64,000 bases of DNA, taken from the NCBI GenBank assembly GCA_030603695.1, contig JAUVXF010000015.1, positions 1 through 64,000 of the forward strand, written 5' to 3'. Below, piece by piece: positions 1-64,000 of the stretch. Both the position numbers and the translations under genes were made by a program. Source of the DNA: Natronohydrobacter sp. (lineage in GTDB: Bacteria > Pseudomonadota > Alphaproteobacteria > Rhodobacterales > Rhodobacteraceae). Each line of letters begins with the position of its first letter. Positions within the stretch are counted from its first letter, which is position 1. The notes under the pieces are model-generated. The model had not been told where the DNA came from. It saw only the letters and a program-made list of their open reading frames with translations, and did no database searches.

Positions 1-126
1 ATAGGCGCGGAATTCGCCGAAATACTTCGTGATCGCGGCTGTCAGCGTTGTCTTGCCGTGGTCCACATGGCCAATCGTGCCAATGTTCACATGCGGTTTG
101 TTGCGTTCAAACTTTTGCTTTGCCAT
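1..126 (-). CDS. tuf: Elongation factor Tu, N-terminal fragment (runs off window)
   Basis: The 42 visible codons start with [20 protein letters not shown] and carry the G1 P-loop GHVDHGKT at residues 19-26, which is diagnostic for EF-Tu. The protein is the cytoplasmic GTPase that delivers aminoacyl-tRNA to the ribosome. The gene reads leftward out of the window, so only the start of domain I is present. The ATG at 126 is preceded by an AAAGGG-like ribosome site. Upstream on the same strand is a lipoprotein gene and not fusA, so this may be the second tuf copy that many alphaproteobacteria carry apart from the str operon; that is inference. Confidence 0.97.
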
Positions 127-184
127 GGTTTCGGAACCCTTTGTTGTTCGGCCAGATTGCCCGGCCCCTTGATCACACGCGCGC

Positions 185-213
185 CACTTACTCAGCCTGA
201 CCCGGAAAATCAA
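185..213 (-). promoter_or_regulatory. Candidate sigma-70-type promoter of tuf
   Basis: Reading the minus strand, TTGATT (208-213) is followed after 17 bp by TAAGTG (185-190), about 60 bp before the tuf ATG. Spacing is ideal, but the -10 match is only partial. Assigned from position and pattern only. Confidence 0.35.
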
Positions 214-257
214 GCGCAGTTTGCACCGCAGGCGCGCGCATTCCCTGATTTATTGCA

Positions 258-875
258 TCATGCCGGGGGTTGGGCAGCATCAGCGGCAGCGGTTTGCGGC
301 TGTGGCGCGGGATCAGGCCCTTGCACGCGCGGGGGGAACCAATCGGGGTTGGAGGCCAGCCAGTTTTCAATGGCCAGAACCGCGTTTTGCGACAGGTTCT
401 GCATTTGCTGTTCTGCCGATTGTGTCAGGCCGGAACTGACCACGGTTTCGCCCGACAGGCTTTCAAGCACTGTGATGCGGTGCGGGGTGTCATTGATCTT
501 GCCGCCCGCGGCATCATCCCAGACGGTGACACCCAGAATCAAAACCGATTTTGGCGCGGCGACAAGGGGAATGCCGGGCATGGCGAGAACATAGCCATCC
601 ACGGAAACCCCCAGATGATAGAGCCTGTCGCCATCATAGCGCGCGAAACGGCGGCGCATTTCGGCGGTCAGGCTTTCTTGCCATTCTTCTGCCGTTGCGC
701 GGCGCGAGGCAGGGCCAACAGTGGCATTTTCGGCCACCACAATCGCATGCCCCAGATAGAAGTTATCCAGCTCTGCGCGCTCGTCGCGCAATTCGCGCCC
801 ATTGGAGCAAGCTGACAGCACCAGCGCTGCCAAGAGCGCAAAACCGGCACGGGGCAAGGTATAGGTTGACAGCAT
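258..875 (-). CDS. Small lipoprotein, unknown function
   Basis: A 205-residue protein with a lipoprotein signal: a short basic start, a hydrophobic stretch and the lipobox LSAC with Cys23 as the lipidation site. It is therefore probably anchored to a membrane on the periplasmic side. The mature part contains no motif I can name, and the tail is rich in Pro, Gln and Ala (PAPQPQTAAADAAQPPA). The ATG at 875 was chosen because it directly precedes the signal peptide; a longer in-frame reading adds about 50 Arg-rich residues that overlap parC and look spurious. It lies between parC and tuf on the same strand. No function is assigned. Confidence 0.85.
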   Translation of the reverse strand: MLSTYTLPRAGFALLAALVLSACSNGRELRDERAELDNFYLGHAIVVAENATVGPASRRATAEEWQESLTAEMRRRFARYDGDRLYHLGVSVDGYVLAMPGIPLVAAPKSVLILGVTVWDDAAGGKINDTPHRITVLESLSGETVVSSGLTQSAEQQMQNLSQNAVLAIENWLASNPDWFPPRVQGPDPAPQPQTAAADAAQPPA

Positions 876-955
876 CCGCACTCTCCGCAGTTTCCTTGCG
901 CCTGTGCTAACCGATCTTGCCGAAAAGGGCAAATGCGGCGCGCAAAGGCGCTTTG

Positions 956-3259
956 TCAGGCAAAGCGATTGTCGCGCGGAAAGCCACGCGGGGCCATGCG
1001 CCCGGCGCTGGCGCGTTTGCCCAGCCATTCGGACAGATCGCCTTCATGGCGCGTGCGCCCTGCCGGGTCTTTCCAGCTCAGCCCTTCGGCCAGGGTGATC
1101 GTGGCCAGATCGGACAGGCCGCCATCTTTGTAAGATTGCAGCCGCACGCCCTTGCCGCGCGCCATTTCGGGCAGTTCTTCCAGTGCGAACACCAGCAATT
1201 TGCGATTCTCGCCCACCACGGCCAAATGATCGCCTGCCACTTTGCGGCAAATCTGGGCGCGCACCCCGTCTTTGAGGTTGAGCACCTGTTTGCCGCTGCG
1301 TGTCTGGGCGATCACCTCTTCTGACGGCACGACAAAGCCATCACCTGCGCTGGAGGCCACAACAAGCCGCGCATCAGCGCTATGGGTGAACAAATCCACG
1401 ATCTCTGCCTCATTGGGCAGATCGATCATCAGGCGCACAGGTTCGCCCATGCCGCGCCCGCCGGGCAGATTGGCCCCCAGAAGCGTGTAAAACCGCCCGT
1501 TAGAGCCGAAAAGAACGATCTTATCCGTGGTTTCGGCGTGAAAGGCGAAGCGGGCTTCATCGCCATCCTTGAACTTGAACCCCTGATCCAGCGCCACATG
1601 CCCTTTCATGGCCCTGATCCAGCCCATTTTGGAGCACACAACCGTGATCGGCTCGCGCTCTATCATGGCTTCCAGCGGCACCTCTTCCACGTCGCCCGCC
1701 TCGGTGAAATCGGTGCGGCGGCGGCCCAGATCGGTGGCCTTGCCAAATTTGGCCTGCACGTCGCGCAATTCGGTGCTGATGCGCGCCCATTGCAACCGTT
1801 CAGAGCCAAGCAAATCTTCCAGCGCTGCGCGTTCTTCCAACAGCGCGTCGCGTTCGCGGCGCAATTCCATCTCTTCCAAGCGGCGCAGAGAGCGCAGGCG
1901 CATATTGAGGATGGATTCGGCCTGAAGCTCTGTCAACTCGCCCTCGCCGGGCGCGGGGGCGATATAATCGGCCTCTGACATGGCGCGGGGGAAGGCGCGG
2001 CCCCATGTCTCGCGCATCAGCGCCTCGCGGGGGGCCTCGTCATAGCGGATGATATCTATCACGCGGTCAAGGTTCAGGAAGGCGATGATAAAGCCTTCCA
2101 GCACTTCCAGCCGGTGGTCGATCTTGTCCAGCCGGTGCTGGCTGCGGCGCTGCAAGACGGCGCGGCGATGATCTACAAAGGCGCGCAGAACTTCGCGCAG
2201 GCTGCATACACGCGGCGTGACGCCATCTATCAGAACATTCATGTTCAGGCTGAAGCGCGTTTCCAGATCGGAATTGCGAAACAGCATCCCCATCAGCAAT
2301 TCGGGATCAACGCTGCGGCTTTTGGGTTCCAGAACGATCCGCACATCATCGGCCGATTCGTCGCGCACATCTGCCAGAAGGGGCACTTTGCGGGTATGGA
2401 TCACTTCGGCCAGTTTTTCGATCAGGCGGGATTTCGGCACCTGAAAGGGGATTTCCGTGACCACAATCTGCCATTGCCCGCGCCCCAGATCTTCCACCTG
2501 CCAGCGCGCGCGCAGCCGGAAAGACCCGCGCCCTGTCTGATAGGCGGCAAGAATGGCCTCGCGCGGCTCTGCCAGCAGGCCGCCGGTGGGGAAATCGGGG
2601 CCGGGGATAAGTTTTATCAACTCTTCATCGGGCAGATCGGGGGCGGCGATAAGGGCAAGGCAGCCTTCGATCAATTCATCCAGATTATGCGGCGGGATAT
2701 TGGTGGCCATGCCCACCGCAATCCCGCTTGCGCCATTGGCCAGCAGGTTGGGAAAGGCTGCGGGCAAGACAACGGGTTCTTCCAGCGTGCCATCATAATT
2801 GGGCCGGAAATCCACGGCATTTTCGGCCAGCCCTTCCAGCAGCGCTTCTGCGGCATGGGCCATGCGCGCTTCGGTATAGCGCGCAGCGGCGGGGTTATCG
2901 CCATCGATATTTCCGAAATTGCCCTGCCCATCCACCAGCGGATAACGCAGGTTGAAATCCTGCGCCAGCCGCGCCATGGCGTCATAAATCGCGGCATCGC
3001 CATGGGGGTGATAATTGCCCATCACATCGCCCGTGATCTTGGCGGATTTGCGAAACCCGCCATTGGGCGAAAGCTTCAATTCCCGCATGGCAAAGAGAAT
3101 GCGCCGGTGCACGGGTTTCAGCCCGTCACGCGCATCGGGGAGTGCGCGGTGCATGATGGTAGAGAGCGCATATTGCAGATAGCGCGAGCCGAGCGCGCGG
3201 CGCAGCGGTTCTGCCACTGGGGCGGTCATATCGGATTGCGCGTCATCATCTTGTGCCAT
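956..3259 (-). CDS. parC: DNA topoisomerase IV subunit A
   Basis: A 767-residue type IIA topoisomerase A subunit, which with ParE decatenates replicated chromosomes. Recognisable features are the N-terminal [12 protein letters not shown], the quinolone-pocket region [15 protein letters not shown], the active-site tyrosine in AARYTEARM, and a C-terminal beta-pinwheel with short repeats. The ATG at 3259 (MAQDDDAQS) begins the family-typical N-terminus; the open frame continues about 290 codons further upstream but that part is an antisense shadow of the divergent gene. ParC rather than GyrA is preferred from its length and from the short C-terminal domain without a clear GyrA box. The residue equivalent to Escherichia coli ParC Ser80 is Ala here. 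Confidence 0.95.
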
Positions 3260-3404
3260 GGTTTCGCAATACCCCCAAAAGATGGGTTTCGTCCAGTCCC
3301 GATAACACGGCAAATTTACGCTGCCACAAAACTTGGCGCTTGTGAGGGGGGCGGGGGCGGCCCTAATCTTGGGCGCAAGCAACGATTTGCGCGAAAGGGA
3401 TATT

Positions 3405-5270
3405 ATGCGGGCATTATCTGTTTTGGTTTTTGCAGGTCTGGCAATGCCAGCCATGGCACAGACGCGGCCTGAAATCCGCGCTGTGACCTTATCCACCGCC
3501 GGGCTGGCGCTGATCGAGGCCGAGGCCAGTTTGGGCGCCGAGGGGCTGCGCCTGCCTGTGCGGCGCGCCGATATCAATGATTTCCTGAAATCGCTGCGCC
3601 TGTCAGACCCGGCAGGCGGTGTGCCGCGCCTGACATTCTCTGGCCCCGGCATGGTGCAGGACACATTCGCCGCCCTGCCCTTCGGCCCCGAAGCGCTGGG
3701 TGATCTGCACACCCTTCTGGCCGCGATGGTGGGCGCGCCTGTGCGTGCCGTGCGGCATGGCACTGTTATGGAAGGGGCAGTGATGGGCACGCAGGCCCTG
3801 CCCTGCCCGCCAGAGGCGCAAGGCGCCTGTGCCGCCCTGACCCTGCGTCTGGCAGATGGCACATTGCGCCAGATCGCGCTGGACGCAACAACAGAGATTG
3901 GCTTTCTGGAGGACAGCGACAGCGCCGCGATTGCGCAGGGGCTGGAGGCGCTGCGCCGGGGCGCGCGCGCGCAGGTGGTGGATGTGACGCTGCACAGCAC
4001 ACAGGCCGGGCCGCGCCCTGTGGCCCTTGGCTGGCTGCAACCTGCGCCCTTGTGGAAAACCGCGTGGCGGGCCGAAGATGGGCCGGAGGGCATGACCCTG
4101 ACAGGCTGGGCGGTGATTGAAAACACCACCGGGCAGGATTGGGAAGATATCTCTCTGACGCTTGCAACCGGGGCAGTGCAGGCGCTGGAGGTGCAGCTTT
4201 ACGAGCGTCTGGAGGCCGAGCGCAAACTGGCCGCCCCGCAGTTTGAACCCGCTTTTGCCGTATCCCAGCCCATGGGGCGCGAGATGGCGTTCGAGGCAGA
4301 TATGGCCATTGCCCCCGTGGTGATGGAGGATGCAGAGAGTTTCTCGCGCTTCACGCTGTCACAGCCCGTAACCCTGCGCGCGGGCGAGATGATCTCGTTG
4401 CCCTTTTTGAGCGAGGCGCTGGAAGAGGCGCGGCTCACGCTCTATTCCGGCGGCAGTGGCATGGCCCATCCGATGATTGCCATCGAATTTGAAAACCCTT
4501 TGCCCCTGCGCCTGCCTGCCGGGGTTGTGACGCTCTATGAGCCGGGGCGCGGCCATGCGGGGGATGCCATGATCCCCGAAATGGCGCCGGGCGCGCGCGA
4601 GGTGATCGAATTTGCCCAAGATACCGCCATGCGCATATCAGAGCGCATGCAAGACAGCGTGCAGGTGCGCGCGGGGCGGATTGTGAACGGGGTGCTGGAG
4701 GTGGAAGAAAAGCTGGAGCGGCGCACCGCCTACCGGATAGAGGGCGCGCCCCTTCAGGATCGTGTGCTGACGCTGTTGCACCCGCTGAACCCCGGCTGGC
4801 AGATGGAAACAGAGGGCGGCAGTGCGGGCTTTGCCGATACGCGCTTTGCCATCACCGTGCCTGCGGGCGAGACTATGACGCATGAGGTGCTGGAAACCCA
4901 GCTTGTGAGCACCGAAATCGGGTTGCTGGCGCTGGAGGATGAGGCGCTGGCCTTCTGGTCGGGCCGCATACCCGATGCGGGATTGCGCGACACGCTGGAA
5001 GCGCTGCAAGAGCTGCGCCGCGAAGAACAGGGGCTGCGCAACGAGATGGCCCGGATTGCCGCGCAAGAGGGCGAATTGCTGGCCGATCAGGCGCGGCTGG
5101 CGGGGCTGGTCACGCAGCTTGGGGCAGATAGCGCCGCAACACCGGCGCGGCGGGCGCGGATAGATGCGATTGATGATGACATCGCACAGGCGCGCGCGGC
5201 CCGCGCCGCGGCACAGGCCCGGCTGGCAGAAATCGGGCAGGCGATAGAGGCGCTGGTCGGAGGGGGCTGA
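3405..5270 (+). CDS. Secreted DUF4139-family protein
   Basis: A 621-residue protein with a Sec signal peptide ([19 protein letters not shown], cleavage after about residue 19). The stretch WKTAWR...[25 protein letters not shown] around residues 215-255 matches the DUF4139 pattern, in which a beta-rich domain carries the phrase 'NTTGxDWxDvxLxLxTG'. Near the C-terminus (about 535-615) lies a long charged Arg/Glu/Ala-rich coiled coil. In classical members the coiled coil sits between the N-terminal DUF4140 and DUF4139, so its position at the end here is somewhat unusual. The start at 3405 has a good AAAGGGA ribosome site 6 bases upstream. Family function is poorly defined. It is divergent from parC and convergent with ubiK. 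Confidence 0.8.
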
Positions 5271-5334
5271 GCCTTTGGGGCGGGCGTGGGCGGGCAGCCC
5301 CTGCCCCCCAGCAACACACCGCCGCCAACGGCCC

Positions 5335-5900
5335 GGTGCTGCGCGGGGTTCTCTTCTCGCATCTTCACTGAAGCAGGCATAGATAAACAGCAGCAAGGTG
5401 ACGGGTCGCTTTGCATGGCAGCGCATCGCTTGGCCCTCTCGCCAAGCGCGGAATCAAGGGCGCAGCCCGCCGCGCCTCAAAGGGCCGCCCCCCGGCACAG
5501 CGATTTGGCTGCAACCTGTGCATAGCCTGAATTTCGCGCGGATTTGGCCGCCATAAAGTGACATAGCCCCCCGGTCGGATCGCCGCACCGCGGCCCAGCA
5601 ATGCGCGGCTTGTCTTTCTGCCCGGTCTCTGGAGAAGGCATGTATATCAGGCGCGGGGAGATGGGCGGCTTTCCATGCGGCGCATCGCTTGCCCCCCTCG
5701 CGCCAAGCGCGGAACCCAGGGCTTTAGCCCGCCGCGCAGAGTCATGCCGAAGGCATGTCTCTGGCATGACGCCGCCTCCCGGCACGGCGATTTGGCTGCC
5801 GTGGGCGCTTAGCTTGGGTTTCGTTCGGATGTGGCCAGCATAAAGCGCCTAGCCAGACCGATGCTTCGCCGCACCCCAGCCCAGCGCGGCGCGGCATGGG
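5335..5900 (-). repeat. Dispersed repeat array R1 (minus orientation)
   Basis: The 679-base gap between the DUF4139 gene and ubiK is filled by the dispersed repeat family. It holds one good core copy (reverse complement of TGTCCGAACGAAA near 5819-5830), one variant core near 5528-5545, hairpin modules at about 5446-5477 and 5705-5737, block-1 copies ending near 5611, and a degenerate block 1 near 5860-5900. The module at 5341-5386 is identical to 11535-11580 except for one base. Open frames cross the array but change frame between copies, so I see no gene. Confidence 0.85.
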
Positions 5901-5949
5901 GCCAGCCGCTCGACAGCCCCTCAGGGCTGAACCTTCGCCGGGGAGGAAA

Positions 5950-6195
5950 TTAGCCCTGTTTGGCTTCCAGCGCCGCCAGCCTTGCGCTGAGTGCCTCATT
6001 CTCTTCGCGGGCTTTCTGGGCCATGGCGCGCACGGCGTCAAATTCTTCGCGCGTGACGAAATCGCGGTCGGCAAGCCAGCGATCCATCAGGCTTTTCATG
6101 GCGGTTTCGGCCTCTGTGCGGGCGCCTTGCGCCACACCCATCGCATTTGTCATCAATTGCGACATATCATCCAGAAAGCGGTTGCGGCTTTGCAT
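5950..6195 (-). CDS. ubiK: Ubiquinone biosynthesis accessory factor UbiK (BMFP family)
   Basis: An 81-residue protein of the BMFP/UbiK family: an N-terminal amphipathic part (MQSRNRFLDDMSQLMTNAMG) followed by a C-terminal coiled coil with the typical VTREEFDAVRAMA and ENEALSARLAALEAKQ. In enterobacteria UbiK supports the late, soluble steps of ubiquinone synthesis and binds lipids at the membrane; the role here is inferred from family. The ATG at 6195 has a GAGG ribosome site; the TTG four codons upstream is less likely. Upstream and divergent is lgt. Confidence 0.85.
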   Translation of the reverse strand: MQSRNRFLDDMSQLMTNAMGVAQGARTEAETAMKSLMDRWLADRDFVTREEFDAVRAMAQKAREENEALSARLAALEAKQG

Positions 6196-6316
6196 CTTGC
6201 ACCTCAAATCATGCTACCTGCCCTATATGTGACCTCGCGGGCGGAAACTCAAGGTTGACTTCCCCCGACAACCCGCGCCAGACAGTCGCAACCCCGACCA
6301 ACAAGCACAGGCGCAG

Positions 6317-7207
6317 ATGATTTCCCTAGCAATCCTTTTCCCCGATCTTCGGCCAGAGATTTTCTCTATTGATATCGGCAATTTCAGCTTTGCGCTGCGC
6401 TGGTATGCGCTGGCCTATATTGCGGGGTTTCTGGGGGGGTGGTGGATCATCCAGCGGCTGATGCTGCGCCCCGCGCTCTGGCCTGCCAATGCGGCCCCCA
6501 CCACGCCCGCGCAGATTGAAAGCCTGCTGACCCATGTGATTATCGGGGTTATTCTGGGGGGGCGGCTGGGCTTTGTGCTGTTTTACCAGCCCGGCTATTA
6601 TCTGGCCAACCCGGCAGAGATTTTGCGCATCTGGGAAGGGGGGATGTCCTTTCATGGGGGTATGGCCGGGGTTGTGGTGGCGGGGCTGCTCTTTTGCCGG
6701 CGCAATGGCGTAGCGCCGTTGCATATCGCCGATGCGATGGCGCTGGTTGCGCCCATTGGCATTGGCCTTGGGCGGGTGGCGAATTTCATCAATGCCGAAT
6801 TATGGGGCCGGCCCACCTTGCAGCCCTGGGGGGTGATCTTTCCGGGCGCGCAGGCGCAAAGCTGCCCGTTTGACTGGCCGCAACTTTATTGCGCGCGCCA
6901 TCCAACGCAGCTGTATGAGGCGGCATTGGAGGGGGCTGTCTTGTTTGCGGTGCTGGCCTTTCTGGTCTGGCGGCGCGGCGCGCTGAAGCGGCCGGGCACG
7001 GTGACAGCGGTGTTTCTGGCAGGCTATGGGCTGGGGCGCTTTACAGTGGAGTTTTTCCGCCAGCCCGATGCGCAATTTATCACGCTGGACAACCCGATGG
7101 GCCATGTCCTGAGCCTTGGGCCTTTGGGGGTGACGATGGGGCAGGCGCTGTCGCTGCCGATGATTGTGGCGGGGGTTGCGCTGTTGCTGTTGCGGCGGCG
7201 CGCATGA
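6317..7207 (+). CDS. lgt: Prolipoprotein diacylglyceryl transferase
   Basis: A 296-residue inner-membrane enzyme that transfers diacylglycerol from phosphatidylglycerol to the lipobox cysteine of prolipoproteins. It shows several transmembrane helices, the conserved HGG (residues 113-115) and the Lgt signature GRVANFINAELWGR (from about 152), plus the C-terminal RPGTVTAVFLAGYGLGRFTVEFFRQPD-type region, of which the Arg and Glu are conserved. It is the first gene of the lgt-midA-pgeF operon and overlaps midA by ATGA at 7204-7207. Confidence 0.96.
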   Translation: MISLAILFPDLRPEIFSIDIGNFSFALRWYALAYIAGFLGGWWIIQRLMLRPALWPANAAPTTPAQIESLLTHVIIGVILGGRLGFVLFYQPGYYLANPAEILRIWEGGMSFHGGMAGVVVAGLLFCRRNGVAPLHIADAMALVAPIGIGLGRVANFINAELWGRPTLQPWGVIFPGAQAQSCPFDWPQLYCARHPTQLYEAALEGAVLFAVLAFLVWRRGALKRPGTVTAVFLAGYGLGRFTVEFFRQPDAQFITLDNPMGHVLSLGPLGVTMGQALSLPMIVAGVALLLLRRRA

Positions 7208-8268
7208 GCGCGCTGCGGCCCCTGATCCTGCGTCAGATCGCCCTGCAAGGGCCGCTTGGCATTGCCGATTATATGCTGTTGTGCCTGCTGCACCCGGCGC
7301 ATGGCTATTACACCACCCGCGACCCTTTGGGCGTGGCAGGGGATTTCACCACCGCCCCCGAAATAAGCCAGATGTTTGGCGAGATGCTGGGCCTTTCTCT
7401 GGCGCAAATCTGGATGGATCAGGGCCGCCCTGCCCCGTTTGCGCTGGCCGAATTAGGCCCCGGTCGCGGCACGCTGATGGCCGATGCGCTGCGCGCCACG
7501 GCGCGCGTGCCGGGATTTCATGCCGCGATGCGCCTGCATCTGATAGAGGCAAGCCCGGTGCTGCGCGCAAGGCAGGCTGAGACATTGGCACCGTTTGCGC
7601 CACACTTCCATGACAGCGCCGATACCCTGCCCGACAGCCCGCTGTTTCTGCTGGCCAATGAATTCTTTGATGCCCTGCCCATCCGCCAATTCCTGCGCCG
7701 GGGCGATGGCTGGGCAGAGCGTATGGTGGGCGCGCAGGATGGCGCGCTGTGTTTTGGCCTTGCGCCCCCTGTGCCTTTGGCCGCGCTGGCAGGGCGGCTG
7801 GCCGATACGGCCGAGGGGGAGATGGTCGAGACATGCCAGCCCGCGCAGCCGATCATGGCCGCTATCGCCGCGCGCATTGCCGCGCGGGGGGGTGCGGCGC
7901 TGGTGATCGATTACGGCGATTGGCGCAGCCGGGGCGATACGCTGCAAGCGCTGCGCGCACACCGCTTTGATCACCCGCTGGCCCATCCGGGCGAAGCTGA
8001 TCTGACCGCGCATGTGGATTTCGAGGCCTTGGCCCTTGCGGCACAACCCCTGCACGCAGAGGCGCTGACCCCGCAGGGAGTGTTTCTGGAAGCCCTTGGC
8101 ATGGGGGCGCGGGCGCATGCTTTGGCCGAGCGGCTGGAGGGTGCGGCGCGTGATGCCCATCTTGCCGCGTATCGGCGCTTGACGCATGGCAGGGAAATGG
8201 GCCACTTGTTTAAAGTGCTTGGGCTGAGACGAGCCACCGACCCTGCCTTGCCCGGATTTAAGACATGA
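7204..8268 (+). CDS. Class I SAM-dependent methyltransferase, NDUFAF7/MidA family
   Basis: A 354-residue protein of the MidA/NDUFAF7 family. The SAM-binding loop is ELGPGRGTLMADALR (about residues 82-96), preceded by the family-typical GDFTTAPEISQMFGEM, and followed by LLANEFFDALPIRQF and VIDYGDW. In mitochondria NDUFAF7 dimethylates an arginine of a complex I subunit; bacterial relatives are presumed protein-arginine methyltransferases. It overlaps lgt (ATGA) and pgeF (ATGA), so the three genes are translationally coupled. The substrate here is unknown. Confidence 0.9.
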   Translation: MSALRPLILRQIALQGPLGIADYMLLCLLHPAHGYYTTRDPLGVAGDFTTAPEISQMFGEMLGLSLAQIWMDQGRPAPFALAELGPGRGTLMADALRATARVPGFHAAMRLHLIEASPVLRARQAETLAPFAPHFHDSADTLPDSPLFLLANEFFDALPIRQFLRRGDGWAERMVGAQDGALCFGLAPPVPLAALAGRLADTAEGEMVETCQPAQPIMAAIAARIAARGGAALVIDYGDWRSRGDTLQALRAHRFDHPLAHPGEADLTAHVDFEALALAAQPLHAEALTPQGVFLEALGMGARAHALAERLEGAARDAHLAAYRRLTHGREMGHLFKVLGLRRATDPALPGFKT

Positions 8269-9029
8269 CGCTGGAAATCCTGACCTCTGACTCGCTCTCT
8301 GAGTGCCGCCACGGCTTTTTCACGCGCTGTGGGGGGGCGTCATCGGGGATATTCGCGGGGCTGAATTGTGGCCCCGGCTCCTCTGACCAAAGCGACAGCG
8401 TGCGCCTGAACCGGATGCGCGTGGCAGATGCGATGCAGGTGCCCGCAGAGGCGCTGGTCACAGTGCATCAGACCCATTCGGCAGATGTGCTGACACTGGC
8501 GGCCCCTATGGCGGGGGATGCGCCCAAGCCCAAGGCCGATGCGATTGTGACCGCCACACCGGGGCTGGCGCTGGCAATTCTGACCGCTGATTGCCAGCCC
8601 GTGCTGTTTGCAGACCCAGATGCCGGAGTGATTGGCGCAGCCCATGCAGGCTGGCGCGGGGCCTTGTCGGGGGTGTTGGAAAACACCTTGGGCGCGATGG
8701 AAGCGCTTGGGGCCGAACGCGAGAATATCACGGCAGTGATCGGGCCATGCATCTCTCAGACCGCCTATGAGGTGGGGGAAGAATTTCTGGAGATGTTTTT
8801 GGCCGAAGACCCCGATTTTGCCCGCTTCTTTGCCAATGGCAGGGCGGGGAAATACCAATTCGATCTGCCCGCCTTCGGCCTGTTCCGGCTGCGCGCGGCA
8901 GGGGTTGGGCAGGCCGAATGGATACGCCATTGCACCTATGGCGATGCGCGGCGCTTTTATTCCTATCGCCGGTCTGTGCATGAAGGGCAGGCCGATTACG
9001 GGCGGCTGATTTCTGTTATCCGGTTGTGA
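8265..9029 (+). CDS. pgeF: Peptidoglycan editing factor PgeF (YfiH/laccase-domain family)
   Basis: A 254-residue multicopper-laccase-like (Cu-oxidase_4) protein. The metal-binding residues of the family are visible: His in VTVHQTHSADV, Cys in ILTADCQPVLF and His in GAAHAGWRGALSG. Members have been reported to edit misincorporated serine residues in peptidoglycan precursors and also to act on purine nucleosides. The start overlaps the midA stop by ATGA, so it belongs to the same operon. Confidence 0.92.
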   Translation: MTLEILTSDSLSECRHGFFTRCGGASSGIFAGLNCGPGSSDQSDSVRLNRMRVADAMQVPAEALVTVHQTHSADVLTLAAPMAGDAPKPKADAIVTATPGLALAILTADCQPVLFADPDAGVIGAAHAGWRGALSGVLENTLGAMEALGAERENITAVIGPCISQTAYEVGEEFLEMFLAEDPDFARFFANGRAGKYQFDLPAFGLFRLRAAGVGQAEWIRHCTYGDARRFYSYRRSVHEGQADYGRLISVIRL

Positions 9030-9149
9030 CATGATCGCGGCGCGGTATTGCCCCTGAAATTCCTGCACCCTGTCCCATTCACGCCCCAATCGGGCGCGAT
9101 ACAGGAGGGGTTCCAGTCTGATGGACTGCACAGGATAAAGGAAAATACC

Positions 9150-9350
9150 ATGGCCCCACGCCCCGCCCCCCGCTGGATGACAGCGCTGATTGACCAAAGC
9201 ACCCAGACTTTGCCAGTGCTTCCCTGGGAACGCGCGGCCAAACGGGCACGCCGCCTGGCGGCTGTGCATCCGGCCTTTGCCACAAGCCGCCCCTGCATGC
9301 AGGGCGCCGCGGCGGATACCAAATTTTATCAAGTCATTGCAGCGCAGTAA
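9150..9350 (+). CDS. Small basic protein of unknown function
   Basis: A 66-residue protein starting MAPRPAPRWMTALIDQSTQ, rich in Arg and Ala, with no signal peptide or membrane helix. The ATG at 9150 follows an AAAGGAAA ribosome site. It lies 120 bases after pgeF in the same direction and is followed by a strong terminator, which supports a real, transcribed gene. The frame upstream of this ATG reads through non-conserved sequence and was not used. I do not recognise a function. Confidence 0.6.
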   Translation: MAPRPAPRWMTALIDQSTQTLPVLPWERAAKRARRLAAVHPAFATSRPCMQGAAADTKFYQVIAAQ

Positions 9351-9376
9351 TTCAAGCAAGACATTTTATAAAGCGT

Positions 9377-9407
9377 CGGGCGCTCTGGAGACAGAGCGCC
9401 CGTTTTT
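9377..9407 (+). terminator. Rho-independent terminator
   Basis: A perfect 10-bp stem CGGGCGCTCT / AGAGCGCCCG with a six-base loop (9387-9392), followed directly by TTTTT. It ends the transcript of the small ORF at 9150-9350 and possibly of the lgt operon. Confidence 0.92.
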
Positions 9408-9434
9408 CATATACTGCGGTAAAGAGAGCGCCGC

Positions 9435-9905
9435 TTAGGCGGCCTGCTCTGTCACGCTGTCAGATTTCGCCAGGCGCGCCCTGTCGGTGCTGATCTCTAT
9501 CCGGCGGGGTTTCAGCGCCTCTGGCAATTCCCGCGCAAGATCAATGTGCAGCATGCCATCGGCGTGGCGGGCCTGCGTGACGCGCACATGATCGGCCAGA
9601 TGGAAGCGGCGTTCAAAAGCGCGGGTGGCAATACCCCGGTGCAGGAATTCGCGGGTGCTGTCATCCTCGCCAGAGCGGCCTGTGATGACAAGGGCTGTGT
9701 CTTTCACCTCCACGCTCAGATCATCGGGGGCGAAACCTGCCACGGCCAGAGAGATGCGATAGGCATTCTCGGCAGTGCGTTCGATGTTATAGGGCGGGTA
9801 GGTTGGCGCTTGCAGATCACTTGCAAGGGCGCGGTCAAGCAGGTCTGCCATCCGGTCAAAGCCGATTGTGGCGCGGTAAAGGGGGGTAGGATCAAAACGA
9901 CGCAT
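9435..9905 (-). CDS. Small heat-shock protein, Hsp20 family
   Basis: A 156-residue alpha-crystallin-domain chaperone that holds unfolding proteins in soluble complexes. The N-terminus MRRFDPTPLYRATIGFDRM is typical of the IbpA-like class, followed by PPYNIERTAENAYRI, the domain core VEVKDTALVITG and ATRAFERRFHLADHVRV. The ATG at 9905 was preferred over 9911 because GGAGG then has proper spacing. It is convergent with the small ORF at 9150. A clear RpoH promoter was not identified upstream. Confidence 0.93.
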   Translation of the reverse strand: MRRFDPTPLYRATIGFDRMADLLDRALASDLQAPTYPPYNIERTAENAYRISLAVAGFAPDDLSVEVKDTALVITGRSGEDDSTREFLHRGIATRAFERRFHLADHVRVTQARHADGMLHIDLARELPEALKPRRIEISTDRARLAKSDSVTEQAA

Positions 9906-10140
9906 AAGCATCCTCCGTCAAGAAGCGATACAAGGTTACGCGCCTTCCAGCATGGACAGGCGCGGGGCTGTGTTGCGGTGAACCCGTAAGCGGCATTCCC
10001 GCATAAGGCTTATCTGGGAAGGGTCTGGCGGGGATTCAAGCCCTGAGCGGCGCAGAGTTGGCGGCCAAAATGTTGGGCCGCGCGGCTGCGGTGGTGCGGC
10101 CTTGCATTGTGGTTGCCCGCGCGCGCAGGCACGTGCCCGG

Positions 10141-10977
10141 CTATGGCCGCAAGAAGCGCGCGCCGCCGCCGGCGCTCATCTCGCGCGGTGCGGTTTGGGG
10201 CGCATCTGCCGCCGGGGGCTGGATGAAGCGGCGATCCCCAGCGGCAAGGGCCGCGCGCAGGGCATCCAGCTTTGGCCCCAGCGCCACGCCAAGCGACACC
10301 GGTTCCAACTGCCCGCCCATCGCGCTTTGCGCTTTGGCAGAGACGACCGACACAATATGCGGCCGCCCCTGTGACATGGCAAAGACAGGCGCGCCGGATG
10401 ATCCGAAATCCACGGTGCAAGACATCATCAGCACGCCCATGGGGTCACGCTCCAGCACGCGGCAGCGTTCTTGCAACGCGGGCGCCTGCAAGCGCCCCCG
10501 CCCGTAAGAGACCACGCCCACCTGATCCCCCCGGCGCGGTTCGGAATAGACGGCGAAAGGCGTAACGCCCCGGCTGCGTATGGGATATGTCAGTTCCAGC
10601 AGGGCCAGATCATACGAGACATTCTCCACTGTCACGCCCCCGCGCGGCACATAGCGCGGATGCACGACAGAGCGCAGCACCCGCGCCTCGGCAGCTGCGT
10701 GGCCATTGCGAAAGCCTGCGCGAAACACCAGCTGGTCATCTGGCAGGCGCGCGCCGCTTTCGCTGCCAAACAGGCAATGCGCCGCTGTCAGAACCAGTTT
10801 TTCCGAAATCAGCGCACCGGTGCAAAAGCCGCTTGTCCCAATATCAATGCGCCCCACGGCCTCCCAGCCCTGCACCTGCAAGCCGGATTCAAGCATTTCC
10901 AAGGGTTTGTCCTGTGCCATGGGGGCAGAGGCCGCACCAATCACGGCCAGCAGGGCCGATATCAGGGTTCGGATCAT
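10141..10977 (-). CDS. Secreted trypsin-like serine protease (S1 family)
   Basis: A 278-residue protein with an N-terminal signal peptide (MIRTLISALLAVIGAASAPMAQ). The chymotrypsin-fold triad is complete: His in LTAAHCLFG, Asp in SYDLALLEL and Ser in FGSSGAPVF. Paired cysteines near FCTGALIS...AAHC and ERC...MSC suggest disulfides, so it should act in the periplasm or outside the cell. After the protease domain comes a Pro/Ala-rich tail. Substrate unknown. Repeat array R2 lies upstream of its start. Confidence 0.9.
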   Translation of the reverse strand: MIRTLISALLAVIGAASAPMAQDKPLEMLESGLQVQGWEAVGRIDIGTSGFCTGALISEKLVLTAAHCLFGSESGARLPDDQLVFRAGFRNGHAAAEARVLRSVVHPRYVPRGGVTVENVSYDLALLELTYPIRSRGVTPFAVYSEPRRGDQVGVVSYGRGRLQAPALQERCRVLERDPMGVLMMSCTVDFGSSGAPVFAMSQGRPHIVSVVSAKAQSAMGGQLEPVSLGVALGPKLDALRAALAAGDRRFIQPPAADAPQTAPREMSAGGGARFLRP

Positions 10978-11159
10978 GCGCGCGCCTCCTTGCCGGATAA
11001 TGTATGGCGCTACTGCGCAACTGTGGCAAGAGGGGGGCGAGATGGCGGGGAATTCTTGTCAGGGCGGGGTTTGAGGGCCGGATTCGGCGCTGTTCCCGCA
11101 GGCTGGGTGCCGGGTTTGTCTGCCCGGTTTGCAGGTTTTGCCATGGGGGCGGAAGGGGG

Positions 11160-11804
11160 GGCGCTTGGCCCCCTCGCGCCCTGCGCGGAATCAAGGGCTT
11201 TAGCCCGCCGCGCATGGTGATAAGCGGCTTCGCACGGTAGCGCGGGGCCTTGCCCCCTCGCGCGCTGCTTGCGCGGAATCAAGGGCGTCAGCCCGCCGCG
11301 CATCGCTGGGCCGCCCCCACGGCCCGGCGATTTGGCAGCCGCAAGTGCTTAGCTTGGATTTCGTTCGGATTTGGCCGCCATAAAGCGCTTAGCTGTTCGG
11401 TCGGATCGCCGCACCGCGGCCCAGCAATGCGCGGCTATTTACCCGCTCCGTCGCCGAAGAAGGCAGAGGCATCAGGCGGATGGTGACGTGGGCGGCTTTG
11501 CATGGCAGCGCGTCGCTTGGCCCTCTCGCGCCCTGCGCGGGGTTCTCTTCTCGCATCTTCACTGAAGAAGGCATAGATAATCACCCGCAAGGTGACGGAT
11601 CGCCTTACATGGTTGCGCATCGCTTGGCGCTTACGCCCCGCGCGGAATCGAGGGCGCAGCCCGCCGCGCATCGCTGGGCCGCCCCCCGGCACAGCGATTT
11701 GGCTGCCGCAAGTGCTTAGCTTCAGTTTCGTTCGGACATTGCCGCTATAAAGCGCATAGCTATTCGGTCGGATCGCCGCACCGCGGCCCAGCAATGCGCG
11801 GCTT
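11160..11804 (-). repeat. Dispersed repeat array R2 (minus orientation)
   Basis: The 915-base gap between the protease start (10977) and glcF (11893) contains this array; 10978-11159 holds nothing I can identify. It has two cores (about 11359-11370 and 11726-11738, reverse complement of TGTCCGAACGAA), hairpin modules at about 11192-11213, 11272-11302 and 11640-11672, and block-1 copies ending near 11433 and 11804. The order of blocks mirrors the plus-strand arrays. Module 11535-11580 matches 5341-5386 with one mismatch. Its ORFs are not coding. Confidence 0.85.
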
Positions 11805-11892
11805 GCGGTAGTGGCCCAGCGCCGTGCGGCTTGGGGCCACTCGCCCAACCGCGCGGCCCTGCCCATGGCTACCCCGTGTCAGTTCCAGACCC

Positions 11893-13203
11893 CTAGCGCA
11901 GTGCGGGCACGCCTGCAAATTCGCCCAAGGCGCGCGGTTTTGGCCCGCCTGTGGCCCAATCCAGCAATTCGACCGTATGCACCACGGGAATTTGCGTGCC
12001 AGAGCCGATTTGCATCATGCAGCCGATATTGCCCGCCGCGATCACATCGGGGGTTTTCGCTTCCAATGTCTCGACCTTGCGGGCCTTGAGTTGCTGCGAG
12101 ATTTCGGGTTGCATCAGATTATAGGTGCCCGCAGAGCCGCAGCACAGATGGCTGTCTTTGGGTTCCACCACCGCAAAGCCTGCGCGCTTGAGCAGGTCTT
12201 TGGGCGCGGTTTTTATCTGCTGGCCATGCTGGAGAGAGCAGGCCGCGTGATAGGCCACTTTCAGCCCTTGCGGTTGGCCCTCTGGCAGGCCCAGCGTGTG
12301 CAAAACCTCGCTCACATCGCGGGCAATGGCGCTGACGGCGGCGGCCTCTTTGGCCAAGGGGTCATTGCGGAACATATGGCCGTAATCTTTCACAGTTGTC
12401 CCGCAGCCAGAGGTGTTGATGACAATGGCATCCAGGCCCTGCCCTTGCATCTCTGCCCACCATGCGCGGATATTCCTGGCGGCTGTGGCGTGGCTTTCGG
12501 CGGTTTTGCCCATGTGATGGGTCAGCGCGCCGCAACAGCCCTGCCCCTCGGCAATCACCACCTCTGCGCCAAGGCGGCGCAAGAGGCGGATGGTGGCATC
12601 ATTGATATCGGTGTTGAGCGCGCGTTGCGCGCAGCCTGTCATCAGCGCAACCCGCATCTTGCGCGCGCCTTGGGGCGCGAATACCTGCGGATCATCATTG
12701 CGCGACACGGGGGGGATATGTTTGGGCGCCATATCCAGCATGGCGCGCAACCGTGCATCGGGCATCAGCCCGCGAAAGGGCCGCCCGATCTTTGCGCCCA
12801 GAAGCGCCAGACGAAAGCGCGTGGGATAGGGCAAAATCCGCGCCAGCACCCAGCGGAGCAGCCGATCAGACAGCGGGCGCCTGTAGGTTTGTTCGATATA
12901 TTCGCGCGCGTGATCGACCAGATGCATGTAATGCACACCCGAAGGACAAGTTGTCATGCAGGCAAGGCAAGACAGGCAGCGATCCACATGTTTTACGGTT
13001 TTCTCATCTGCCGGGCGGCCTTTTTCCAGCATGTCCTTGATCATGTAAATCCGGCCACGCGGGCTGTCCAACTCATCACCCAGCACCTGATAGGTGGGGC
13101 AAGTAGCGGTGCAAAAGCCGCAATGCACACAGGTACGCAACACTTCGTTGGACCGCTGGATGGCGGGGTCTTGCAACTGCTGGGGCGTGAAGGTGGTTTG
13201 CAT
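11893..13203 (-). CDS. glcF: Glycolate oxidase iron-sulfur subunit
   Basis: A 436-residue subunit of membrane-associated glycolate oxidase. Two ferredoxin-type [4Fe-4S] motifs stand near the N-terminus (CVHCGFCTATCP and CLSCLACMTTCP), followed by two cysteine-rich CCG domains (GQGCCGALTHHMG and CCGSAGTYNL). It passes electrons from the flavin subunits GlcD/GlcE towards the quinone pool. It is the last gene of glcDEF, 4 bases after glcE. Confidence 0.95.
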   Translation of the reverse strand: MQTTFTPQQLQDPAIQRSNEVLRTCVHCGFCTATCPTYQVLGDELDSPRGRIYMIKDMLEKGRPADEKTVKHVDRCLSCLACMTTCPSGVHYMHLVDHAREYIEQTYRRPLSDRLLRWVLARILPYPTRFRLALLGAKIGRPFRGLMPDARLRAMLDMAPKHIPPVSRNDDPQVFAPQGARKMRVALMTGCAQRALNTDINDATIRLLRRLGAEVVIAEGQGCCGALTHHMGKTAESHATAARNIRAWWAEMQGQGLDAIVINTSGCGTTVKDYGHMFRNDPLAKEAAAVSAIARDVSEVLHTLGLPEGQPQGLKVAYHAACSLQHGQQIKTAPKDLLKRAGFAVVEPKDSHLCCGSAGTYNLMQPEISQQLKARKVETLEAKTPDVIAAGNIGCMMQIGSGTQIPVVHTVELLDWATGGPKPRALGEFAGVPALR

Positions 13204-13207
13204 GGCG

Positions 13208-14308
13208 TTATCCCATCAGGCCGGGGTTGAGCACCCCGCGCGGATCAAACTTTGCGCGCAGCCCGGCGGCGATTGCGGCCAGGGGCGCTGGCTCTGGCTG
13301 GAACACCGGCAAGGCGGCACGCGTGGCCCCAGAGGCGCGGATAAGCGTGGCATGGCCTGCAAATGCGCCAAGCCGGGCGCGCAGATCATGGCCTTCCTCC
13401 ACCAGCGCCCAGATCAGCCCGCCGCCCCAATCCATCAGCGCGGGGCAATCGGCACGCGCCATGATATCGGGCGCATCCGAGGGTTTGACTGAAAGCCGCC
13501 AGACATCGCCCGTGCGGCCCGCAAAACCCTGCACATCGCGGATTTCCTGCCAGAGGGTGGCGCTTTGCGGCCCCTCCAGCACGTCCCATTCGCCGCCCAA
13601 GGCCGTTTCCAGCGCGGCGCGGCGATAGGCCACTTGTTTGGCGAAGCCCTCTATGCGCAGGCAAACGCACCCGGACTCGTCGCGGGCCGCGCCATTCACC
13701 TCATAGGGCGTGCCAAGGGCGCGTGACATCACATCCACCGCCGCAGCAGGAGAGAGCGGCGCGCTGCGCAAGGTGGCTTCGGTTTCGGGCACAGGCAAGA
13801 GTTTGAAGGCGCATTCGGACATCACGCCCAAGGTGCCCCAACTGCCCGCCATCAGCTTGACCAGATCATAGCCGGTAACGTTTTTCATCACCCGGCCCCC
13901 GTTTTTCACCACGGCGCCTGTGCCATCGACAAAGCGCAGCCCGATCAGGCTGTCACGGCAGGCGCCCACTTGCACACGGCGCGGGCCGGATGCATTGGCC
14001 GCCACCATGCCGCCCACAGTTGGCGTGCCCTCGCTGCCCAGCAGGGGGCGCATATCCATGGGCTCAAAGGGCAGGCGCTGCCCCTCAGCCGCCAAGGTGG
14101 TTTGCACCTCTGACAGCGGCGTGCCTGCGCGGGCCACCACTGTCAGCGCGCCCGGTTCATAGAGCGTGATCCCCGACAGCCCCGCCGTAGAGAGCGCGGC
14201 CCCCAGAACGGGCTTGCCCAGATTGCGCGTGCCACCGCCTGCAATGCGCAACGGCCCCAAAGCGCTGCGGATCATTTCGGACAGCTCTGCCTCTGATATC
14301 GGGCGCAT
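13208..14308 (-). CDS. glcE: Glycolate oxidase FAD-binding subunit GlcE
   Basis: A 366-residue FAD-linked subunit of glycolate oxidase, shorter than GlcD. It has a PCMH-type FAD-binding domain with EGTPTVGGMVAANASGPRR and VMKNVTGYDLVKLMAGSWGTLG. The ATG at 14308 (MRPISEAEL) has an AGGGAGG ribosome site; the frame upstream runs into glcD and was not used. It sits between glcD (gap 44 bases) and glcF. Confidence 0.93.
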   Translation of the reverse strand: MRPISEAELSEMIRSALGPLRIAGGGTRNLGKPVLGAALSTAGLSGITLYEPGALTVVARAGTPLSEVQTTLAAEGQRLPFEPMDMRPLLGSEGTPTVGGMVAANASGPRRVQVGACRDSLIGLRFVDGTGAVVKNGGRVMKNVTGYDLVKLMAGSWGTLGVMSECAFKLLPVPETEATLRSAPLSPAAAVDVMSRALGTPYEVNGAARDESGCVCLRIEGFAKQVAYRRAALETALGGEWDVLEGPQSATLWQEIRDVQGFAGRTGDVWRLSVKPSDAPDIMARADCPALMDWGGGLIWALVEEGHDLRARLGAFAGHATLIRASGATRAALPVFQPEPAPLAAIAAGLRAKFDPRGVLNPGLMG

Positions 14309-14352
14309 GGCTGCGACCTCCCTTTGGTGCGTGATGATCTGGCTGGCCCGCG

Positions 14353-15789
14353 TCAGGCCGCGGCGCGGCGCGTGGCGCTGGAGATGAGCGGAAAGACTTT
14401 CGCGGGGTTGAGCAGCCATTGCGGATCAAACACATCCTTGACGCGCATCTGTGCTTCAAGATCTTCGGGCGTGTATTGCACGGCCATCAGATCGCGCTTT
14501 TCAATGCCCACGCCATGTTCACCCGTCAGGCAGCCCCCCACCTCGACGCAGAGTTTCAGGATTTCCGCGCCAAAGGCTTCGCACAGTTCCAGATCGCCGG
14601 GTTTGTTGGCGTCGAACAGGATAAGCGGGTGCATATTGCCATCGCCTGCATGGAACACATTGGCCACATCCAGCCCGAATTCGCGCGACATCTCGCCAAT
14701 GCGGCGCAGCACGAAGGGCAGCGCGGTGACAGGGATTGTGCCATCCAGACACATGTAATCATTGATCTGGCCCATCGCGCCAAAGGCCGATTTGCGGCCC
14801 AGCCAGATTTTGCGGCTTTCGTCCTCGGACTGGCTTTCGCGCAGTTCCACCGGGTTATGGCGGCGCGCAATTGCGGTGATCAGGGCAAGTTGTTCATCTA
14901 TCTCTGCGGGCGATCCTTCGACCTCGACAATCAAAAGCGCCTCGCAATCGGGGTAGCCCGCTTTGGCGAAATCCTCGCAGGCGCGGATACAGGGGCGATC
15001 CATGAATTCTATCGCCACAGGCAGAACGCCTGCCTTGATGATATCTGACACGCATTCGCCCGCAACTTCGTTGCTGTCAAAGCCCATCAGAACCGGGCGC
15101 GCGCCCTCTGGCTTGGGTAGAATGCGCAATGTGGCCTCTGTCACAACGCCCAATTGCCCTTCAGACCCACAGATCACGCCCAGCAGATCATAGCCCGCCG
15201 CATCCATATGCGCGCCGCCGATTTCGGTGATCGTGCCATCCATCATAACCATGGTCACGCCCAGAAGGTTATTGGTGGTCACACCGTATTTCAGGCAATG
15301 CGCGCCGCCCGAATTCATGGCGATATTGCCCGCAATCGCGCAGGCCAACTGGCTGGACGGGTCTGGCGCGTAGAAAAACCCGTCACTTTCCACAGCGCCG
15401 GTGACAGAAAGATTGGTCATGCCGGTTTGCACGCGGATGTAGCGGTCTGGGAAATTCACCTCCAGCACATCGCGCAGGCGGGCCACGCCGAGGATGACGC
15501 TGTCTTCGGTGGGCAGCGCCCCCCCGGCCAGAGAGGTGCCAGAGCCGCGCGGCACAACGGGCACGCCTTCTTCATGGCAGATGCGCAGGATGGCGGAAAC
15601 CTCTGCCGTGCTGGCAGGCAGGGTCACGGCCATGGGCAGGCAGCGATAGGCGGTCAGGGCATCGCATTCATAGGCGCGGCGCTCTGCCTCGTCCGAGATC
15701 AGGGCTTCCGGCGCCAGCACGGCGGCCAGACGATCCAGCACGCGGTCACGCTTGCGCAGCACTGCCGGATTTGGCTGTGGCATTTCCAT
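14353..15789 (-). CDS. glcD: Glycolate oxidase catalytic subunit GlcD
   Basis: A 478-residue flavoprotein of the FAD-binding_4/FAD-oxidase_C class that oxidises glycolate to glyoxylate, helping recover 2-phosphoglycolate carbon. Visible motifs are VPRGSGTSLAGGALP and DPSSQLACAIAGNIAMNSGG for FAD binding, and the C-terminal FHAGDGNMHPLILFD and GGCLTGEHGVG. It is first in glcDEF. The second ATG (15783) is also possible. An inverted repeat upstream (15811-15833) is a candidate operator. Confidence 0.95.
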   Translation of the reverse strand: MEMPQPNPAVLRKRDRVLDRLAAVLAPEALISDEAERRAYECDALTAYRCLPMAVTLPASTAEVSAILRICHEEGVPVVPRGSGTSLAGGALPTEDSVILGVARLRDVLEVNFPDRYIRVQTGMTNLSVTGAVESDGFFYAPDPSSQLACAIAGNIAMNSGGAHCLKYGVTTNNLLGVTMVMMDGTITEIGGAHMDAAGYDLLGVICGSEGQLGVVTEATLRILPKPEGARPVLMGFDSNEVAGECVSDIIKAGVLPVAIEFMDRPCIRACEDFAKAGYPDCEALLIVEVEGSPAEIDEQLALITAIARRHNPVELRESQSEDESRKIWLGRKSAFGAMGQINDYMCLDGTIPVTALPFVLRRIGEMSREFGLDVANVFHAGDGNMHPLILFDANKPGDLELCEAFGAEILKLCVEVGGCLTGEHGVGIEKRDLMAVQYTPEDLEAQMRVKDVFDPQWLLNPAKVFPLISSATRRAAA

Positions 15790-15810
15790 ATCTGTCTCCC
15801 CCGCCTTGGT

Positions 15811-15833
15811 ATTGGTAAAATAATATTACCAAT
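15811..15833. promoter_or_regulatory. Inverted repeat upstream of glcD, candidate operator
   Basis: A perfect 8-bp inverted repeat, ATTGGTAA and TTACCAAT, separated by the AT-rich AATAATA, 22 bases before the glcD start codon. A half-site copy TTGGT also precedes it at 15806-15810. The TGGT/ACCA half-sites resemble those of GntR/FadR-type regulators, but the spacing is wider than their usual operator. No regulator gene is adjacent. Confidence 0.5.
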
Positions 15834-15928
15834 TCTGCGAAAAGCAAGGGGTTTGTGGGAATTGCGCCCGCAAATGGCCAAGGCCGCGCAGATTGCGCGG
15901 CCTTGGCCATGTCAGACAGCGCGGTGAT

Positions 15929-17140
15929 TTATTCCGCAGGCACAGAAGCGACGGGCGCTTGCGCGCCGAAATGGCGGCGGTGCAGATGCCAGAGAAGGAC
16001 AATCATGGCCAGTTGCGCGGCCAGCGCAACGGCTGTCAACGCCCAGAACACCGGCCCGAATTTTGCAATCACCCCGGCATCGACCAACCCCTTGTTGATG
16101 AAGAAATGCAGCATTACCGCAAAGCCAACCCCCGGACAGACCAGCGCATAGCTGCCCGCCGACGTGTCGCGCCCGAAGAGGAAGCGCCGCGGATAGCCCT
16201 GACGGATCAGAACCAGCCCCGCGAACAGCAAAAACAGCACTTGCCCCGACAGGAATTTGGACAAGGTCGCCAGCGTTTGGCCCGCAGAGATATCGGCGCC
16301 GAAATGCACCTCCATCCCATGAGATTGGCGCAGGCTGAGAATGCCCAGCACCGCCAGCAGCGGCACGATGATGGACAGCGTGGGCGCGGTTTCGGGGTTT
16401 GCGCCATTCTCCATCATGGCGCGCAGGCCCAACACCATCGCCACAGCCGCAATCAGAACCGAGGCCATCAGGAAAAAGCTGGACAGCACCAGCCCCAGCC
16501 CCGCCACCGCAGGCAGCGTGCTAAGGGCTGCGGGCGCGGCCAGACCAACCCCCACCATTGCAAAGGCAAATGCAGGCAGCACCTGACCGAAATTATTATT
16601 GGCCGCGCAGCTGAACCCGCCTTCTGTCAGCACGCGCCCCAGAAAGCCGCCATAAAGTTTGAACCCATAGGCCCCGATGGCAAGGAAGGCCGCCAGCGCC
16701 AGCGGGAACAGATATTCCACCACCGACCACAGGCCCGGCACAAACACCATGCCAAGGATGAACAGCACATTCACAGACATGGCCAGCGCCAAAGGCAGCG
16801 CCATCACCTGACTTTGGGCATTGGAGCGGGCAAAGCGGCTATAGGCTTCGGTCTGGCGCCACTGGGCAAAGCGGCGCAGGTTCCAGACCAGCAGTTTCAG
16901 GTTCAGAAATGAAAACACCGCAATTCCGGCCATGGCCACAAGGATCATGCCTTGCACCAGCACCGGGCCTGCGCTGAAGGCGGCGGCGATATCTTCAAAT
17001 ACCGGAACCGTTTTACCGGGATGGGGTATCCAGTGCATGAGCCACATGAAGAATGTCACGGCCAGCCCCCCTGCCCCCAGCGAGGCCAGGAAATAGAGGG
17101 GGGAATAGCTGTCACTGGGGCGGGGTATGGATTGGGACAT
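15929..17140 (-). CDS. Multipass membrane protein (possibly TsoY family)
   Basis: A 403-residue hydrophobic protein with about ten predicted transmembrane segments and little soluble sequence. It resembles TDT/SLAC1-like permeases in general layout. From memory it may belong to the family annotated as 'TsoY (seleno)protein', in which some members carry selenocysteine; here the conserved positions are ordinary cysteines (GGFSCAANNN and YALVCPGVGF), and there is no in-frame UGA. The ATG at 17140 has an AGGAA ribosome site; 17158 is the alternative. It is divergent from smc, with an AT-rich intergenic inverted repeat. Substrate unknown. Confidence 0.6.
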   Translation of the reverse strand: MSQSIPRPSDSYSPLYFLASLGAGGLAVTFFMWLMHWIPHPGKTVPVFEDIAAAFSAGPVLVQGMILVAMAGIAVFSFLNLKLLVWNLRRFAQWRQTEAYSRFARSNAQSQVMALPLALAMSVNVLFILGMVFVPGLWSVVEYLFPLALAAFLAIGAYGFKLYGGFLGRVLTEGGFSCAANNNFGQVLPAFAFAMVGVGLAAPAALSTLPAVAGLGLVLSSFFLMASVLIAAVAMVLGLRAMMENGANPETAPTLSIIVPLLAVLGILSLRQSHGMEVHFGADISAGQTLATLSKFLSGQVLFLLFAGLVLIRQGYPRRFLFGRDTSAGSYALVCPGVGFAVMLHFFINKGLVDAGVIAKFGPVFWALTAVALAAQLAMIVLLWHLHRRHFGAQAPVASVPAE

Positions 17141-17158
17141 GGGGGAATTCCTATACAT

Positions 17159-17242
17159 TATAAGATATGAATATATCCATGTAATGCCAATTACAGCAGG
17201 GCAGAATGTCGCAGCTTTGCGCTCGCATATCTATATCTTGTA
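17159..17242. promoter_or_regulatory. AT-rich inverted repeat between membrane protein and smc
   Basis: TATAAGATAT at 17159-17168 and its near-reverse complement ATATCTTGTA at 17233-17242 flank the divergent promoter gap. The arms extend imperfectly into GAATATA and TATCT. This AT-rich stretch stands out from the GC-rich surroundings and may be a two-site operator for the membrane protein gene. Confidence 0.4.
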
Positions 17243-17280
17243 GCATTCAGGCCACCTACACCCAGATAAGGCCAAAACGC

Positions 17281-17309
17281 TTGACAGATACACCAGCGCA
17301 AGGGACACT
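17281..17309 (+). promoter_or_regulatory. Candidate smc promoter
   Basis: A perfect -35 hexamer TTGACA (17281-17286) with GACACT 17 bp downstream, 30 bases before the smc GTG. The -10 is weak, as is common in this group. Confidence 0.4.
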
Positions 17310-17339
17310 GCGCGCAGGTTTTCCCTGAGTCTGAGCACC

Positions 17340-20300
17340 GTGCATTTCACCCGCCTGCGCCTGAATGGCTTCAAAAGCTTTACCGATCCGACAGATCTTG
17401 TGATCCATCGGGGGCTGACGGGTGTGGTGGGGCCAAATGGCTGTGGCAAATCCAACCTGCTGGAAGCGTTGCGCTGGGTGATGGGCGAAAACCGCCCCAC
17501 CGCCATGCGCGGCGCAGGCATGGAAGATGTTATTTTTGCAGGCACGGATACACGCGGCGCGCGCCATTTTGCCGAAGTCAGTTTGCAGGTGGACAATAGC
17601 CAGCGCCTTGCGCCTGCCGCCTTCAACGAGGCCGACCAGATCGATATCACCCGCCGCATTACCCGCGATGCCGGCAGCGCCTATAAGATAAATGGCAAGG
17701 ATGTGCGCGCGCGCGATGTGCAGATGCTGTTTGCAGATGCCTCTACCGGGGCGCATAGCCCTGCGCTGGTGCGGCAGGGGCAGATTTCGGAATTGATCAA
17801 TGCCAAGCCCAAGGCCCGCCGCCGCATTCTGGAAGAAGCGGCCGGGATTTCGGGCCTGTATCAGCGCCGCCACGAGGCCGAATTGCGCCTGCGCGCCACG
17901 GAAACCAATCTGGAACGCATCAGCGATGTGATTGACCAGCTTGCCAGCCAGCTTGCGCAACTGTCGCGCCAAGCCAAGCAGGCCGAACGCTACCGCCAGA
18001 TTGGCGCGCGGTTGCGGCAGGTGGAAGGGTTGCTTCTGTATCGGCGCTGGCGCGAGGCCGATCAGGCGCGGCTGGAGGCGGAAACGGCCCTGCAAGAGGC
18101 GCTGCGCCAGAGTGCCGAGGCCGAAAGCATGGCGCGCAGTGCCAGCCGCACGCGCGAGGCGGCGGAAGATGGGCTGCCCGCCCTGCGCGAGGAAGAGGCC
18201 GTGGCAGGCGCGATTCTGCAACGGCTGGAAGTGCAGCGCGACACGCTGGCCAATGAAGAAGCGCGCGCGCTGGATGCCATTCGCGCGCTGGAGGGGCGGA
18301 TTGCCCAGCTTGGCAGCGATATCGCGCGCGAAACCAGCCTGAACCGCGATGCCGCAGAGATGATTGCGCAACTGGACTGGGAACAGGGCCAGATTGCCAA
18401 AGCCACCGAAGGGCAGGATGAGGCGCTGGCAGAGGCGATGGAGATCGCCTCGGACGCGGCGGCGGCGCTGCAAGAGCTGGAAGCGGCGCTCTCCACCACC
18501 ACCGAAGATGTGGCCCGCCTTGCCGCGCGCCACCAGTCCGCCGAGCGCCAGATCGGCGATTTGCGCGCGCGGCTTGGCAAGCTGGACGGCGCGCGCAGCA
18601 GCGCCGAAGCCGCCCGCGCAGAGGCCGAGGCCGCGCTTGCCCAGTTGCAAGACGATCTGGCCCATGCCCAAGACGAGGTTGAGGCCATTCTTGCCCAAAG
18701 CGAAGAGGCCGAAATCACCCTGTCGGAAACAGAGGCCGCGCGGGCAGAGGCGCAGGGGCTTGAATCCGAGGCGCGGGGCAAACTGGCAGAGGCCGAGGGC
18801 GAGGCTGGAACCCTGCGCGCCGAAGTCGCCGCACTTGCGCGCCTGTTGGAGCGTGACACCGGCGATGGCGCGCGGCTGCTGGACAAGTTGCGCGTTGTGC
18901 CGGGCCATGAACAGGCACTTGGCGCGGCTTTGGCCGATGATCTGCGCGCGCCTTTGGCCGAAGGGGACGGGTCTGGCTGGCGCGCGCTTGCGCCCTATGA
19001 CAGCCCGCCCCCCCTGCCCGCTGGGGCTGCCCCCCTTGCCCCCCATGTCAGCGCGCCCGATGCGCTGCACCGCCGCCTGTCGCAGATTGGCATTGTGCGC
19101 GCCGATCAGGGCGCGGGGCTGCAAGACAGCCTGCGCCCCGGCCAGCGCCTTGTGTCGCTGGAGGGGGATTTGTGGCGCTGGGACGGGCTGCATATTGGCG
19201 CAAGCGATGCGCCAAGCGCCACCGCCCTGCGGTTGCAACAGATCAACCGGCTGGACGGGTTGCGCGCCGATCTGGCGCGCGCGGAAGATGTGTTGGACGG
19301 GCAGCGCGCCGCGCATAGCGCCCAAAAGGCGCGGCTGGAAGATTTGGCGCAGGCAGAGCGCGCCGCGCGCGAGGCAAGGCGCAGCGCCGATCAGCGCCTG
19401 ACAGAGGCCAATCGCGCCTTCTCGCGCGTGGAGACCGCGCGGGCGGGGGCGGAAAACCGGCTGGATGCGGCCGCCAGCCAACTCGCGCGGCTGCAAGAGG
19501 ATCTGGCCGAATTGGCCGATGCTTTGGAACAGGCAGAGGCCCAACGCCGTGATCTGCCCGAACTCGACAGCGCGCGCCGCGAGGCCGACAGTTTGCGCAT
19601 GTCGGTAGAGGCCGCGCGCATTGCCATGATGTCACGCCGCGCCCAAGCCGATGAGTTGCGCAGCAAGGCCACTGCCCGCAAAGCCCGCACGCAGGAAATC
19701 ACCAAATCGCTCAGCGGTTGGCGCTTGCGGCTGGACAGTGCCGAAAGCCGCATTGCCGATCTGGAGGCGCGGCGCGATCAGGCCGAAGCAGAGTTGAAAG
19801 CCGCCCGCGCCACGCCCGAAGATGTGGCCGCCCGCCGCGCGGCACTGGGCGCGGAGATTGCCAAGGCCGAGGCCCGCGCCACCGCCGCGCGCGATGCGCT
19901 GCTGGGCGCTGAAAGCGCGCTGCGCGCCGCCACAGAGGCAGAGCGCATGGCAGAGCGCGCGGCCTCTGACATGCGCGAGGGCCGCGCGCGGGCCGAGGCG
20001 CGGCGCGATGCCGCGCGCGAAACCGTGGCCGTGGCGTCCGAGCGCATTGACGCCGATATGGGCTGCACCCCGCAAACCCTGCTGGCGCAACTGGCGGCAG
20101 ACCCCGCCACCATGCCCCCCGCCAGCGCGCTGGACGAAGAACTGATCCGCCTGCGCCGCGCGCGCGATGCTTTGGGCGCCGTCAATCTGCGCGCCGAAGA
20201 GGACGCGCGCGCGGTGCAGGTGGAGCATGATACGCTGGTGCAGGAAAAGGCCGATCTGGAAGCGGCCATTGCCAAACTGCGCGGCGGGATTGCCGCGCTG

Positions 20301-20792
20301 AACCGCGAAGGGCGCGAGCGGTTGCTTGTGGCCTTTGACAAGGTGAATGCCAATTTCACCACGCTCTTCACCCATCTTTTTTCGGGCGGAGAGGCGCGGC
20401 TTGTGCTGGTGGAAAGCGATGATCCGCTGGATGCGGGGCTGGAAATCATGTGCCAGCCGCCGGGCAAGAAACTGTCCACGCTGTCGCTTCTGTCCGGGGG
20501 CGAGCAGACATTGACGGCGCTGGCGCTGATTTTCGGGGTGTTTCTGGCCAATCCCGCGCCGATCTGTGTGCTTGATGAGGTGGACGCGCCGCTTGATGAT
20601 GCCAATGTGGCGCGGTTTTGCGATTTGCTGGATGAAATGACCCGCCGCGCCGATACGCGCTATCTGATTATCACCCATAACGCGCTGACAATGGCGCGGA
20701 TGGACAGGCTGTTTGGCGTGACAATGGCAGAGCGCGGCGTCAGCCAGTTGGTGAGTGTTGATCTGAAAGAGGCCGAAACGCTGGTGGCCTAA
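17340..20792 (+). CDS. smc: Chromosome segregation protein SMC
   Basis: A 1150-residue condensin ATPase that compacts and separates chromosomes with ScpA/ScpB. The N-terminal head has Walker A GPNGCGKSN (about residues 30-38). Two long Ala/Glu/Arg-rich coiled coils flank a central hinge at roughly 500-640. The C-terminal head has the ABC signature LLSGGEQTLTALAL and Walker B CVLDEVDAPLDD. Translation starts at GTG 17340 (MHFTRLRLNGFKSF), which matches the family N-terminus. A long antisense open frame across the coiled coil is an artefact of GC-rich composition. Confidence 0.97.
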   Translation: MHFTRLRLNGFKSFTDPTDLVIHRGLTGVVGPNGCGKSNLLEALRWVMGENRPTAMRGAGMEDVIFAGTDTRGARHFAEVSLQVDNSQRLAPAAFNEADQIDITRRITRDAGSAYKINGKDVRARDVQMLFADASTGAHSPALVRQGQISELINAKPKARRRILEEAAGISGLYQRRHEAELRLRATETNLERISDVIDQLASQLAQLSRQAKQAERYRQIGARLRQVEGLLLYRRWREADQARLEAETALQEALRQSAEAESMARSASRTREAAEDGLPALREEEAVAGAILQRLEVQRDTLANEEARALDAIRALEGRIAQLGSDIARETSLNRDAAEMIAQLDWEQGQIAKATEGQDEALAEAMEIASDAAAALQELEAALSTTTEDVARLAARHQSAERQIGDLRARLGKLDGARSSAEAARAEAEAALAQLQDDLAHAQDEVEAILAQSEEAEITLSETEAARAEAQGLESEARGKLAEAEGEAGTLRAEVAALARLLERDTGDGARLLDKLRVVPGHEQALGAALADDLRAPLAEGDGSGWRALAPYDSPPPLPAGAAPLAPHVSAPDALHRRLSQIGIVRADQGAGLQDSLRPGQRLVSLEGDLWRWDGLHIGASDAPSATALRLQQINRLDGLRADLARAEDVLDGQRAAHSAQKARLEDLAQAERAAREARRSADQRLTEANRAFSRVETARAGAENRLDAAASQLARLQEDLAELADALEQAEAQRRDLPELDSARREADSLRMSVEAARIAMMSRRAQADELRSKATARKARTQEITKSLSGWRLRLDSAESRIADLEARRDQAEAELKAARATPEDVAARRAALGAEIAKAEARATAARDALLGAESALRAATEAERMAERAASDMREGRARAEARRDAARETVAVASERIDADMGCTPQTLLAQLAADPATMPPASALDEELIRLRRARDALGAVNLRAEEDARAVQVEHDTLVQEKADLEAAIAKLRGGIAALNREGRERLLVAFDKVNANFTTLFTHLFSGGEARLVLVESDDPLDAGLEIMCQPPGKKLSTLSLLSGGEQTLTALALIFGVFLANPAPICVLDEVDAPLDDANVARFCDLLDEMTRRADTRYLIITHNALTMARMDRLFGVTMAERGVSQLVSVDLKEAETLVA

Positions 20793-20797
20793 GGGCA

Positions 20798-20816
20798 GCG
20801 CCCGCTTGACGGGCGC
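20798..20816 (+). terminator. Hairpin after smc, probable terminator
   Basis: Stem GCGCCCG / CGGGCGC with loop CTTGA, starting 6 bases after the smc stop. It lacks a clear U-run (GCGGAAATT follows), so it may be a weak or Rho-assisted terminator. Confidence 0.5.
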
Positions 20817-20864
20817 GCGGAAATTGCACAAGTTCAGCGCATTATTTACACCCAAGGCCAGCCC

Positions 20865-22106
20865 ATGACACAAGCCCGCGCGCCCCTGATGACCCCGGTT
20901 TTGATTGGTGGCTGTATCATCATCATGATCAGCTTTGCCATTCGCGCCAGTTTCGGGGTGTTCCAGATCCCAATTGCCGAAGAATTCGGCTGGTTGCGGG
21001 CCGAATTCTCGCTGGCGATTGCGATTCAGAATTTGGCATGGGGCATTGGCCAGCCGATATTCGGCGCGATTGCCGAACGCTTTGGCGACCGCCGCGCCAT
21101 CATCCTTGGCGCGCTTGTCTATGCGGCGGGGCTGGTGCTGTCCTCTTTCGCGGTCACGCCCGGCGCGCATCAGTTGCTGGAAATCCTTGTGGGCTTTGGC
21201 ATTGCGGGCACGGGTTTTGGGGTGATTCTGGCGGTGGTGGGGCGCGCGGCCTCGGATGAGAACCGCTCTCTGGCGCTAGGCATTGCCACGGCGGCGGGCA
21301 GCGCGGGGCAGGTATTTGGCGCGCCTGTGGCCGAAATTCTGCTGGGCTTTTATGCGTGGCAAAGCGTGTTTGTCATCTTCTCGGTGGCGATTCTGCTGAC
21401 CCTGTTCGCGCTGCCGATGATGCGCAGCCCCGCCCCTGCCAGCCGCGCAGAGTTGGAGCAAAGCATGGGCCAGGCGCTGACACAGGCGTTTCGTGACCCG
21501 TCTTTCACGCTGATCTTTCTGGGCTTTTTTTCCTGCGGCTATCAGCTGGCCTTTGTGACGGCGCATTTCCCCGCAATGGTGACAGAGATGTGCGGCCCGA
21601 TTGCGCCGGACGGGATGCTGGCGGCCTTTGGCATTACCACCACATCGGCGCTGGGGGCGGTGGCAATCTCGCTGATCGGGCTGGCCAATATTGGCGGCAC
21701 GATTGCGGCGGCATGGCTGGGCAAGCGCTATTCCAAGAAATACCTGCTGGCGGGGATATATATGGCGCGCACAGTGATCGCGGCAGCCTTTATCCTGTCG
21801 CCCATCACGCCGGGTTCGGTGCTGTTATTCTCGCTGCTGATGGGGGCGTTATGGCTGGCGACTGTGCCGCTGACATCGGGATTGATCGCGCATATTTACG
21901 GGTTGCGCTATATGGGCACGCTGTATGGGATCGTGTTTTTCAGCCACCAGTTGGGCAGCTTTCTGGGCGTCTGGCTGGGGGGGGCGCTCTATGATCTGCA
22001 TGGCGATTATACGCTGGTGTGGTGGGTGGGGGTTGGGGTTGGCCTGTTTTCGGCCATTGTGCACCTGCCCGTGCGCGAACGCGCGCTGAACCTGCGGCCC
22101 GCCTGA
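20865..22106 (+). CDS. Major facilitator superfamily transporter
   Basis: A 413-residue permease with twelve predicted membrane helices. The MFS loop 2-3 motif is seen as GAIAERFGDRRAIILG. The layout (IRASFGVFQIPIAEEFGW at the start, Gly-rich helices) resembles monocarboxylate/oxalate-type MFS members common in Rhodobacterales. It may take up a small organic acid; substrate is not determinable. It is downstream of smc behind a hairpin and convergent with ethylmalonyl-CoA mutase across repeat array R3. Confidence 0.85.
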   Translation: MTQARAPLMTPVLIGGCIIIMISFAIRASFGVFQIPIAEEFGWLRAEFSLAIAIQNLAWGIGQPIFGAIAERFGDRRAIILGALVYAAGLVLSSFAVTPGAHQLLEILVGFGIAGTGFGVILAVVGRAASDENRSLALGIATAAGSAGQVFGAPVAEILLGFYAWQSVFVIFSVAILLTLFALPMMRSPAPASRAELEQSMGQALTQAFRDPSFTLIFLGFFSCGYQLAFVTAHFPAMVTEMCGPIAPDGMLAAFGITTTSALGAVAISLIGLANIGGTIAAAWLGKRYSKKYLLAGIYMARTVIAAAFILSPITPGSVLLFSLLMGALWLATVPLTSGLIAHIYGLRYMGTLYGIVFFSHQLGSFLGVWLGGALYDLHGDYTLVWWVGVGVGLFSAIVHLPVRERALNLRPA

Positions 22107-22180
22107 GAAGTTTGGCACCGTATCCGTAGAGATGGCACAGGAAGGGTCGAGCGGATTGCCGAGCTTTTGAGTTGCGCACA

Positions 22181-22980
22181 AAGCCGCGCAGCGCTGGGCC
22201 GCGGTGCGGCGATCTGCCCGCAGGGCTAAGTCACTTTATGGCGGCCAAATCCGCGCGAAATATAAGCTATGCGCAGGTTGCAGCCAAATCGCTGTGCCGG
22301 GGGGCGGCCCAGCGATGCGCGGCGGCCTTCGGCCTTGATTCCGCGCTTGGTGAGGGGGCCAAGCGATGCGCTTCCATGCAAAGCCAACCGTCACCTTGAG
22401 GCTGATTATCTATGCCTTCGCCAGTCATAAAGACAAGCCGCGCATTGCTGGGCCGCGGTGCGGCGATCTGGCCTTGAGGCTAGGCGCTTTATGGCGGCAA
22501 TGTCCGAACGAAACTCAGGCTAAACGCAGGGTGCAGCCAAATCGCCGGGCCGTGGGGGCGGCCCTTTGAGGCGCGGCGGGCTAAAGCCCTTGATTCCGCG
22601 CGGGGCGCAAGAGAGGGCCAAGCGATGCGCTGCCATGGAAAACCAACCATCATTCCGCGCCTGATATCTATGCCTTATCCAATGACAGGGTGAGTAGAAA
22701 AGCCGCGCAGCGCTGGGCCGCGGTGCGGCGATCTGGCCTTGAGGCTAGGCGCTTTATGGCGGCAATGTCCGAACGAAACTCAGGCTAAGCGCAGGATGCA
22801 GCCAAATCGCCGGGCCGGGGGGCGGCCCTTTGAGGCGCGGCGGCCTGCGACCTTGACTCCGCGCTTGGCGCGAGAGGGCCAAAGGATGCGCCATCATGCA
22901 CCGCCGCCCATCACCAAGCGCCTGATATCTATGCCCTCGCCAATGACAGGGCGAGTAGAAAAGCCGCGCATTGGGGTGGC
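22181..22980 (+). repeat. Dispersed repeat array R3 (plus orientation), best-preserved copy
   Basis: The 930-base gap between the convergent MFS and mutase genes holds head-to-tail units. Block 1 (GCCGCGCAGCGCTGGGCCGC or a close variant) starts at about 22181, 22435, 22700 and 22961, giving unit lengths of 254, 265 and 261 bases. Cores lie at 22247-22260 (variant), 22501-22513 and 22766-22778. Hairpin modules are at about 22319-22351, 22570-22600 and 22832-22865. The last unit is truncated after block 1. The open frames through the units shift frame between copies, so they are not considered genes. Confidence 0.9.
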
Positions 22981-23036
22981 CGCTCGCCCGCCCCCCCTTG
23001 TCAGGTCGTGACTGCCAGCATGGCGCGACGGGCCGC

Positions 23037-25010
23037 TTATTCAGCGGCCAGAGGTGCGCTGTCAACCAAGCCCACGATATCCATCATGATGCGATTGAGC
23101 TGGAAATCCTTGGGGGTATAGACTTGGGCAATGCCCATTGCGCGTAGCCTCACAGCGTCGTCATCCGGGATGATCCCGCCCACGATGACAGGGATATGCG
23201 CCAGCCCTTCGGCCTGCATCAGGCGCATGAGTTCTTCCATCAGCGGCATATGGCTGCCCGACAGGATCGAGAGGCCCACGACATGGGCATCTTCCTCGCG
23301 CACAGCGGCCACAATCTCTGCCGGCGTCAGGCGGATACCTTCATAGGAGATATCCATCCCGCAATCGCGCGCGCGCGCGGCGATTTGTTCGGCGCCGTTG
23401 GAATGGCCATCCAGCCCCGGTTTGCCCACCACGAATTTCAGCCGCCGCCCCAGTTTGGCGCTGACAGCATCCACGGCCTCGCGCACTGGCTCAAGCCCCT
23501 CGGTGCGGTTGGAGGGCGCGCGGCTGACGCCTGTGGGCGCGCGGTATTGGCCGAAGGCGGCGCGCACAGTCTCGCCCCATTCGCCCGTTGTCGCGCCCGC
23601 CTTGGCCGCCGCGATAGAAGCGGGCATGACATTGACGCCCGCGCGCGCAGCCTCGCGCAGATCGGCCAGCGCGGCGCGCACCGCCCCCTCATCGCGCGCG
23701 CGGCGCCATGCCAGCAGGCGGGTGATCTGGTCGGCCTCTGCCTCTGGGTCGCAGACCATGATTGCGCCTTCGCCTGTTGTCAGGGGCGAGGGTTCGGTGG
23801 TGGTGAATTTATTGACGCCCACCACAACTGTCGCGCCTGTCTCTATGCCCGCAATACGCGCGGCGTTTGCTTCGACCAGCCGCGATTTCATATAGTCAAT
23901 CGCCTTGACCGCGCCGCCCATGGCGTCGATGCGCGCCAGTTCCTCGCGCGCGCCGTCCATCAGTGCGGCCACTTTGCGATCTATGGCGGGGTTGTTGTCA
24001 AAGAGATCATCAAATTCCAGCAGATCGGTTTCATAGGCCAGAATCTGTTGCATCCTGAGCGACCATTGCTGATCCCAGGGGCGCGGCAGGCCCAGCGCCT
24101 CGTTCCAGGCGGGCAGTTGCAGCGCGCGGCAGCGGGCCTTCTTGGACAGCGTGACCGCCAGCGCCTCTATCAGTATCCGATAGACGTTGTTTTCGGGCTG
24201 TTGTTCGGTCAGGCCCAGCGAATTGACCTGCACGCCGTAGCGGAAACGGCGGTATTTCGGATCGGTGATGCCGTAGCGGGTTTCGCAAATCTCATCCCAC
24301 AGATCGACAAAGGCGCGCATTTTGCACAGCTCTGTCACAAAGCGGATGCCAGCATTCACAAAGAAGGAAATGCGCCCCACCATTTGCGGGAAATGCCGGG
24401 CGGGAACCTTGGTTTTCAGATCATCCAGCACCGCGCAGGCCGTGGCCAGCGCAAAGGCCAATTCCTGCTCTGGCGTCGCGCCTGCCTCTTGCAGGTGGTA
24501 GGAACAGACATTCATCGGGTTCCATTTGGGCAGGTATTCGCGCGTATAGGCCGCGACATCGGTAATCATGCGCAAGCTGGGTTCTGGCGGGCAAATATAT
24601 GTGCCGCGCGAGAGGTATTCTTTGATCAGATCATTTTGCACCGTGCCATTGAGGGCCGAAATATCGGCCCCCTGTTCTTCCGCCACCGCGATATATAGCG
24701 CCAGCAACCAAGGCGCGGTGGCGTTGATGGTCATGGAGGTGTTCATCTGTTCCAGCGGGATCTGGTCAAACAGCATGCGCATATCGCCCAAATGGCAGAT
24801 GGGCACGCCCACTTTGCCCACTTCGCCGCGCGCAAGCTGGTGGTCGCTGTCATAGCCTGTCTGGGTGGGCAGATCGAAGGCCACGGAAAGGCCGGTTTGC
24901 CCTTTGGACAGGTTTGTGCGGTACAGGGCATTCGAGGCCGCGGCCGTGGAATGGCCGGCATAGGTGCGAAACAGCCAAGGCTTGTCTTTCGGTTCTGTGG
25001 CGTCGGACAT
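23037..25010 (-). CDS. ecm: Ethylmalonyl-CoA mutase
   Basis: A 657-residue coenzyme-B12-dependent mutase converting ethylmalonyl-CoA to methylsuccinyl-CoA in the ethylmalonyl-CoA pathway for acetate assimilation. The catalytic barrel begins KDKPWLFRTYAGHSTAAASN, and the C-terminal cobalamin domain has the DxHxxG motif in KPGLDGHSNGAEQIA, followed by GLSILSGSH and VGGIIPDDDA. Length and the single-chain form fit Ecm better than methylmalonyl-CoA mutase (over 700 residues). The ATG at 25010 has an AAGGAG ribosome site; the extra 38 upstream codons were rejected. Confidence 0.93.
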   Translation of the reverse strand: MSDATEPKDKPWLFRTYAGHSTAAASNALYRTNLSKGQTGLSVAFDLPTQTGYDSDHQLARGEVGKVGVPICHLGDMRMLFDQIPLEQMNTSMTINATAPWLLALYIAVAEEQGADISALNGTVQNDLIKEYLSRGTYICPPEPSLRMITDVAAYTREYLPKWNPMNVCSYHLQEAGATPEQELAFALATACAVLDDLKTKVPARHFPQMVGRISFFVNAGIRFVTELCKMRAFVDLWDEICETRYGITDPKYRRFRYGVQVNSLGLTEQQPENNVYRILIEALAVTLSKKARCRALQLPAWNEALGLPRPWDQQWSLRMQQILAYETDLLEFDDLFDNNPAIDRKVAALMDGAREELARIDAMGGAVKAIDYMKSRLVEANAARIAGIETGATVVVGVNKFTTTEPSPLTTGEGAIMVCDPEAEADQITRLLAWRRARDEGAVRAALADLREAARAGVNVMPASIAAAKAGATTGEWGETVRAAFGQYRAPTGVSRAPSNRTEGLEPVREAVDAVSAKLGRRLKFVVGKPGLDGHSNGAEQIAARARDCGMDISYEGIRLTPAEIVAAVREEDAHVVGLSILSGSHMPLMEELMRLMQAEGLAHIPVIVGGIIPDDDAVRLRAMGIAQVYTPKDFQLNRIMMDIVGLVDSAPLAAE

Positions 25011-25245
25011 GGGGCGGCTCCTTTGGCGGAATGGCATATGCTTGGTAATATTCTTGCCCAAACGGTTGCTGAATGCGCAACATGATGTCAAGCCAAAATC
25101 GCTGCATTGCGGCGTAGATGACATGACGTCACGGCCCTGCGGCCTTCGGCCCCCAAGGCCAGCCGTTGCGCTGGTGATCTGCCCCGCGCATCGTTATCCC
25201 AAAGGCATGCCCGCAGCATGGCGGAACCCTGTGTCAGGGCGTGAC

Positions 25246-26769
25246 CTAATTCTCTTCGGCCAAGGCCAGCGGCGCAGGCCCGGTTATCAGATCATCCGTG
25301 GACAAAGGCGCGCGGGGCCGCGCCAGCCGGTTGCGGATCACCCAATGCAGCCGGTGTTCGGCGCGCGTGATCGCCACATAGGCCAGCCGCTTCCAAAGAG
25401 GTATGCCGGCCTCAGACCGCCCGGCGCGCGCTGCGGCATAAAGATCGGGTGCGAAAACCTGCACATCGGGCCATTGAGAGCCTTGCGCCTTGTGGATCGT
25501 GACTGCCGCGCCATGCACAAAGGCCGCGCCCATCGTTGCGGCGAAAGGAATGAAGGGTTCTTCTTCCGGGTCTGTCTCTATCTTGATGATGGAGGCGACA
25601 GAGATTTGCGGCTCTTCCGCGCCGAAAATATGCAGCCGTGAAAAACCGGGCTTGCGCCCCGGCCCCAGATACACCACCTGCGCGCCCTTGATCAGCCCGC
25701 GCGCTTCCAGATCAATGCGCTTCTTGCGGTGTTTCAGCGGCAATTCCAGCCCATCGCAGAGCAGCGGTTCTCCGGGGATAAGGGCTGTCTCTGGCGCTTC
25801 ATAGGCGCGGCGAAAGGCGGTGATCAGCCGCAACCGCGTGGCATTGCGCCAGACCAGCACCGGAGAGCGCGCCATCAGATCGCTATCCACCCGCTCTGCC
25901 ATCTGCACCCGCGCATCGCGGGCGGCGGCTTCGGCAATGCGGGCTTCAAATGCCTCAAAGCCCAGATCGGGGTCGGCCAGCGCATGTGCCAGATCAAGGA
26001 TCGGGTTATCCTGCGCCTGCCGGTGAATGCGCGAGAGTTTCAACTGCGCGGGCGCAGGCAGGCGTTCAAACACCATCGTGCCCGATTGGCCCACGGGGGC
26101 CAACTGCGCCGGATCACCAAACAGGATAAGTGTGGAGAACAATTCCTGCAAATCCGCCAATTGCCGTTCATCCAGCATAGAGCTTTCATCGACAAAGCCG
26201 ATATCCAGCGGCTCTTCCCGCCGCTTCCAGCCGGTAATGAAATCCGACCCCCGCAACCCCGCCGCAGCCAGCGCGCCGGGGATGGATTTGACCTGTTCAT
26301 AAAACGCATGCGCCCGGTCAAGGGCCAGATCTGTCAGCCCTTCCACATTCGGGCGGGGCAGGTTGCCTGCCAGCCATTCGGCAATTTTCTCATATTCCGG
26401 GTCATAGACAGGGGTATAGAGAATCCGGTGCAGCGTGGTTGCTGCCACACCGCGCTGGCGCAGCACAGAGGCCGCCTTGTTGGTGGGCGCGAGCACGGCC
26501 AGACTGCGCTTTTCGCGCTTGCGCCGGCTTTCATACTCGCCCGAAACCAGTTCCAACCCGGCCTCTGTCAGGGCGCGGGTAAGGGCGGCCAGAAGCATGG
26601 TTTTGCCCGATCCCGCCTTGCCCATCACGGCCAGTGTTACCTGATCGCCATTGGCGGGGGGCAGCAGTTCCGATTGCACCAGATCAACGCCCGCACGCGC
26701 CAGCACATCGGCAATGCGATCCCAAGCCTCGGCCTGATCTTCGGAAAATTGCAAGGCAGGTTCAGACAT
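25246..26769 (-). CDS. RecD-like ATP-dependent DNA helicase
   Basis: A 507-residue superfamily 1B helicase of the stand-alone AAA_30/UvrD_C_2 type. Motifs: Walker A GKAGSGKT (about residues 50-57), motif Ia APTNKAAS, Walker B FVDESSML, motif III FGDPAQLAPVG, and the C-terminal TIHKAQGSQWPDV and YVAITRAEHRL. It lacks the long N-terminal extension of RecD2 and there are no recBC genes nearby. It may process DNA ends or stalled forks; the exact role is unknown. Confidence 0.85.
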   Translation of the reverse strand: MSEPALQFSEDQAEAWDRIADVLARAGVDLVQSELLPPANGDQVTLAVMGKAGSGKTMLLAALTRALTEAGLELVSGEYESRRKREKRSLAVLAPTNKAASVLRQRGVAATTLHRILYTPVYDPEYEKIAEWLAGNLPRPNVEGLTDLALDRAHAFYEQVKSIPGALAAAGLRGSDFITGWKRREEPLDIGFVDESSMLDERQLADLQELFSTLILFGDPAQLAPVGQSGTMVFERLPAPAQLKLSRIHRQAQDNPILDLAHALADPDLGFEAFEARIAEAAARDARVQMAERVDSDLMARSPVLVWRNATRLRLITAFRRAYEAPETALIPGEPLLCDGLELPLKHRKKRIDLEARGLIKGAQVVYLGPGRKPGFSRLHIFGAEEPQISVASIIKIETDPEEEPFIPFAATMGAAFVHGAAVTIHKAQGSQWPDVQVFAPDLYAAARAGRSEAGIPLWKRLAYVAITRAEHRLHWVIRNRLARPRAPLSTDDLITGPAPLALAEEN

Positions 26770-26975
26770 GCGCGCACCCTAACGCAAGGCGCGGCCAAAG
26801 GGCATGGGCATTTTGCGCAAAACGGCGGGAATTTCTGCGGCAAAGGGGCCGCTTTGGGCCGGTGGGCACGGCGCTACCCGCTGAAAGCCAACACACCTGC
26901 CCTGTGACAGGCGCTGCCCTCTCGCAACCATCACGCGCAAGATGCTCAAGCCTGTCTTTTATGCGGTGGGCAAGG

Positions 26976-28403
26976 CTAGTGTTGCGGGTCGGGCGGGGCA
27001 AGGCGGGCGCAATGATCGGGGGCAAGGCCAAGGGGTGCATCGCAGCGTTGCAGCGTTGCGGCGGCGTAAAACTGCAAGACAGGCTCTTGCCCCGGTGTGA
27101 CGCGCAGCTCTCCGGCCTGTTCCTGCACAATCCCGCGCAGCAAAAGCGCGGCCAGCCCGTCTGCAATCAGGCTGTCTTGGTCTTGCGCGCCCAGATGCAG
27201 CCATGCCCGCCGCGCCAGCAGGGCTGCGCGCAGCGCAGCCGCCTCTTGCTCCAGCGTGGCTTTGCTGGCGGTGCCGCCCGCGCGCACCAAGGCGGCCGCA
27301 GTGAAGGACACGGGCAGCACCGGAACAGCCGCGCGAATGCGCGCCATGAGGTCTTCGGCCAGATGCTCTGTGCTGGCGGCAGGGCTATGGGTCAGGAATT
27401 CGCGCAGGGACAAAGGCGTGCCGTAGCAGACCGCCGCATAGCCGAAATGGGTAAAATTCCCCCGCAGTTTTTGCCACAATATCCGCAGGCCAAAGCCCAG
27501 CACCACCTTCATCTGCACCGGAAAGCGCCGGATACCCTGCAACCCGGCCTCGATCAGAACGCGGTCTTCCAGCACCCTGTCATAATTCAGCGCCACAGGC
27601 ACAAAGACAACATCCGGCCCTTCATGCAGGTTGAAACCGCGCAAGATGTAATGCAGCAAGCCCTTCTTGGCAGTGCCGACTGTGCCATTCAGGCTAAGGC
27701 CCCCTTCGGGAAAAATGGCCTGTGTCGTGCCCTGCTGGATCGACATTTGCACATAGCGCGCCAAGATCGCCCGGTAGAGCGAGTTGGAATAGCGCCGCCG
27801 GATGAAATAGGCGCCCATCGCCCGGATCAGCGCTTTCAACGGCCAGACCCGCGCCCATTCGCCCACCGCATAGCTAAGCGCGGAATGTTTGGAGGCCAGC
27901 CATGTTATCAGCACATAATCCATGTTGGAGCGGTGGTTCATCACGAACACCACCGCCGCGCCGGGGTCTATCTTGGCCAGTTCGGGCGAATCTGCCCCGC
28001 CGATTCGCACCTTGTACAGCCCCTGACTAAGCCGCTGCGCCAGTTTGATGGCAAAGCCGAAATAGGTGGCCGTGGAAAAGCCCGGCACAATCTCGCGCGC
28101 ATAGGATCGCGCGCGCTCGAACGCCACATTGGGCGGGACGCCCTGTTCGCGGGCATAGGTGCGCACGGCGACCATCACCAGCGGGTCATATATCAGCCGT
28201 GTCACCTGATCTTGCCGGCGCATGATCTTGAACGGCTCTATGGGCCGTTGCAGCCGGGTATTGAGCTTGGCCACGGCGCGTTCCATCCGGCGGCGAAAGA
28301 ACCAGCGCACCGACGGAAACAGGAAATGCGACGCGAATGTGACCGCGGCGAAGCCAAGAATCAGGATCAGCGCCCAGAAGGGCAGTTCAACAGTCTGGAA
28401 CAT
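26976..28403 (-). CDS. Glycerol-3-phosphate/lysophosphatidate acyltransferase (PlsB/PlsC-like)
   Basis: A 475-residue membrane-bound acyltransferase. After a single N-terminal hydrophobic helix come the catalytic NHRSNMD (NHxxxxD-type) and the acyl-acceptor motif FPEGG, then VFVPVALNYDRVLE. Such proteins acylate glycerol-3-phosphate or its mono-acyl derivative in phospholipid synthesis. The size is between PlsC (about 250) and PlsB (over 800). The ATG at 28403 (MFQTVELPF) was chosen because upstream sequence is Arg-rich and covers the ndk terminator region. Same strand as ndk. Confidence 0.82.
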   Translation of the reverse strand: MFQTVELPFWALILILGFAAVTFASHFLFPSVRWFFRRRMERAVAKLNTRLQRPIEPFKIMRRQDQVTRLIYDPLVMVAVRTYAREQGVPPNVAFERARSYAREIVPGFSTATYFGFAIKLAQRLSQGLYKVRIGGADSPELAKIDPGAAVVFVMNHRSNMDYVLITWLASKHSALSYAVGEWARVWPLKALIRAMGAYFIRRRYSNSLYRAILARYVQMSIQQGTTQAIFPEGGLSLNGTVGTAKKGLLHYILRGFNLHEGPDVVFVPVALNYDRVLEDRVLIEAGLQGIRRFPVQMKVVLGFGLRILWQKLRGNFTHFGYAAVCYGTPLSLREFLTHSPAASTEHLAEDLMARIRAAVPVLPVSFTAAALVRAGGTASKATLEQEAAALRAALLARRAWLHLGAQDQDSLIADGLAALLLRGIVQEQAGELRVTPGQEPVLQFYAAATLQRCDAPLGLAPDHCARLAPPDPQH

Positions 28404-28473
28404 ACGGTCTTTTTTGCAGGAAAGCCGGGCGGGGTAAATGCTGTTTCCGCGCCGCCCCCTGCCATGCAGACGC

Positions 28474-28502
28474 AAAAAGGCCCCGGAGATGATCCGGGGC
28501 CT
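28474..28502 (-). terminator. Rho-independent terminator of ndk
   Basis: On the minus strand a near-perfect GGCCCCGGA / TCCGGGGCC stem with a short loop is followed by TTTTT (28474-28478). It ends the ndk transcript 44 bases after its stop codon. Confidence 0.88.
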
Positions 28503-28545
28503 GTGTTCCAGTAGCCGGGCTTATCTGCCCGGCAAGCGGTGGCCC

Positions 28546-28968
28546 TTAGCCAACCAGTTCCAGACCAGAGAAGAAATACGCGATTTCCTGCGCGGCTGTT
28601 TCCGGCGCGTCAGAGCCGTGAACCGAATTCTCGCCCACAGATTGCGCGAATTCCGCGCGGATCGTGCCGGGGGCTGCATCTGCGGGGTTGGTTGCGCCCA
28701 TGACTTCGCGGTTTTTGGCAATCGCGCCTTCCCCTTCCAGCACCTGCACCACAACCGGGCTGGAGGCCATGAATTCGCACAATTCATCATAGAAGGGGCG
28801 CTCTGCATGCACTTCGTAGAATTTGCCTGCCTGTGCCTTTGTCAGGTGAATGCGCTTTTGCGCCACAATGCGCAGGCCCGCTTCTTCAAACTTGGCGTTG
28901 ATCTTGCCTGTCAGGTTGCGGTCGGTTGCATCGGGTTTGATGATGGACAATGTCCGTTCAATGGCCAT
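28546..28968 (-). CDS. ndk: Nucleoside diphosphate kinase
   Basis: A 140-residue enzyme that transfers the gamma phosphate of ATP onto nucleoside diphosphates through a phosphohistidine. It begins [14 protein letters not shown] and has the active-site signature NSVHGSD with the catalytic histidine. Full family length. It is followed by its own terminator, so it is probably monocistronic. Confidence 0.97.
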
Positions 28969-29298
28969 GAGTTCTCTCCGGGAAATGACTGTCCGGGCGG
29001 GCTGCCCGGTCTGCGCCGCGCCTTAGCATGCCCCGCAGCCAGAGAAAAGCCCAATGCTCTGAGGGGGCATGCACAAGGGATGTGCGGGGGCATCTGCGGG
29101 GGCGGGGGTAGAAAAGATTGCCGGTGATGGGGCTTGCATCAGCGCCCCGCTTGGGCCAGCATCCGGGCTATTGCCGCGGCTTGGCCGCAAAATTCATATG
29201 GTTTCAGCTCTGCTTTGCCTTGGGCAGGCACCCTTTTTCCGGCAGGCCCGCGCCCTCGCGCTGTGCCGGCCATAAAGACAAGATGTTACAGGACGGCC
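28969..29298. other. Divergent intergenic gap, no gene seen
   Basis: The 330-base space between the divergent ndk and GT61 genes should contain both promoters. I see G-rich tracts (for example GGGGGCGGGGG near 29096) but no convincing promoter, RNA gene or repeat-family copy. Confidence 0.5.
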
Positions 29299-30489
29299 AT
29301 GTATCCAGACACGCCTTCGCCCGACAGCCTGCCCCCGATTCAGAAATTCACGAATGTTGTGGTCGGGCCATCCTCTGACCGGATGACACCGGGGGTGCAA
29401 TGGCCTGATTTTGGCGCGCAGCACCATGCGCGTCTGTTGCGGCGGGGCAAGCCCGTCTGCACCCGCCCCACCATCCCCGATGGCAAGCTGGCGGTCATGG
29501 CCCAGCCTGCGATTTTCATTTCCATGTATGACAATCATTTCGGGCATATGGTTTCGGAAACCGTGCCACGGCTGGCGCAACCCTTGGCCGAATTGCCCGC
29601 AGATTGGCCGCTGATCTTCACCTGTGACACGCGGTTTGGCCCGCCGCACCCCTCGCCCATGTTCCGCGCGGTGATGGAATGGCTGGATATCCCCCTCTCG
29701 CGCCTGCAATTTTGCAACACGCCCACGCTCTTTCGGGAATTGCATGTTCCCGCGCAGGCAGAGCATCTGGACGGGCCAGACCCAACCCCCGCGCAATATC
29801 TGGATTTGCTGGACGCGCGCATAGAAGCCAAATTGCCCAAAGCCGCGCCAGAAGGGGTTGCCTTTGTCAGCCGCGCCGCACTGGATGTGGAAAAGGGCTA
29901 TCACGCGGGAGAGCGCTATCTTGTCGCCTGTCTGGAGGAATTGGGCGTGCGCATCGTCTATCCCGAAAAGCTGCCCTTGGCCACTCAGATGAAGATATAT
30001 GCCCAAAGCCGCCATCTGGTGTTTTCCGAAGGCTCTGCACTGCATGGGCGGCAGTTATTCGGGCGGCGCGATCAGCATATCTGGGTGCTGCGCCGCCGCC
30101 AGCGCAGCCATATTGCCCAAGCCCAGATTGCGCCGCGCTGCGCGCAGCTGTCCTATGTGCCCTGTTTTGCCGGTGCGCTGCATGTGATCGGCGGCGATGG
30201 CCAGCCCATCCGCTTTGCCATGTCCACACTCTACCGCGTTGGCCCGCTTCTGGATCACTTTGAACAGATGGGCCTGCCCCTGCGCCGCCTCTGGGAGCAA
30301 CCGCTTTACGAGCGCGTGCGCGATACCGACATCCTGCGCTGGCTGGCGCGGATGTATCACCCCAAACTGGCCCATTGGCTGCGCCCGCAGAATACGCCCG
30401 ATTACATGCTGGCGCAATTTGGCGAACTGGGCTTGGAACATCTGCTGCCAGAGGCGCGCGCGATCATGGCGCAGCCGCCCGCAGCCTAG
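29299..30489 (+). CDS. Glycosyltransferase family 61 protein
   Basis: A 396-residue protein of the GT61 (DUF563) type. Typical phrases are SMYDNHFGHMVSETVPRLA at about residues 75-95 and, near the C-terminal half, LVFSEGSALHG, which corresponds to the conserved 'GxHGAxLxN'-like region of the family. GT61 enzymes transfer sugars onto surface polysaccharides or proteins. The start at 29299 (MYPDTPSPDS) begins the conserved part. No signal peptide. Substrate unknown; there is no polysaccharide cluster around it. It is followed by repeat array R4. Confidence 0.75.
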   Translation: MYPDTPSPDSLPPIQKFTNVVVGPSSDRMTPGVQWPDFGAQHHARLLRRGKPVCTRPTIPDGKLAVMAQPAIFISMYDNHFGHMVSETVPRLAQPLAELPADWPLIFTCDTRFGPPHPSPMFRAVMEWLDIPLSRLQFCNTPTLFRELHVPAQAEHLDGPDPTPAQYLDLLDARIEAKLPKAAPEGVAFVSRAALDVEKGYHAGERYLVACLEELGVRIVYPEKLPLATQMKIYAQSRHLVFSEGSALHGRQLFGRRDQHIWVLRRRQRSHIAQAQIAPRCAQLSYVPCFAGALHVIGGDGQPIRFAMSTLYRVGPLLDHFEQMGLPLRRLWEQPLYERVRDTDILRWLARMYHPKLAHWLRPQNTPDYMLAQFGELGLEHLLPEARAIMAQPPAA

Positions 30490-30551
30490 AATCGCCACCT
30501 GCGAGAGGGTTGCGCCATGAGGGGCAGCTATGCAGGGGATGGGGACGTTCG

Positions 30552-30727
30552 CAAAGCCGCGCAGCGCTGGGCCGCGGTTCGGCGATCTGGCCTTTAGGCT
30601 ACTTCACTTTATGGCGGCAATGTCCGAACGAAATCCAAGCTAAGCGCAGGGTGCAGCCAAATCGCCGTGCCGGGGGGCGGCCCGGCGATGCGCGGCGGCC
30701 TTCGGCCTTGATTCCGCGCTTGGTGCT
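30552..30727 (+). repeat. Dispersed repeat R4, single unit
   Basis: A single partial unit in the 375-base gap after the GT61 gene: block 1 from about 30553, core TGTCCGAACGAAA at 30621-30633, and the hairpin module (GGCC-TTC-GGCC inner stem) to GATTCCGCGC near 30722. The unit stops after the hairpin, and the second spacer module is missing. It is the simplest instance of the element. Confidence 0.85.
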
Positions 30728-30864
30728 TTGCTCAGATGTCCCCTAACCGGCCCGTAGGTTGCTTTTGTGACGTGCAGACAACACCCCAGCGCCGGAAAAC
30801 CCCTTTCCCTTTGCCCCCTGCCCCCATATCCTTGGCCGCAACACCCTTTGCATCAGGAGATGAC

Positions 30865-31101
30865 ATGCGCTGTGTCTTTGTCCAGTTTCGCTGCCAGCCC
30901 GGCAAAACCTATGACGTGGCAACCGCCATCTATGACCGCGAGGTGGTATCGGAACTGTATTCCACCTCTGGCGAATATGATCTGATTGCGAAAATCTATA
31001 TCCCCGAAGAAGAGGATGTGGGCCATTACCTGTCTGACAGGCTGTTTGATATTCCGGGCATAAACCGCACATTGACCACGATGACCTTCCGGGCATTCTA
31101 G
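30865..31101 (+). CDS. Stand-alone Lrp/AsnC ligand-binding (RAM) domain protein
   Basis: A 78-residue protein consisting only of the effector-binding RAM domain of Lrp/AsnC regulators (VFVQFRCQPGKTYDVATAIYDREVVSELYS... then GEYDLIAKIYIPEEEDVG), without a helix-turn-helix. Such proteins form oligomers and bind amino acids or similar ligands; the role is not established. The ATG at 30865 has an AGGAG ribosome site. It is transcribed alone, convergent with the TIGR02186 gene. Confidence 0.85.
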   Translation: MRCVFVQFRCQPGKTYDVATAIYDREVVSELYSTSGEYDLIAKIYIPEEEDVGHYLSDRLFDIPGINRTLTTMTFRAF

Positions 31102-31137
31102 GCGCGCAGAGAGATGATGCGCGCGCCAGTGCTTCCC

Positions 31138-31899
31138 CTAGCTGCGCATGAAGCGGAACAAGGCAGAGGCGCCCCAGCCAAAAAACACCGCCAGTGCCAG
31201 CGCCAGAAGCCCGTATAAAAACGGCTGTTCATAGGCAAGATTTGTCAGCCAGCGTTCCAGCACCGCTTTGCGCACATCGATGAAGGTTTCATATTCATCA
31301 ATCACATCGCCATCCCGCAGCAGGAATATGCGCGCGGAATAGGTGCCTTCGACGATATTCTTGGGCAGCAAAATCCGGGTGCTGAACAGGGTGTCGCGTT
31401 CCAGATCGATGGTGCTGTCGCGGCTTTGATACAGGCCCGCGCGTTCGCGTATGCGGATCAATGCCTCGGTAAAGGCGGCAGGGTCGGCCCTGTCGGCTGT
31501 GCCGCGCGCCTCGAATATGGCCAGACGGGTGGAAATGCGATGGGTCAGATCCGCCTCTGCCGAGAGGATATCGCGCAAGGGCCGCGTGGTGGCCACGGCA
31601 TAGAAACTGGGGGCGGCGCGCACCTCTTGGGCATCGGTATTCACCCAGATGCCAAAGCGGCGGGCCTTGCGCCATATGACGGCGGGTTGGGGTGGCCCCT
31701 CTACGGTGACGATTACATCCAGATCAGAGCCTTCGGGCAGCGCCCCTTCGCGGCGCACTGCGCCGTAAATCAGGATATCAGAGCCTTCGAAATTCACTGT
31801 CAGAGAAACACGGTTCTGGCTAAGCCCCGCAATCACCTCTTCTGCGCGCAGGGGAAATGCGGCCAGAAGCAGCAGCAAGACCACCACCGCGCGCATCAT
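31138..31899 (-). CDS. TIGR02186 family membrane-anchored protein
   Basis: A 253-residue protein with an N-terminal signal sequence (MMRAVVVLLLLLAAFPLRA) and a C-terminal membrane helix (FLYGLLALALAVFFGWGASALF). The middle part would be in the periplasm. It matches the pattern of the conserved alphaproteobacterial family TIGR02186, usually encoded next to a TauE/SafE transporter. Its start overlaps the stop of the upstream TSUP gene by ATGA, so translation is coupled. Function unknown. Confidence 0.8.
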   Translation of the reverse strand: MMRAVVVLLLLLAAFPLRAEEVIAGLSQNRVSLTVNFEGSDILIYGAVRREGALPEGSDLDVIVTVEGPPQPAVIWRKARRFGIWVNTDAQEVRAAPSFYAVATTRPLRDILSAEADLTHRISTRLAIFEARGTADRADPAAFTEALIRIRERAGLYQSRDSTIDLERDTLFSTRILLPKNIVEGTYSARIFLLRDGDVIDEYETFIDVRKAVLERWLTNLAYEQPFLYGLLALALAVFFGWGASALFRFMRS

Positions 31900-32816
31900 G
31901 GCCGCCCCGGCACAGTGAGGACAAAGAATTCGGACGGTGTCCATAACAGATCAAAGGCGATTTTGCCACAGACCGCCAGCACCAGCAGCGCCAGCAAAAT
32001 GCGCAACTGTTCGGCGCGCAGCTTCAGCCCGATCCGCGTGCCCACCTGCGCCCCGATCACGCCACCAAGGATCAGGAAGATGGCCAGCATCACATCAACG
32101 CTTTGGTTGGTGATCGCGTGCATCATGGTGGTGAAGGCGGCCACGAATGTCACCTGAAACAGGGATGTTCCGATCACCACCTTTGTGGGCATGCCCAGAA
32201 GGTAAATCATGGCCGGAACAAGGATAAACCCGCCCCCAACCCCCATGATCGCGGCCAGAATGCCCACGCCCATCCCCACCAGCAGCGGCGGAAAGACAGA
32301 GATATACAGGCCCGATGTGCGAAACTTCATCTTGAAGGGCAGGTTATGCACCCATGTATGCACATGCAGCTTGCGCCGCCCTGCCGCAGGGTTGCGCGAA
32401 CGCAGCAGCGCGCGCAGGCTTTCTTGCAGCATCAGCCCGCCGATGATGCCAAGGAAGATGACATAAGACAGCTGCACGATCAGATCGATCTGGCCCAGCC
32501 TGCTCATCAGATTGAAAAACCAGATGCCGATGACAGAGCCGATCAAACCGCCGATCAGAAGCACTGTGCCCATGCGCAAATCCACTGTCTTGCGCTTGAG
32601 ATGGGCCAGAACCCCCGAAATGCTGGAGGCCACAACCTGATTGACCCCTGTCGCCACGGCCACCGCAGGCGGCACGCCGATGAAGAACAGAAGCGGCGTG
32701 ATCAAGAAGCCGCCGCCCACACCGAACATGCCAGACAGCACCCCCACGCCGCCGCCAACCCCCAAGAGTGTGAAGGCGTTGACCGATGTCTCGGCGATAG
32801 GCAGGTAAATCTGCAT
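31896..32816 (-). CDS. Sulfite exporter TauE/SafE (TSUP) family protein
   Basis: A 306-residue membrane protein with about eight helices and the duplicated TSUP signature: GMFGVGGGFLITPLL near the N-terminus and IMGVGGGFILVPAMIYLLG in the second half. TSUP proteins move sulfite, sulfonates or other organosulfur anions. It is coupled to the TIGR02186 gene by ATGA and lies 27 bases downstream of the BMP transporter operon, so read-through is possible. Confidence 0.88.
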   Translation of the reverse strand: MQIYLPIAETSVNAFTLLGVGGGVGVLSGMFGVGGGFLITPLLFFIGVPPAVAVATGVNQVVASSISGVLAHLKRKTVDLRMGTVLLIGGLIGSVIGIWFFNLMSRLGQIDLIVQLSYVIFLGIIGGLMLQESLRALLRSRNPAAGRRKLHVHTWVHNLPFKMKFRTSGLYISVFPPLLVGMGVGILAAIMGVGGGFILVPAMIYLLGMPTKVVIGTSLFQVTFVAAFTTMMHAITNQSVDVMLAIFLILGGVIGAQVGTRIGLKLRAEQLRILLALLVLAVCGKIAFDLLWTPSEFFVLTVPGRP

Positions 32817-32843
32817 TCTGCTCTCAGGGCCGCGCGGGCTGTT

Positions 32844-33809
32844 TTAGTGTTCCTTCACATAGGCGGCCCCACCGGCGCGCGGTGGAATGGCTTTGCCTAC
32901 GAACCCTGCCAGAATGACAACCGTCAGGATATAGGGCAAGGCCTGCATTGCCTGAACCGGCACTGCAACCCCAAAAATATCGATATTCTGAAACCTGTTG
33001 GCCACAGCTTCCAGCAATCCGAACAGCAAAACCGCCCCCATGGCCTGCCAGGGCCGCCATTTTGCAAAGATCATGGCCGCCAGCGCGATGAATCCGCGCC
33101 CCGCTGTCATGTCTTTTACGAATCCTGCCGATAGCCCGGTGGACAGATAGGCCCCCGCCAATCCGCACAGCACCCCGCACAGTGCCACCGCCGCAAAGCG
33201 CAGCCCGATCACCGATACGCCCGCCGTATCCACCGCCGCCGGGTTTTCCCCCACCGCGCGCAGGCGCAGGCCAAAGCGGGTGCGAAACAGCAGATACCAT
33301 GTGGCCGGAACACAGAGAAACGCCACATAGACCAAGGGCGCATGGCCCGACAGGATCCCGTGATAAACAGGGCCAATCACCGGCACATCGCGCAAGGCCG
33401 CCGCAAAGGGCAGATCAATGGGGGCCATGCGTGCCTCGCCCGACAGCGAAGGGGTGCGCCCGCCCTGCCGGAACCAGTTTTGCGCAATCACAACCGTGAT
33501 CCCGGCGGCCAGAAAGTTTATCGCCACCCCTGATATCAGTTGGTTGCCCCGGAAGGTGATGGCCGCCACCCCATGCACCAGCGACATGAGCACAGACACG
33601 CCCACCGCCGCCGCAACCCCGATCCAGACATTGCCAGAGACAAAGGCAATCGCCGCCGCCATGAAGGCTGCAACCAGCATCTTGCCTTCAAGGCCAATAT
33701 CAAACACGCCCGCGCGTTCTGATATCAGGCCCGCAAGGCAGGCGAAGAGAAGCGGCGTGGCCAGCCGCAGGGTGGAATCGAGCACTTGGACAAAGGTTGC
33801 AATATCCAT
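32844..33809 (-). CDS. ABC transporter permease (BMP/nucleoside type), second subunit
   Basis: A 321-residue permease of the BPD_transp_2 family, starting MDIATFVQVLDSTLRLATPLLFACLAG, with the typical GVFDIGLEGKMLVAAFM and RAVGENPAAVDTAGV. It forms the membrane channel of the BMP-type nucleoside importer together with the neighbouring permease. Its ATG overlaps the upstream stop as TGATG. A longer open frame exists to 34262 but is a shadow of the first permease. Confidence 0.92.
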   Translation of the reverse strand: MDIATFVQVLDSTLRLATPLLFACLAGLISERAGVFDIGLEGKMLVAAFMAAAIAFVSGNVWIGVAAAVGVSVLMSLVHGVAAITFRGNQLISGVAINFLAAGITVVIAQNWFRQGGRTPSLSGEARMAPIDLPFAAALRDVPVIGPVYHGILSGHAPLVYVAFLCVPATWYLLFRTRFGLRLRAVGENPAAVDTAGVSVIGLRFAAVALCGVLCGLAGAYLSTGLSAGFVKDMTAGRGFIALAAMIFAKWRPWQAMGAVLLFGLLEAVANRFQNIDIFGVAVPVQAMQALPYILTVVILAGFVGKAIPPRAGGAAYVKEH

Positions 33810-34906
33810 CACCGCGCCCCCCGCAAGGCAAAGAGCCGTGCAATCGGGATGCGCACCATATTGTCCAGCGCGCCCGTAAACAGGATCACCAGCGCCTGAA
33901 TGACCACGATCAATTCGCGCGGGATTGATGTCCAAAGCGCAAGCTCTGCGCCGCCCTGATAGAGAAAGCCAAAGAGGATGGCCGCCAGAAACACCCCAAA
34001 GGGGTGGTTGCGCCCCATCAGCGCCACGGCAATGCCGATAAACCCTGCCCCTTCCACGGCGTTCAGAACAAGGCGCTGCTGTTCGCCCATCACGGAATTG
34101 ACCGCCATCAACCCCGCCAGCGCGCCAGAGATGAGCATGACATAAATGGTAATCCGCGCAGGCGAGATGCCGGCATATTCCGCCGCAGGCTCTGATTCGC
34201 CAAAGGCGCGGATCTGATAGCCCAGTCGCGTGCGCCACAGCAAAAACCACACTGCAAAGCACATGCCCACAGCAATCAGAAGCGAGATGTTCACAGGCGG
34301 CACACGGCTGAAGGGAATGCCCACCAGCGCCAGCATTTCATGCAGTTTTGGCAGGGCCACTTCTGCCGCAAAGCGCGGAGAGCTTGGATCTTGCGAGCCT
34401 TGGGGCCGCAGCACATTGACCAGCACATAGCCCAGAAGCGAGGCGGCAATGAAATTGAACATGATGGTTGTGATCACGATATGGCTGCCGCGCCGGGCTT
34501 GCAGATAGCCCGGTATCAGCGCCCAAAGCGCGCCAAAAGCCGCCGCCCCCGCACAGGCGGCCAGCAGCGCCAGCGACCAATGCGGCCACGGGATATAGAG
34601 GCAGACCAAGGCCACGCCCAAGCCGCCCAAAAGCGCCTGCCCCTCGCCCCCGATATTGAACAGCCGCGCCTGAAAGGCCACAGCCACAGCCAGCCCGGTG
34701 AAGATGAAATTGGTCGCGTAATACAGTGTATAGCCCCAGCCATAGCTGGAACCGAACGCCCCTTCCACCATCAGTTTCACGGCCGCCCAAGGGCTTTCGC
34801 CAATCGCCCAGATCAGGATACCCGACAGGATAAAGGCCAAGACCACCGACACCAGCGGCACAAGCGTTACATCCGCCCAATTCGGAATGCGCCCGCCCGC
34901 GCTCAT
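33809..34906 (-). CDS. ABC transporter permease (BMP/nucleoside type), first subunit
   Basis: A 365-residue BPD_transp_2 permease with about ten membrane helices. Family features include ARLFNIGGEGQALLGGLG and the coupling region RAFGESEPAAEYAGISPARI, which contacts the ATPase. It overlaps the ATPase gene by ATGA at 34903-34906 and the second permease by TGATG, so the four-gene importer operon is tightly coupled. Confidence 0.92.
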   Translation of the reverse strand: MSAGGRIPNWADVTLVPLVSVVLAFILSGILIWAIGESPWAAVKLMVEGAFGSSYGWGYTLYYATNFIFTGLAVAVAFQARLFNIGGEGQALLGGLGVALVCLYIPWPHWSLALLAACAGAAAFGALWALIPGYLQARRGSHIVITTIMFNFIAASLLGYVLVNVLRPQGSQDPSSPRFAAEVALPKLHEMLALVGIPFSRVPPVNISLLIAVGMCFAVWFLLWRTRLGYQIRAFGESEPAAEYAGISPARITIYVMLISGALAGLMAVNSVMGEQQRLVLNAVEGAGFIGIAVALMGRNHPFGVFLAAILFGFLYQGGAELALWTSIPRELIVVIQALVILFTGALDNMVRIPIARLFALRGAR

Positions 34907-36468
34907 GCCATGCCCGCCATCAATAGCCCCAATTCCTGCGCATTTGTTTTCTCTGGCAGACGCTCGCCCATGATGCGCCCGTCAAACATGACCACAATCC
35001 GGTCAGACAGCGCCATGATTTCATCCAGCTCGACCGAGACAAGCAATATCGCCGCCCCTGCATCGCGCAACCGGATCAGGCGTTGGTGGATGAATTCAAT
35101 CGCGCCAATATCCACCCCGCGCGTGGGCTGGCCTACCAAGAGCACATCCGGCGCATGTTCGATCTCGCGCGCCAGCACGATTTTTTGCTGGTTGCCGCCC
35201 GAAAAGCCACTGGCCTTGAGCTGCGGATCGGGGGGGCGCACATCAAATGCCGCCATCTTTGCACTGGTATCGCGGATAATGGCGTCATTATCCATTTTCC
35301 ACGGGGTTGGATTATAGGCCGGATCATTATGGTAGCCGAGGGCGGTATTTTCCCAAGCATGGAAATTCAGCACCAGCCCGCGGCGGTGGCGATCTTCGGG
35401 GACATGGGCCACGGCTTGCGCGCGGCGGGTCTGGGCATCGGCGCCGGGGCCAGACAGGGGCAGCACCGCGCCGCGCAACCAAGCCTGCCCTGTGGCCGGG
35501 CGCAGGCCCGCCAGCACTTCCAGAAGCTCTGACTGGCCATTGCCCGCAACCCCGGCAATGCCCAGAATCTCGCCCGCGCGGAGGGTGAAATCCAGGCCGC
35601 GCAGCCGTTCCACCCCTTGCCCGTCCACCAGCCGCAGCGATTGCACGCGCAGCACATCATCGCCCGGCGTGGCGGGGGTTTTTTCCACCCGCAACAGCAC
35701 TTTGCGCCCGACCATCAATTCCGCAAGCTCTGTCGGGCTGGTCTGGGCCGTAACCCGCGTGGCCACCATTTCGCCGCGCCGCATGACAGAGACATCATCT
35801 GTCACATCCATGATCTCGCGCAGTTTATGGGTGATCAGGATGATGGTTTTGCCCTGCTCTTTCAGGCCGCGCAGGATGCGGAACAGGTGGTCGGCCTCTG
35901 ACGGGGTCAGAACGCCTGTGGGTTCGTCCAGAATAAGGATATCGGCCTCGCGATAGAGCGCCTTGAGGATTTCGACGCGCTGCTGATGGCCGACAGAGAG
36001 GTTTTCTATCAGCGCATCGGGATCAACATTCAATTCGAACTCGCGCGCCAGATCCTTCAGCAACCCGCGCGCTTTGGCCAGCGAGGGGCGCAGCAGGGCA
36101 GAGCCTTCGGCGCCAAGGATCACATTTTCCAGAACCGTAAAATTCTCGACCAGTTTGAAATGCTGAAACACCATGCCAATGCCCGCGCGGATGGCAGACA
36201 GGCTGTCGGGGATGTCTGTGGGGCGGCCATTGATCAAAATCTCTCCGGCATCGGCGCGGTAAAACCCGTAGAGGATGGACATGAGCGTGGATTTACCCGC
36301 GCCATTTTCGCCCACAATGCCATGAATGGTGCCGCGCCGGACGCGGATGGAGATATTCTTATTGGCCTGCACCGGGCCAAATGCCTTGCATATGCCCCGC
36401 AATTCGATTGCAGGGATGTCGGATGCGGCAGTGTCCTGCCGCATCTGGGGGGTTTGTGTCTGCGACAT
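34903..36468 (-). CDS. ABC transporter ATP-binding protein, double-NBD (BMP/nucleoside type)
   Basis: A 521-residue ATPase with two fused nucleotide-binding domains. The first has GENGAGKST, LSVGHQQRVEIL and ILILDEPTG. The second has a degenerate Walker A (GVAGNGQSE) with an intact FSGGNQQK signature and a Walker B region VLLVGQPTRGVD, as is normal for this sugar/nucleoside-importer class. The ATG at 36468 (MSQTQTPQM) leaves 7 bases to the upstream BMP gene. Confidence 0.92.
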   Translation of the reverse strand: MSQTQTPQMRQDTAASDIPAIELRGICKAFGPVQANKNISIRVRRGTIHGIVGENGAGKSTLMSILYGFYRADAGEILINGRPTDIPDSLSAIRAGIGMVFQHFKLVENFTVLENVILGAEGSALLRPSLAKARGLLKDLAREFELNVDPDALIENLSVGHQQRVEILKALYREADILILDEPTGVLTPSEADHLFRILRGLKEQGKTIILITHKLREIMDVTDDVSVMRRGEMVATRVTAQTSPTELAELMVGRKVLLRVEKTPATPGDDVLRVQSLRLVDGQGVERLRGLDFTLRAGEILGIAGVAGNGQSELLEVLAGLRPATGQAWLRGAVLPLSGPGADAQTRRAQAVAHVPEDRHRRGLVLNFHAWENTALGYHNDPAYNPTPWKMDNDAIIRDTSAKMAAFDVRPPDPQLKASGFSGGNQQKIVLAREIEHAPDVLLVGQPTRGVDIGAIEFIHQRLIRLRDAGAAILLVSVELDEIMALSDRIVVMFDGRIMGERLPEKTNAQELGLLMAGMA

Positions 36469-36475
36469 GCGCGGA

Positions 36476-37465
36476 TCAGAAGGCCGGGCAGGTGCTATCC
36501 GTGCGGAAATCATGCACGCTGAGATCGCCCGCGATGATGGAGGCGCGCGCGGCCTCGACGGTCTCTTGCATCTCGGCAGAGATCAGATCGGCGTTATGCT
36601 CATCCAGCGCGTAGCCTACACCGCCTGCGGCCAGATCCATCAGCACCACGCCTGTTTCCAGACCGGGGCCATCGGTGAACGCGTCATACACGGCCTGATC
36701 CACCAGTTTGAGCATGGATGTCAGGACAGAGCCGGGATGCAGGTAGTTTTGATTGGAATCCACCCCGATGGAGTAAACCCCCGCATCTGCCGCCGCTTGC
36801 AGCACGCCAAGCCCCGTGCCCCCTGCCGCGGCAAACACCACGTCAGAGCCTTGCGAGATTTGCGCGCGCGCAATCTCGCCGCCGCGCACGGGGTCATTCC
36901 ATGCGGCGGGGGTATCGCCTGTGTAATTCACGATCACATTGATATCGGGGTTCACGGCTTTTGCGCCTTGGGCAAAGCCGCAGGCAAAGGCGGTAATCAG
37001 CGGAATTTCCATGCCGCCCACAAAGCTGACAGTGCCGGTTTCATTGGCCATCGCGGCCAGCATGCCTACCAGATAGCTGCCTTCATGTTCGGCAAAGATG
37101 ACAGAGCGCACATTGGGCAGATCCACCACTGCATCAATCAACACGAAAGAGGTATCGGGGTAATCGGGGGCCACTTCTTCCAGCGTGGGGGCATTCTGAA
37201 AGCCCATCACAACCACCGGGTTAGAGCCTGCCTCGGCCAGACGGCGGGCAAATTGCACGCGCTGGGCTGCGGCCTGCATTTCAATCTCGCGGTAGGTGCC
37301 GCCACTTTCGGCCTTCCAGCGCTCTGCCCCGTTATAGGCGGCCTCGTTGAAAGATTTGTCAAATTTGCCCCCCAGATCGAACATCAGGGCCGGATCGGCA
37401 TGGGCCAGGCTTGCAGTCAGAGCCAGCGCGGAACTTGCGCCGAGAAAAGTTTTAAAATGGGTCAT
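36476..37465 (-). CDS. BMP family ABC transporter substrate-binding protein
   Basis: A 329-residue periplasmic binding protein of the basic membrane protein (Bmp/Med) family, which usually binds purine nucleosides. It has a signal peptide ending at SLAHA and family phrases DLGGKFDKSFNEAAYNGAERW, GSYLVGMLAAM and SIGVDSNQNYLHPG. Its ATG at 37465 is preceded by AGGAGA. It is first in the importer operon; a promoter overlapped by a 16-bp palindrome is seen about 100 bases upstream. Ligand specificity is inferred from the family. Confidence 0.92.
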   Translation of the reverse strand: MTHFKTFLGASSALALTASLAHADPALMFDLGGKFDKSFNEAAYNGAERWKAESGGTYREIEMQAAAQRVQFARRLAEAGSNPVVVMGFQNAPTLEEVAPDYPDTSFVLIDAVVDLPNVRSVIFAEHEGSYLVGMLAAMANETGTVSFVGGMEIPLITAFACGFAQGAKAVNPDINVIVNYTGDTPAAWNDPVRGGEIARAQISQGSDVVFAAAGGTGLGVLQAAADAGVYSIGVDSNQNYLHPGSVLTSMLKLVDQAVYDAFTDGPGLETGVVLMDLAAGGVGYALDEHNADLISAEMQETVEAARASIIAGDLSVHDFRTDSTCPAF

Positions 37466-37552
37466 TCCGGTTTCTCCTGTTGCGCCGCACGCTGCGATTC
37501 TGGGCGCAGGTGCAGTCTGTTTCGTGGGCGAAATCGCGCCGCGATTGGGCTG

Positions 37553-37581
37553 ATTAACGCTGGATTTGATCATATGGTCAA
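37553..37581 (-). promoter_or_regulatory. Candidate promoter and operator of the BMP importer operon
   Basis: On the minus strand TTGACC (37576-37581) and GTTAAT (37553-37558) are spaced by 17 bp. The -35 lies inside a 16-bp near-perfect palindrome TTGATCATATGGTCAA (37566-37581), where only one pair per half departs from symmetry. A repressor bound there would block the promoter. The regulator is unknown. Confidence 0.55.
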
Positions 37582-37624
37582 TACGAAAATACGGCCCCTT
37601 GGCCGACATGCCGGGAATGCCCGA

Positions 37625-38056
37625 TCACAAAGCCAGTTCTGCCCGAAAGACAAGCGCATCGGCCACCTGCCCGCCTGCGCGGTAATAGCCCCGCCGCAGC
37701 CCCTGCGCCTGAAAGCCAAGGCTTTCATAGAGCGCGCGCGCGGCCAGATTGGGCGCGGCCACTTCCAGAAAACAGGCGCGCGCGCCGCGTGTTGCGACCT
37801 GCGCCAACCCCTCTTGCAGCACGGCCCGCGCCAGCCCTTTGCGCCGCGCATCAGGCGCTGTGGCCAGTGTCAGAAGCTCTGCCTCATCTGCGGCCACACG
37901 CAGCAGGGCAAAGGCGCGCAGCGCCCCGCCCTCGCGCTTCTGGCACAGAACACACGCGGGATCGGCCAGGAATGGGGCGAAATCTGCCGCGCGCCACGGC
38001 GGCGGCAACAGGAAGCATTGCGCATGCAGCGCGGCCAGTTCCTCTGGGGTGGTCAT
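37625..38056 (-). CDS. rimI: Ribosomal-protein-alanine N-acetyltransferase RimI-like (GNAT)
   Basis: A 143-residue GNAT acetyltransferase with the acetyl-CoA motif APDARRKGLARAVLQ and the C-terminal ALYESLGFQAQGLRRGYYR. RimI acetylates the N-terminal alanine of ribosomal protein S18. The assignment relies on family features and on the position next to tsaB, with which it overlaps by ATGA. The ATG at 38056 (MTTPEELAAL) was chosen at that overlap. Confidence 0.85.
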   Translation of the reverse strand: MTTPEELAALHAQCFLLPPPWRAADFAPFLADPACVLCQKREGGALRAFALLRVAADEAELLTLATAPDARRKGLARAVLQEGLAQVATRGARACFLEVAAPNLAARALYESLGFQAQGLRRGYYRAGGQVADALVFRAELAL

Positions 38057-38700
38057 GGCAGGATAAGGGGCGGGCGCTCTGCCGGGGGGGCGGCATCTGC
38101 GGGGCGGATATAGAGCGGCGCGGGGCGCGCAGGCCGGGGGCTGGCGGCCTTGCGCGCGCCCATGCGCGCGATGGCCTCTGTCAGCGGATAGCGCGGCTCC
38201 AGCACTTGCCCGCCTGTGCGCGCGGCCCAAAATGCGGCGGCACTGCCCACAACTGGAAAATCGGCAAAACCCTGCGCATCGGCGGCATCGAGCAGCAGCG
38301 CTTCCCCCGGCTCTGGCGTGAAGTCTTGCACATAAACCTCGTTGCGGCGGGCATCTTCGGCCACTGTCAGCGGGCGGGGCAGCCCTTCGGCGCGGGCCTC
38401 GAACACGGAAACACCGACAGCGGGAATACCCAGCCCCAAGGCCAGCCCGCGCGCCGCAGAAACGGCAATGCGGATACCGGTGAAATTGCCCGGCCCCACC
38501 CCCACGGCAAGGGCATCAAGATCGGCCCAGACATGGCCACCCGCCTGCAAAACCTCTGTCAACAGGGGGATCAGGCGTTCGGCCTGCCCGCGCGCCATGT
38601 CTTCGCTGGCACTGGCCAGAAGCTGCGCGCCGCAGACAAGAGCGGCCGCGCAATGCGCGGCCGATGTATCAAACCCCAGAACAAGCTTCTCAGAGGGCAA
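38053..38700 (-). CDS. tsaB: tRNA threonylcarbamoyladenosine biosynthesis protein TsaB
   Basis: A 215-residue member of the ASKHA fold that partners TsaD to make the t6A37 modification of ANN-decoding tRNAs. Motifs: VLGFDTSAAHCAAAL at the start, VGVGPGNFTGIRIAVSAARGLALG and AVAEDARR-like middle part. The start codon appears to be TTG at 38700, which overlaps the nfuA stop region and has GAGGTG 8 bases upstream; no ATG is available before the conserved FDTS. Operon nfuA-tsaB-rimI. Confidence 0.9.
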   Translation of the reverse strand: MPSEKLVLGFDTSAAHCAAALVCGAQLLASASEDMARGQAERLIPLLTEVLQAGGHVWADLDALAVGVGPGNFTGIRIAVSAARGLALGLGIPAVGVSVFEARAEGLPRPLTVAEDARRNEVYVQDFTPEPGEALLLDAADAQGFADFPVVGSAAAFWAARTGGQVLEPRYPLTEAIARMGARKAASPRPARPAPLYIRPADAAPPAERPPLILP

Positions 38701-39247
38701 CCGGGCGCACCTCTGTTACTTCGGGAATGTAATGGCGCAACAGGTTCTCTATCCCCATTTTCAGGGTCAGGGTGGAGGATGGGCAACCCGCGCAGGCGCC
38801 TTTCATATGCAGATAGACAACCCCGCGTTCAAACCCGTGAAAGGTGATGTCGCCGCCATCTTGCGCCACCGCAGGGCGCACGCGGCTGTCCAGCAATTCC
38901 TTGATCTGGCCCACAATTTCGCTGTCGGGGCCATCATGGGCGGCATGGGCGGCGGCGGCCTCGCCCTCCATCACGGCGGCGCCGGATTGGAAATGTTCCA
39001 TGATCGCGCCCAGAATTTCGGGCTTTGCATGCTGCCATTCCACATCATCGGCCTTGGTGACAGTGATGAAATCACTGCCAAGAAACACCCCTGCAACGCC
39101 GGGCACCTGAAACAGGCGGCGCGCCAGCGGCGATGTGCTGGCGGCATCTGCATTGGGGAAATCTGCCGTGCCAAGGCCAAGCACGTCCTGACCGGGGATG
39201 AATTTCAGCGTTGCCGGATTGGGCGTGGATTCCGTCTGGATGAACAT
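38690..39247 (-). CDS. nfuA: NifU-family iron-sulfur cluster carrier protein
   Basis: A 185-residue Fe-S scaffold or carrier. An N-terminal Nfu domain (MFIQTESTPNPATLKFIPG) is followed by a C-terminal NifU domain with the cluster-binding CAGCPSST (CxxC). It delivers [4Fe-4S] clusters to client enzymes. The ATG at 39247 has AGGAGG at ideal spacing. The open frame continues upstream through the 14-bp tandem repeat, giving artificial Pro/Arg repeats, and was rejected. Confidence 0.94.
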   Translation of the reverse strand: MFIQTESTPNPATLKFIPGQDVLGLGTADFPNADAASTSPLARRLFQVPGVAGVFLGSDFITVTKADDVEWQHAKPEILGAIMEHFQSGAAVMEGEAAAAHAAHDGPDSEIVGQIKELLDSRVRPAVAQDGGDITFHGFERGVVYLHMKGACAGCPSSTLTLKMGIENLLRHYIPEVTEVRPVAL

Positions 39248-39305
39248 GTGACAAGCCTCCTGTCTCTTGCACAGGGATATGCGCCCTGCCCTGCCCTGTG
39301 TCAAG

Positions 39306-39399
39306 GCGGGGGCTTCGGGGCGGGGGCTTCGGGACGGGGGCTTCGGGACGGGGGCTTCGGGGCGGGGGCTTCGGGACGGGGGCTTCGGGGCGGGGGCTT
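39306..39399. repeat. 14-bp G-rich tandem repeat, quadruplex-prone
   Basis: Six full head-to-tail copies of RCGGGGGCTTCGGG plus a partial seventh (GCGGGGGCTT) fill 94 bases between the divergent nfuA and threonine aldolase genes. Only the first base varies (G,G,A,A,G,A,G). The 14-base period shifts frame, so every frame stays open but translates to artificial repeats. Runs of 3-5 G separated by short loops make a plus-strand G-quadruplex possible. Confidence 0.92.
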
Positions 39400-39463
39400 G
39401 GCGCTGCTCTTGACACTTGCCCGCCCTCTCGCCAGCTTGGCGGCAAACCGGAAAGGAACCGCC

Positions 39464-40519
39464 ATGTATTTCGCCTCTGACAACACCTCGGGCATGCCCG
39501 CGCAGGTGCTGGATGCGCTGGGACAGGCCAATGACGGCTACGCGCCGGGATATGGGGCCGATGCGCTGATGGACGGCGTGCGCGCGCGCATTCGCGCGGT
39601 GTTTGAAGCGCCAGAGGCCGAGGTCTTTCTTGTTACCACAGGCACAGCCGCCAATGCGCTGGCTCTGGCCACGCTGTGCCCGCCCTGGGGGGCGATTTAT
39701 GGCCACAGTTTAGCTCATATCGCCGTGGATGAATGCGGCGCGCCAGAGTTTTTCACCGCAGGCGCAAAGCTGGTGGCGGTGGCGGGCGAGAATGGCAAGA
39801 TCACGCCAGAGGCTTTGGGCGAGGTCTTGGCGCAGGCCGGGCGCGGGGTGGTGCATCATGTCCAGCCCGGCGCGCTGAGCCTGACCAACCTGACAGAATG
39901 CGGAACCCGCTACAGCCCCGACGAGATTGCAGCGCTCAGCGCGCGCGCCCATGCCCATGGCCTGCCGGTGCATCTGGACGGGGCGCGCTTTGCCAATGCG
40001 CTGGTGGCCGAAGGCTGCACCCCGGCCCAGATGACATGGCGGGCGGGGGTGGATGCGCTCTCGCTTGGGGGAACGAAAAATGGGTTGATGGGGGTGGAAG
40101 CGGTGGTCTTGTTTGACCCCGCGCGCGCGAAGGGTTGGGAATTGCAGTTGCGGCGCAAGCGGGCGGGGCATTTATGGTCAAAGCACCGCTATCTTTCGGC
40201 GCAGATGGGGGCGTGGCTGGAAGATGATCTGTGGCTGGATCTTGCGCGCAGGGCCAATGCGATGGCCGCGCGGCTGGAAAGCGCGCTTGCGGGGCGGGCG
40301 GAACTGCTGTTTCCGCGTGGCGGCAACATGCTCTTTGCGCGCTGGCCGCGCGGCCAGCACCGCAGCTTACAGGCGGCAGGGGCGCAGTATTATCTGTGGC
40401 CCGACGGGCAAAACCTGGAGGGGCCTGAAACAGAGGAAGTAAGCGCGCGGCTGGTCTGTTCCTGGAACACGACAGAGGCACATATCTCACAGTTTCTGGC
40501 CGCGATGGGGCAGGCATAA
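39464..40519 (+). CDS. ltaE: Low-specificity L-threonine aldolase (beta-eliminating lyase family)
   Basis: A 351-residue PLP enzyme that splits L-threonine or L-allo-threonine into glycine and acetaldehyde. Visible: N-terminal FASDNTSGMPAQVLDAL, the PLP phosphate region TTGTAANALAL, the Asp-containing PVHLDGARFANA, and the Schiff-base lysine in DALSLGGTKNGLMG. Start ATG 39464 follows GGAAAGGAACC. The open frame extends over 370 codons upstream through nfuA's antisense and the tandem repeat; that extension was rejected. Confidence 0.9.
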   Translation: MYFASDNTSGMPAQVLDALGQANDGYAPGYGADALMDGVRARIRAVFEAPEAEVFLVTTGTAANALALATLCPPWGAIYGHSLAHIAVDECGAPEFFTAGAKLVAVAGENGKITPEALGEVLAQAGRGVVHHVQPGALSLTNLTECGTRYSPDEIAALSARAHAHGLPVHLDGARFANALVAEGCTPAQMTWRAGVDALSLGGTKNGLMGVEAVVLFDPARAKGWELQLRRKRAGHLWSKHRYLSAQMGAWLEDDLWLDLARRANAMAARLESALAGRAELLFPRGGNMLFARWPRGQHRSLQAAGAQYYLWPDGQNLEGPETEEVSARLVCSWNTTEAHISQFLAAMGQA

Positions 40520-40523
40520 GCCG

Positions 40524-41110
40524 GGCCTGGGCGATGCGCTGCGATGCAAAGCCGCTTATGACCTTGCGCTTGATAGCCATGCCTTCTCCTGTGACGGGGT
40601 GAGTTGAAAAGCCGCGCAGCGCTGAGCCGCGGGGCGGCGATCTGCCCTTGAGGCTATGTCACTTTATGGCTGCAATGTCCGAACGAAACTGAGGCTATGT
40701 GCAGGATGCAGCCAAATCGCGGTGCCGTGGGGGCGGCCCAGCGATGCCCTGCGATGCAAGGCGGCCTGTCACAACGCGGCTGATATTCATGCCTTCCCCT
40801 GTGACGGGACGAGTTGAAAAGCCGCGCAGCGCTGGGCCGCGGTTCGGCGATCTTGCCTTGAGGCTATGTCACTTTATGGCGGCAATGTCCGAACGAAATC
40901 CAAGCTAAGCGCAGGGTGCTGCCAAATCGCCGTGCCGGGGGGCGGCCCTTTGAGGCGCGGCGGCCTGCGGCCTTGATTCCGCGCTTGGCGAGAGGGAGGC
41001 AAGCGATGCGCTGCCTGAAGGCAAAATCGCCCGACTGGGGGGCTGCCCTTTGAGGCGCGGCGGGCTAACGCCCTTGATGCCGCGCTTGGTGAGGGGGCCA
41101 ATCCGCGCGC
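40524..41110 (+). repeat. Dispersed repeat array R5 (plus orientation)
   Basis: The 675-base gap between the convergent threonine aldolase and HlyD-type genes contains this array. Block 1 starts at about 40609 and 40819 (210 bases apart), cores lie at about 40676 and 40886, and hairpin modules at about 40952-40985 and 41053-41088. The first full unit lacks the hairpin module, which explains its short length. The second hairpin copy has lost the GANTC (GATGC). Nothing coding is evident. Confidence 0.85.
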
Positions 41111-41194
41111 TGCCATGCGCAGTTTGTGACATTGACCGGGCACCCACAGCCCGACCGCCCCTGCGCAGCCGTTGCGTTTGCCATACGCAGTTCC

Positions 41195-42400
41195 CTAGCG
41201 CGCCGCCACGGCGCTGCCCTGCGCAATACCCGCCGCCGGATAGAGGATCACGCGATCCCCCTCGGCCAGCCCGGCCAGCACCTGAGAGCTTTCGCGCGCC
41301 TGCTGGCCGAGTTCCACCGCGACCACTTCCGCCCGCCCCCCGGTCTCGCGAAATACGGCCCAGCCCCCCTCATGGCGAAACAGGGCGCCATTGGGGATTT
41401 GCAGCGCATCGGGGCTTTGCCACAAGACAATCCGCAGATGCACCCGAAACTGATCGCCCAGCCCTGCGCGCCTCTCCGGGGGGCTGAGCAGATCGAGTGC
41501 CACGCGCACGCGCTGTTCCTCGATCCCCAGCGCAGAGATGCGGGTGAAGGCGGCAGGCTCTATCCGGCGCACCTGTGCCTCCAGCAGCCCTTCCCCGCCC
41601 CAACGCTCCACAATGGCGCGCGCGCCGGGCGGCACACGCAGGGCATCGGCGGACAGAAGATCGGTCTCTATTTCCAGATCGGTGATATTGCCCAGCGTCA
41701 ACAAGGGTGTGCCCGCCGCAACCTGGCGCGCGTTGCGATCGGTGACATCCAGCACAGTGCCTGTCAGTGGGGCCAGCAATTGCACGCAGCATTCGCCGGG
41801 GGGATCGGTGGGCAGGCGCTGCGGGGCCGGGCCTGTCAGCTGCGCCTGTGCGCGTGCAAGGGCCGCGCGCGCCAGATCATGTTCGGCCTGCGCCACGGCC
41901 ACTGTCTGGGTGGCGGCTGTCACCGCCTGGGCCAAATCTTCCAACATGCGCTGTGCGATTGTGCCCGCCTGTGCCAGCCCTTGCCCGCGCTCATATTGAT
42001 GACGGGCATGGGCCAGCGCGGACTCGGCGCGCGCGATATTGGTTTGCGCCAGCACCACGGCGGCCTCTGCCTCGGCGATGGCGGCTTCGGCCTGCGCGCG
42101 GCTGCGGGCATCCATCAGCGCGGGATCGGCGGGCTGGATCACGGCGACCACGGTTTCCCCCGCCTGAACCTGATCGCCAATCTGCACGGGCGAGCGCGTG
42201 GTCGTGCCTGCGATTGGGGCGGTGATCGTATAGGGATCGCGCACCCGCGTTATCCCTTCTGCCAGCAAGACCACCTCCAGCGGGCCGCGCGTGACAGGGG
42301 CCATATCGACAGGCTGCGGTTTGGGCCACAGCGCCCAGACCAGCGCGCCAGCCAAAAGCGCGCCCCCTGCGGCCCCGGTGATCTTGCGTGCCAAAGCCAT
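41195..42400 (-). CDS. HlyD-family efflux periplasmic adaptor subunit
   Basis: A 401-residue membrane-fusion protein with one N-terminal membrane anchor (GALLAGALVWALWP), a split biotinyl-lipoyl domain (TITAPIAGTTTRSPVQIGDQVQAGETVVAV and its partner around LLAPLTGTVLDV), and an Ala/Gln/Glu-rich alpha-hairpin of about 110 residues between them. It would bridge the inner-membrane ABC pump to an outer-membrane channel. The ATG at 42400 lies 20 bases after the FtsX-type permease stop. No TolC-like gene is nearby. Confidence 0.88.
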   Translation of the reverse strand: MALARKITGAAGGALLAGALVWALWPKPQPVDMAPVTRGPLEVVLLAEGITRVRDPYTITAPIAGTTTRSPVQIGDQVQAGETVVAVIQPADPALMDARSRAQAEAAIAEAEAAVVLAQTNIARAESALAHARHQYERGQGLAQAGTIAQRMLEDLAQAVTAATQTVAVAQAEHDLARAALARAQAQLTGPAPQRLPTDPPGECCVQLLAPLTGTVLDVTDRNARQVAAGTPLLTLGNITDLEIETDLLSADALRVPPGARAIVERWGGEGLLEAQVRRIEPAAFTRISALGIEEQRVRVALDLLSPPERRAGLGDQFRVHLRIVLWQSPDALQIPNGALFRHEGGWAVFRETGGRAEVVAVELGQQARESSQVLAGLAEGDRVILYPAAGIAQGSAVAAR

Positions 42401-42420
42401 GGTTTTTCTCCCTCTTCCGC

Positions 42421-44781
42421 TCATTCTCGCGCCTTGAGCGCCAAGACCAGATCAACCCTGCCAACCCTGCGTTGCACCAGCGCAACCGCACCAAGCGCCG
42501 CCGCCACCACCACCACAGAGGCCAGCGCGAAGGTGCGGCGCGAGATGGTGAAGGGCATTTGCACCACATCCGTGGAAATGGCCGCAACCATGCCCTGCGC
42601 AAACTGGTAGCCCAGAAACCAGCCCAAAGGCAGGGCAAGCAGGGTCAGAAGCATCATCTCGCCCACCAGCACAAAGCCAACCTCTGCGCGCCGAAACCCC
42701 AAGACACGCAGGGTGGCCAATTCGTGCAGCCGCTCTGACACCTGAATGCGGGCGGCGTTATAGATCACGCCGATTGCAATCAGAACGCCAATCACCGTAT
42801 AGATCATGGCCATTGTCAGCAGGCTTTCATCGATTGTCGCCGCAAACTGGCTGCGCAATTCCTGCCAGTCCGACAGGCCGGAGATTGCGGGCAATGTCTT
42901 GATGCGCGCTTGCAGCGCGGGCATCTGGTCGGGATCTATGCGCAAGTGGATATGGCTGACTTGCGGCGCTATCCCCATTTCGGCAAACAGGACGCTGGCC
43001 GCGATATGGGCCTCTGCGCCAAAGCTTTGGTGGATCACGCGCGCCACAGGCAGTTCCAGACGGCTGCGCGGCGGGGCAAGCAATTCGGCCTGCACCAGAT
43101 CGCCCGGCCCCACCCCCAGCTTGCGCGCCACCAGATCGGGCAGCACCAGCCCTGAGGGCGGCATGAGAATGGGGCCGGAATAATCATCGATCACCCGCGC
43201 AAGGCTTGTGCCCTCATATTGCGCCTGCAAGGCTGTCAGATGGCTGCGATGGCCATGCACCAGCCGCACCGGCACGCCAAAAGCCCCTTCCGAGGCCAGA
43301 ACACCCGGCAGCACGCGCGCATCTTCCACCGCGCGTGCGGGTGCGGGCTGTGCAAGGGCAAGCGTGATCTGCTGGCGGTTGCTTTGGTCAAAGACGCGTT
43401 CATGTATCAGATCCACCGCATCAAAGATGAAGTAAGAGGCCACCAGCACCGCCACCGACAGCGCCACCCCCGACAGTGTGATCATAGCCCGCCCCGGCCA
43501 GCGCAACAGCGCGCGCAGGATCATCATGCTGGTCTGGTGCAGGCGCAGGGCGGCGATTTTGCGATCCAGATAGCCGCGCGCGAAATTGGGGGGGGTGGGG
43601 GGCTGCATGGCCTCTGCGGGCGAAAGGCGCATGGCCCCGGCCACGGCGCGCAAGGCCCCCAGCAGGGCCGCCGCCATCCCCAGCGCGCCGGAAAGTGCCA
43701 TTGCGCCAAAGGCAGGATCATGCAGCAGAAACGGAAAGCGGAAGAAATCGGCATATATCGCCAGCATGCCTGCCCCCAGCCAGCGCCCAAAGGCCCAGCC
43801 CAGCACCACCCCGACAGCGCCAATCAGCCCCGCAAGTTTCAGGTAATATGCGCCAATCTCGCGCCGCCTGTAGCCCAGCGCGCGCAAAAGCCCGATTTGC
43901 GGGCGCTCTATCGCGATCAGCCGCGCCAGAACCATATTCACCAAAAACCCCGACACCAGCAAAAACACCGGCGGCAGATAGAGTGCCAGCGCGCCAAGCT
44001 GTTGCAATTCGCTGTCCAGAAAGGCGTGGCTGGTTTGCTGCGCGCGCCCCTGCGCGCCTGCCCCGCCATAGGGCGCAAGCATCTGGTCAAGCGCCGCAAT
44101 GACCGCGCGCGCGTCGCCCCCGCGCGCAAGCCGCACAGACAGATCGTTGAAAGCGCCTGCCATATCCATCAGCGCGGCTGCGGCCTGTTCATTCATCCAG
44201 ATCAGCCCGAAACGGCGGTCATCGGGCATCATCATGCCGGGGGCCACGCTATAGATGAATTCGGGCGACAGCACCCAGCCGCTGACTTCCAGCGTTCGCA
44301 ACTGGCCATTGAGCACGGCCTGAAACCGGCTGCCGGGAACCAGCCCATTGGCGGCGGCAAATGGCTCGCTCAGCGCGACCTGATCCAGACGGTCGGGCTC
44401 TGGCAGCGCGCCACGGCGCAACAGCGGCAGGTTCAGCGCCGGATTGGGCGGCAGTGACAGGATGCGCCCCATTGCAGGCGCCTCTATCCCCGCGATATCC
44501 AGAACCGCATGAAAGCTGATCCGCCCCTCGGCCTGCGCCACGCCGGGCAGCGCGGCGATATCGGCCAAGAGCGCGCGCGGCGCGCGGGTGAGGCCTGCAA
44601 AGATATCGGCAAAGCGAAAGCGCTCGTAATAGGCGGCCTGTGTGGCCAGAAGCGCGCGTTGCGTGGCTTGGGCGGCGACCATCACCATCACCCCGCATGC
44701 CAGCACAAGCGCGATGGCCACCGTCTGCGCCCAGATGCGGCGCAGATCGCGCAGCAATTTCCGCTCCAGCGCCCTCACCAT
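42421..44781 (-). CDS. ABC transporter permease, FtsX-like domain, duplicated
   Basis: A 786-residue permease with an N-terminal membrane helix (about residues 17-35), a large periplasmic domain, and two groups of FtsX-type helices (about 280-420 and 670-770), each ending in sequence like [15 protein letters not shown] and [19 protein letters not shown]. It fits the MacB/LolCE/DevC mechanism class. The substrate is unknown. It overlaps the ATPase gene by 7 bases and is followed by the HlyD-type adaptor. Confidence 0.88.
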
Positions 44782-45518
44782 GACACCTGTGCCGGGGCAA
44801 GGCGGGTTTCATTGCGCGTATCGCGGATGACGCGCCCATCTGCCAGCACGATCACCCGATGCGCAATACGCTGGATTTCGGCGTTATGGGTTATCAGCAC
44901 CGTGGCCGTGCCCAGTTCCGAATTCACGCGGCACAGCGCCTCCAGCACCTGAATTCCGGTTGTGCTGTCCAGCGCGCCTGTGGGTTCGTCGCAGAGCAAC
45001 ACATCGGGCTGTTTGGCAATGGCGCGGGCGATGGCCACGCGCTGCTGTTCGCCGCCCGACAATTCGGCGGGGAAATGATCCATCCGCGCGCCCAGTCCCA
45101 CCAGATCCAGCGCCGCTTCGGGGGGGATCGGATTGCGCGCAATTTCGGTGACAAGCGCCACATTCTCGCGCGCGGTCAGGCTGGGAACCAGATTGTAGAA
45201 TTGAAACACAAACCCCACATGATCGCGCCGGTATTGGGTAAGGGCGCTGTCGGAAGCGCGGGTAAGCTCTGTCTGGCGGAAAAAGACGCGCCCCTCTGTC
45301 GGCTGGTCAAGCCCGCCCAGAATGTTCAGAAGCGTGGATTTGCCAGAGCCAGAGGCCCCCAGCAGCACCACCATTTCCGCCTCTTGCAGCGCCAGCGACA
45401 CACCGCGCAGCGCCTGGACAGCGACTTTGCCCATGCGAAAGACGCGCGTGACATTTTGCGCGGCAAAGACGGGGGGGTGGGGCTTTGTCACCTCTGGCAT
45501 GGGGATCACCCTAGCCAT
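44775..45518 (-). CDS. ABC transporter ATP-binding protein (MacB/DevA/LolD class)
   Basis: A 247-residue ATPase with Walker [11 protein letters not shown]-loop [18 protein letters not shown], signature [15 protein letters not shown] and Walker [13 protein letters not shown], all typical of the MacB class. It powers the FtsX-type permease encoded directly downstream. The start may be ATG 45518 or, with an AGGGTGAT ribosome site, ATG 45500 (MPEVTKPHP). Upstream is repeat array R6. Confidence 0.92.
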
Positions 45519-45567
45519 GGTGGGCGCGCTCTGCCTTGATCGGGGTCAAACAGCGGCAAATGCACAG

Positions 45568-46640
45568 AGCGGGGGCGGCCCTGAGAGGCGCGGCGGCCTG
45601 CGGCCTTGATTCCGCGCTTGGTAAGAGGGGGGCAAGCGATGCGCTGCCATGGAAAGCCGCCCATCTCCATGCTCCTGATACCTATCCCTTCTCAAGTGAC
45701 GGAGCGGGTAAAAAGCCGCGCATTGCTGGGCCGCGGGGCGGCGATCTGACCGGGGGGGCTATGCACTTTATGGCGGCAATGTCCGAACGAAACTCAGGCT
45801 AAGCGCAGGGTGCAGCAAAATCGCCGGGCCGTGGGGGCGGCCCAGCGATGCGCGGCGGGCTAAAGCCCTTGATTCCGCGCTTGGCGCGAGAGGCCAAAGG
45901 ATGCGCCATCATGCACCGCCACCCATCACCAAGCGCCTGATATCTATGCCCTCGCCAGTGACGGGGCAGAAAGACAAGCCGCGCAGCGCTGGGCCGCGGT
46001 GCGGCGATCTGGCCTTGAGGCTATGCGGTTTATGCTGGCCAAGTCCGAACGAAGCTGAAGCTAAGCGCTGGTTGCAGCCAAATCGCTGTGCCGGGGGGTG
46101 GCCCAGCGATGCGCGGCGGCCTTCGGCCTTGATTCCGCGCTTGGTGAGAGTGGGGCAAGCGATGCGCCCCCATAAAGCCAAATCGCTGTGCCGTGGGGGC
46201 GGCCCAGCGATGCGCGGCGGCCTGCGGCCTTGATTCCGCGCAAGGTGCGCGAGAGAGGGTTAGGCGATGCGCTGCCATGGAAAGCCGCCCATCTCCATGC
46301 GCCTGATACCTATCGCTTCTCAAGTGACGGAGCGGGTAAAAAGCCGCGCAGCGCTGGGCCGCGGTGCGGCGATCCGACCGAATAGCTAAGCGCTTTATGG
46401 CGGCAATGTCCGAACGAAATTGAAGCCAAGCGCCCACGGCTGCCAAATCGCCGGGCCGGGGGGCGGCCCTTTGAGGCGCGGCGGGCTAAAGCCCTTGATT
46501 CCGCGCTTGGTGAGAGTGGGGCAAGCGATGCGCCCCCATAAAGTCTGCCATGGGGGCGGCGTCATGCGTGTAGGCAAGCCCCCTCGCAGGGCGATGCGCG
46601 GTGGGCTTTGGCCACGGTTCCGCGTGGGGAGAGGATGGGG
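45568..46640 (+). repeat. Dispersed repeat array R6 (plus orientation), longest array
   Basis: The 1181-base gap between the ABC ATPase start and yaiI end is filled by this array. Block 1 starts at about 45713, 45976 and 46341; cores lie at about 45780, 46042 and 46407; hairpin modules at about 45586-45620, 45848-45884, 46109-46142, 46209-46242, 46475-46510, and a degenerate one at 46593-46630. The second interval is 365 bases because an extra half-unit (about 46177-46260) was inserted. The remainder to 46699 shows no gene. Confidence 0.88.
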
Positions 46641-46699
46641 CAAGGCTGTGGTGCTGTCTTTGCTTATAGGCCAGACATATCATAGCGCCGCGCTGCCGC

Positions 46700-47155
46700 C
46701 TAGCGGGCCACACGGCGCAGCGCGCGTTCCAAAGCATCCAGAAAGCGCGATCTGTCGGCCTTGCTGAAGGCCCGCCCGCCGCCGCCCGCCCCTTGCATCA
46801 GCGGATTGGCCGCGCGGATATCGGCCATCAGATCGCGCGTGGCGAGAATATTGCCGATATTGGCCGCGCTCAGCTCTTCCCCGGCATGGGTCAGCACAAT
46901 CGCGCCCCCTTTCACGCAGACTGCCGCCAGCGGGATATCGGCTGTGATGACAACATCCCCCGGCCCTGCGCGCGTGGCGATCCATTTATCGGCCTCATCC
47001 GGGCCAGAGGCCACGATCACGGTTTCAATCAGCGGATTGGCAGAGGGGCGGATCCCCCCGTTCGAGACGATCTTGACCGGGCAGGCATGGCGCTGGCTGA
47101 CGCGCTCTACCTCGGCTTTCACGGGGCAGGCATCGGCATCTACATAAATTGTCAT
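46700..47155 (-). CDS. YaiI/YqxD (UPF0178) family protein
   Basis: A 151-residue protein of the UPF0178 family with the conserved N-terminal [19 protein letters not shown], then [22 protein letters not shown] and RDLMADIRA. The acidic residues (DADACP, TADIPL) resemble a PIN-like nuclease metal site, but activity is unproven. It lies 71 bases downstream of the PPC-domain gene on the same strand. Confidence 0.9.
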
Positions 47156-47226
47156 CGGCCCTCGGACTGCTGGGGAATGGGGGCAAGCCTATCGGCCAAG
47201 CAAGGCCTTGCGCAAGGGCTGTGCCG

Positions 47227-48060
47227 CTAATCGGGCAAAATCAACAGCTCTGCCGTCACACAGACCGCATTCTCGCCCGCGCGCAAGGCCCCCTGCCGGG
47301 CCAGACCATCAAACCCGACAGAGGCCAGCTTTATCCGGGCGCCAGAGGGCGAAAGGGTGGCATCTGTCAGAAAAATCTCTGTCGCGTAGCTGGCAATGGC
47401 GGGGCTGTCGGCAAACTGGGTGCCCACAAGGCTGCCGATCCCTTCCACCCGCGCATGGGTGATCTGATGCGCGCGGGCCAGCGCTTGCAGCGCCGTGCAG
47501 ATATCCTGATTGGGGCGCAGGGTGGCCAGATAGGCATTGGGCCGCGCGGGCGGGCCAAGGGGGGTAGGCGGGCCAAGGGGGGTGGGGCGGAAGAGGGTGA
47601 ATTGCGTCTCGCTATCCTCTTGCGCCACCAGCCCTGCCCCGCGCAGGCCCCAAGCCTGCACGCTGACATCTTCGGCCAAGCGGCTGTCATCGCACAAGAC
47701 ATGGCCCATTTCCCCCGTTGTCATAAGCGCGTGACAATGGAGAAAGGCCCGCCCGTCGCGCAGGCCCAGATGCGCGCCGCCCGTGGCGATGCGGGCCACG
47801 GGCCGGGTATATGTGGCGCTATACCATGCGGCATGGCCATCGCCGGGCGCAGGGGCGGGCATGACATAGGCCAAGGGTGCAAACGCCACCCCCTCCAGCC
47901 GCAGATAGCCATAGGCGAAGCCTTGCGCGGCGAAAGCCGCGACAATGGCCTCTGTCAGGGGCAGGCCCGCGCGCAGGGTCAGGCGCAGCGAAACGGCCTC
48001 GCAGGGCAGGATATCGGCGCGGGTTGGCGCAGGCTGGCCGGGATGGGTGATGGCGCGCAT
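47227..48060 (-). CDS. PPC (DUF296)-domain protein
   Basis: A 277-residue protein apparently made of two PPC/DUF296 domains. The first keeps the metal-binding pattern FLHCHALMTTGEMGHVL (HxH...H); the second (from about residue 175) ends in NAVCVTAELLIL and lacks those histidines. Between them is a Pro-rich linker with an 18-bp tandem duplication (PTPLGP twice). The family includes DNA-binding-like and possibly enzymatic members. It is 5 bases after the acyl-CoA ligase gene in the IclR operon; function unknown. Confidence 0.75.
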   Translation of the reverse strand: MRAITHPGQPAPTRADILPCEAVSLRLTLRAGLPLTEAIVAAFAAQGFAYGYLRLEGVAFAPLAYVMPAPAPGDGHAAWYSATYTRPVARIATGGAHLGLRDGRAFLHCHALMTTGEMGHVLCDDSRLAEDVSVQAWGLRGAGLVAQEDSETQFTLFRPTPLGPPTPLGPPARPNAYLATLRPNQDICTALQALARAHQITHARVEGIGSLVGTQFADSPAIASYATEIFLTDATLSPSGARIKLASVGFDGLARQGALRAGENAVCVTAELLILPD

Positions 48061-48065
48061 GGCCC

Positions 48066-49655
48066 TTAGCCGCCCTGCCCCGGCAACTGGCCGCGCGCCT
48101 GAAGTTCCTCGCGGATCATTTTCTTGGTGATCTTGCCATAGGCCGATTTTGGCAAAGCGTCCCAGAATACCAGATGGCGGGGCATTTTGTAGCGGGCAAG
48201 CTTTGGCTCCAGCCATGCGAGGATGTCGCCCTCGGCCACTTCCACGCCTGCCGCGCAGACACAAACCGCCATGCCCAGTTCGCCCCAGACAGGATCGGGC
48301 ACGCCCAGAACCGCCACTTCCGACAAAGCGGGGTGTTGCAACAGCTTTTCTTCAATCTCGCGCGGGTAGATGTTTGATCCGCCAGAGATATACATATCGG
48401 ACGCGCGCCCTGTGAGATAGACAAAGCCCTGCGCATCCATATGGCCCAGATCGCCTGTCAGAAACCAGCCATCGCGGAAGCTTTTGGCATTGGCATCGGG
48501 GTTGTTGAAATAGCCCGCGAAAACGGCAGGGCCGATCACGGCAATTTCGCCCGTCTCGCCAATGGCCACTTCTTGCCCATCGGGGGCCTGTATCTGCACC
48601 TGCATCCCCGTGCGCGCGAACCCGCAAGAGCCGATGCGCATGGCCCCATCTTCCAGATGATGATGGGCGGGGGGTAGAACGGTGATATTGCCTGTCACCT
48701 CTCCCAGCCCGAAATATTGCACCAGCACTGGCCCCAGCTTTTCCAGCGCGCGGATTTGATCGGCCCGATACATGGGCGCGCCCGCATAGATCACATAGCG
48801 CAGGCTGGAGTGATCATGCATATCCACTGCCGGATGTTCGACCAGCAGTTTCACGATTGTGGGCACGGTGAACATATTGCTCACGCGCCAGCGCGCCACC
48901 AGTTGCCAGATTTCGGCAGGATCGAATTTCTCGCCCACAGGCAGGATGGTTTTTACCCCATGTGCCACTTGCGCCAGCTGGTGAATCCCTGCCCCGTGCG
49001 AGAGCGGCGCCACCACGAGAGAGGCATCTTCCGGCCCTGTGCCCGGCATCAGATCGCACAGATGGTTGGTGATGACAAAGGCCAGTTGCCCATGGGTCAG
49101 AACGGCGGCCTTGGGCTTGCCGGTTGTGCCGGAGGTAAAGAAAAACCATGCCGGATCATCGCGCTGCACGGTGACAGGCGCGGGGGTTGCGCCCAGATGG
49201 CGGGTGATCAGCCCCTCATATTCCGCACCGATCAGGATGGTGGCATCCACATGGGGCGCGCAAGCCTGTGCATGGGCGGGAAATTGCGCGCCACAGAGCA
49301 ACAGCTTGGCTTGTGCCGATTGCGCCAGCCCTGCCAGATCATCTGGCGGCAGGCGGAAATTGGCCGGAACCCAGACCGCCCCCACACGCCAACAGGCAAA
49401 CATGGCTTCAAACATCTGGTTGCAATTTGAGGATTGCACCAGAACCCTGTCGCCTTTGGTGATCCCGTAATCCTGCACCAAGGCTGCCGCAAAGGCGCAG
49501 GCGCGGGCCTCTATCTCGGCCCAACTCCATTCCGCATCGCCCCAGATCAGCCCCGGCGCCGTGCCAAAGCGCCGCGCGTTTTCGGTCAGCAGATGCGAAA
49601 GGTTCATCACGCGGGTGGAAAAGGGCACCATCCCCGCAGAGATATCCAGCCTCAT
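48066..49655 (-). CDS. Acyl-CoA synthetase (AMP-forming, class I adenylate-forming enzyme)
   Basis: A 529-residue ligase with the P-loop FTSGTTGKPKAAVLTHG, the adenine-binding YFGLGEVTG, TGDLGHMDAQGFVYLTGR and the C-terminal lysine motif KSAYGKITKK. It activates a carboxylic acid as acyl-CoA. Its ATG overlaps the thiolase stop by ATGA (49652-49655); a more downstream start (MVPFSTRVM) is possible. The substrate is unknown; context suggests a CoA-dependent catabolic route. Confidence 0.9.
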   Translation of the reverse strand: MRLDISAGMVPFSTRVMNLSHLLTENARRFGTAPGLIWGDAEWSWAEIEARACAFAAALVQDYGITKGDRVLVQSSNCNQMFEAMFACWRVGAVWVPANFRLPPDDLAGLAQSAQAKLLLCGAQFPAHAQACAPHVDATILIGAEYEGLITRHLGATPAPVTVQRDDPAWFFFTSGTTGKPKAAVLTHGQLAFVITNHLCDLMPGTGPEDASLVVAPLSHGAGIHQLAQVAHGVKTILPVGEKFDPAEIWQLVARWRVSNMFTVPTIVKLLVEHPAVDMHDHSSLRYVIYAGAPMYRADQIRALEKLGPVLVQYFGLGEVTGNITVLPPAHHHLEDGAMRIGSCGFARTGMQVQIQAPDGQEVAIGETGEIAVIGPAVFAGYFNNPDANAKSFRDGWFLTGDLGHMDAQGFVYLTGRASDMYISGGSNIYPREIEEKLLQHPALSEVAVLGVPDPVWGELGMAVCVCAAGVEVAEGDILAWLEPKLARYKMPRHLVFWDALPKSAYGKITKKMIREELQARGQLPGQGG

Positions 49656-50821
49656 TTCACGCGCTCCATGATGGAGACGTAATTGGCCACGGCCGCGCCG
49701 CCCATGTTGAACACGCCCGCCAGCGTGGCGCCGGGTATCTGCATATCGCCTGCCTCGCCCATCAGCTGCATCGCGGCCATGACATGCATGGAAACGCCGG
49801 TTGCGCCGATCGGGTGGCCCTTGGATTTCAGCCCGCCCGATGGATTGACAGGCAAGCGCCCCTCTTTTTGGGTGATCCCTTCGCGGATCACGCGGTGGCC
49901 CTGCCCCGGTGCGGCCAGACCCATCGCCTCATATTCCAGCATCTCGGCAATGGTGAAGCAATCATGCGTTTCCACAAAGCTGAGATCATCCACCGTCAGG
50001 CCCGATTGTTCCAGCGCCTTTGCCCATGCCATGCGTGCGCCACGGAATTCCAGCACATCGCGGCGCGACAGCGCAAGGATATCATTGGCCTGCGCGCGGG
50101 CGCGAAAGCCTACGGCGCGCGGGGCCTGTGCGGCCGTTTCAGGATCGGCCAGCACCAGCACCGCCGCCCCGTCGGACACAAGCGAGCAATCGGTACGCCG
50201 CAAGGGGCCAGCGACATAGGGGTTTTTCTCGGATACGGTATTGCAAAATTCCAGCCCGAAATCCTTGCGCATATGGGCGAAGGGGTTGGCCATGCCATTG
50301 GCATGGTTCTTGGCCGCGATCATGGCCAGTTCTTCCGAACGGTCGCCATAACGCTGGAAATAGCTTTGGGCGATCTGGCCAAAGAGGCCCGCAAAGCCGC
50401 CATCGACCTCGGCCTCCTCGCTGCGGTAGCTGGCGGAGAGCAGGATATCGCCCACCTCTGCCGTGGGGGTGGCTGTCATCTTTTCCGCCCCCACCACAAG
50501 GGCAATGCGCCCGCGCCCTGCCCCGATGAAATCCAGCGCGCCATGCAGCGCGGCAGAGCCTGTGGCGCAAGCATTCTCGAACCGTGTGGCGGGCACATGG
50601 GCAAGGCGCGGATCGCCCATGGCCACAAGCGCGCCCTGAAAATCCTGTTTCGAGAAGCCGTTATTGAACACGCCCACGAAAATCCCGTCCACATCGGCGG
50701 GCGCGATTTCGGCATGGGCCAGCGCCTGTGCCACGGCCTGAGCCATCAGCGATTCGGTATCGGGGTGATCGGATTTGCCAAAGACAGTATGCCCCCAGCC
50801 AATGATCTGTGCCTGTGTCAT
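49652..50821 (-). CDS. Thiolase family protein (SCP-x/acetyl-CoA acetyltransferase-like)
   Basis: A 389-residue thiolase-fold enzyme. The nucleophilic cysteine is in RFENACATGSAALHG (about residue 90) and the histidine motif in NPSGGLKSKGHPIGATG. Sequence layout (GWGHTVFGKSD at the start, VETHDCFTIAEMLEYEAMG) fits the SCP2/SCP-x subgroup, which cleaves 3-ketoacyl-CoA esters, often of branched or aromatic compounds. It overlaps iclR and the ligase by ATGA on each side. Confidence 0.88.
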   Translation of the reverse strand: MTQAQIIGWGHTVFGKSDHPDTESLMAQAVAQALAHAEIAPADVDGIFVGVFNNGFSKQDFQGALVAMGDPRLAHVPATRFENACATGSAALHGALDFIGAGRGRIALVVGAEKMTATPTAEVGDILLSASYRSEEAEVDGGFAGLFGQIAQSYFQRYGDRSEELAMIAAKNHANGMANPFAHMRKDFGLEFCNTVSEKNPYVAGPLRRTDCSLVSDGAAVLVLADPETAAQAPRAVGFRARAQANDILALSRRDVLEFRGARMAWAKALEQSGLTVDDLSFVETHDCFTIAEMLEYEAMGLAAPGQGHRVIREGITQKEGRLPVNPSGGLKSKGHPIGATGVSMHVMAAMQLMGEAGDMQIPGATLAGVFNMGGAAVANYVSIMERVK

Positions 50822-51603
50822 GATGCTTTCCTCCCTTGGCTGCGCGTCAATCGCGCCTCTATTGCGCGGGCGGCGGCCCGCAAATTTTCGGCCAGTTCTG
50901 TGCGGCGCGGCTCTTTCATGCGGCTTTCCACGGCCGCAAGGGAGAGCGCGCCCACCAACTGCCCCCCCGGCCCGTGCAGTGCCACGCCCAGGCCCCAGGA
51001 ATCCTCGAATATCAGGCCGGGATTAAGGGCAATTCCGCGGGCGCGCGTCTGGGCCACTTGCGCGCGCAGGGTATCTTGCCCAAGTTTCGGGTAGTTGCTG
51101 GCCAATTCGCTGGCATTCGCGGCCAGAATTGCCTCTATTTCCGTATCAGGCAAGGCCGAAAGCATGGCCAGCGATCCCGCCCCTACCCCCAGCGGATGAT
51201 GCCCGCCGGGCAAAAGCGCATAGGTGCGGATGGGATGCGCGCCATCTTCGCGGTGCAGGCAAACCGAATGAAGGCCACGCCGCACCGATAAAAACGCCGC
51301 ATCACCGGTTTCACGCGCAAGGCGCTGCAAATCCTGCATGGCCTGCGCCAATAGCCCATGCCGCCCCTGCGCGCACAGGCCCAGAAGATAGGCTTCTTCG
51401 CCCAAATGGTAGGCGCGTGTATCCTGCGCCTGTTCCACCAGCCCCGCGCGCATCAGCGCCAGAACCAGACGCCGGGCCGTGGCCTTGTTCAACCCGGTCA
51501 CACTGACCAGCCCCGACAATGACAGCCCCGCTTCTGAATGGCGCGCGATCAGCGACAAGAGCGCCAAGGCGCGATCCACGCTTTGCGCGCCCCCAAGGGC
51601 CAT
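50818..51603 (-). CDS. IclR-family transcriptional regulator
   Basis: About 261 residues. N-terminal winged helix-turn-helix (SVDRALALLSLIARHSEAGLS, then TGLNKATARRLVLALMRAGL) and the C-terminal IclR effector domain (RRGLHSVCLHRED, LPGGHHPLGVGAGSLAMLSALP, LNPGLIFEDSWGLGVAL). The start is uncertain: ATG 51603 fits conservation, while GTG 51624 or TTG 51636 would add 7 or 11 residues. It is first in the thiolase-ligase-PPC operon and divergent from the TRAP genes, so it probably controls both. Confidence 0.9.
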   Translation of the reverse strand: MALGGAQSVDRALALLSLIARHSEAGLSLSGLVSVTGLNKATARRLVLALMRAGLVEQAQDTRAYHLGEEAYLLGLCAQGRHGLLAQAMQDLQRLARETGDAAFLSVRRGLHSVCLHREDGAHPIRTYALLPGGHHPLGVGAGSLAMLSALPDTEIEAILAANASELASNYPKLGQDTLRAQVAQTRARGIALNPGLIFEDSWGLGVALHGPGGQLVGALSLAAVESRMKEPRRTELAENLRAAARAIEARLTRSQGRKAS

Positions 51604-51702
51604 ATCTGGCGATTCTTGTTTCACAATATGAACCAACAGCTTTCCGATGTTAGGGATGATACAGGGCCATTTCCTGCCATTCTGATTTTCATTTTGGCAT
51701 GT

Positions 51703-51719
51703 TGCAAGTTTTTCTTGCG
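51703..51719. promoter_or_regulatory. Palindrome in the iclR/TRAP divergent gap
   Basis: The inverted repeat GCAAG-TTTTT-CTTGC (51704-51718) is roughly midway between the iclR and dctP starts. IclR proteins bind short palindromes in such gaps, so it is a candidate operator; the match is not to a known consensus. Confidence 0.35.
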
Positions 51720-51800
51720 TTCAGGAAAAAATAAGGTTCACTATCTGGACAATGTTGAGCATCTGGCCCCAGCCAGTGCGCCTATGGAGGAGGAAACGCC

Positions 51801-52799
51801 ATGACATTTACCAGACTGACCCAGACTGCCCTTGCTGCGGCCATCGGCCTTGGCCTTGGGGCTGCAAGTGCGGAAACGCTGCGCCTGTCGCATAACACCG
51901 GCGACAGCACCACTTGGCACAAGGGGGCCGAGAAATTCGGCGAATTGCTGGCAGAGCGCACAGGCGGCGCAATGGAGGTGCGGGTTTTCCCCAATGCGCA
52001 GCTTTCGGGCGGTGACCAGATGCGTCAGGCGGAAATGGTCGGGCGCGGCGCGCTGGATCTGGTTGTGACCTCGGCCATCAATGTCACGCCGCTGGTGCCG
52101 GAAATGGCCGTGTTCTCGCTGCCCTATCTGTATTCCAGCTATGAGCAGGTAGATGCCACAACCCAAGGCGCGCCGGGCGAAATTCTGGCCGATATCCTGC
52201 TGGAAAAGGGCATCGTGGTTCTGGCCTGGGGCGAAAACGGGTTCCGCGAAGTGACCAACAATGTGCGCCCCATCCGCAGCCCCGATGATATGCGCGGGCT
52301 GAATATGCGTGTGGCTGGCCCCATGTATATTGATGTGATGAACGCTTTGGGGGCAAACCCGCAGCAAATGCAATGGGGCGAAACCATGTCGGCGCTGCAA
52401 CAGGGCGTTGTCGATGGGCAGGAAAACCCCATTGGCGCGGTGATCATTCCGCAGCAAGTGTATGAGGTGCAAAAATACCTGACTGCATGGCATTATTCCT
52501 ATGACCCCATCTTCCTTGGTATCTCTCAGGCGAAATGGGATAGCTATGATGCCGAAATGCAAACCATCCTGCGCGAAACCGCGCAAGAGGCCATGGCCTA
52601 TCAGCGCCAGATTACCCGCGAGGGGACAGCCAGCGGCATAGAATTTCTGCGTGAAAAGGGCATGGAAGTTTATGAACCCACCGCAGAGGAACTGGCCGCC
52701 TTCCGCACAGCCACACAGCCCGCTTTTGACCAATGGGCCGCGCGTGTGGGCGATGAGATTGTGGGCGCCTTTCAGGCGGCCATTGCCGCCTCTAACTAA
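51801..52799 (+). CDS. TRAP transporter solute-binding protein (DctP family)
   Basis: A 332-residue periplasmic binding protein with a signal peptide (MTFTRLTQTALAAAIGLGLGAASA). DctP features include LRLSHNTGDSTTWHKGAEKFGELL, the Arg-containing DMRGLNMRVAGPMYIDVMNALGANPQQM that contacts a ligand carboxylate, and VVDGQENPIGAVII. It captures an organic acid for the TRAP membrane subunits downstream. GAGGAGGAAACGCC precedes the ATG. Ligand unknown. Confidence 0.93.
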   Translation: MTFTRLTQTALAAAIGLGLGAASAETLRLSHNTGDSTTWHKGAEKFGELLAERTGGAMEVRVFPNAQLSGGDQMRQAEMVGRGALDLVVTSAINVTPLVPEMAVFSLPYLYSSYEQVDATTQGAPGEILADILLEKGIVVLAWGENGFREVTNNVRPIRSPDDMRGLNMRVAGPMYIDVMNALGANPQQMQWGETMSALQQGVVDGQENPIGAVIIPQQVYEVQKYLTAWHYSYDPIFLGISQAKWDSYDAEMQTILRETAQEAMAYQRQITREGTASGIEFLREKGMEVYEPTAEELAAFRTATQPAFDQWAARVGDEIVGAFQAAIAASN

Positions 52800-52813
52800 G
52801 TGATCTGACAGCC

Positions 52814-52843
52814 GCCCGCGCGCCCCAAACCGGGTGCGCGGGC
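52814..52843 (+). terminator. Stable hairpin between dctP and dctQ
   Basis: Stem GCCCGCGC / GCGCGGGC with an inner CCC/GGG part and an AAA-containing loop, 15 bases after the dctP stop and without a U-run. It probably works as a partial terminator or 3' stabiliser, giving more binding protein than membrane subunits. Confidence 0.65.
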
Positions 52844-52868
52844 AATTCACATTCGGGGGCGCGGGCTG

Positions 52869-53360
52869 ATGATCCGGTTTATCTTGCGTGATTTCGAGAA
52901 GATCGTCTGCGCTGTGTTGTTCCTGAGCATGACGGCATTGGGCTTTGCCAATGTTGTGGTGCGCTATGGCACGAACCTGTCTTTCGCGGCCTCGGAAGAG
53001 TTGCTGATCAACGGGTTTTTGTTGCTGACTGTCTTTGGCGCGGCCATTGCGGCGCGGCGGGGCGAGCATCTGGCTGTCACGATGGTGCATGAAATGCTGC
53101 CGCGCGCGCTGTGGATGCCGGTTTTTCTGCTCTCGGTTGCGCTAAGCGTCGCGCTTTTGGGCTTTTCGGCGTGGTTTTCATGGGATGCCATGATGAATAT
53201 TCGCCGCGTTGGCATGCGCTCTTATGCGCTGGGATTGCCTGCATGGTATTATCAAGCGGCCCTGCCCTTTGGCTTTGGGCTGGTGATTATCCGCTATCTG
53301 CAACATGCTTGGGAAGTGGGGCGCGCAGGCCGCAGCGCCGGAGGCGCGGCCCATGTTTGA
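52869..53360 (+). CDS. TRAP transporter small permease (DctQ family)
   Basis: A 163-residue membrane protein with four predicted helices and the DctQ pattern (FANVVVRYGTNLSFAASEELLINGFLLLTVFGAAIAARRGEHLAV). It pairs with the large subunit and the binding protein. Its last 8 bases overlap the start of the large permease gene. Confidence 0.9.
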   Translation: MIRFILRDFEKIVCAVLFLSMTALGFANVVVRYGTNLSFAASEELLINGFLLLTVFGAAIAARRGEHLAVTMVHEMLPRALWMPVFLLSVALSVALLGFSAWFSWDAMMNIRRVGMRSYALGLPAWYYQAALPFGFGLVIIRYLQHAWEVGRAGRSAGGAAHV

Positions 53361-54687
53361 GATGCTGGGCATCACCTCTGCTGGCACACAGATGATTGTG
53401 GTCTTTTTTCTGCTGATGGCGCTGCGTGTGCCTGTGGCCTTTGCGCTTGGGCTGTCTGCGCTTTATGCGATGTGGAAAATCGGTTTCGGGCTGGAACTGG
53501 CGGGCGATCTGATTGCCACGGGCATTACGAAATTCTCGCTTCTGGCGATCCCGTTTTTCATTCTGGCAGGCGTGCTGATGGGCAGCCTTGGGATTGCCGA
53601 GCGCATGATCCGGTTTTTCCGGGTGGCTGTGGGCGGGTTGCCGGGGGGAATGGGGATTGTGGGCACGGTGGTGTGCCTGTTCTGGGGGGCTGTCAGTGGC
53701 TCTGGCCCGGCCTCTGTGGCGGCAATCGGGCCAATGATCATCAAAGGCATGGAAGAGGATGGCTATGACCGCGCCTTTGCCGCCGGGCTGGTGGTGACGG
53801 GGGCTGCGTTTTCCATTGTGATCCCGCCCTCTATCGGGCTGGTGATTTACGGGGTGATTGCGGAAACCTCCATCTCGCGGCTGTTTATTGCGGCCATCAT
53901 TCCGGGTGTGTTCATGGCGCTGACAATGGTGGCGGTGCTGCCTTTCGCGCGGCGCAACACCGCCTCTGTGGGCAGTGCCAGCCTGATGGCCCTTAGCCCC
54001 GATCCCTATGCAGGGCTGCCGCGCGGGCGCGCGCTGTGGCTGTCATTTCGGGACAGTTTCTGGGGGTTGATGACACCTGTTGTCATTCTGGGCGGTATCT
54101 ATTCGGGCATTTTCACACCGACAGAGGCCGCGATTGTGGCCACTGTCTATGCGCTGGGTGTGGGCGGGCTGGCCTACCGCACCCTGACCTTCGCGCGGCT
54201 CTATCAGGCCTTGGCCACGGCTGCGGCCTCTTCTGCGGTGGTGATGCTGATTGTGGCCTATGCCAGCCTGTTTGGCTGGGTTGTGACTGTGGATGATCTG
54301 GTGCGCAGCTATTCGGGCGCGCTGCTGGGGCTGAGTGATCAGGCATGGGTGATCTTGCTGGTGATCATGGTGATCTTGCTGATTGCGGGCATGTTCATGG
54401 ACCCCGTAACAGTGATGTTCATTGCTTTGCCCATTTTCCTGCCGGTTGCCCGGCAAATGGGGTGGGATCCTGTCTGGTTCGGGGTGCTGGTGATGGTCAA
54501 TCTGGCGATCGGGCTGATTACGCCGCCTGTGGGGATAAACCTGTATGTGGCGGCCAATGTTACCCGGCTGAGCATTGAACGCGTGGCGCGGGGCACGATG
54601 CCCTTTTTGCTGGCCGCGCTGGTGGGGATTGTCGTGGTCGCAGCCGTGCCGCAGATGTCGCAATTTCTGGTCAACTGGCTGCGCTGA
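53353..54687 (+). CDS. TRAP transporter large permease (DctM family)
   Basis: A 444-residue permease with about twelve helices, the sodium-driven transport subunit. It shows the DctM phrases VVCLFWGAVSGSGPASVAAIG, IPPSIGLVIYGVIAETSISRLF and IGLITPPVGINLYVAANV. The ATG at 53353 overlaps dctQ; an alternative start 48 bases upstream lies inside dctQ and was not used. Confidence 0.93.
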   Translation: MFEMLGITSAGTQMIVVFFLLMALRVPVAFALGLSALYAMWKIGFGLELAGDLIATGITKFSLLAIPFFILAGVLMGSLGIAERMIRFFRVAVGGLPGGMGIVGTVVCLFWGAVSGSGPASVAAIGPMIIKGMEEDGYDRAFAAGLVVTGAAFSIVIPPSIGLVIYGVIAETSISRLFIAAIIPGVFMALTMVAVLPFARRNTASVGSASLMALSPDPYAGLPRGRALWLSFRDSFWGLMTPVVILGGIYSGIFTPTEAAIVATVYALGVGGLAYRTLTFARLYQALATAAASSAVVMLIVAYASLFGWVVTVDDLVRSYSGALLGLSDQAWVILLVIMVILLIAGMFMDPVTVMFIALPIFLPVARQMGWDPVWFGVLVMVNLAIGLITPPVGINLYVAANVTRLSIERVARGTMPFLLAALVGIVVVAAVPQMSQFLVNWLR

Positions 54688-54704
54688 GAGGGGATGAGAG
54701 AGAG

Positions 54705-55469
54705 ATGAAAACCGCCATTGTCACAGGCGCCGCGCGCGGCATTGGGCTGGCCACCACCCGCGCCTTTCTGGCCGAGGGCTGGCGCGTGGCCATGATAGAC
54801 CGTGACGCCCCCGCGCTGGCCGAGGCCGCGATTGGGTTGGCGGATGCGCATGCGGTGATCTGCGATGTGTCAGACCCCGCACAGGTGCAGGCCATGGCGG
54901 CAGAGGTGATGGCGCAGTTTGGCCGCGTGGATGCCTTGGTGAATAATGCGGGCGTGGCCGATTTCCGGCCCATGGCCGAGACCGATCTTGCCATCTGGCG
55001 CGAGGTGATGGCCACCAATCTGGACGGGGTGTTTATCACCAGCCAAGCAATTATCCCGCATCTGAAGGCAACGCGGGGCGCGATTGTGAATATCGCCTCT
55101 ATCTCTGGCCTGCGCGCAAGCACATTGCGCGTGGCTTATGGCACATCGAAAGCGGCGGTCATTCACCTGACACGCCAGCAAGCGGCGGAATTGGGGGAAT
55201 GGGGCATTCGGGCCAATTGCGTGGCCCCCGGCCCTGTGGATACCAAACTGGCGCTGGCCGTGCATTCGCCCGAAATCCGCGCGGCCTATCACGATACAAT
55301 CCCGCTTAACCGCTATGGGCGCGAGGCAGAGATCGCAGAGGCGATAACCTTTCTGTGCTCGGAGCGGGCCAGCTATGTGACGGGGCAAGTGCTGGCCGCA
55401 GATGGCGGGTTTGATGCCGTGGGCGTAGGCTTGCCTGCGCTGCGCCGAAAAACGCCCGAAGGGCATTGA
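54705..55469 (+). CDS. SDR family NAD(P)-dependent oxidoreductase
   Basis: A 254-residue classical short-chain dehydrogenase: cofactor loop VTGAARGIG (TGxxxGxG), Asp at the end of beta-2 (MIDRD) suggesting NAD(H), NNAG, catalytic Ser in IASISG and YxxxK as YGTSK. It follows the TRAP genes by 17 bases, so it probably oxidises or reduces the imported compound or an intermediate. Confidence 0.9.
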   Translation: MKTAIVTGAARGIGLATTRAFLAEGWRVAMIDRDAPALAEAAIGLADAHAVICDVSDPAQVQAMAAEVMAQFGRVDALVNNAGVADFRPMAETDLAIWREVMATNLDGVFITSQAIIPHLKATRGAIVNIASISGLRASTLRVAYGTSKAAVIHLTRQQAAELGEWGIRANCVAPGPVDTKLALAVHSPEIRAAYHDTIPLNRYGREAEIAEAITFLCSERASYVTGQVLAADGGFDAVGVGLPALRRKTPEGH

Positions 55470-55523
55470 CGCGCCGCGCAAGACTGGCTTTTCTGGCGCC
55501 AACCCAAAAGGAGCACCCACCCC

Positions 55524-55919
55524 ATGAGCCTGCCCGTCTTTCACATGGTCGATCGCGCACCGCAACCTGTGGCAACCTTCTCCCATGCCGCAGAGATTGA
55601 CGGCTGGGTGTTTCTGACAGGGCAGATGCCCACCTGGCCCGGAGAGCCGGATCGCCCCTTGCCCGACGGGATAGAGGCCCAGACGCGCCGGGTGATGGAC
55701 AATCTGATCCTTGTGCTGGAAGGGCTGGGGCTGGGCTTGGAAAACGTGGTGCAGGCGCGGGTCTATATCACCCAGTTCGAGCGCGATTATGCGCCGATGA
55801 ATGCCGTCTATCAAAGCTATTTCGCCCCCGGCAAACTGCCTGCGCGCACCTGTATCGGGGTGACAGGTCTGGCTGTGGGCGCGCTGGTGGAGATAGATTT
55901 CGTGGCCAAGCGGCCTTAG
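55524..55919 (+). CDS. RidA (YjgF/YER057c/UK114) family protein
   Basis: A 131-residue RidA-fold protein with GWVFLTGQMPTW, VVQARVYITQFERDYAPMNAVYQSYF and the arginine-containing PARTCIGVTGLAVGALVEIDFVA. RidA enzymes hydrolyse reactive enamines/imines; others act in catabolic pathways. It is the last gene of the TRAP-SDR-RidA unit, with an AAAAGGAG ribosome site. Confidence 0.9.
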   Translation: MSLPVFHMVDRAPQPVATFSHAAEIDGWVFLTGQMPTWPGEPDRPLPDGIEAQTRRVMDNLILVLEGLGLGLENVVQARVYITQFERDYAPMNAVYQSYFAPGKLPARTCIGVTGLAVGALVEIDFVAKRP

Positions 55920-56147
55920 GGGGGGGGATGCGGCCCCTTTGCGCTTATGGGTTCTCAAAATGTTATGGCTTGTTCGAAAAGCAAGGCCATGCGATCATAA
56001 ATGGCGCGCCACTATTGGATGTATTGCAGGAGTGTTTTGATTACTTAAAGATGATGAATACCTAAGATTATTTTTTCAAATACCTGATTTACATAAATTA
56101 TATTTATGCCAGAGCAGCGACAGCATGGCTCTGCGCGGGGCCATTTA
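55920..56147. other. AT-rich gap before the GT8 gene
   Basis: From about 55960 the base composition shifts sharply to AT-rich sequence (for example ATTATTTTTTCAAATACC around 56068), unlike the GC-rich window. It marks the left edge of a probably transferred segment. No repeat copy or mobility gene is seen. Confidence 0.6.
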
Positions 56148-57260
56148 ATGAATGCATTTTATTTTGTCATAGATCGCAAATTTCTTCCCTTTGCGCTTAT
56201 TCAAGCCAAGCGATTGACAGGCTTTTTCAATTCAGATGTTCACATCTTTTTTGAAGGAGATTCATCAAACTTGGACATAACCAAGGCTGTTGGTGAGCGT
56301 GTTTTCTTGCATCTCAACGAAATTGAAAAATACCTGCCCGACAGCCTGCCCGCCAGCACGCACTGGCCAAAAATCGTATATGGTAGAATATTCGCACCCT
56401 TTCTTCTTTCAACCTATACACGCTTGATTTACCTTGATGCAGATGTGTTTATATTGCGCGGTGATGATGGCATCTGGAACATTCCGCTGGAGAATGGCTT
56501 GGGCGCCGTGCATGATCTGGATGTTCTCAACCGCGCGCCGACAGCGCTGAAGGTTCGGAAAAACAAGCCTCTCTATACGAAAGAACAATGGCTGTCAGAT
56601 ATAGGTGTGATTGGCGATAGATATTTTAATTCCGGCGTGCTGGTGATCGATACAAAGCTGTGGATAGAGAGAGATTGGTCAGCGATCCTGGCGGATTATG
56701 TAATAAAATATTCCAAAAGTATAAAAATGTTTGATCAGGATTTTCTCAACCATGCACAACAGGGGCTTTGGAGCGAACTTAGCCCCCGGTGGAATTATCA
56801 GCCAAATATTGCGGAATGTGGAGTTACAAGGCAAATCAAGCCTGTGATCTTGCACTTTGCATCCTCCCCGAAACCTTGGTCAGAGTTGCGCAAGGGAAAC
56901 ATCAATGATCTTAACTATATATTCCATGATGTTTTTGAACAGGAGCTGGCCGCCATTAATGTAGATATTTCTGACTACAAAAAAGAAAAGAAGATTAAAT
57001 TTTTTACGCGGCTCAAAAAAATATTGCGAAAGCGCATGTCTGATCTAGACATGCCATCGAAAAAAGAAAAACGCGAGTTCAAATACTTCAAGTCCAGAAC
57101 GGAAACAATTCTTGATTATATAAACGTATCACATTCCAGCAATAGATTTGCAGACAGGTTGGAGATTGACGAACCTCTTTCAGTCGATAATATCAAAGCA
57201 GTTTTTGACGGAGAGCGGTTTCGCCCCATCCTTTTGCTGGATGATTTTCTTGCAGATTGA
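56148..57260 (+). CDS. Glycosyltransferase family 8 protein
   Basis: A 370-residue GT8-type transferase. The sugar-nucleotide/metal DxD motif is in RLIYLDADVFILRGDDG (about residues 92-108); FNSGVLVIDTKLW and FDQDFLNHAQQG follow as expected, and LHFASSPKPW near residue 250 matches the C-terminal family motif. The last 110 residues are Lys-rich and not recognised. Its AT-rich codons differ strongly from neighbours, suggesting transfer. Start uncertain: ATG 56148 fits the fold, 56106 would add 14 residues. Acceptor unknown. Confidence 0.82.
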   Translation: MNAFYFVIDRKFLPFALIQAKRLTGFFNSDVHIFFEGDSSNLDITKAVGERVFLHLNEIEKYLPDSLPASTHWPKIVYGRIFAPFLLSTYTRLIYLDADVFILRGDDGIWNIPLENGLGAVHDLDVLNRAPTALKVRKNKPLYTKEQWLSDIGVIGDRYFNSGVLVIDTKLWIERDWSAILADYVIKYSKSIKMFDQDFLNHAQQGLWSELSPRWNYQPNIAECGVTRQIKPVILHFASSPKPWSELRKGNINDLNYIFHDVFEQELAAINVDISDYKKEKKIKFFTRLKKILRKRMSDLDMPSKKEKREFKYFKSRTETILDYINVSHSSNRFADRLEIDEPLSVDNIKAVFDGERFRPILLLDDFLAD

Positions 57261-57324
57261 ATTATTCCAACCCTCTCCCAAAAGCACATAGATAATTCAA
57301 TTTTCAGAAATGGTAACTTGGCGC

Positions 57325-57651
57325 CTACCCCATCTCTTCCAGAAAATCCCGGCCGCGGGCGTCTTCCACCTCTATCACCCACAGATCGGGGTCAAAGCTG
57401 CGCTGACGGGTGATGGCGGCGTCGACCTCGGCCTCTGGCCCTTGGGTGAGGGTATGCCATGCGCGCTGCCCGGTTGCGGGGTCATATTGGCGCATATGGG
57501 CGCGCGCGGTTCCGTCCAGCGCCGCCAGTTTCACCAGCACCGCGCCTGCTGTCGCATCACCGCGCGCGATGACATAGGCGGGGATGCCCTCTATCTGCAA
57601 GCGCCGCAGATAGGCCGAAACCCAGATGCCAGAGGCCAGCCGTGCGCTCAT
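57325..57651 (-). CDS. DUF1491 family protein
   Basis: A 108-residue protein with the DUF1491 pattern: ARLASGIWVSAYLRRLQIEGIPAYVIARGDATAGAVLVK and FDPDLWVIEVEDARGRDFLEE. It is cytoplasmic by appearance; function unknown. It overlaps era by ATGA (57648-57651) at the end of the lepB-rnc-era operon, as in other Rhodobacterales. Confidence 0.88.
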   Translation of the reverse strand: MSARLASGIWVSAYLRRLQIEGIPAYVIARGDATAGAVLVKLAALDGTARAHMRQYDPATGQRAWHTLTQGPEAEVDAAITRQRSFDPDLWVIEVEDARGRDFLEEMG

Positions 57652-58568
57652 GTATTCCCGTCGCGGAACTCCAGCCCCATTTCGGAATAGCGCGCGGCCT
57701 CTTCCATCCAGTTTTCGCGCACTTTCACTTGCAAGAAGAGATGCACCGGGCGGCCCAGAAATTCGGCAATCTCGGTTCGGGCGGCGGTAGAGATGGCCTT
57801 GATCGTCTCGCCCCTATTGCCCAGAACAATGCCCTTATGGCCATCGCGCATGACATAGACCACCTGATCTATGCGCACCGAACCGTCATCGCGCTCTTGC
57901 CAATGCTCTGTCTCGACTGTCAGCTGATAGGGCAATTCCTCGTGCAGGCGCAGGGTCAGTTTCTCGCGCGTCATCTCTGCGGCGATCATGCGCAAGGGCA
58001 GATCGGCAATCTGATCTTCTGGGTAAAGCCATGGGCTGAGCGGCATTTGTTCTGCCAGCCAGCGGCGCAGATCATCCACCCCATGCCCTTTTTCCGCCGA
58101 AATCATGAAGCTGCGCGCGAAAGGATAGGCCTCGTTCAGCTTGGCCGACAGGGCCAGCAGGGTTTCAGCTTTCACCCGGTCGATCTTGTTGATGGCAAGG
58201 GCCACCGTCTGATTGGGGGTGATCCGCTCTTTGAGCGCATCAATGATGGCCTGTGTGCCCTCGGTCAGGCCGCGATGGGCCTCTACCAGCAGCACCACGA
58301 CATCGGCATCGGCAGCGCCACCCCATGCGGCAGCCACCATGGCGCGATCCAGACGGCGGCGGGGGCGGAACAGGCCCGGTGTATCCACAAACACAATCTG
58401 TGCCGCCCCTTCCAGCGCCACACCGCGAATGCGCGCGCGGGTGGTCTGCACCTTATGCGTGACGATGGAAACCTTGGCCCCCACCATGCGGTTGGTGAGG
58501 GTGGATTTTCCGGCATTGGGTTCGCCAATCAGGGCCACAAAGCCCGCGCGGGTGGGTGTTTCGGTCAT
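57648..58568 (-). CDS. era: GTPase Era
   Basis: A 306-residue GTPase needed for 16S rRNA processing and 30S assembly. GTPase motifs: [12 protein letters not shown] (G1), DTPGLF (G3) and NKID (G4). The C-terminal KH domain includes the RNA-contacting [18 protein letters not shown]. It overlaps rnc by ATGA (58565-58568). Confidence 0.97.
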
Positions 58569-59251
58569 TTTTCGGCCTCCAGCCGTTCCAGAAGTGCGCG
58601 CGCGGCCAATTGTTCGGCCTGCCGCTTGGAGCCAGCCGCCGCGCGCGCGCTTTCGCCGCTGTCAAGCTGGGCTTCGATGATGAATTCGGGCGCATGATCG
58701 GGGCCAGAGCGCCCGGCCTCCAGATAGCGCGGGGGGGTCTGGCCACGGGCCTGCGCCCATTCCTGCAACATGGTTTTGGCGTCGCGTGCATCGGCATCGA
58801 CACTTTCCAACCGCGCGCGCCAATGGTGCAGCACAACCGCGCGCGCCACCTCAAAGCCGCCATCCAGATAGACAGCGGCAATCACCGCTTCCATGGCATC
58901 GGCAAGAATGGCCTCTTTGCGCCGCCCGCCCGACAGCATTTCAGAGCGCCCCAATTTCAGCGCCGCGCCCAGATCCAGCGCGCGCGCCACCTCGGCGCAG
59001 CTTTCCTTGCGCACCAGCGCATTGAAACGCGGCGCAAGCTGGCCTTCCGAGGCGCTCTTATCCGCCCGAAGCAACGCCTCGGCCATGACCAGCCCCAAGA
59101 CCCTGTCACCCAGAAATTCCAGCCGCTGATTGTCGGGACGCGAGGGCGAGGACATGGAGGGATGTGTCAATGCCCGGTGCAAAAGCTCTGGCCGCGCGAA
59201 ATCATGCCCAAGCCGGGCCGCAAAGGCCAGAATTTCTGCCGATACCTTCAC
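58565..59251 (-). CDS. rnc: Ribonuclease III
   Basis: A 228-residue double-strand-specific RNase. Signature [20 protein letters not shown] contains the catalytic acids, a second acidic patch is in [21 protein letters not shown], and a C-terminal dsRNA-binding domain ends in [18 protein letters not shown]. It overlaps both era and lepB by ATGA. Confidence 0.97.
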
Positions 59252-60036
59252 GAGAGCCTCGCGAAGAAGCGATCACTCCGCCATGTCCAGAAGAAAAACA
59301 GCGACCGCCCTTCGGCAGAGAATACCACATGGCGCGCGCGCCCGATCAGATGATCAAAAGGCACCATGCCCACGCCGCCCACCTGACGGGGCATGCGGCT
59401 ATCCAGCGAATTGTCGCGGTTATCGCCGATGAAGAAGAAATGCCCCTCTGGCACAGTGAAAACGGGCGTATTGTCGCCCGCGCCGCCATCCACGATATTG
59501 AGCACCGGATAGCTGACGCCATTTGGCAAGGTTTCGATCATGCGCGATTTGCGGCATTCCCCGCCCTGGCCCACAGGCGCATTCTCACAGCGCGGGAACT
59601 GGCCTGCGCTGCCTTGGCGTTCATATGTTTCGATAAAATCGCCTGCCGGTTCTTGGGGCACGGCCTCGTCATTCAGCCAGAGCTGGCCTGCGCGCATCTG
59701 CACCCTGTCGCCCGGCAGGCCGATCAGACGCTTGATGTAATCAGCCCCTGTGCCGGGGTGACGGAAAACCACGATATCCCCGCGCTCTGGCTCTGTGCCA
59801 AAAATGCGCCCCTCTATCGGGCAGATGGCAAAGGGGCAGGAATAGCGCGAATAGCCATAGGCCATTTTATTGACAAACAGGAAATCCCCGATCAGCAGGT
59901 TCTCTTTCATAGAGCCTGACGGAATCCAGAACGGCTGGAAAAACAGCGTGCGGAACAGGCCCGCAATCAGCAGGGCATAGATGATGGTTTTGATATTGTC
60001 CCAAAGCCCGTCTTTCTTGCCGTCTATCGCGCTCAT
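59248..60036 (-). CDS. lepB: Signal peptidase I
   Basis: A 262-residue membrane protease that removes Sec and Tat signal peptides. After one N-terminal helix come the catalytic serine in [14 protein letters not shown], the lysine in [15 protein letters not shown] and the [11 protein letters not shown] box. The protein faces the periplasm. It is first in lepB-rnc-era-DUF1491 and divergent from leuA. Confidence 0.96.
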
Positions 60037-60146
60037 GTATTTTGTCCGTTCAAAACTGAAAAGGGTCGCGCGCTACATGGGCGGGGCGGGGCACGGAGTC
60101 AAGCAAGACCGCAAGGCGCGCGCAGTTGTGACCGTGAAAATTGGGG

Positions 60147-60175
60147 TTTTCAATGCCAAAGCGCGCGCCTATAGT
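60147..60175 (+). promoter_or_regulatory. Candidate promoter of the leu leader and leuA
   Basis: TTTTCA (60147-60152), 17 bp, TATAGT (60170-60175). With the -10 ending 7 bases before A60183, transcription would be expected to start at or next to the leader ATG, implying a leaderless leader peptide. Confidence 0.5.
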
Positions 60176-60182
60176 CGCACGC

Positions 60183-60260
60183 ATGATCTGTGTCGCATCA
60201 TTTCAGCGCTTGGCGCCCCTCTCGGCTTTGTCCGGTCTGCTTCTTCTTAGCAGCCTCTGA
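60183..60260 (+). CDS. Candidate leucine leader peptide (attenuation)
   Basis: A 25-codon ORF, ATG 60183 to TGA 60260, ending LSGLLLLSSL with four adjacent Leu codons (CTG CTT CTT CTT) and eight Leu overall. It lies 87 bases before leuA. No ribosome site precedes it, but the predicted transcription start falls at its ATG. Its stop codon is inside the left arm of a 10-bp inverted repeat. Such Leu-rich leaders let ribosomes stall when Leu-tRNA is short, altering downstream RNA folding. Inferred from sequence alone. Confidence 0.65.
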   Translation: MICVASFQRLAPLSALSGLLLLSSL

Positions 60261-60304
60261 GCGTGTCCTCTTGCGGGCGCGCCGCTCAGAGGTGAAAAGC
60301 GCCC
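60254..60304 (+). promoter_or_regulatory. Candidate leuA attenuator RNA structure
   Basis: A perfect 10-bp inverted repeat CCTCTGAGCG (60254-60263) and CGCTCAGAGG (60283-60292), with a 19-base loop. A competing pairing GGGCGC (60275-60280) with GCGCCC (60299-60304) uses the loop, so the two cannot easily coexist. There is no U-run, so control could be on translation or Rho access rather than a classical terminator. Confidence 0.55.
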
Positions 60305-60347
60305 CAACCGCAAGACAGTGACATTCCCCTACCACAGGACAAGACCC

Positions 60348-61925
60348 ATGACATCTTCCGCCCCCGATATGGCCGCGCCGCAAGACCGCGTATTGATTTT
60401 TGACACAACCCTGCGTGATGGCGAGCAAAGCCCCGGCGCCACCATGAGCCATGCCGAAAAGCTGGAAATCGCAGCGCTCTTGGATGAGATGGGCGTGGAT
60501 ATCATAGAGGCGGGGTTTCCCATCGCCTCTGACGGGGATTTTCAGGCCGTCAGCGAGATTGCGAAAAACGCCAAAACCTCTGTCATCTGCGGGCTGGCGC
60601 GGGCTAATTTCGCCGATATCGACCGCTGCTGGGAGGCCGTGCGCCATGCCGCGCGCCCGCGCATTCACACCTTCATCGGCACATCGCCCCTGCACCGCGA
60701 CATTACCGCGCTGGATCAGGACGGGATGATCACAAAAATCCATGAAACTGTCAGCCATGCCCGCAATCTGTGCGACAATGTGCAATGGTCGCCCATGGAT
60801 GCCACCCGCACAGAGCGCGATTACCTGTGCCGCGTGGTGGAAACCGCGATCAAGGCGGGGGCCACGACGATCAACATTCCCGATACTGTGGGCTATACCT
60901 ATCCGCGCGAAAGTGCGGATCTGATTGCCATGCTGCTGGAGCGCGTGCCGGGCGCTGATACCATAATCTTTGCCACCCATTGCCATAATGATCTGGGCAT
61001 GGCCACGGCCAATGCGCTGGCCGCCGTGGAAGCGGGCGCGCGCCAGATTGAATGCACAATCAACGGTCTGGGCGAACGTGCGGGCAATACGGCGCTGGAA
61101 GAAGTGGTCATGGCGCTGCGCGTGCGCAATGACATCCTGCCCTACCGCACCGGGATTGATACCACCAAGATCATGGGCATTTCGCGCATGGTGGCGGCTG
61201 TATCGGGCTTTCCGGTGCAGTATAACAAGGCTGTGGTGGGCAAGAACGCCTTCGCGCATGAATCCGGCATTCATCAGGATGGCATGCTGAAGAACAAGGA
61301 AACCTTCGAGATCATGCGCCCCGAAGATGTGGGGCTGGCCGCGACCAATCTGGTGATGGGCAAGCATTCGGGCCGCGCGGCGCTGCGTGCGAAACTGTCA
61401 GAGCTGGGCTATGAGCTGGGCGACAACCAGTTGAAAGATGTCTTTGTGCGCTTCAAGGCTTTGGCTGACCGCAAGAAAGAGGTCTATGACGATGATCTGA
61501 TTGCGCTGATGGCAGAGGCCAACACGGCAGATGAAGAAGCCTTTTTGCAAATCAAGCGGCTGCGGGTGATCTGCGGCACAGAGGGGCCGCAAGAGGCCGA
61601 ATTGACCATGCTGGTTGGCGGGGCCGAAAAATTTGTCGATGCCACAGGTGACGGGCCTGTGGATGCGACATTCAACGCGGTGAAAATGCTGTTCCCGCAT
61701 GAGGCGCAGTTAGAACTTTATCAGGTGCACGCGGTGACAGAGGGCACAGATGCGCAAGCCACCGTCAGTGTGCGGCTGAAGCTGGGGGGGGTAGTCTATT
61801 CCGGGCAATCCTCGGATACCGATACTGTCGTGGCCTCTGCCAAAGCCTATGTGAATGCGCTGAACCGGCTGGTTGTGCATAAGCACAGGGGCAATCTTTC
61901 GGCGTTGATGACATCTGCCGGATGA
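60348..61925 (+). CDS. leuA: 2-isopropylmalate synthase
   Basis: A 525-residue enzyme for the first committed step of leucine synthesis, condensing acetyl-CoA with 2-oxoisovalerate. Motifs: FDTTLRDGEQSPGATM, ATHCHNDLGMATANALAAV (metal-binding HxH), GLGERAGNTALEEVVMAL and HESGIHQDGMLKN. The C-terminal regulatory domain for leucine feedback (about residues 395-520) is present. The ATG at 60348 (MTSSAPDMAAP) was chosen; an upstream ATG at 60318 lacks support. Confidence 0.97.
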   Translation: MTSSAPDMAAPQDRVLIFDTTLRDGEQSPGATMSHAEKLEIAALLDEMGVDIIEAGFPIASDGDFQAVSEIAKNAKTSVICGLARANFADIDRCWEAVRHAARPRIHTFIGTSPLHRDITALDQDGMITKIHETVSHARNLCDNVQWSPMDATRTERDYLCRVVETAIKAGATTINIPDTVGYTYPRESADLIAMLLERVPGADTIIFATHCHNDLGMATANALAAVEAGARQIECTINGLGERAGNTALEEVVMALRVRNDILPYRTGIDTTKIMGISRMVAAVSGFPVQYNKAVVGKNAFAHESGIHQDGMLKNKETFEIMRPEDVGLAATNLVMGKHSGRAALRAKLSELGYELGDNQLKDVFVRFKALADRKKEVYDDDLIALMAEANTADEEAFLQIKRLRVICGTEGPQEAELTMLVGGAEKFVDATGDGPVDATFNAVKMLFPHEAQLELYQVHAVTEGTDAQATVSVRLKLGGVVYSGQSSDTDTVVASAKAYVNALNRLVVHKHRGNLSALMTSAG

Positions 61926-61932
61926 CAGGCAG

Positions 61933-61957
61933 GCCCCCGCCAGCCCATGGCGGGGGC
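61933..61957 (+). terminator. Hairpin after leuA, probable terminator
   Basis: A perfect 10-bp stem GCCCCCGCCA / TGGCGGGGGC with loop GCCCA, 8 bases after the leuA stop. It has no U-run (TATCAC follows). Confidence 0.6.
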
Positions 61958-62069
61958 TATCACGGCTCTGTGCGGGGGATATGGCCAATTCCTGCCGATC
62001 GGGCCGCTTCTCCCCCTTTACCGCAAGCCCCCGCCCGCCCTATAAGGCGCAGAACGTTTAGCGCCCTGA

Positions 62070-63146
<1,077 letters not shown>

Positions 63147-63171
63147 CGCAACCAGTCGCAAGGTGTGACCT

Positions 63172-64000
63172 GTGGCCGAGGATCGCAAACAGGATAACGA
63201 TTTCATCCGCCCGCTGCGGCGGGTGATGATCGTGCTTGTGGCGGTCACGCTGGCGCTGGTGTTTCTGGTCTGGCGTATTGACAGCCCACGGGTGGAACAA
63301 TTCCGCATGGCTGTGATTGACAAGGTTGTGCCCTCTTTTGACTGGGCCATGCGCCCGATGGGGCGGCTGGTGGCGATGGCAGAAAATTTCAACGCCTATG
63401 CCCGGATTGTAGAGCAGAATCAGGAATTGCGGCGCGAATTGCAGCAAATGCGCGCATGGCGCGAGGCCGCCCTTCAGCTGGAACAACGCAATGCGCAGTT
63501 GCTGGATTTGAATCAGGTGCGGCTTGATCCGCAGCTAACCCATGTGACAGGTGTGGTGATGGCCGATAGCGGCTCTCCCTTCCGCAAATCGGTGCTGTTG
63601 AATGTGGGTGCGCGCGATGGTGTGCAAGATGGCTGGGCGGTGATGGATGGGCTGGGGCTTGCGGGCCGCATTTCCGGTGTGGGCCAGCGCACGGCGCGGG
63701 TGGTGCTGCTGACAGATACCGCAAGCGCTGTGCCTGTGGTGATCCAGCCCTCTGGCCAGCGCGCCATGCTGATTGGCGACAATTCGGCCTTTCCGGTGCT
63801 GGAATTCATTGAAACCCCCGATGATCTGCGCCCCGGTGATCGGGTTGTCAGTTCCGATGATGGGGGCGTGTTTCCGGCCGGGATTTTGGTGGGCGAAGTG
63901 GTGGCGACCACGGATCGCAGATTGCGGGTGCGCATTTCCGCCGATTACGGGCGGCTGGAATTTCTGCGCGTGCTGCGCTCGCGCCCGATGGAGCGGATCA
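63172..64000 (+). CDS. mreC: Rod shape-determining protein MreC, N-terminal part (runs off window)
   Basis: At least 276 codons read from GTG 63172 (MAEDRKQDNDFIRPLRR), open to the window edge. One membrane helix (about residues 19-37, VMIVLVAVTLALVFLVW) is followed by a coiled coil (ARIVEQNQELRRELQQM, LEQRNAQLL) and a beta-rich periplasmic domain with GVVMADSGSPFRKSVLLNVG and GRISGVGQRTARVVLLTD. This is the MreC layout; it links MreB to periplasmic wall synthases. The C-terminus is missing only because the window ends. Confidence 0.94.
   Translation, partial: MAEDRKQDNDFIRPLRRVMIVLVAVTLALVFLVWRIDSPRVEQFRMAVIDKVVPSFDWAMRPMGRLVAMAENFNAYARIVEQNQELRRELQQMRAWREAALQLEQRNAQLLDLNQVRLDPQLTHVTGVVMADSGSPFRKSVLLNVGARDGVQDGWAVMDGLGLAGRISGVGQRTARVVLLTDTASAVPVVIQPSGQRAMLIGDNSAFPVLEFIETPDDLRPGDRVVSSDDGGVFPAGILVGEVVATTDRRLRVRISADYGRLEFLRVLRSRPMERI

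Follow-up and report, generated by a model that had tools for sequence, protein, structure and literature searches.

RUP of Streptococcus pneumoniae is described as an IS630-Spn1-related MITE of 107 bp with 110 copies in one genome, and its density is reported to peak 50-150 bp from genes (PMC3049150). The same source describes the Correia elements of Neisseria, which contain an internal sequence of up to 156 bp between 26-bp inverted repeats, and SPRITE of S. pneumoniae, which resembles a Rho-independent terminator and is enriched near the 3' ends of convergent genes (PMC3049150). In the Rhodobacterales, MITEPye1 of Paracoccus yeei is described with IS1182-type ends and 1-3 chromosomal copies (PMC11578231). 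The literature covered holds no other MITE for a genus of this order.

The repeats analyzed here can be compared with each of these systems by description. As with RUP, they are short and intergenic, and part of the copies end like an IS630 element found in their own genome or genus; they differ from it in that the elements measure 297-334 bp and carry a 168-nt core that covaries order-wide and is apparently exchanged and inverted. They share with Correia elements a composite build, with an internal part between inverted repeats. The position at the 3' ends of convergent genes recalls SPRITE, whose description is without a large core. MITEPye1, too, is a Rhodobacterales MITE, intergenic and with a long stem-loop, but its ends and copy number are different as described. 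Correia elements are linked to IS630, which favors a CTAG target and duplicates TA. ERIC and RIME/ABC mosaic elements are intergenic palindromic mosaic families, to which a likeness can be drawn by description alone.

Here we analyze a tandem array at 22181-22980 of a 64-kb stretch of DNA (the window). We consider it probable that the array is a pile-up of a non-autonomous, IS630-related MITE-like element of the Rhodobacterales, which is built in two layers.

Results

The array is built from a 168-bp core

A first-pass annotation of the window had placed the first block of the repeat (AAGCCGCGC...) at 22181, 22435, 22700 and 22961. These starts, spaced by 254, 265 and 261 bases, were confirmed; the fourth copy (22961) is a stub and leaves the repeat after AAAGCCGCGCATTGGGG. 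The same annotation reported the units in five other gaps of the window, and BLAST with the three units matched all six gaps, whose combined length was re-summed to ~3.8 kb. The repeat is thus real, but the 254-265 bp unit did not hold up as the basic element: many matches outside arrays end after ~168 bp. The repeating unit consists of a ~168-bp structured core and an array-specific spacer of ~90 bp that ends near TATCTATGCC and is seen in arrays. Since the matches of many other copies in the genome are limited to the core, we regard the core as the basic element, and arrays as derived from it. The designation "type array" describes a side form, since single cores make up 27 of the 40 clusters listed. 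The genome holding the window is denoted G000. The array and its neighbors are laid out as follows, with R1 denoting a covariance model from 51 diverse cores.

20865..22106 (+) MFS transporter gene, left neighbor, convergent with the MCM gene (Pfam PF07690)
22180..22348 (+) core copy 1 (nhmmer; model R1, 173 bits)
22349..22433 (+) array spacer 1, containing ...TATCTATGCC... (sequence)
22434..22603 (+) core copy 2 (nhmmer, model R1)
22604..22698 (+) array spacer 2 (sequence)
22699..22866 (+) core copy 3 (nhmmer, model R1)
22867..22959 (+) array spacer 3 (sequence)
22960..22975 (+) fourth core, truncated start (sequence)
23037..25124 (-) methylmalonyl-CoA mutase (MCM) gene, right neighbor (Pfam PF01642)

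The other copies in the window are four further arrays and a single core with a decayed end.

5367..5898 (-) second array: full core at 5444-5612 and partial core reaching 5898 (BLAST, nhmmer, model R1)
11162..11805 (-) third array: cores at 11269-11438 and 11638-11805, with fragments (BLAST, model R1)
30486..30510 (+) decayed IS630-like left end of the copy at 30553 (by eye)
30553..30721 (+) single core, flanked by arm Y on the left and arm X on the right (model R1)
40531..41117 (+) fourth array: full core at 40818-40986, partial core at 40606-40739, fragments (BLAST, nhmmer, model R1)
45571..46644 (+) fifth array: cores at 45712-45882, 45975-46142 and 46340-46508, partial copies (BLAST, nhmmer, model R1)

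The earlier remark that no transposase accompanies the arrays fits the window sites examined (Pfam search of ten neighboring ORFs). No tRNA or tmRNA gene was found in the 64-kb window.

Copies are distributed across the Rhodobacterales

BLAST gave 65 matches in G000 (from 133 candidates), and R1, with 150 candidates scored per genome, counted 89 copies. Of the other genomes of the same genus (G005, G009, G019, G020 and G021), four were counted with R1, which found 118 copies in G020, 49 in G009, 38 in G021 and one in G005. A BLAST match was obtained in 17 of 23 congeners; G005 is one of the six without a match. The array spacing of 254-265 bp would fit a purely local tandem duplication, a reading that the annotation had tied to absence elsewhere in the genome. 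The 89 genome-wide copies and the order-wide distribution described below refute it, and we give it hardly any credence.

A sample of 149 genomes from 72 genera of the Rhodobacterales gave R1 matches in 90 genomes and 48 genera; at most 19 candidates were scored per genome, so that copy numbers from this sample are lower bounds. The genomes listed from this sample all belong to the family of the window (39 genomes without a match are outside the list). In a class-wide sample, R1 matched 2 of 144 genomes, G000 and G040, both of the same family, and no genome outside the family had an R1 match in either the order sample of 149 or the class sample of 144. A single 55-bp BLAST match in G035, from another family, was not confirmed by R1.

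A pattern scan of GTDB genomes returned at least 104 stretches, nearly all labeled as Rhodobacterales genera or Rhodobacteraceae. Among the listed scan matches, the labels outside the Rhodobacterales were one "Alphaproteobacteria bacterium" and two Enemella evansiae, an actinobacterium. The two element-bearing contigs of E. evansiae TN21-6 (L168:141-308 and L199:627-797) likely reflect a contaminated assembly. Matches were also found in 94 plasmid records, 91 of them from Pseudosulfitobacter. The element as phage cargo was rejected: it was unmatched in a phage collection, and viral contigs held no match to one exact pattern.

In a phylogenetic tree, for which only the BLAST-best copies of the relatives were taken, 51 G000 cores formed one clade (support 100/99), so the G000 lineage has homogenized or amplified its own stock of cores. 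The G000 contigs C2, C29 and C30 end in or near cores and C34 ends inside an IS630 copy; the repeats probably break this assembly.

The core has a covarying secondary structure

A bulged hairpin of 31 bp forms the main stem of the core; the apical part holds a near-invariant TTTAT, and a hairpin on the 3' side competes with the foot of this stem. The main stem is divided into P1 (20 bp) and P2 (11 bp). Across the 51 diverse cores, 93.2% of the cells of P1, P2 and the 3' hairpin are paired, and both sides have changed in 17 of 35 pairs. None of 500 shuffles reached this pairing, which drops to 30-58% when the partners are slid. The foot of P1 competes with a further helix, P4: the middle GCGCGGC pairs either with the 5' GCCGCGC or with the 3' CCGCGC. 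P4 is paired in 97.0% of cells and was equaled by 0 of 500 shuffles on four measures and by 2 of 500 on a fifth. Joint changes of the three competing segments are seen in L170, a copy from Jannaschia, and in L256 and L257, there in the family-2 copies. TTTAT is required by no search pattern, while part of P2 and CGGCCC are fixed by the scan pattern, so that covariation is under-sampled in those columns. Together, these patterns point to a conserved, covarying secondary structure, which may also be one of structured DNA. A coding core was rejected: no frame is open in more than 26 of the 51 sequences, and lengths fall in all three frames.

Four variants (L076 at G000:C2:189256, L062, L051 and L204) carry an extra TCATGCC...GGCATGA hairpin, which sits at the bulge that separates P1 from P2 or takes the place of a large part of the core.

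The 64-kb window had no Rfam match at the gathering score, and with a lax threshold the array gave far-subthreshold matches only (best E=0.39, 22.3 of 168 bits). At 12 loci, the only matches over gathering were cobalamin, tRNA and one ar14, none of them on the core, and a known Rfam family was thus rejected. No description of this repeat family was found in the open-access literature searched; the view that the family is unrecognized therefore stands for Rfam and for that literature. In Sulfitobacter sp. 20_GPM-1509m (L152:3624-5115), a run of CcsR1/ar14-like sRNA matches adjoins the element. One ar14 match of this run is over the gathering score and the others are below it, and a cobalamin riboswitch lies upstream.

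Part of the copies carry IS630-type ends

Outside the core lie arms of roughly 60-90 bp with an inverted repeat (GTGTTYGCCACCTGACA...) at the tip, adjoining CTAG or TAG; complete ends stand 297-334 bp apart. This outer layer was seen in G000, G009, G019, G021 and the MAG LH_M48. A search with the arm motif led to IS630 transposase genes that have the motif as their terminal repeat. One congeneric transposase (L271:1556-2647) matches NF033545 at 1.6e-79 and also DDE_3, and the end of this IS630 is CTAGTGTTCGCCACCTGACA. Of the 20 places found in four genomes, the motif is at an IS630 end in three and on its own in three (L264, L273 and L283); at all others it lies beside a core or part-core. In G000, the distance between an IS630 end and the edge of its contig is ~100-120 bp (C34:14660-14783, L266), with only 21 transposase residues readable, and an intact IS630 copy in this genome is likely.

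When the fetched DNA was scanned for paired ends at a distance of 40-420 bp, 15 matches were obtained, 13 of them with a core (11 by the motif test, and L278 and L282 by profile). The other two matches were L281, which has a partial core, and one of 209 bp that looks coding. The MAG LH_M48 supplied one of the 13 core-bearing pairs and G000 none; the other twelve belong to G009, G019, G021 or a Roseinatronobacter record. No element with IS630 ends but no core was found in this DNA, most of which had been fetched by its core.

At up to 4 mismatches, where shuffled patterns give 0-0.3 expected matches, at least one IS630-type end stands near the core in 6 of 54 copies of G000, 4 of 21 of G021, 4 of 8 of G019, 7 of 22 of G009, and 10 of 83 copies from other records, which overlap the G-genomes and so are not all other genera. 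Seven of these last 10 are from records named Roseinatronobacter and three from the MAG LH_M48. At the same threshold, 48 of the 54 G000 copies are without a recognizable IS630 end, and both ends are found in 1 of 54. IS630 ends as a universal feature were rejected, with 0 of 15 copies in G020 (same genus) and 0 of 5 in Pseudosulfitobacter; the ends of the G020 type look different, and outer ends change between lineages.

The arms within one copy do not co-vary. The arms as an extension of the core stem were rejected as well, because a copy's own arms pair no better than those of other copies (p=0.997 in G000, 0.48 in G009, 0.83 in G019, 0.52 in G020 and 0.10 in G021); a duplex-energy version of this test gave 0.025 in G021 only.

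REP/BIME-like elements mobilized by a RAYT transposase would likewise be short palindromic intergenic repeats in many copies. However, Y1_Tnp (PF01797) is unmatched in the copy-rich G000, G009, G019 and G021. Across 40 genomes it has any match in 8, of which 6 are over the cut-off, and G016 and G020 have sub-cutoff matches only. REPs are far shorter than the element, and we judge this origin very improbable. The first reading had offered a MITE, a REP-like element or a repeated RNA; the MITE is best supported, by the IS630 ends in part of the genus, the CTAG/TAG and the empty sites, and a REP of the RAYT type is unsupported; a repeated RNA may be compatible with the strongly covarying core.

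Copies lie behind genes, and three arrays are absent from syntenic gaps of relatives

Genes were called approximately, with our own codon-usage script. In G000, genes abutting copies have a TAG stop in 32 of 57 cases, compared with 16 of 126 other genes (Fisher p=2.7e-9), and 17 of 84 flanks have a CTAG at a distance of 55-100 bp from the core, versus 2 of 84 further out. At the copy at 30553, the CTAG of the left end gives the TAG stop (30487-30489) of ORF 29134-30489 (Glyco_transf_61). The TAG excess is also found in other records named Roseinatronobacter (12/25 versus 11/94, p=2e-4) and is weak in other records (25/93 versus 46/320, p=0.008). It is non-significant in the MAG JAFIEO (7/26 versus 14/76, p=0.40), Sulfitobacter (3/15 versus 4/44, p=0.36) and Pseudosulfitobacter (5/10 versus 26/111, p=0.12), where CTAG at 55-100 bp was found in 0 of 33, 0 of 27 and 0 of 16, respectively. 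CTAG or TAG stands at several element ends, and the comparison of filled and empty sites gave no clean pair at base resolution.

Copies prefer the gaps between convergent genes, which hold 22 of 42 clusters in G000 versus 6 of 124 other gene pairs, and 37 of 67 versus 44 of 322 in other records. Each of the six sets tested shows this enrichment, with p between 3e-12 and 0.004. Divergent gaps account for 1 of 42 clusters in G000 and 7 of 67 in other records. In tandem contexts, the core has the orientation of the gene in 10 cases and the opposite in 6, by a hand count on rough gene calls.

Syntenic gaps, compared by eye, were informative for three of the six window sites, those at 30552, 40524 and 45568 being without synteny. 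The array at 11160-11804 is absent from the syntenic gap in all five relatives examined (gaps of 165-206 bp versus 1005). The array at 22181 is absent in G005, where the stop codons of the two convergent genes are ~1 bp apart, and the array at 5335 is absent in G019, while G009 holds a remnant. The insertions thus appear to be polymorphic between species. One insertion place shared by all species was not seen, these three window sites being empty in relatives. At the G009 ortholog of the 5335 site (L355, G009:C10:165760-166260), a truncated element lies beside a plain hairpin, and G019 has the plain hairpin only.

The core might instead be kept for a function, as a structured RNA or a bidirectional 3'-end (terminator or mRNA-end) module with a P1/P4 switch, which transposition only distributes. 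The covariation of P1, P2, the 3' hairpin and P4 against shuffles would agree with such a role, as would the convergent enrichment in all six sets. However, the core is oriented both ways relative to genes, five relatives have element-free sites, and six of the 23 congeners are without a BLAST match (the model giving one copy in G005). Moreover, placement at 3' ends is also expected from selection against insertion into genes and promoters together with TAG-forming ends. We regard a core kept for such a function as rather unlikely.

Cores appear to be exchanged and inverted between arms

In G021 (21 copies, 210 pairs), 14 pairs have a core identity of at least 97%. In these pairs, the first 15 bp outside the core have a mean identity of 1.00 on the left and 0.82 on the right, and identity falls to 0.73 and 0.52 at 20-45 bp and to 0.55 and 0.56 at 50-90 bp. 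Pairs with a core identity of 60-85% have 0.58 and 0.57 at 20-45 bp and 0.56 and 0.57 at 50-90 bp. Between near-identical G021 copies the identity breaks off ~13-34 bp away from the core, in similar places. Because flank identity drops in pairs with near-identical cores, the recently copied piece would be the core with a short margin rather than the 330-bp element. Elsewhere, G020 has one pair of at least 97%, with the same pattern, and G000 and G009 have none; in their pairs of 93-97%, identity falls less sharply.

In G000, where both arms could be classed in 18 of 55 copies by consensus strings picked after looking at the data, the core stands both ways between the same two arms: 11 copies are Y-core-X and 7 are X-core-Y, with no X-X or Y-Y. 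The G020/JAFIEO set (9 of 30 classed) has 6 and 2 copies in the two orientations and one Y-Y. Of the 68 other Roseinatronobacter copies, 17 could be classed by consensuses of IS630 ends, with 11 Y-Y, 3 Y-X and 3 X-Y. Their ends are often alike, and orientation there therefore says little; with 11 of 17 having same-type ends, it is G000 and the G020 lineage that carry the two-arm picture.

Two Pseudosulfitobacter plasmids that are 97-98% identical in long aligned blocks differ in core type at two sites that they have in common, and the differing types sit in opposite orientation. Recombination or conversion through the inverted arms could explain such exchange. Between these two plasmids (L254/L255 and L256/L257; NZ_CP054608 and CP070882) there is a large inversion, both endpoints of which lie in elements. 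At L257:29825-30161 (CP070882), a 3' fragment of a family-1 core and a weak second match (9.1 bits) stand ~100 bp apart.

The stop of identity at similar positions in G021, the two orientations between the same arms and the difference of outer ends between lineages could also be explained if an inner unit of ~200 bp (the core with ~15-20 bp per side) were itself mobile and inserted into older palindromic arms. However, no empty arm pair was found in the DNA scanned, no target duplication at the inner junctions was seen by eye, and there is no candidate enzyme, which makes a mobile inner unit unlikely.

Discussion

We then propose a model for the IS630-related MITE-like element. An IS630 transposase made elsewhere in the cell would move the element in trans into TA sites. 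With G as its first base and C as its last, the element would create a TAG at each border on entering a TA site; this TAG can act as a stop codon and would fit the position just behind genes. Existing copies would swap their cores through recombination or gene conversion, which the inverted-repeat arms would permit in both orientations; this exchange is suggested by the identity boundaries, the orientation counts and the core swaps. The ~260-bp arrays may have formed later by tandem amplification of the core and the array-specific spacer.

Judged from sequence, part of the copies would pass as MITEs on the features that can be tested. The element seems to go beyond an ordinary MITE in having a covarying core with two exclusive pairings, which is found in both orientations between the same arms and is apparently exchanged between copies. 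It is tempting to speculate, with reserve, that the 168-nt core is a structured module with a function of its own, which has lasted as long as the order itself on changing transposon ends, and that within elements it has been swapped, turned around and supplanted by alternative core types. Such a core might serve an undescribed recombination system as its recognition body, or else act as a 3'-end regulatory RNA of wide occurrence. This possibility likens the core to the conserved domains of animal SINEs, which are described as carrying an analogous conserved domain (PMC6887750).

As far as the sources covered go, this would be a repeat family that matches 90 of the 149 Rhodobacterales genomes in the sample and yet is absent from both Rfam and the literature. 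Ends that make TAG would give a plain reason for the position of the element behind genes. The family raises the question of why a non-autonomous element keeps a covarying core order-wide, and how cores swap and flip within their arms. The elements also appear to shape replicons, since the plasmid inversion described above begins and ends inside them.
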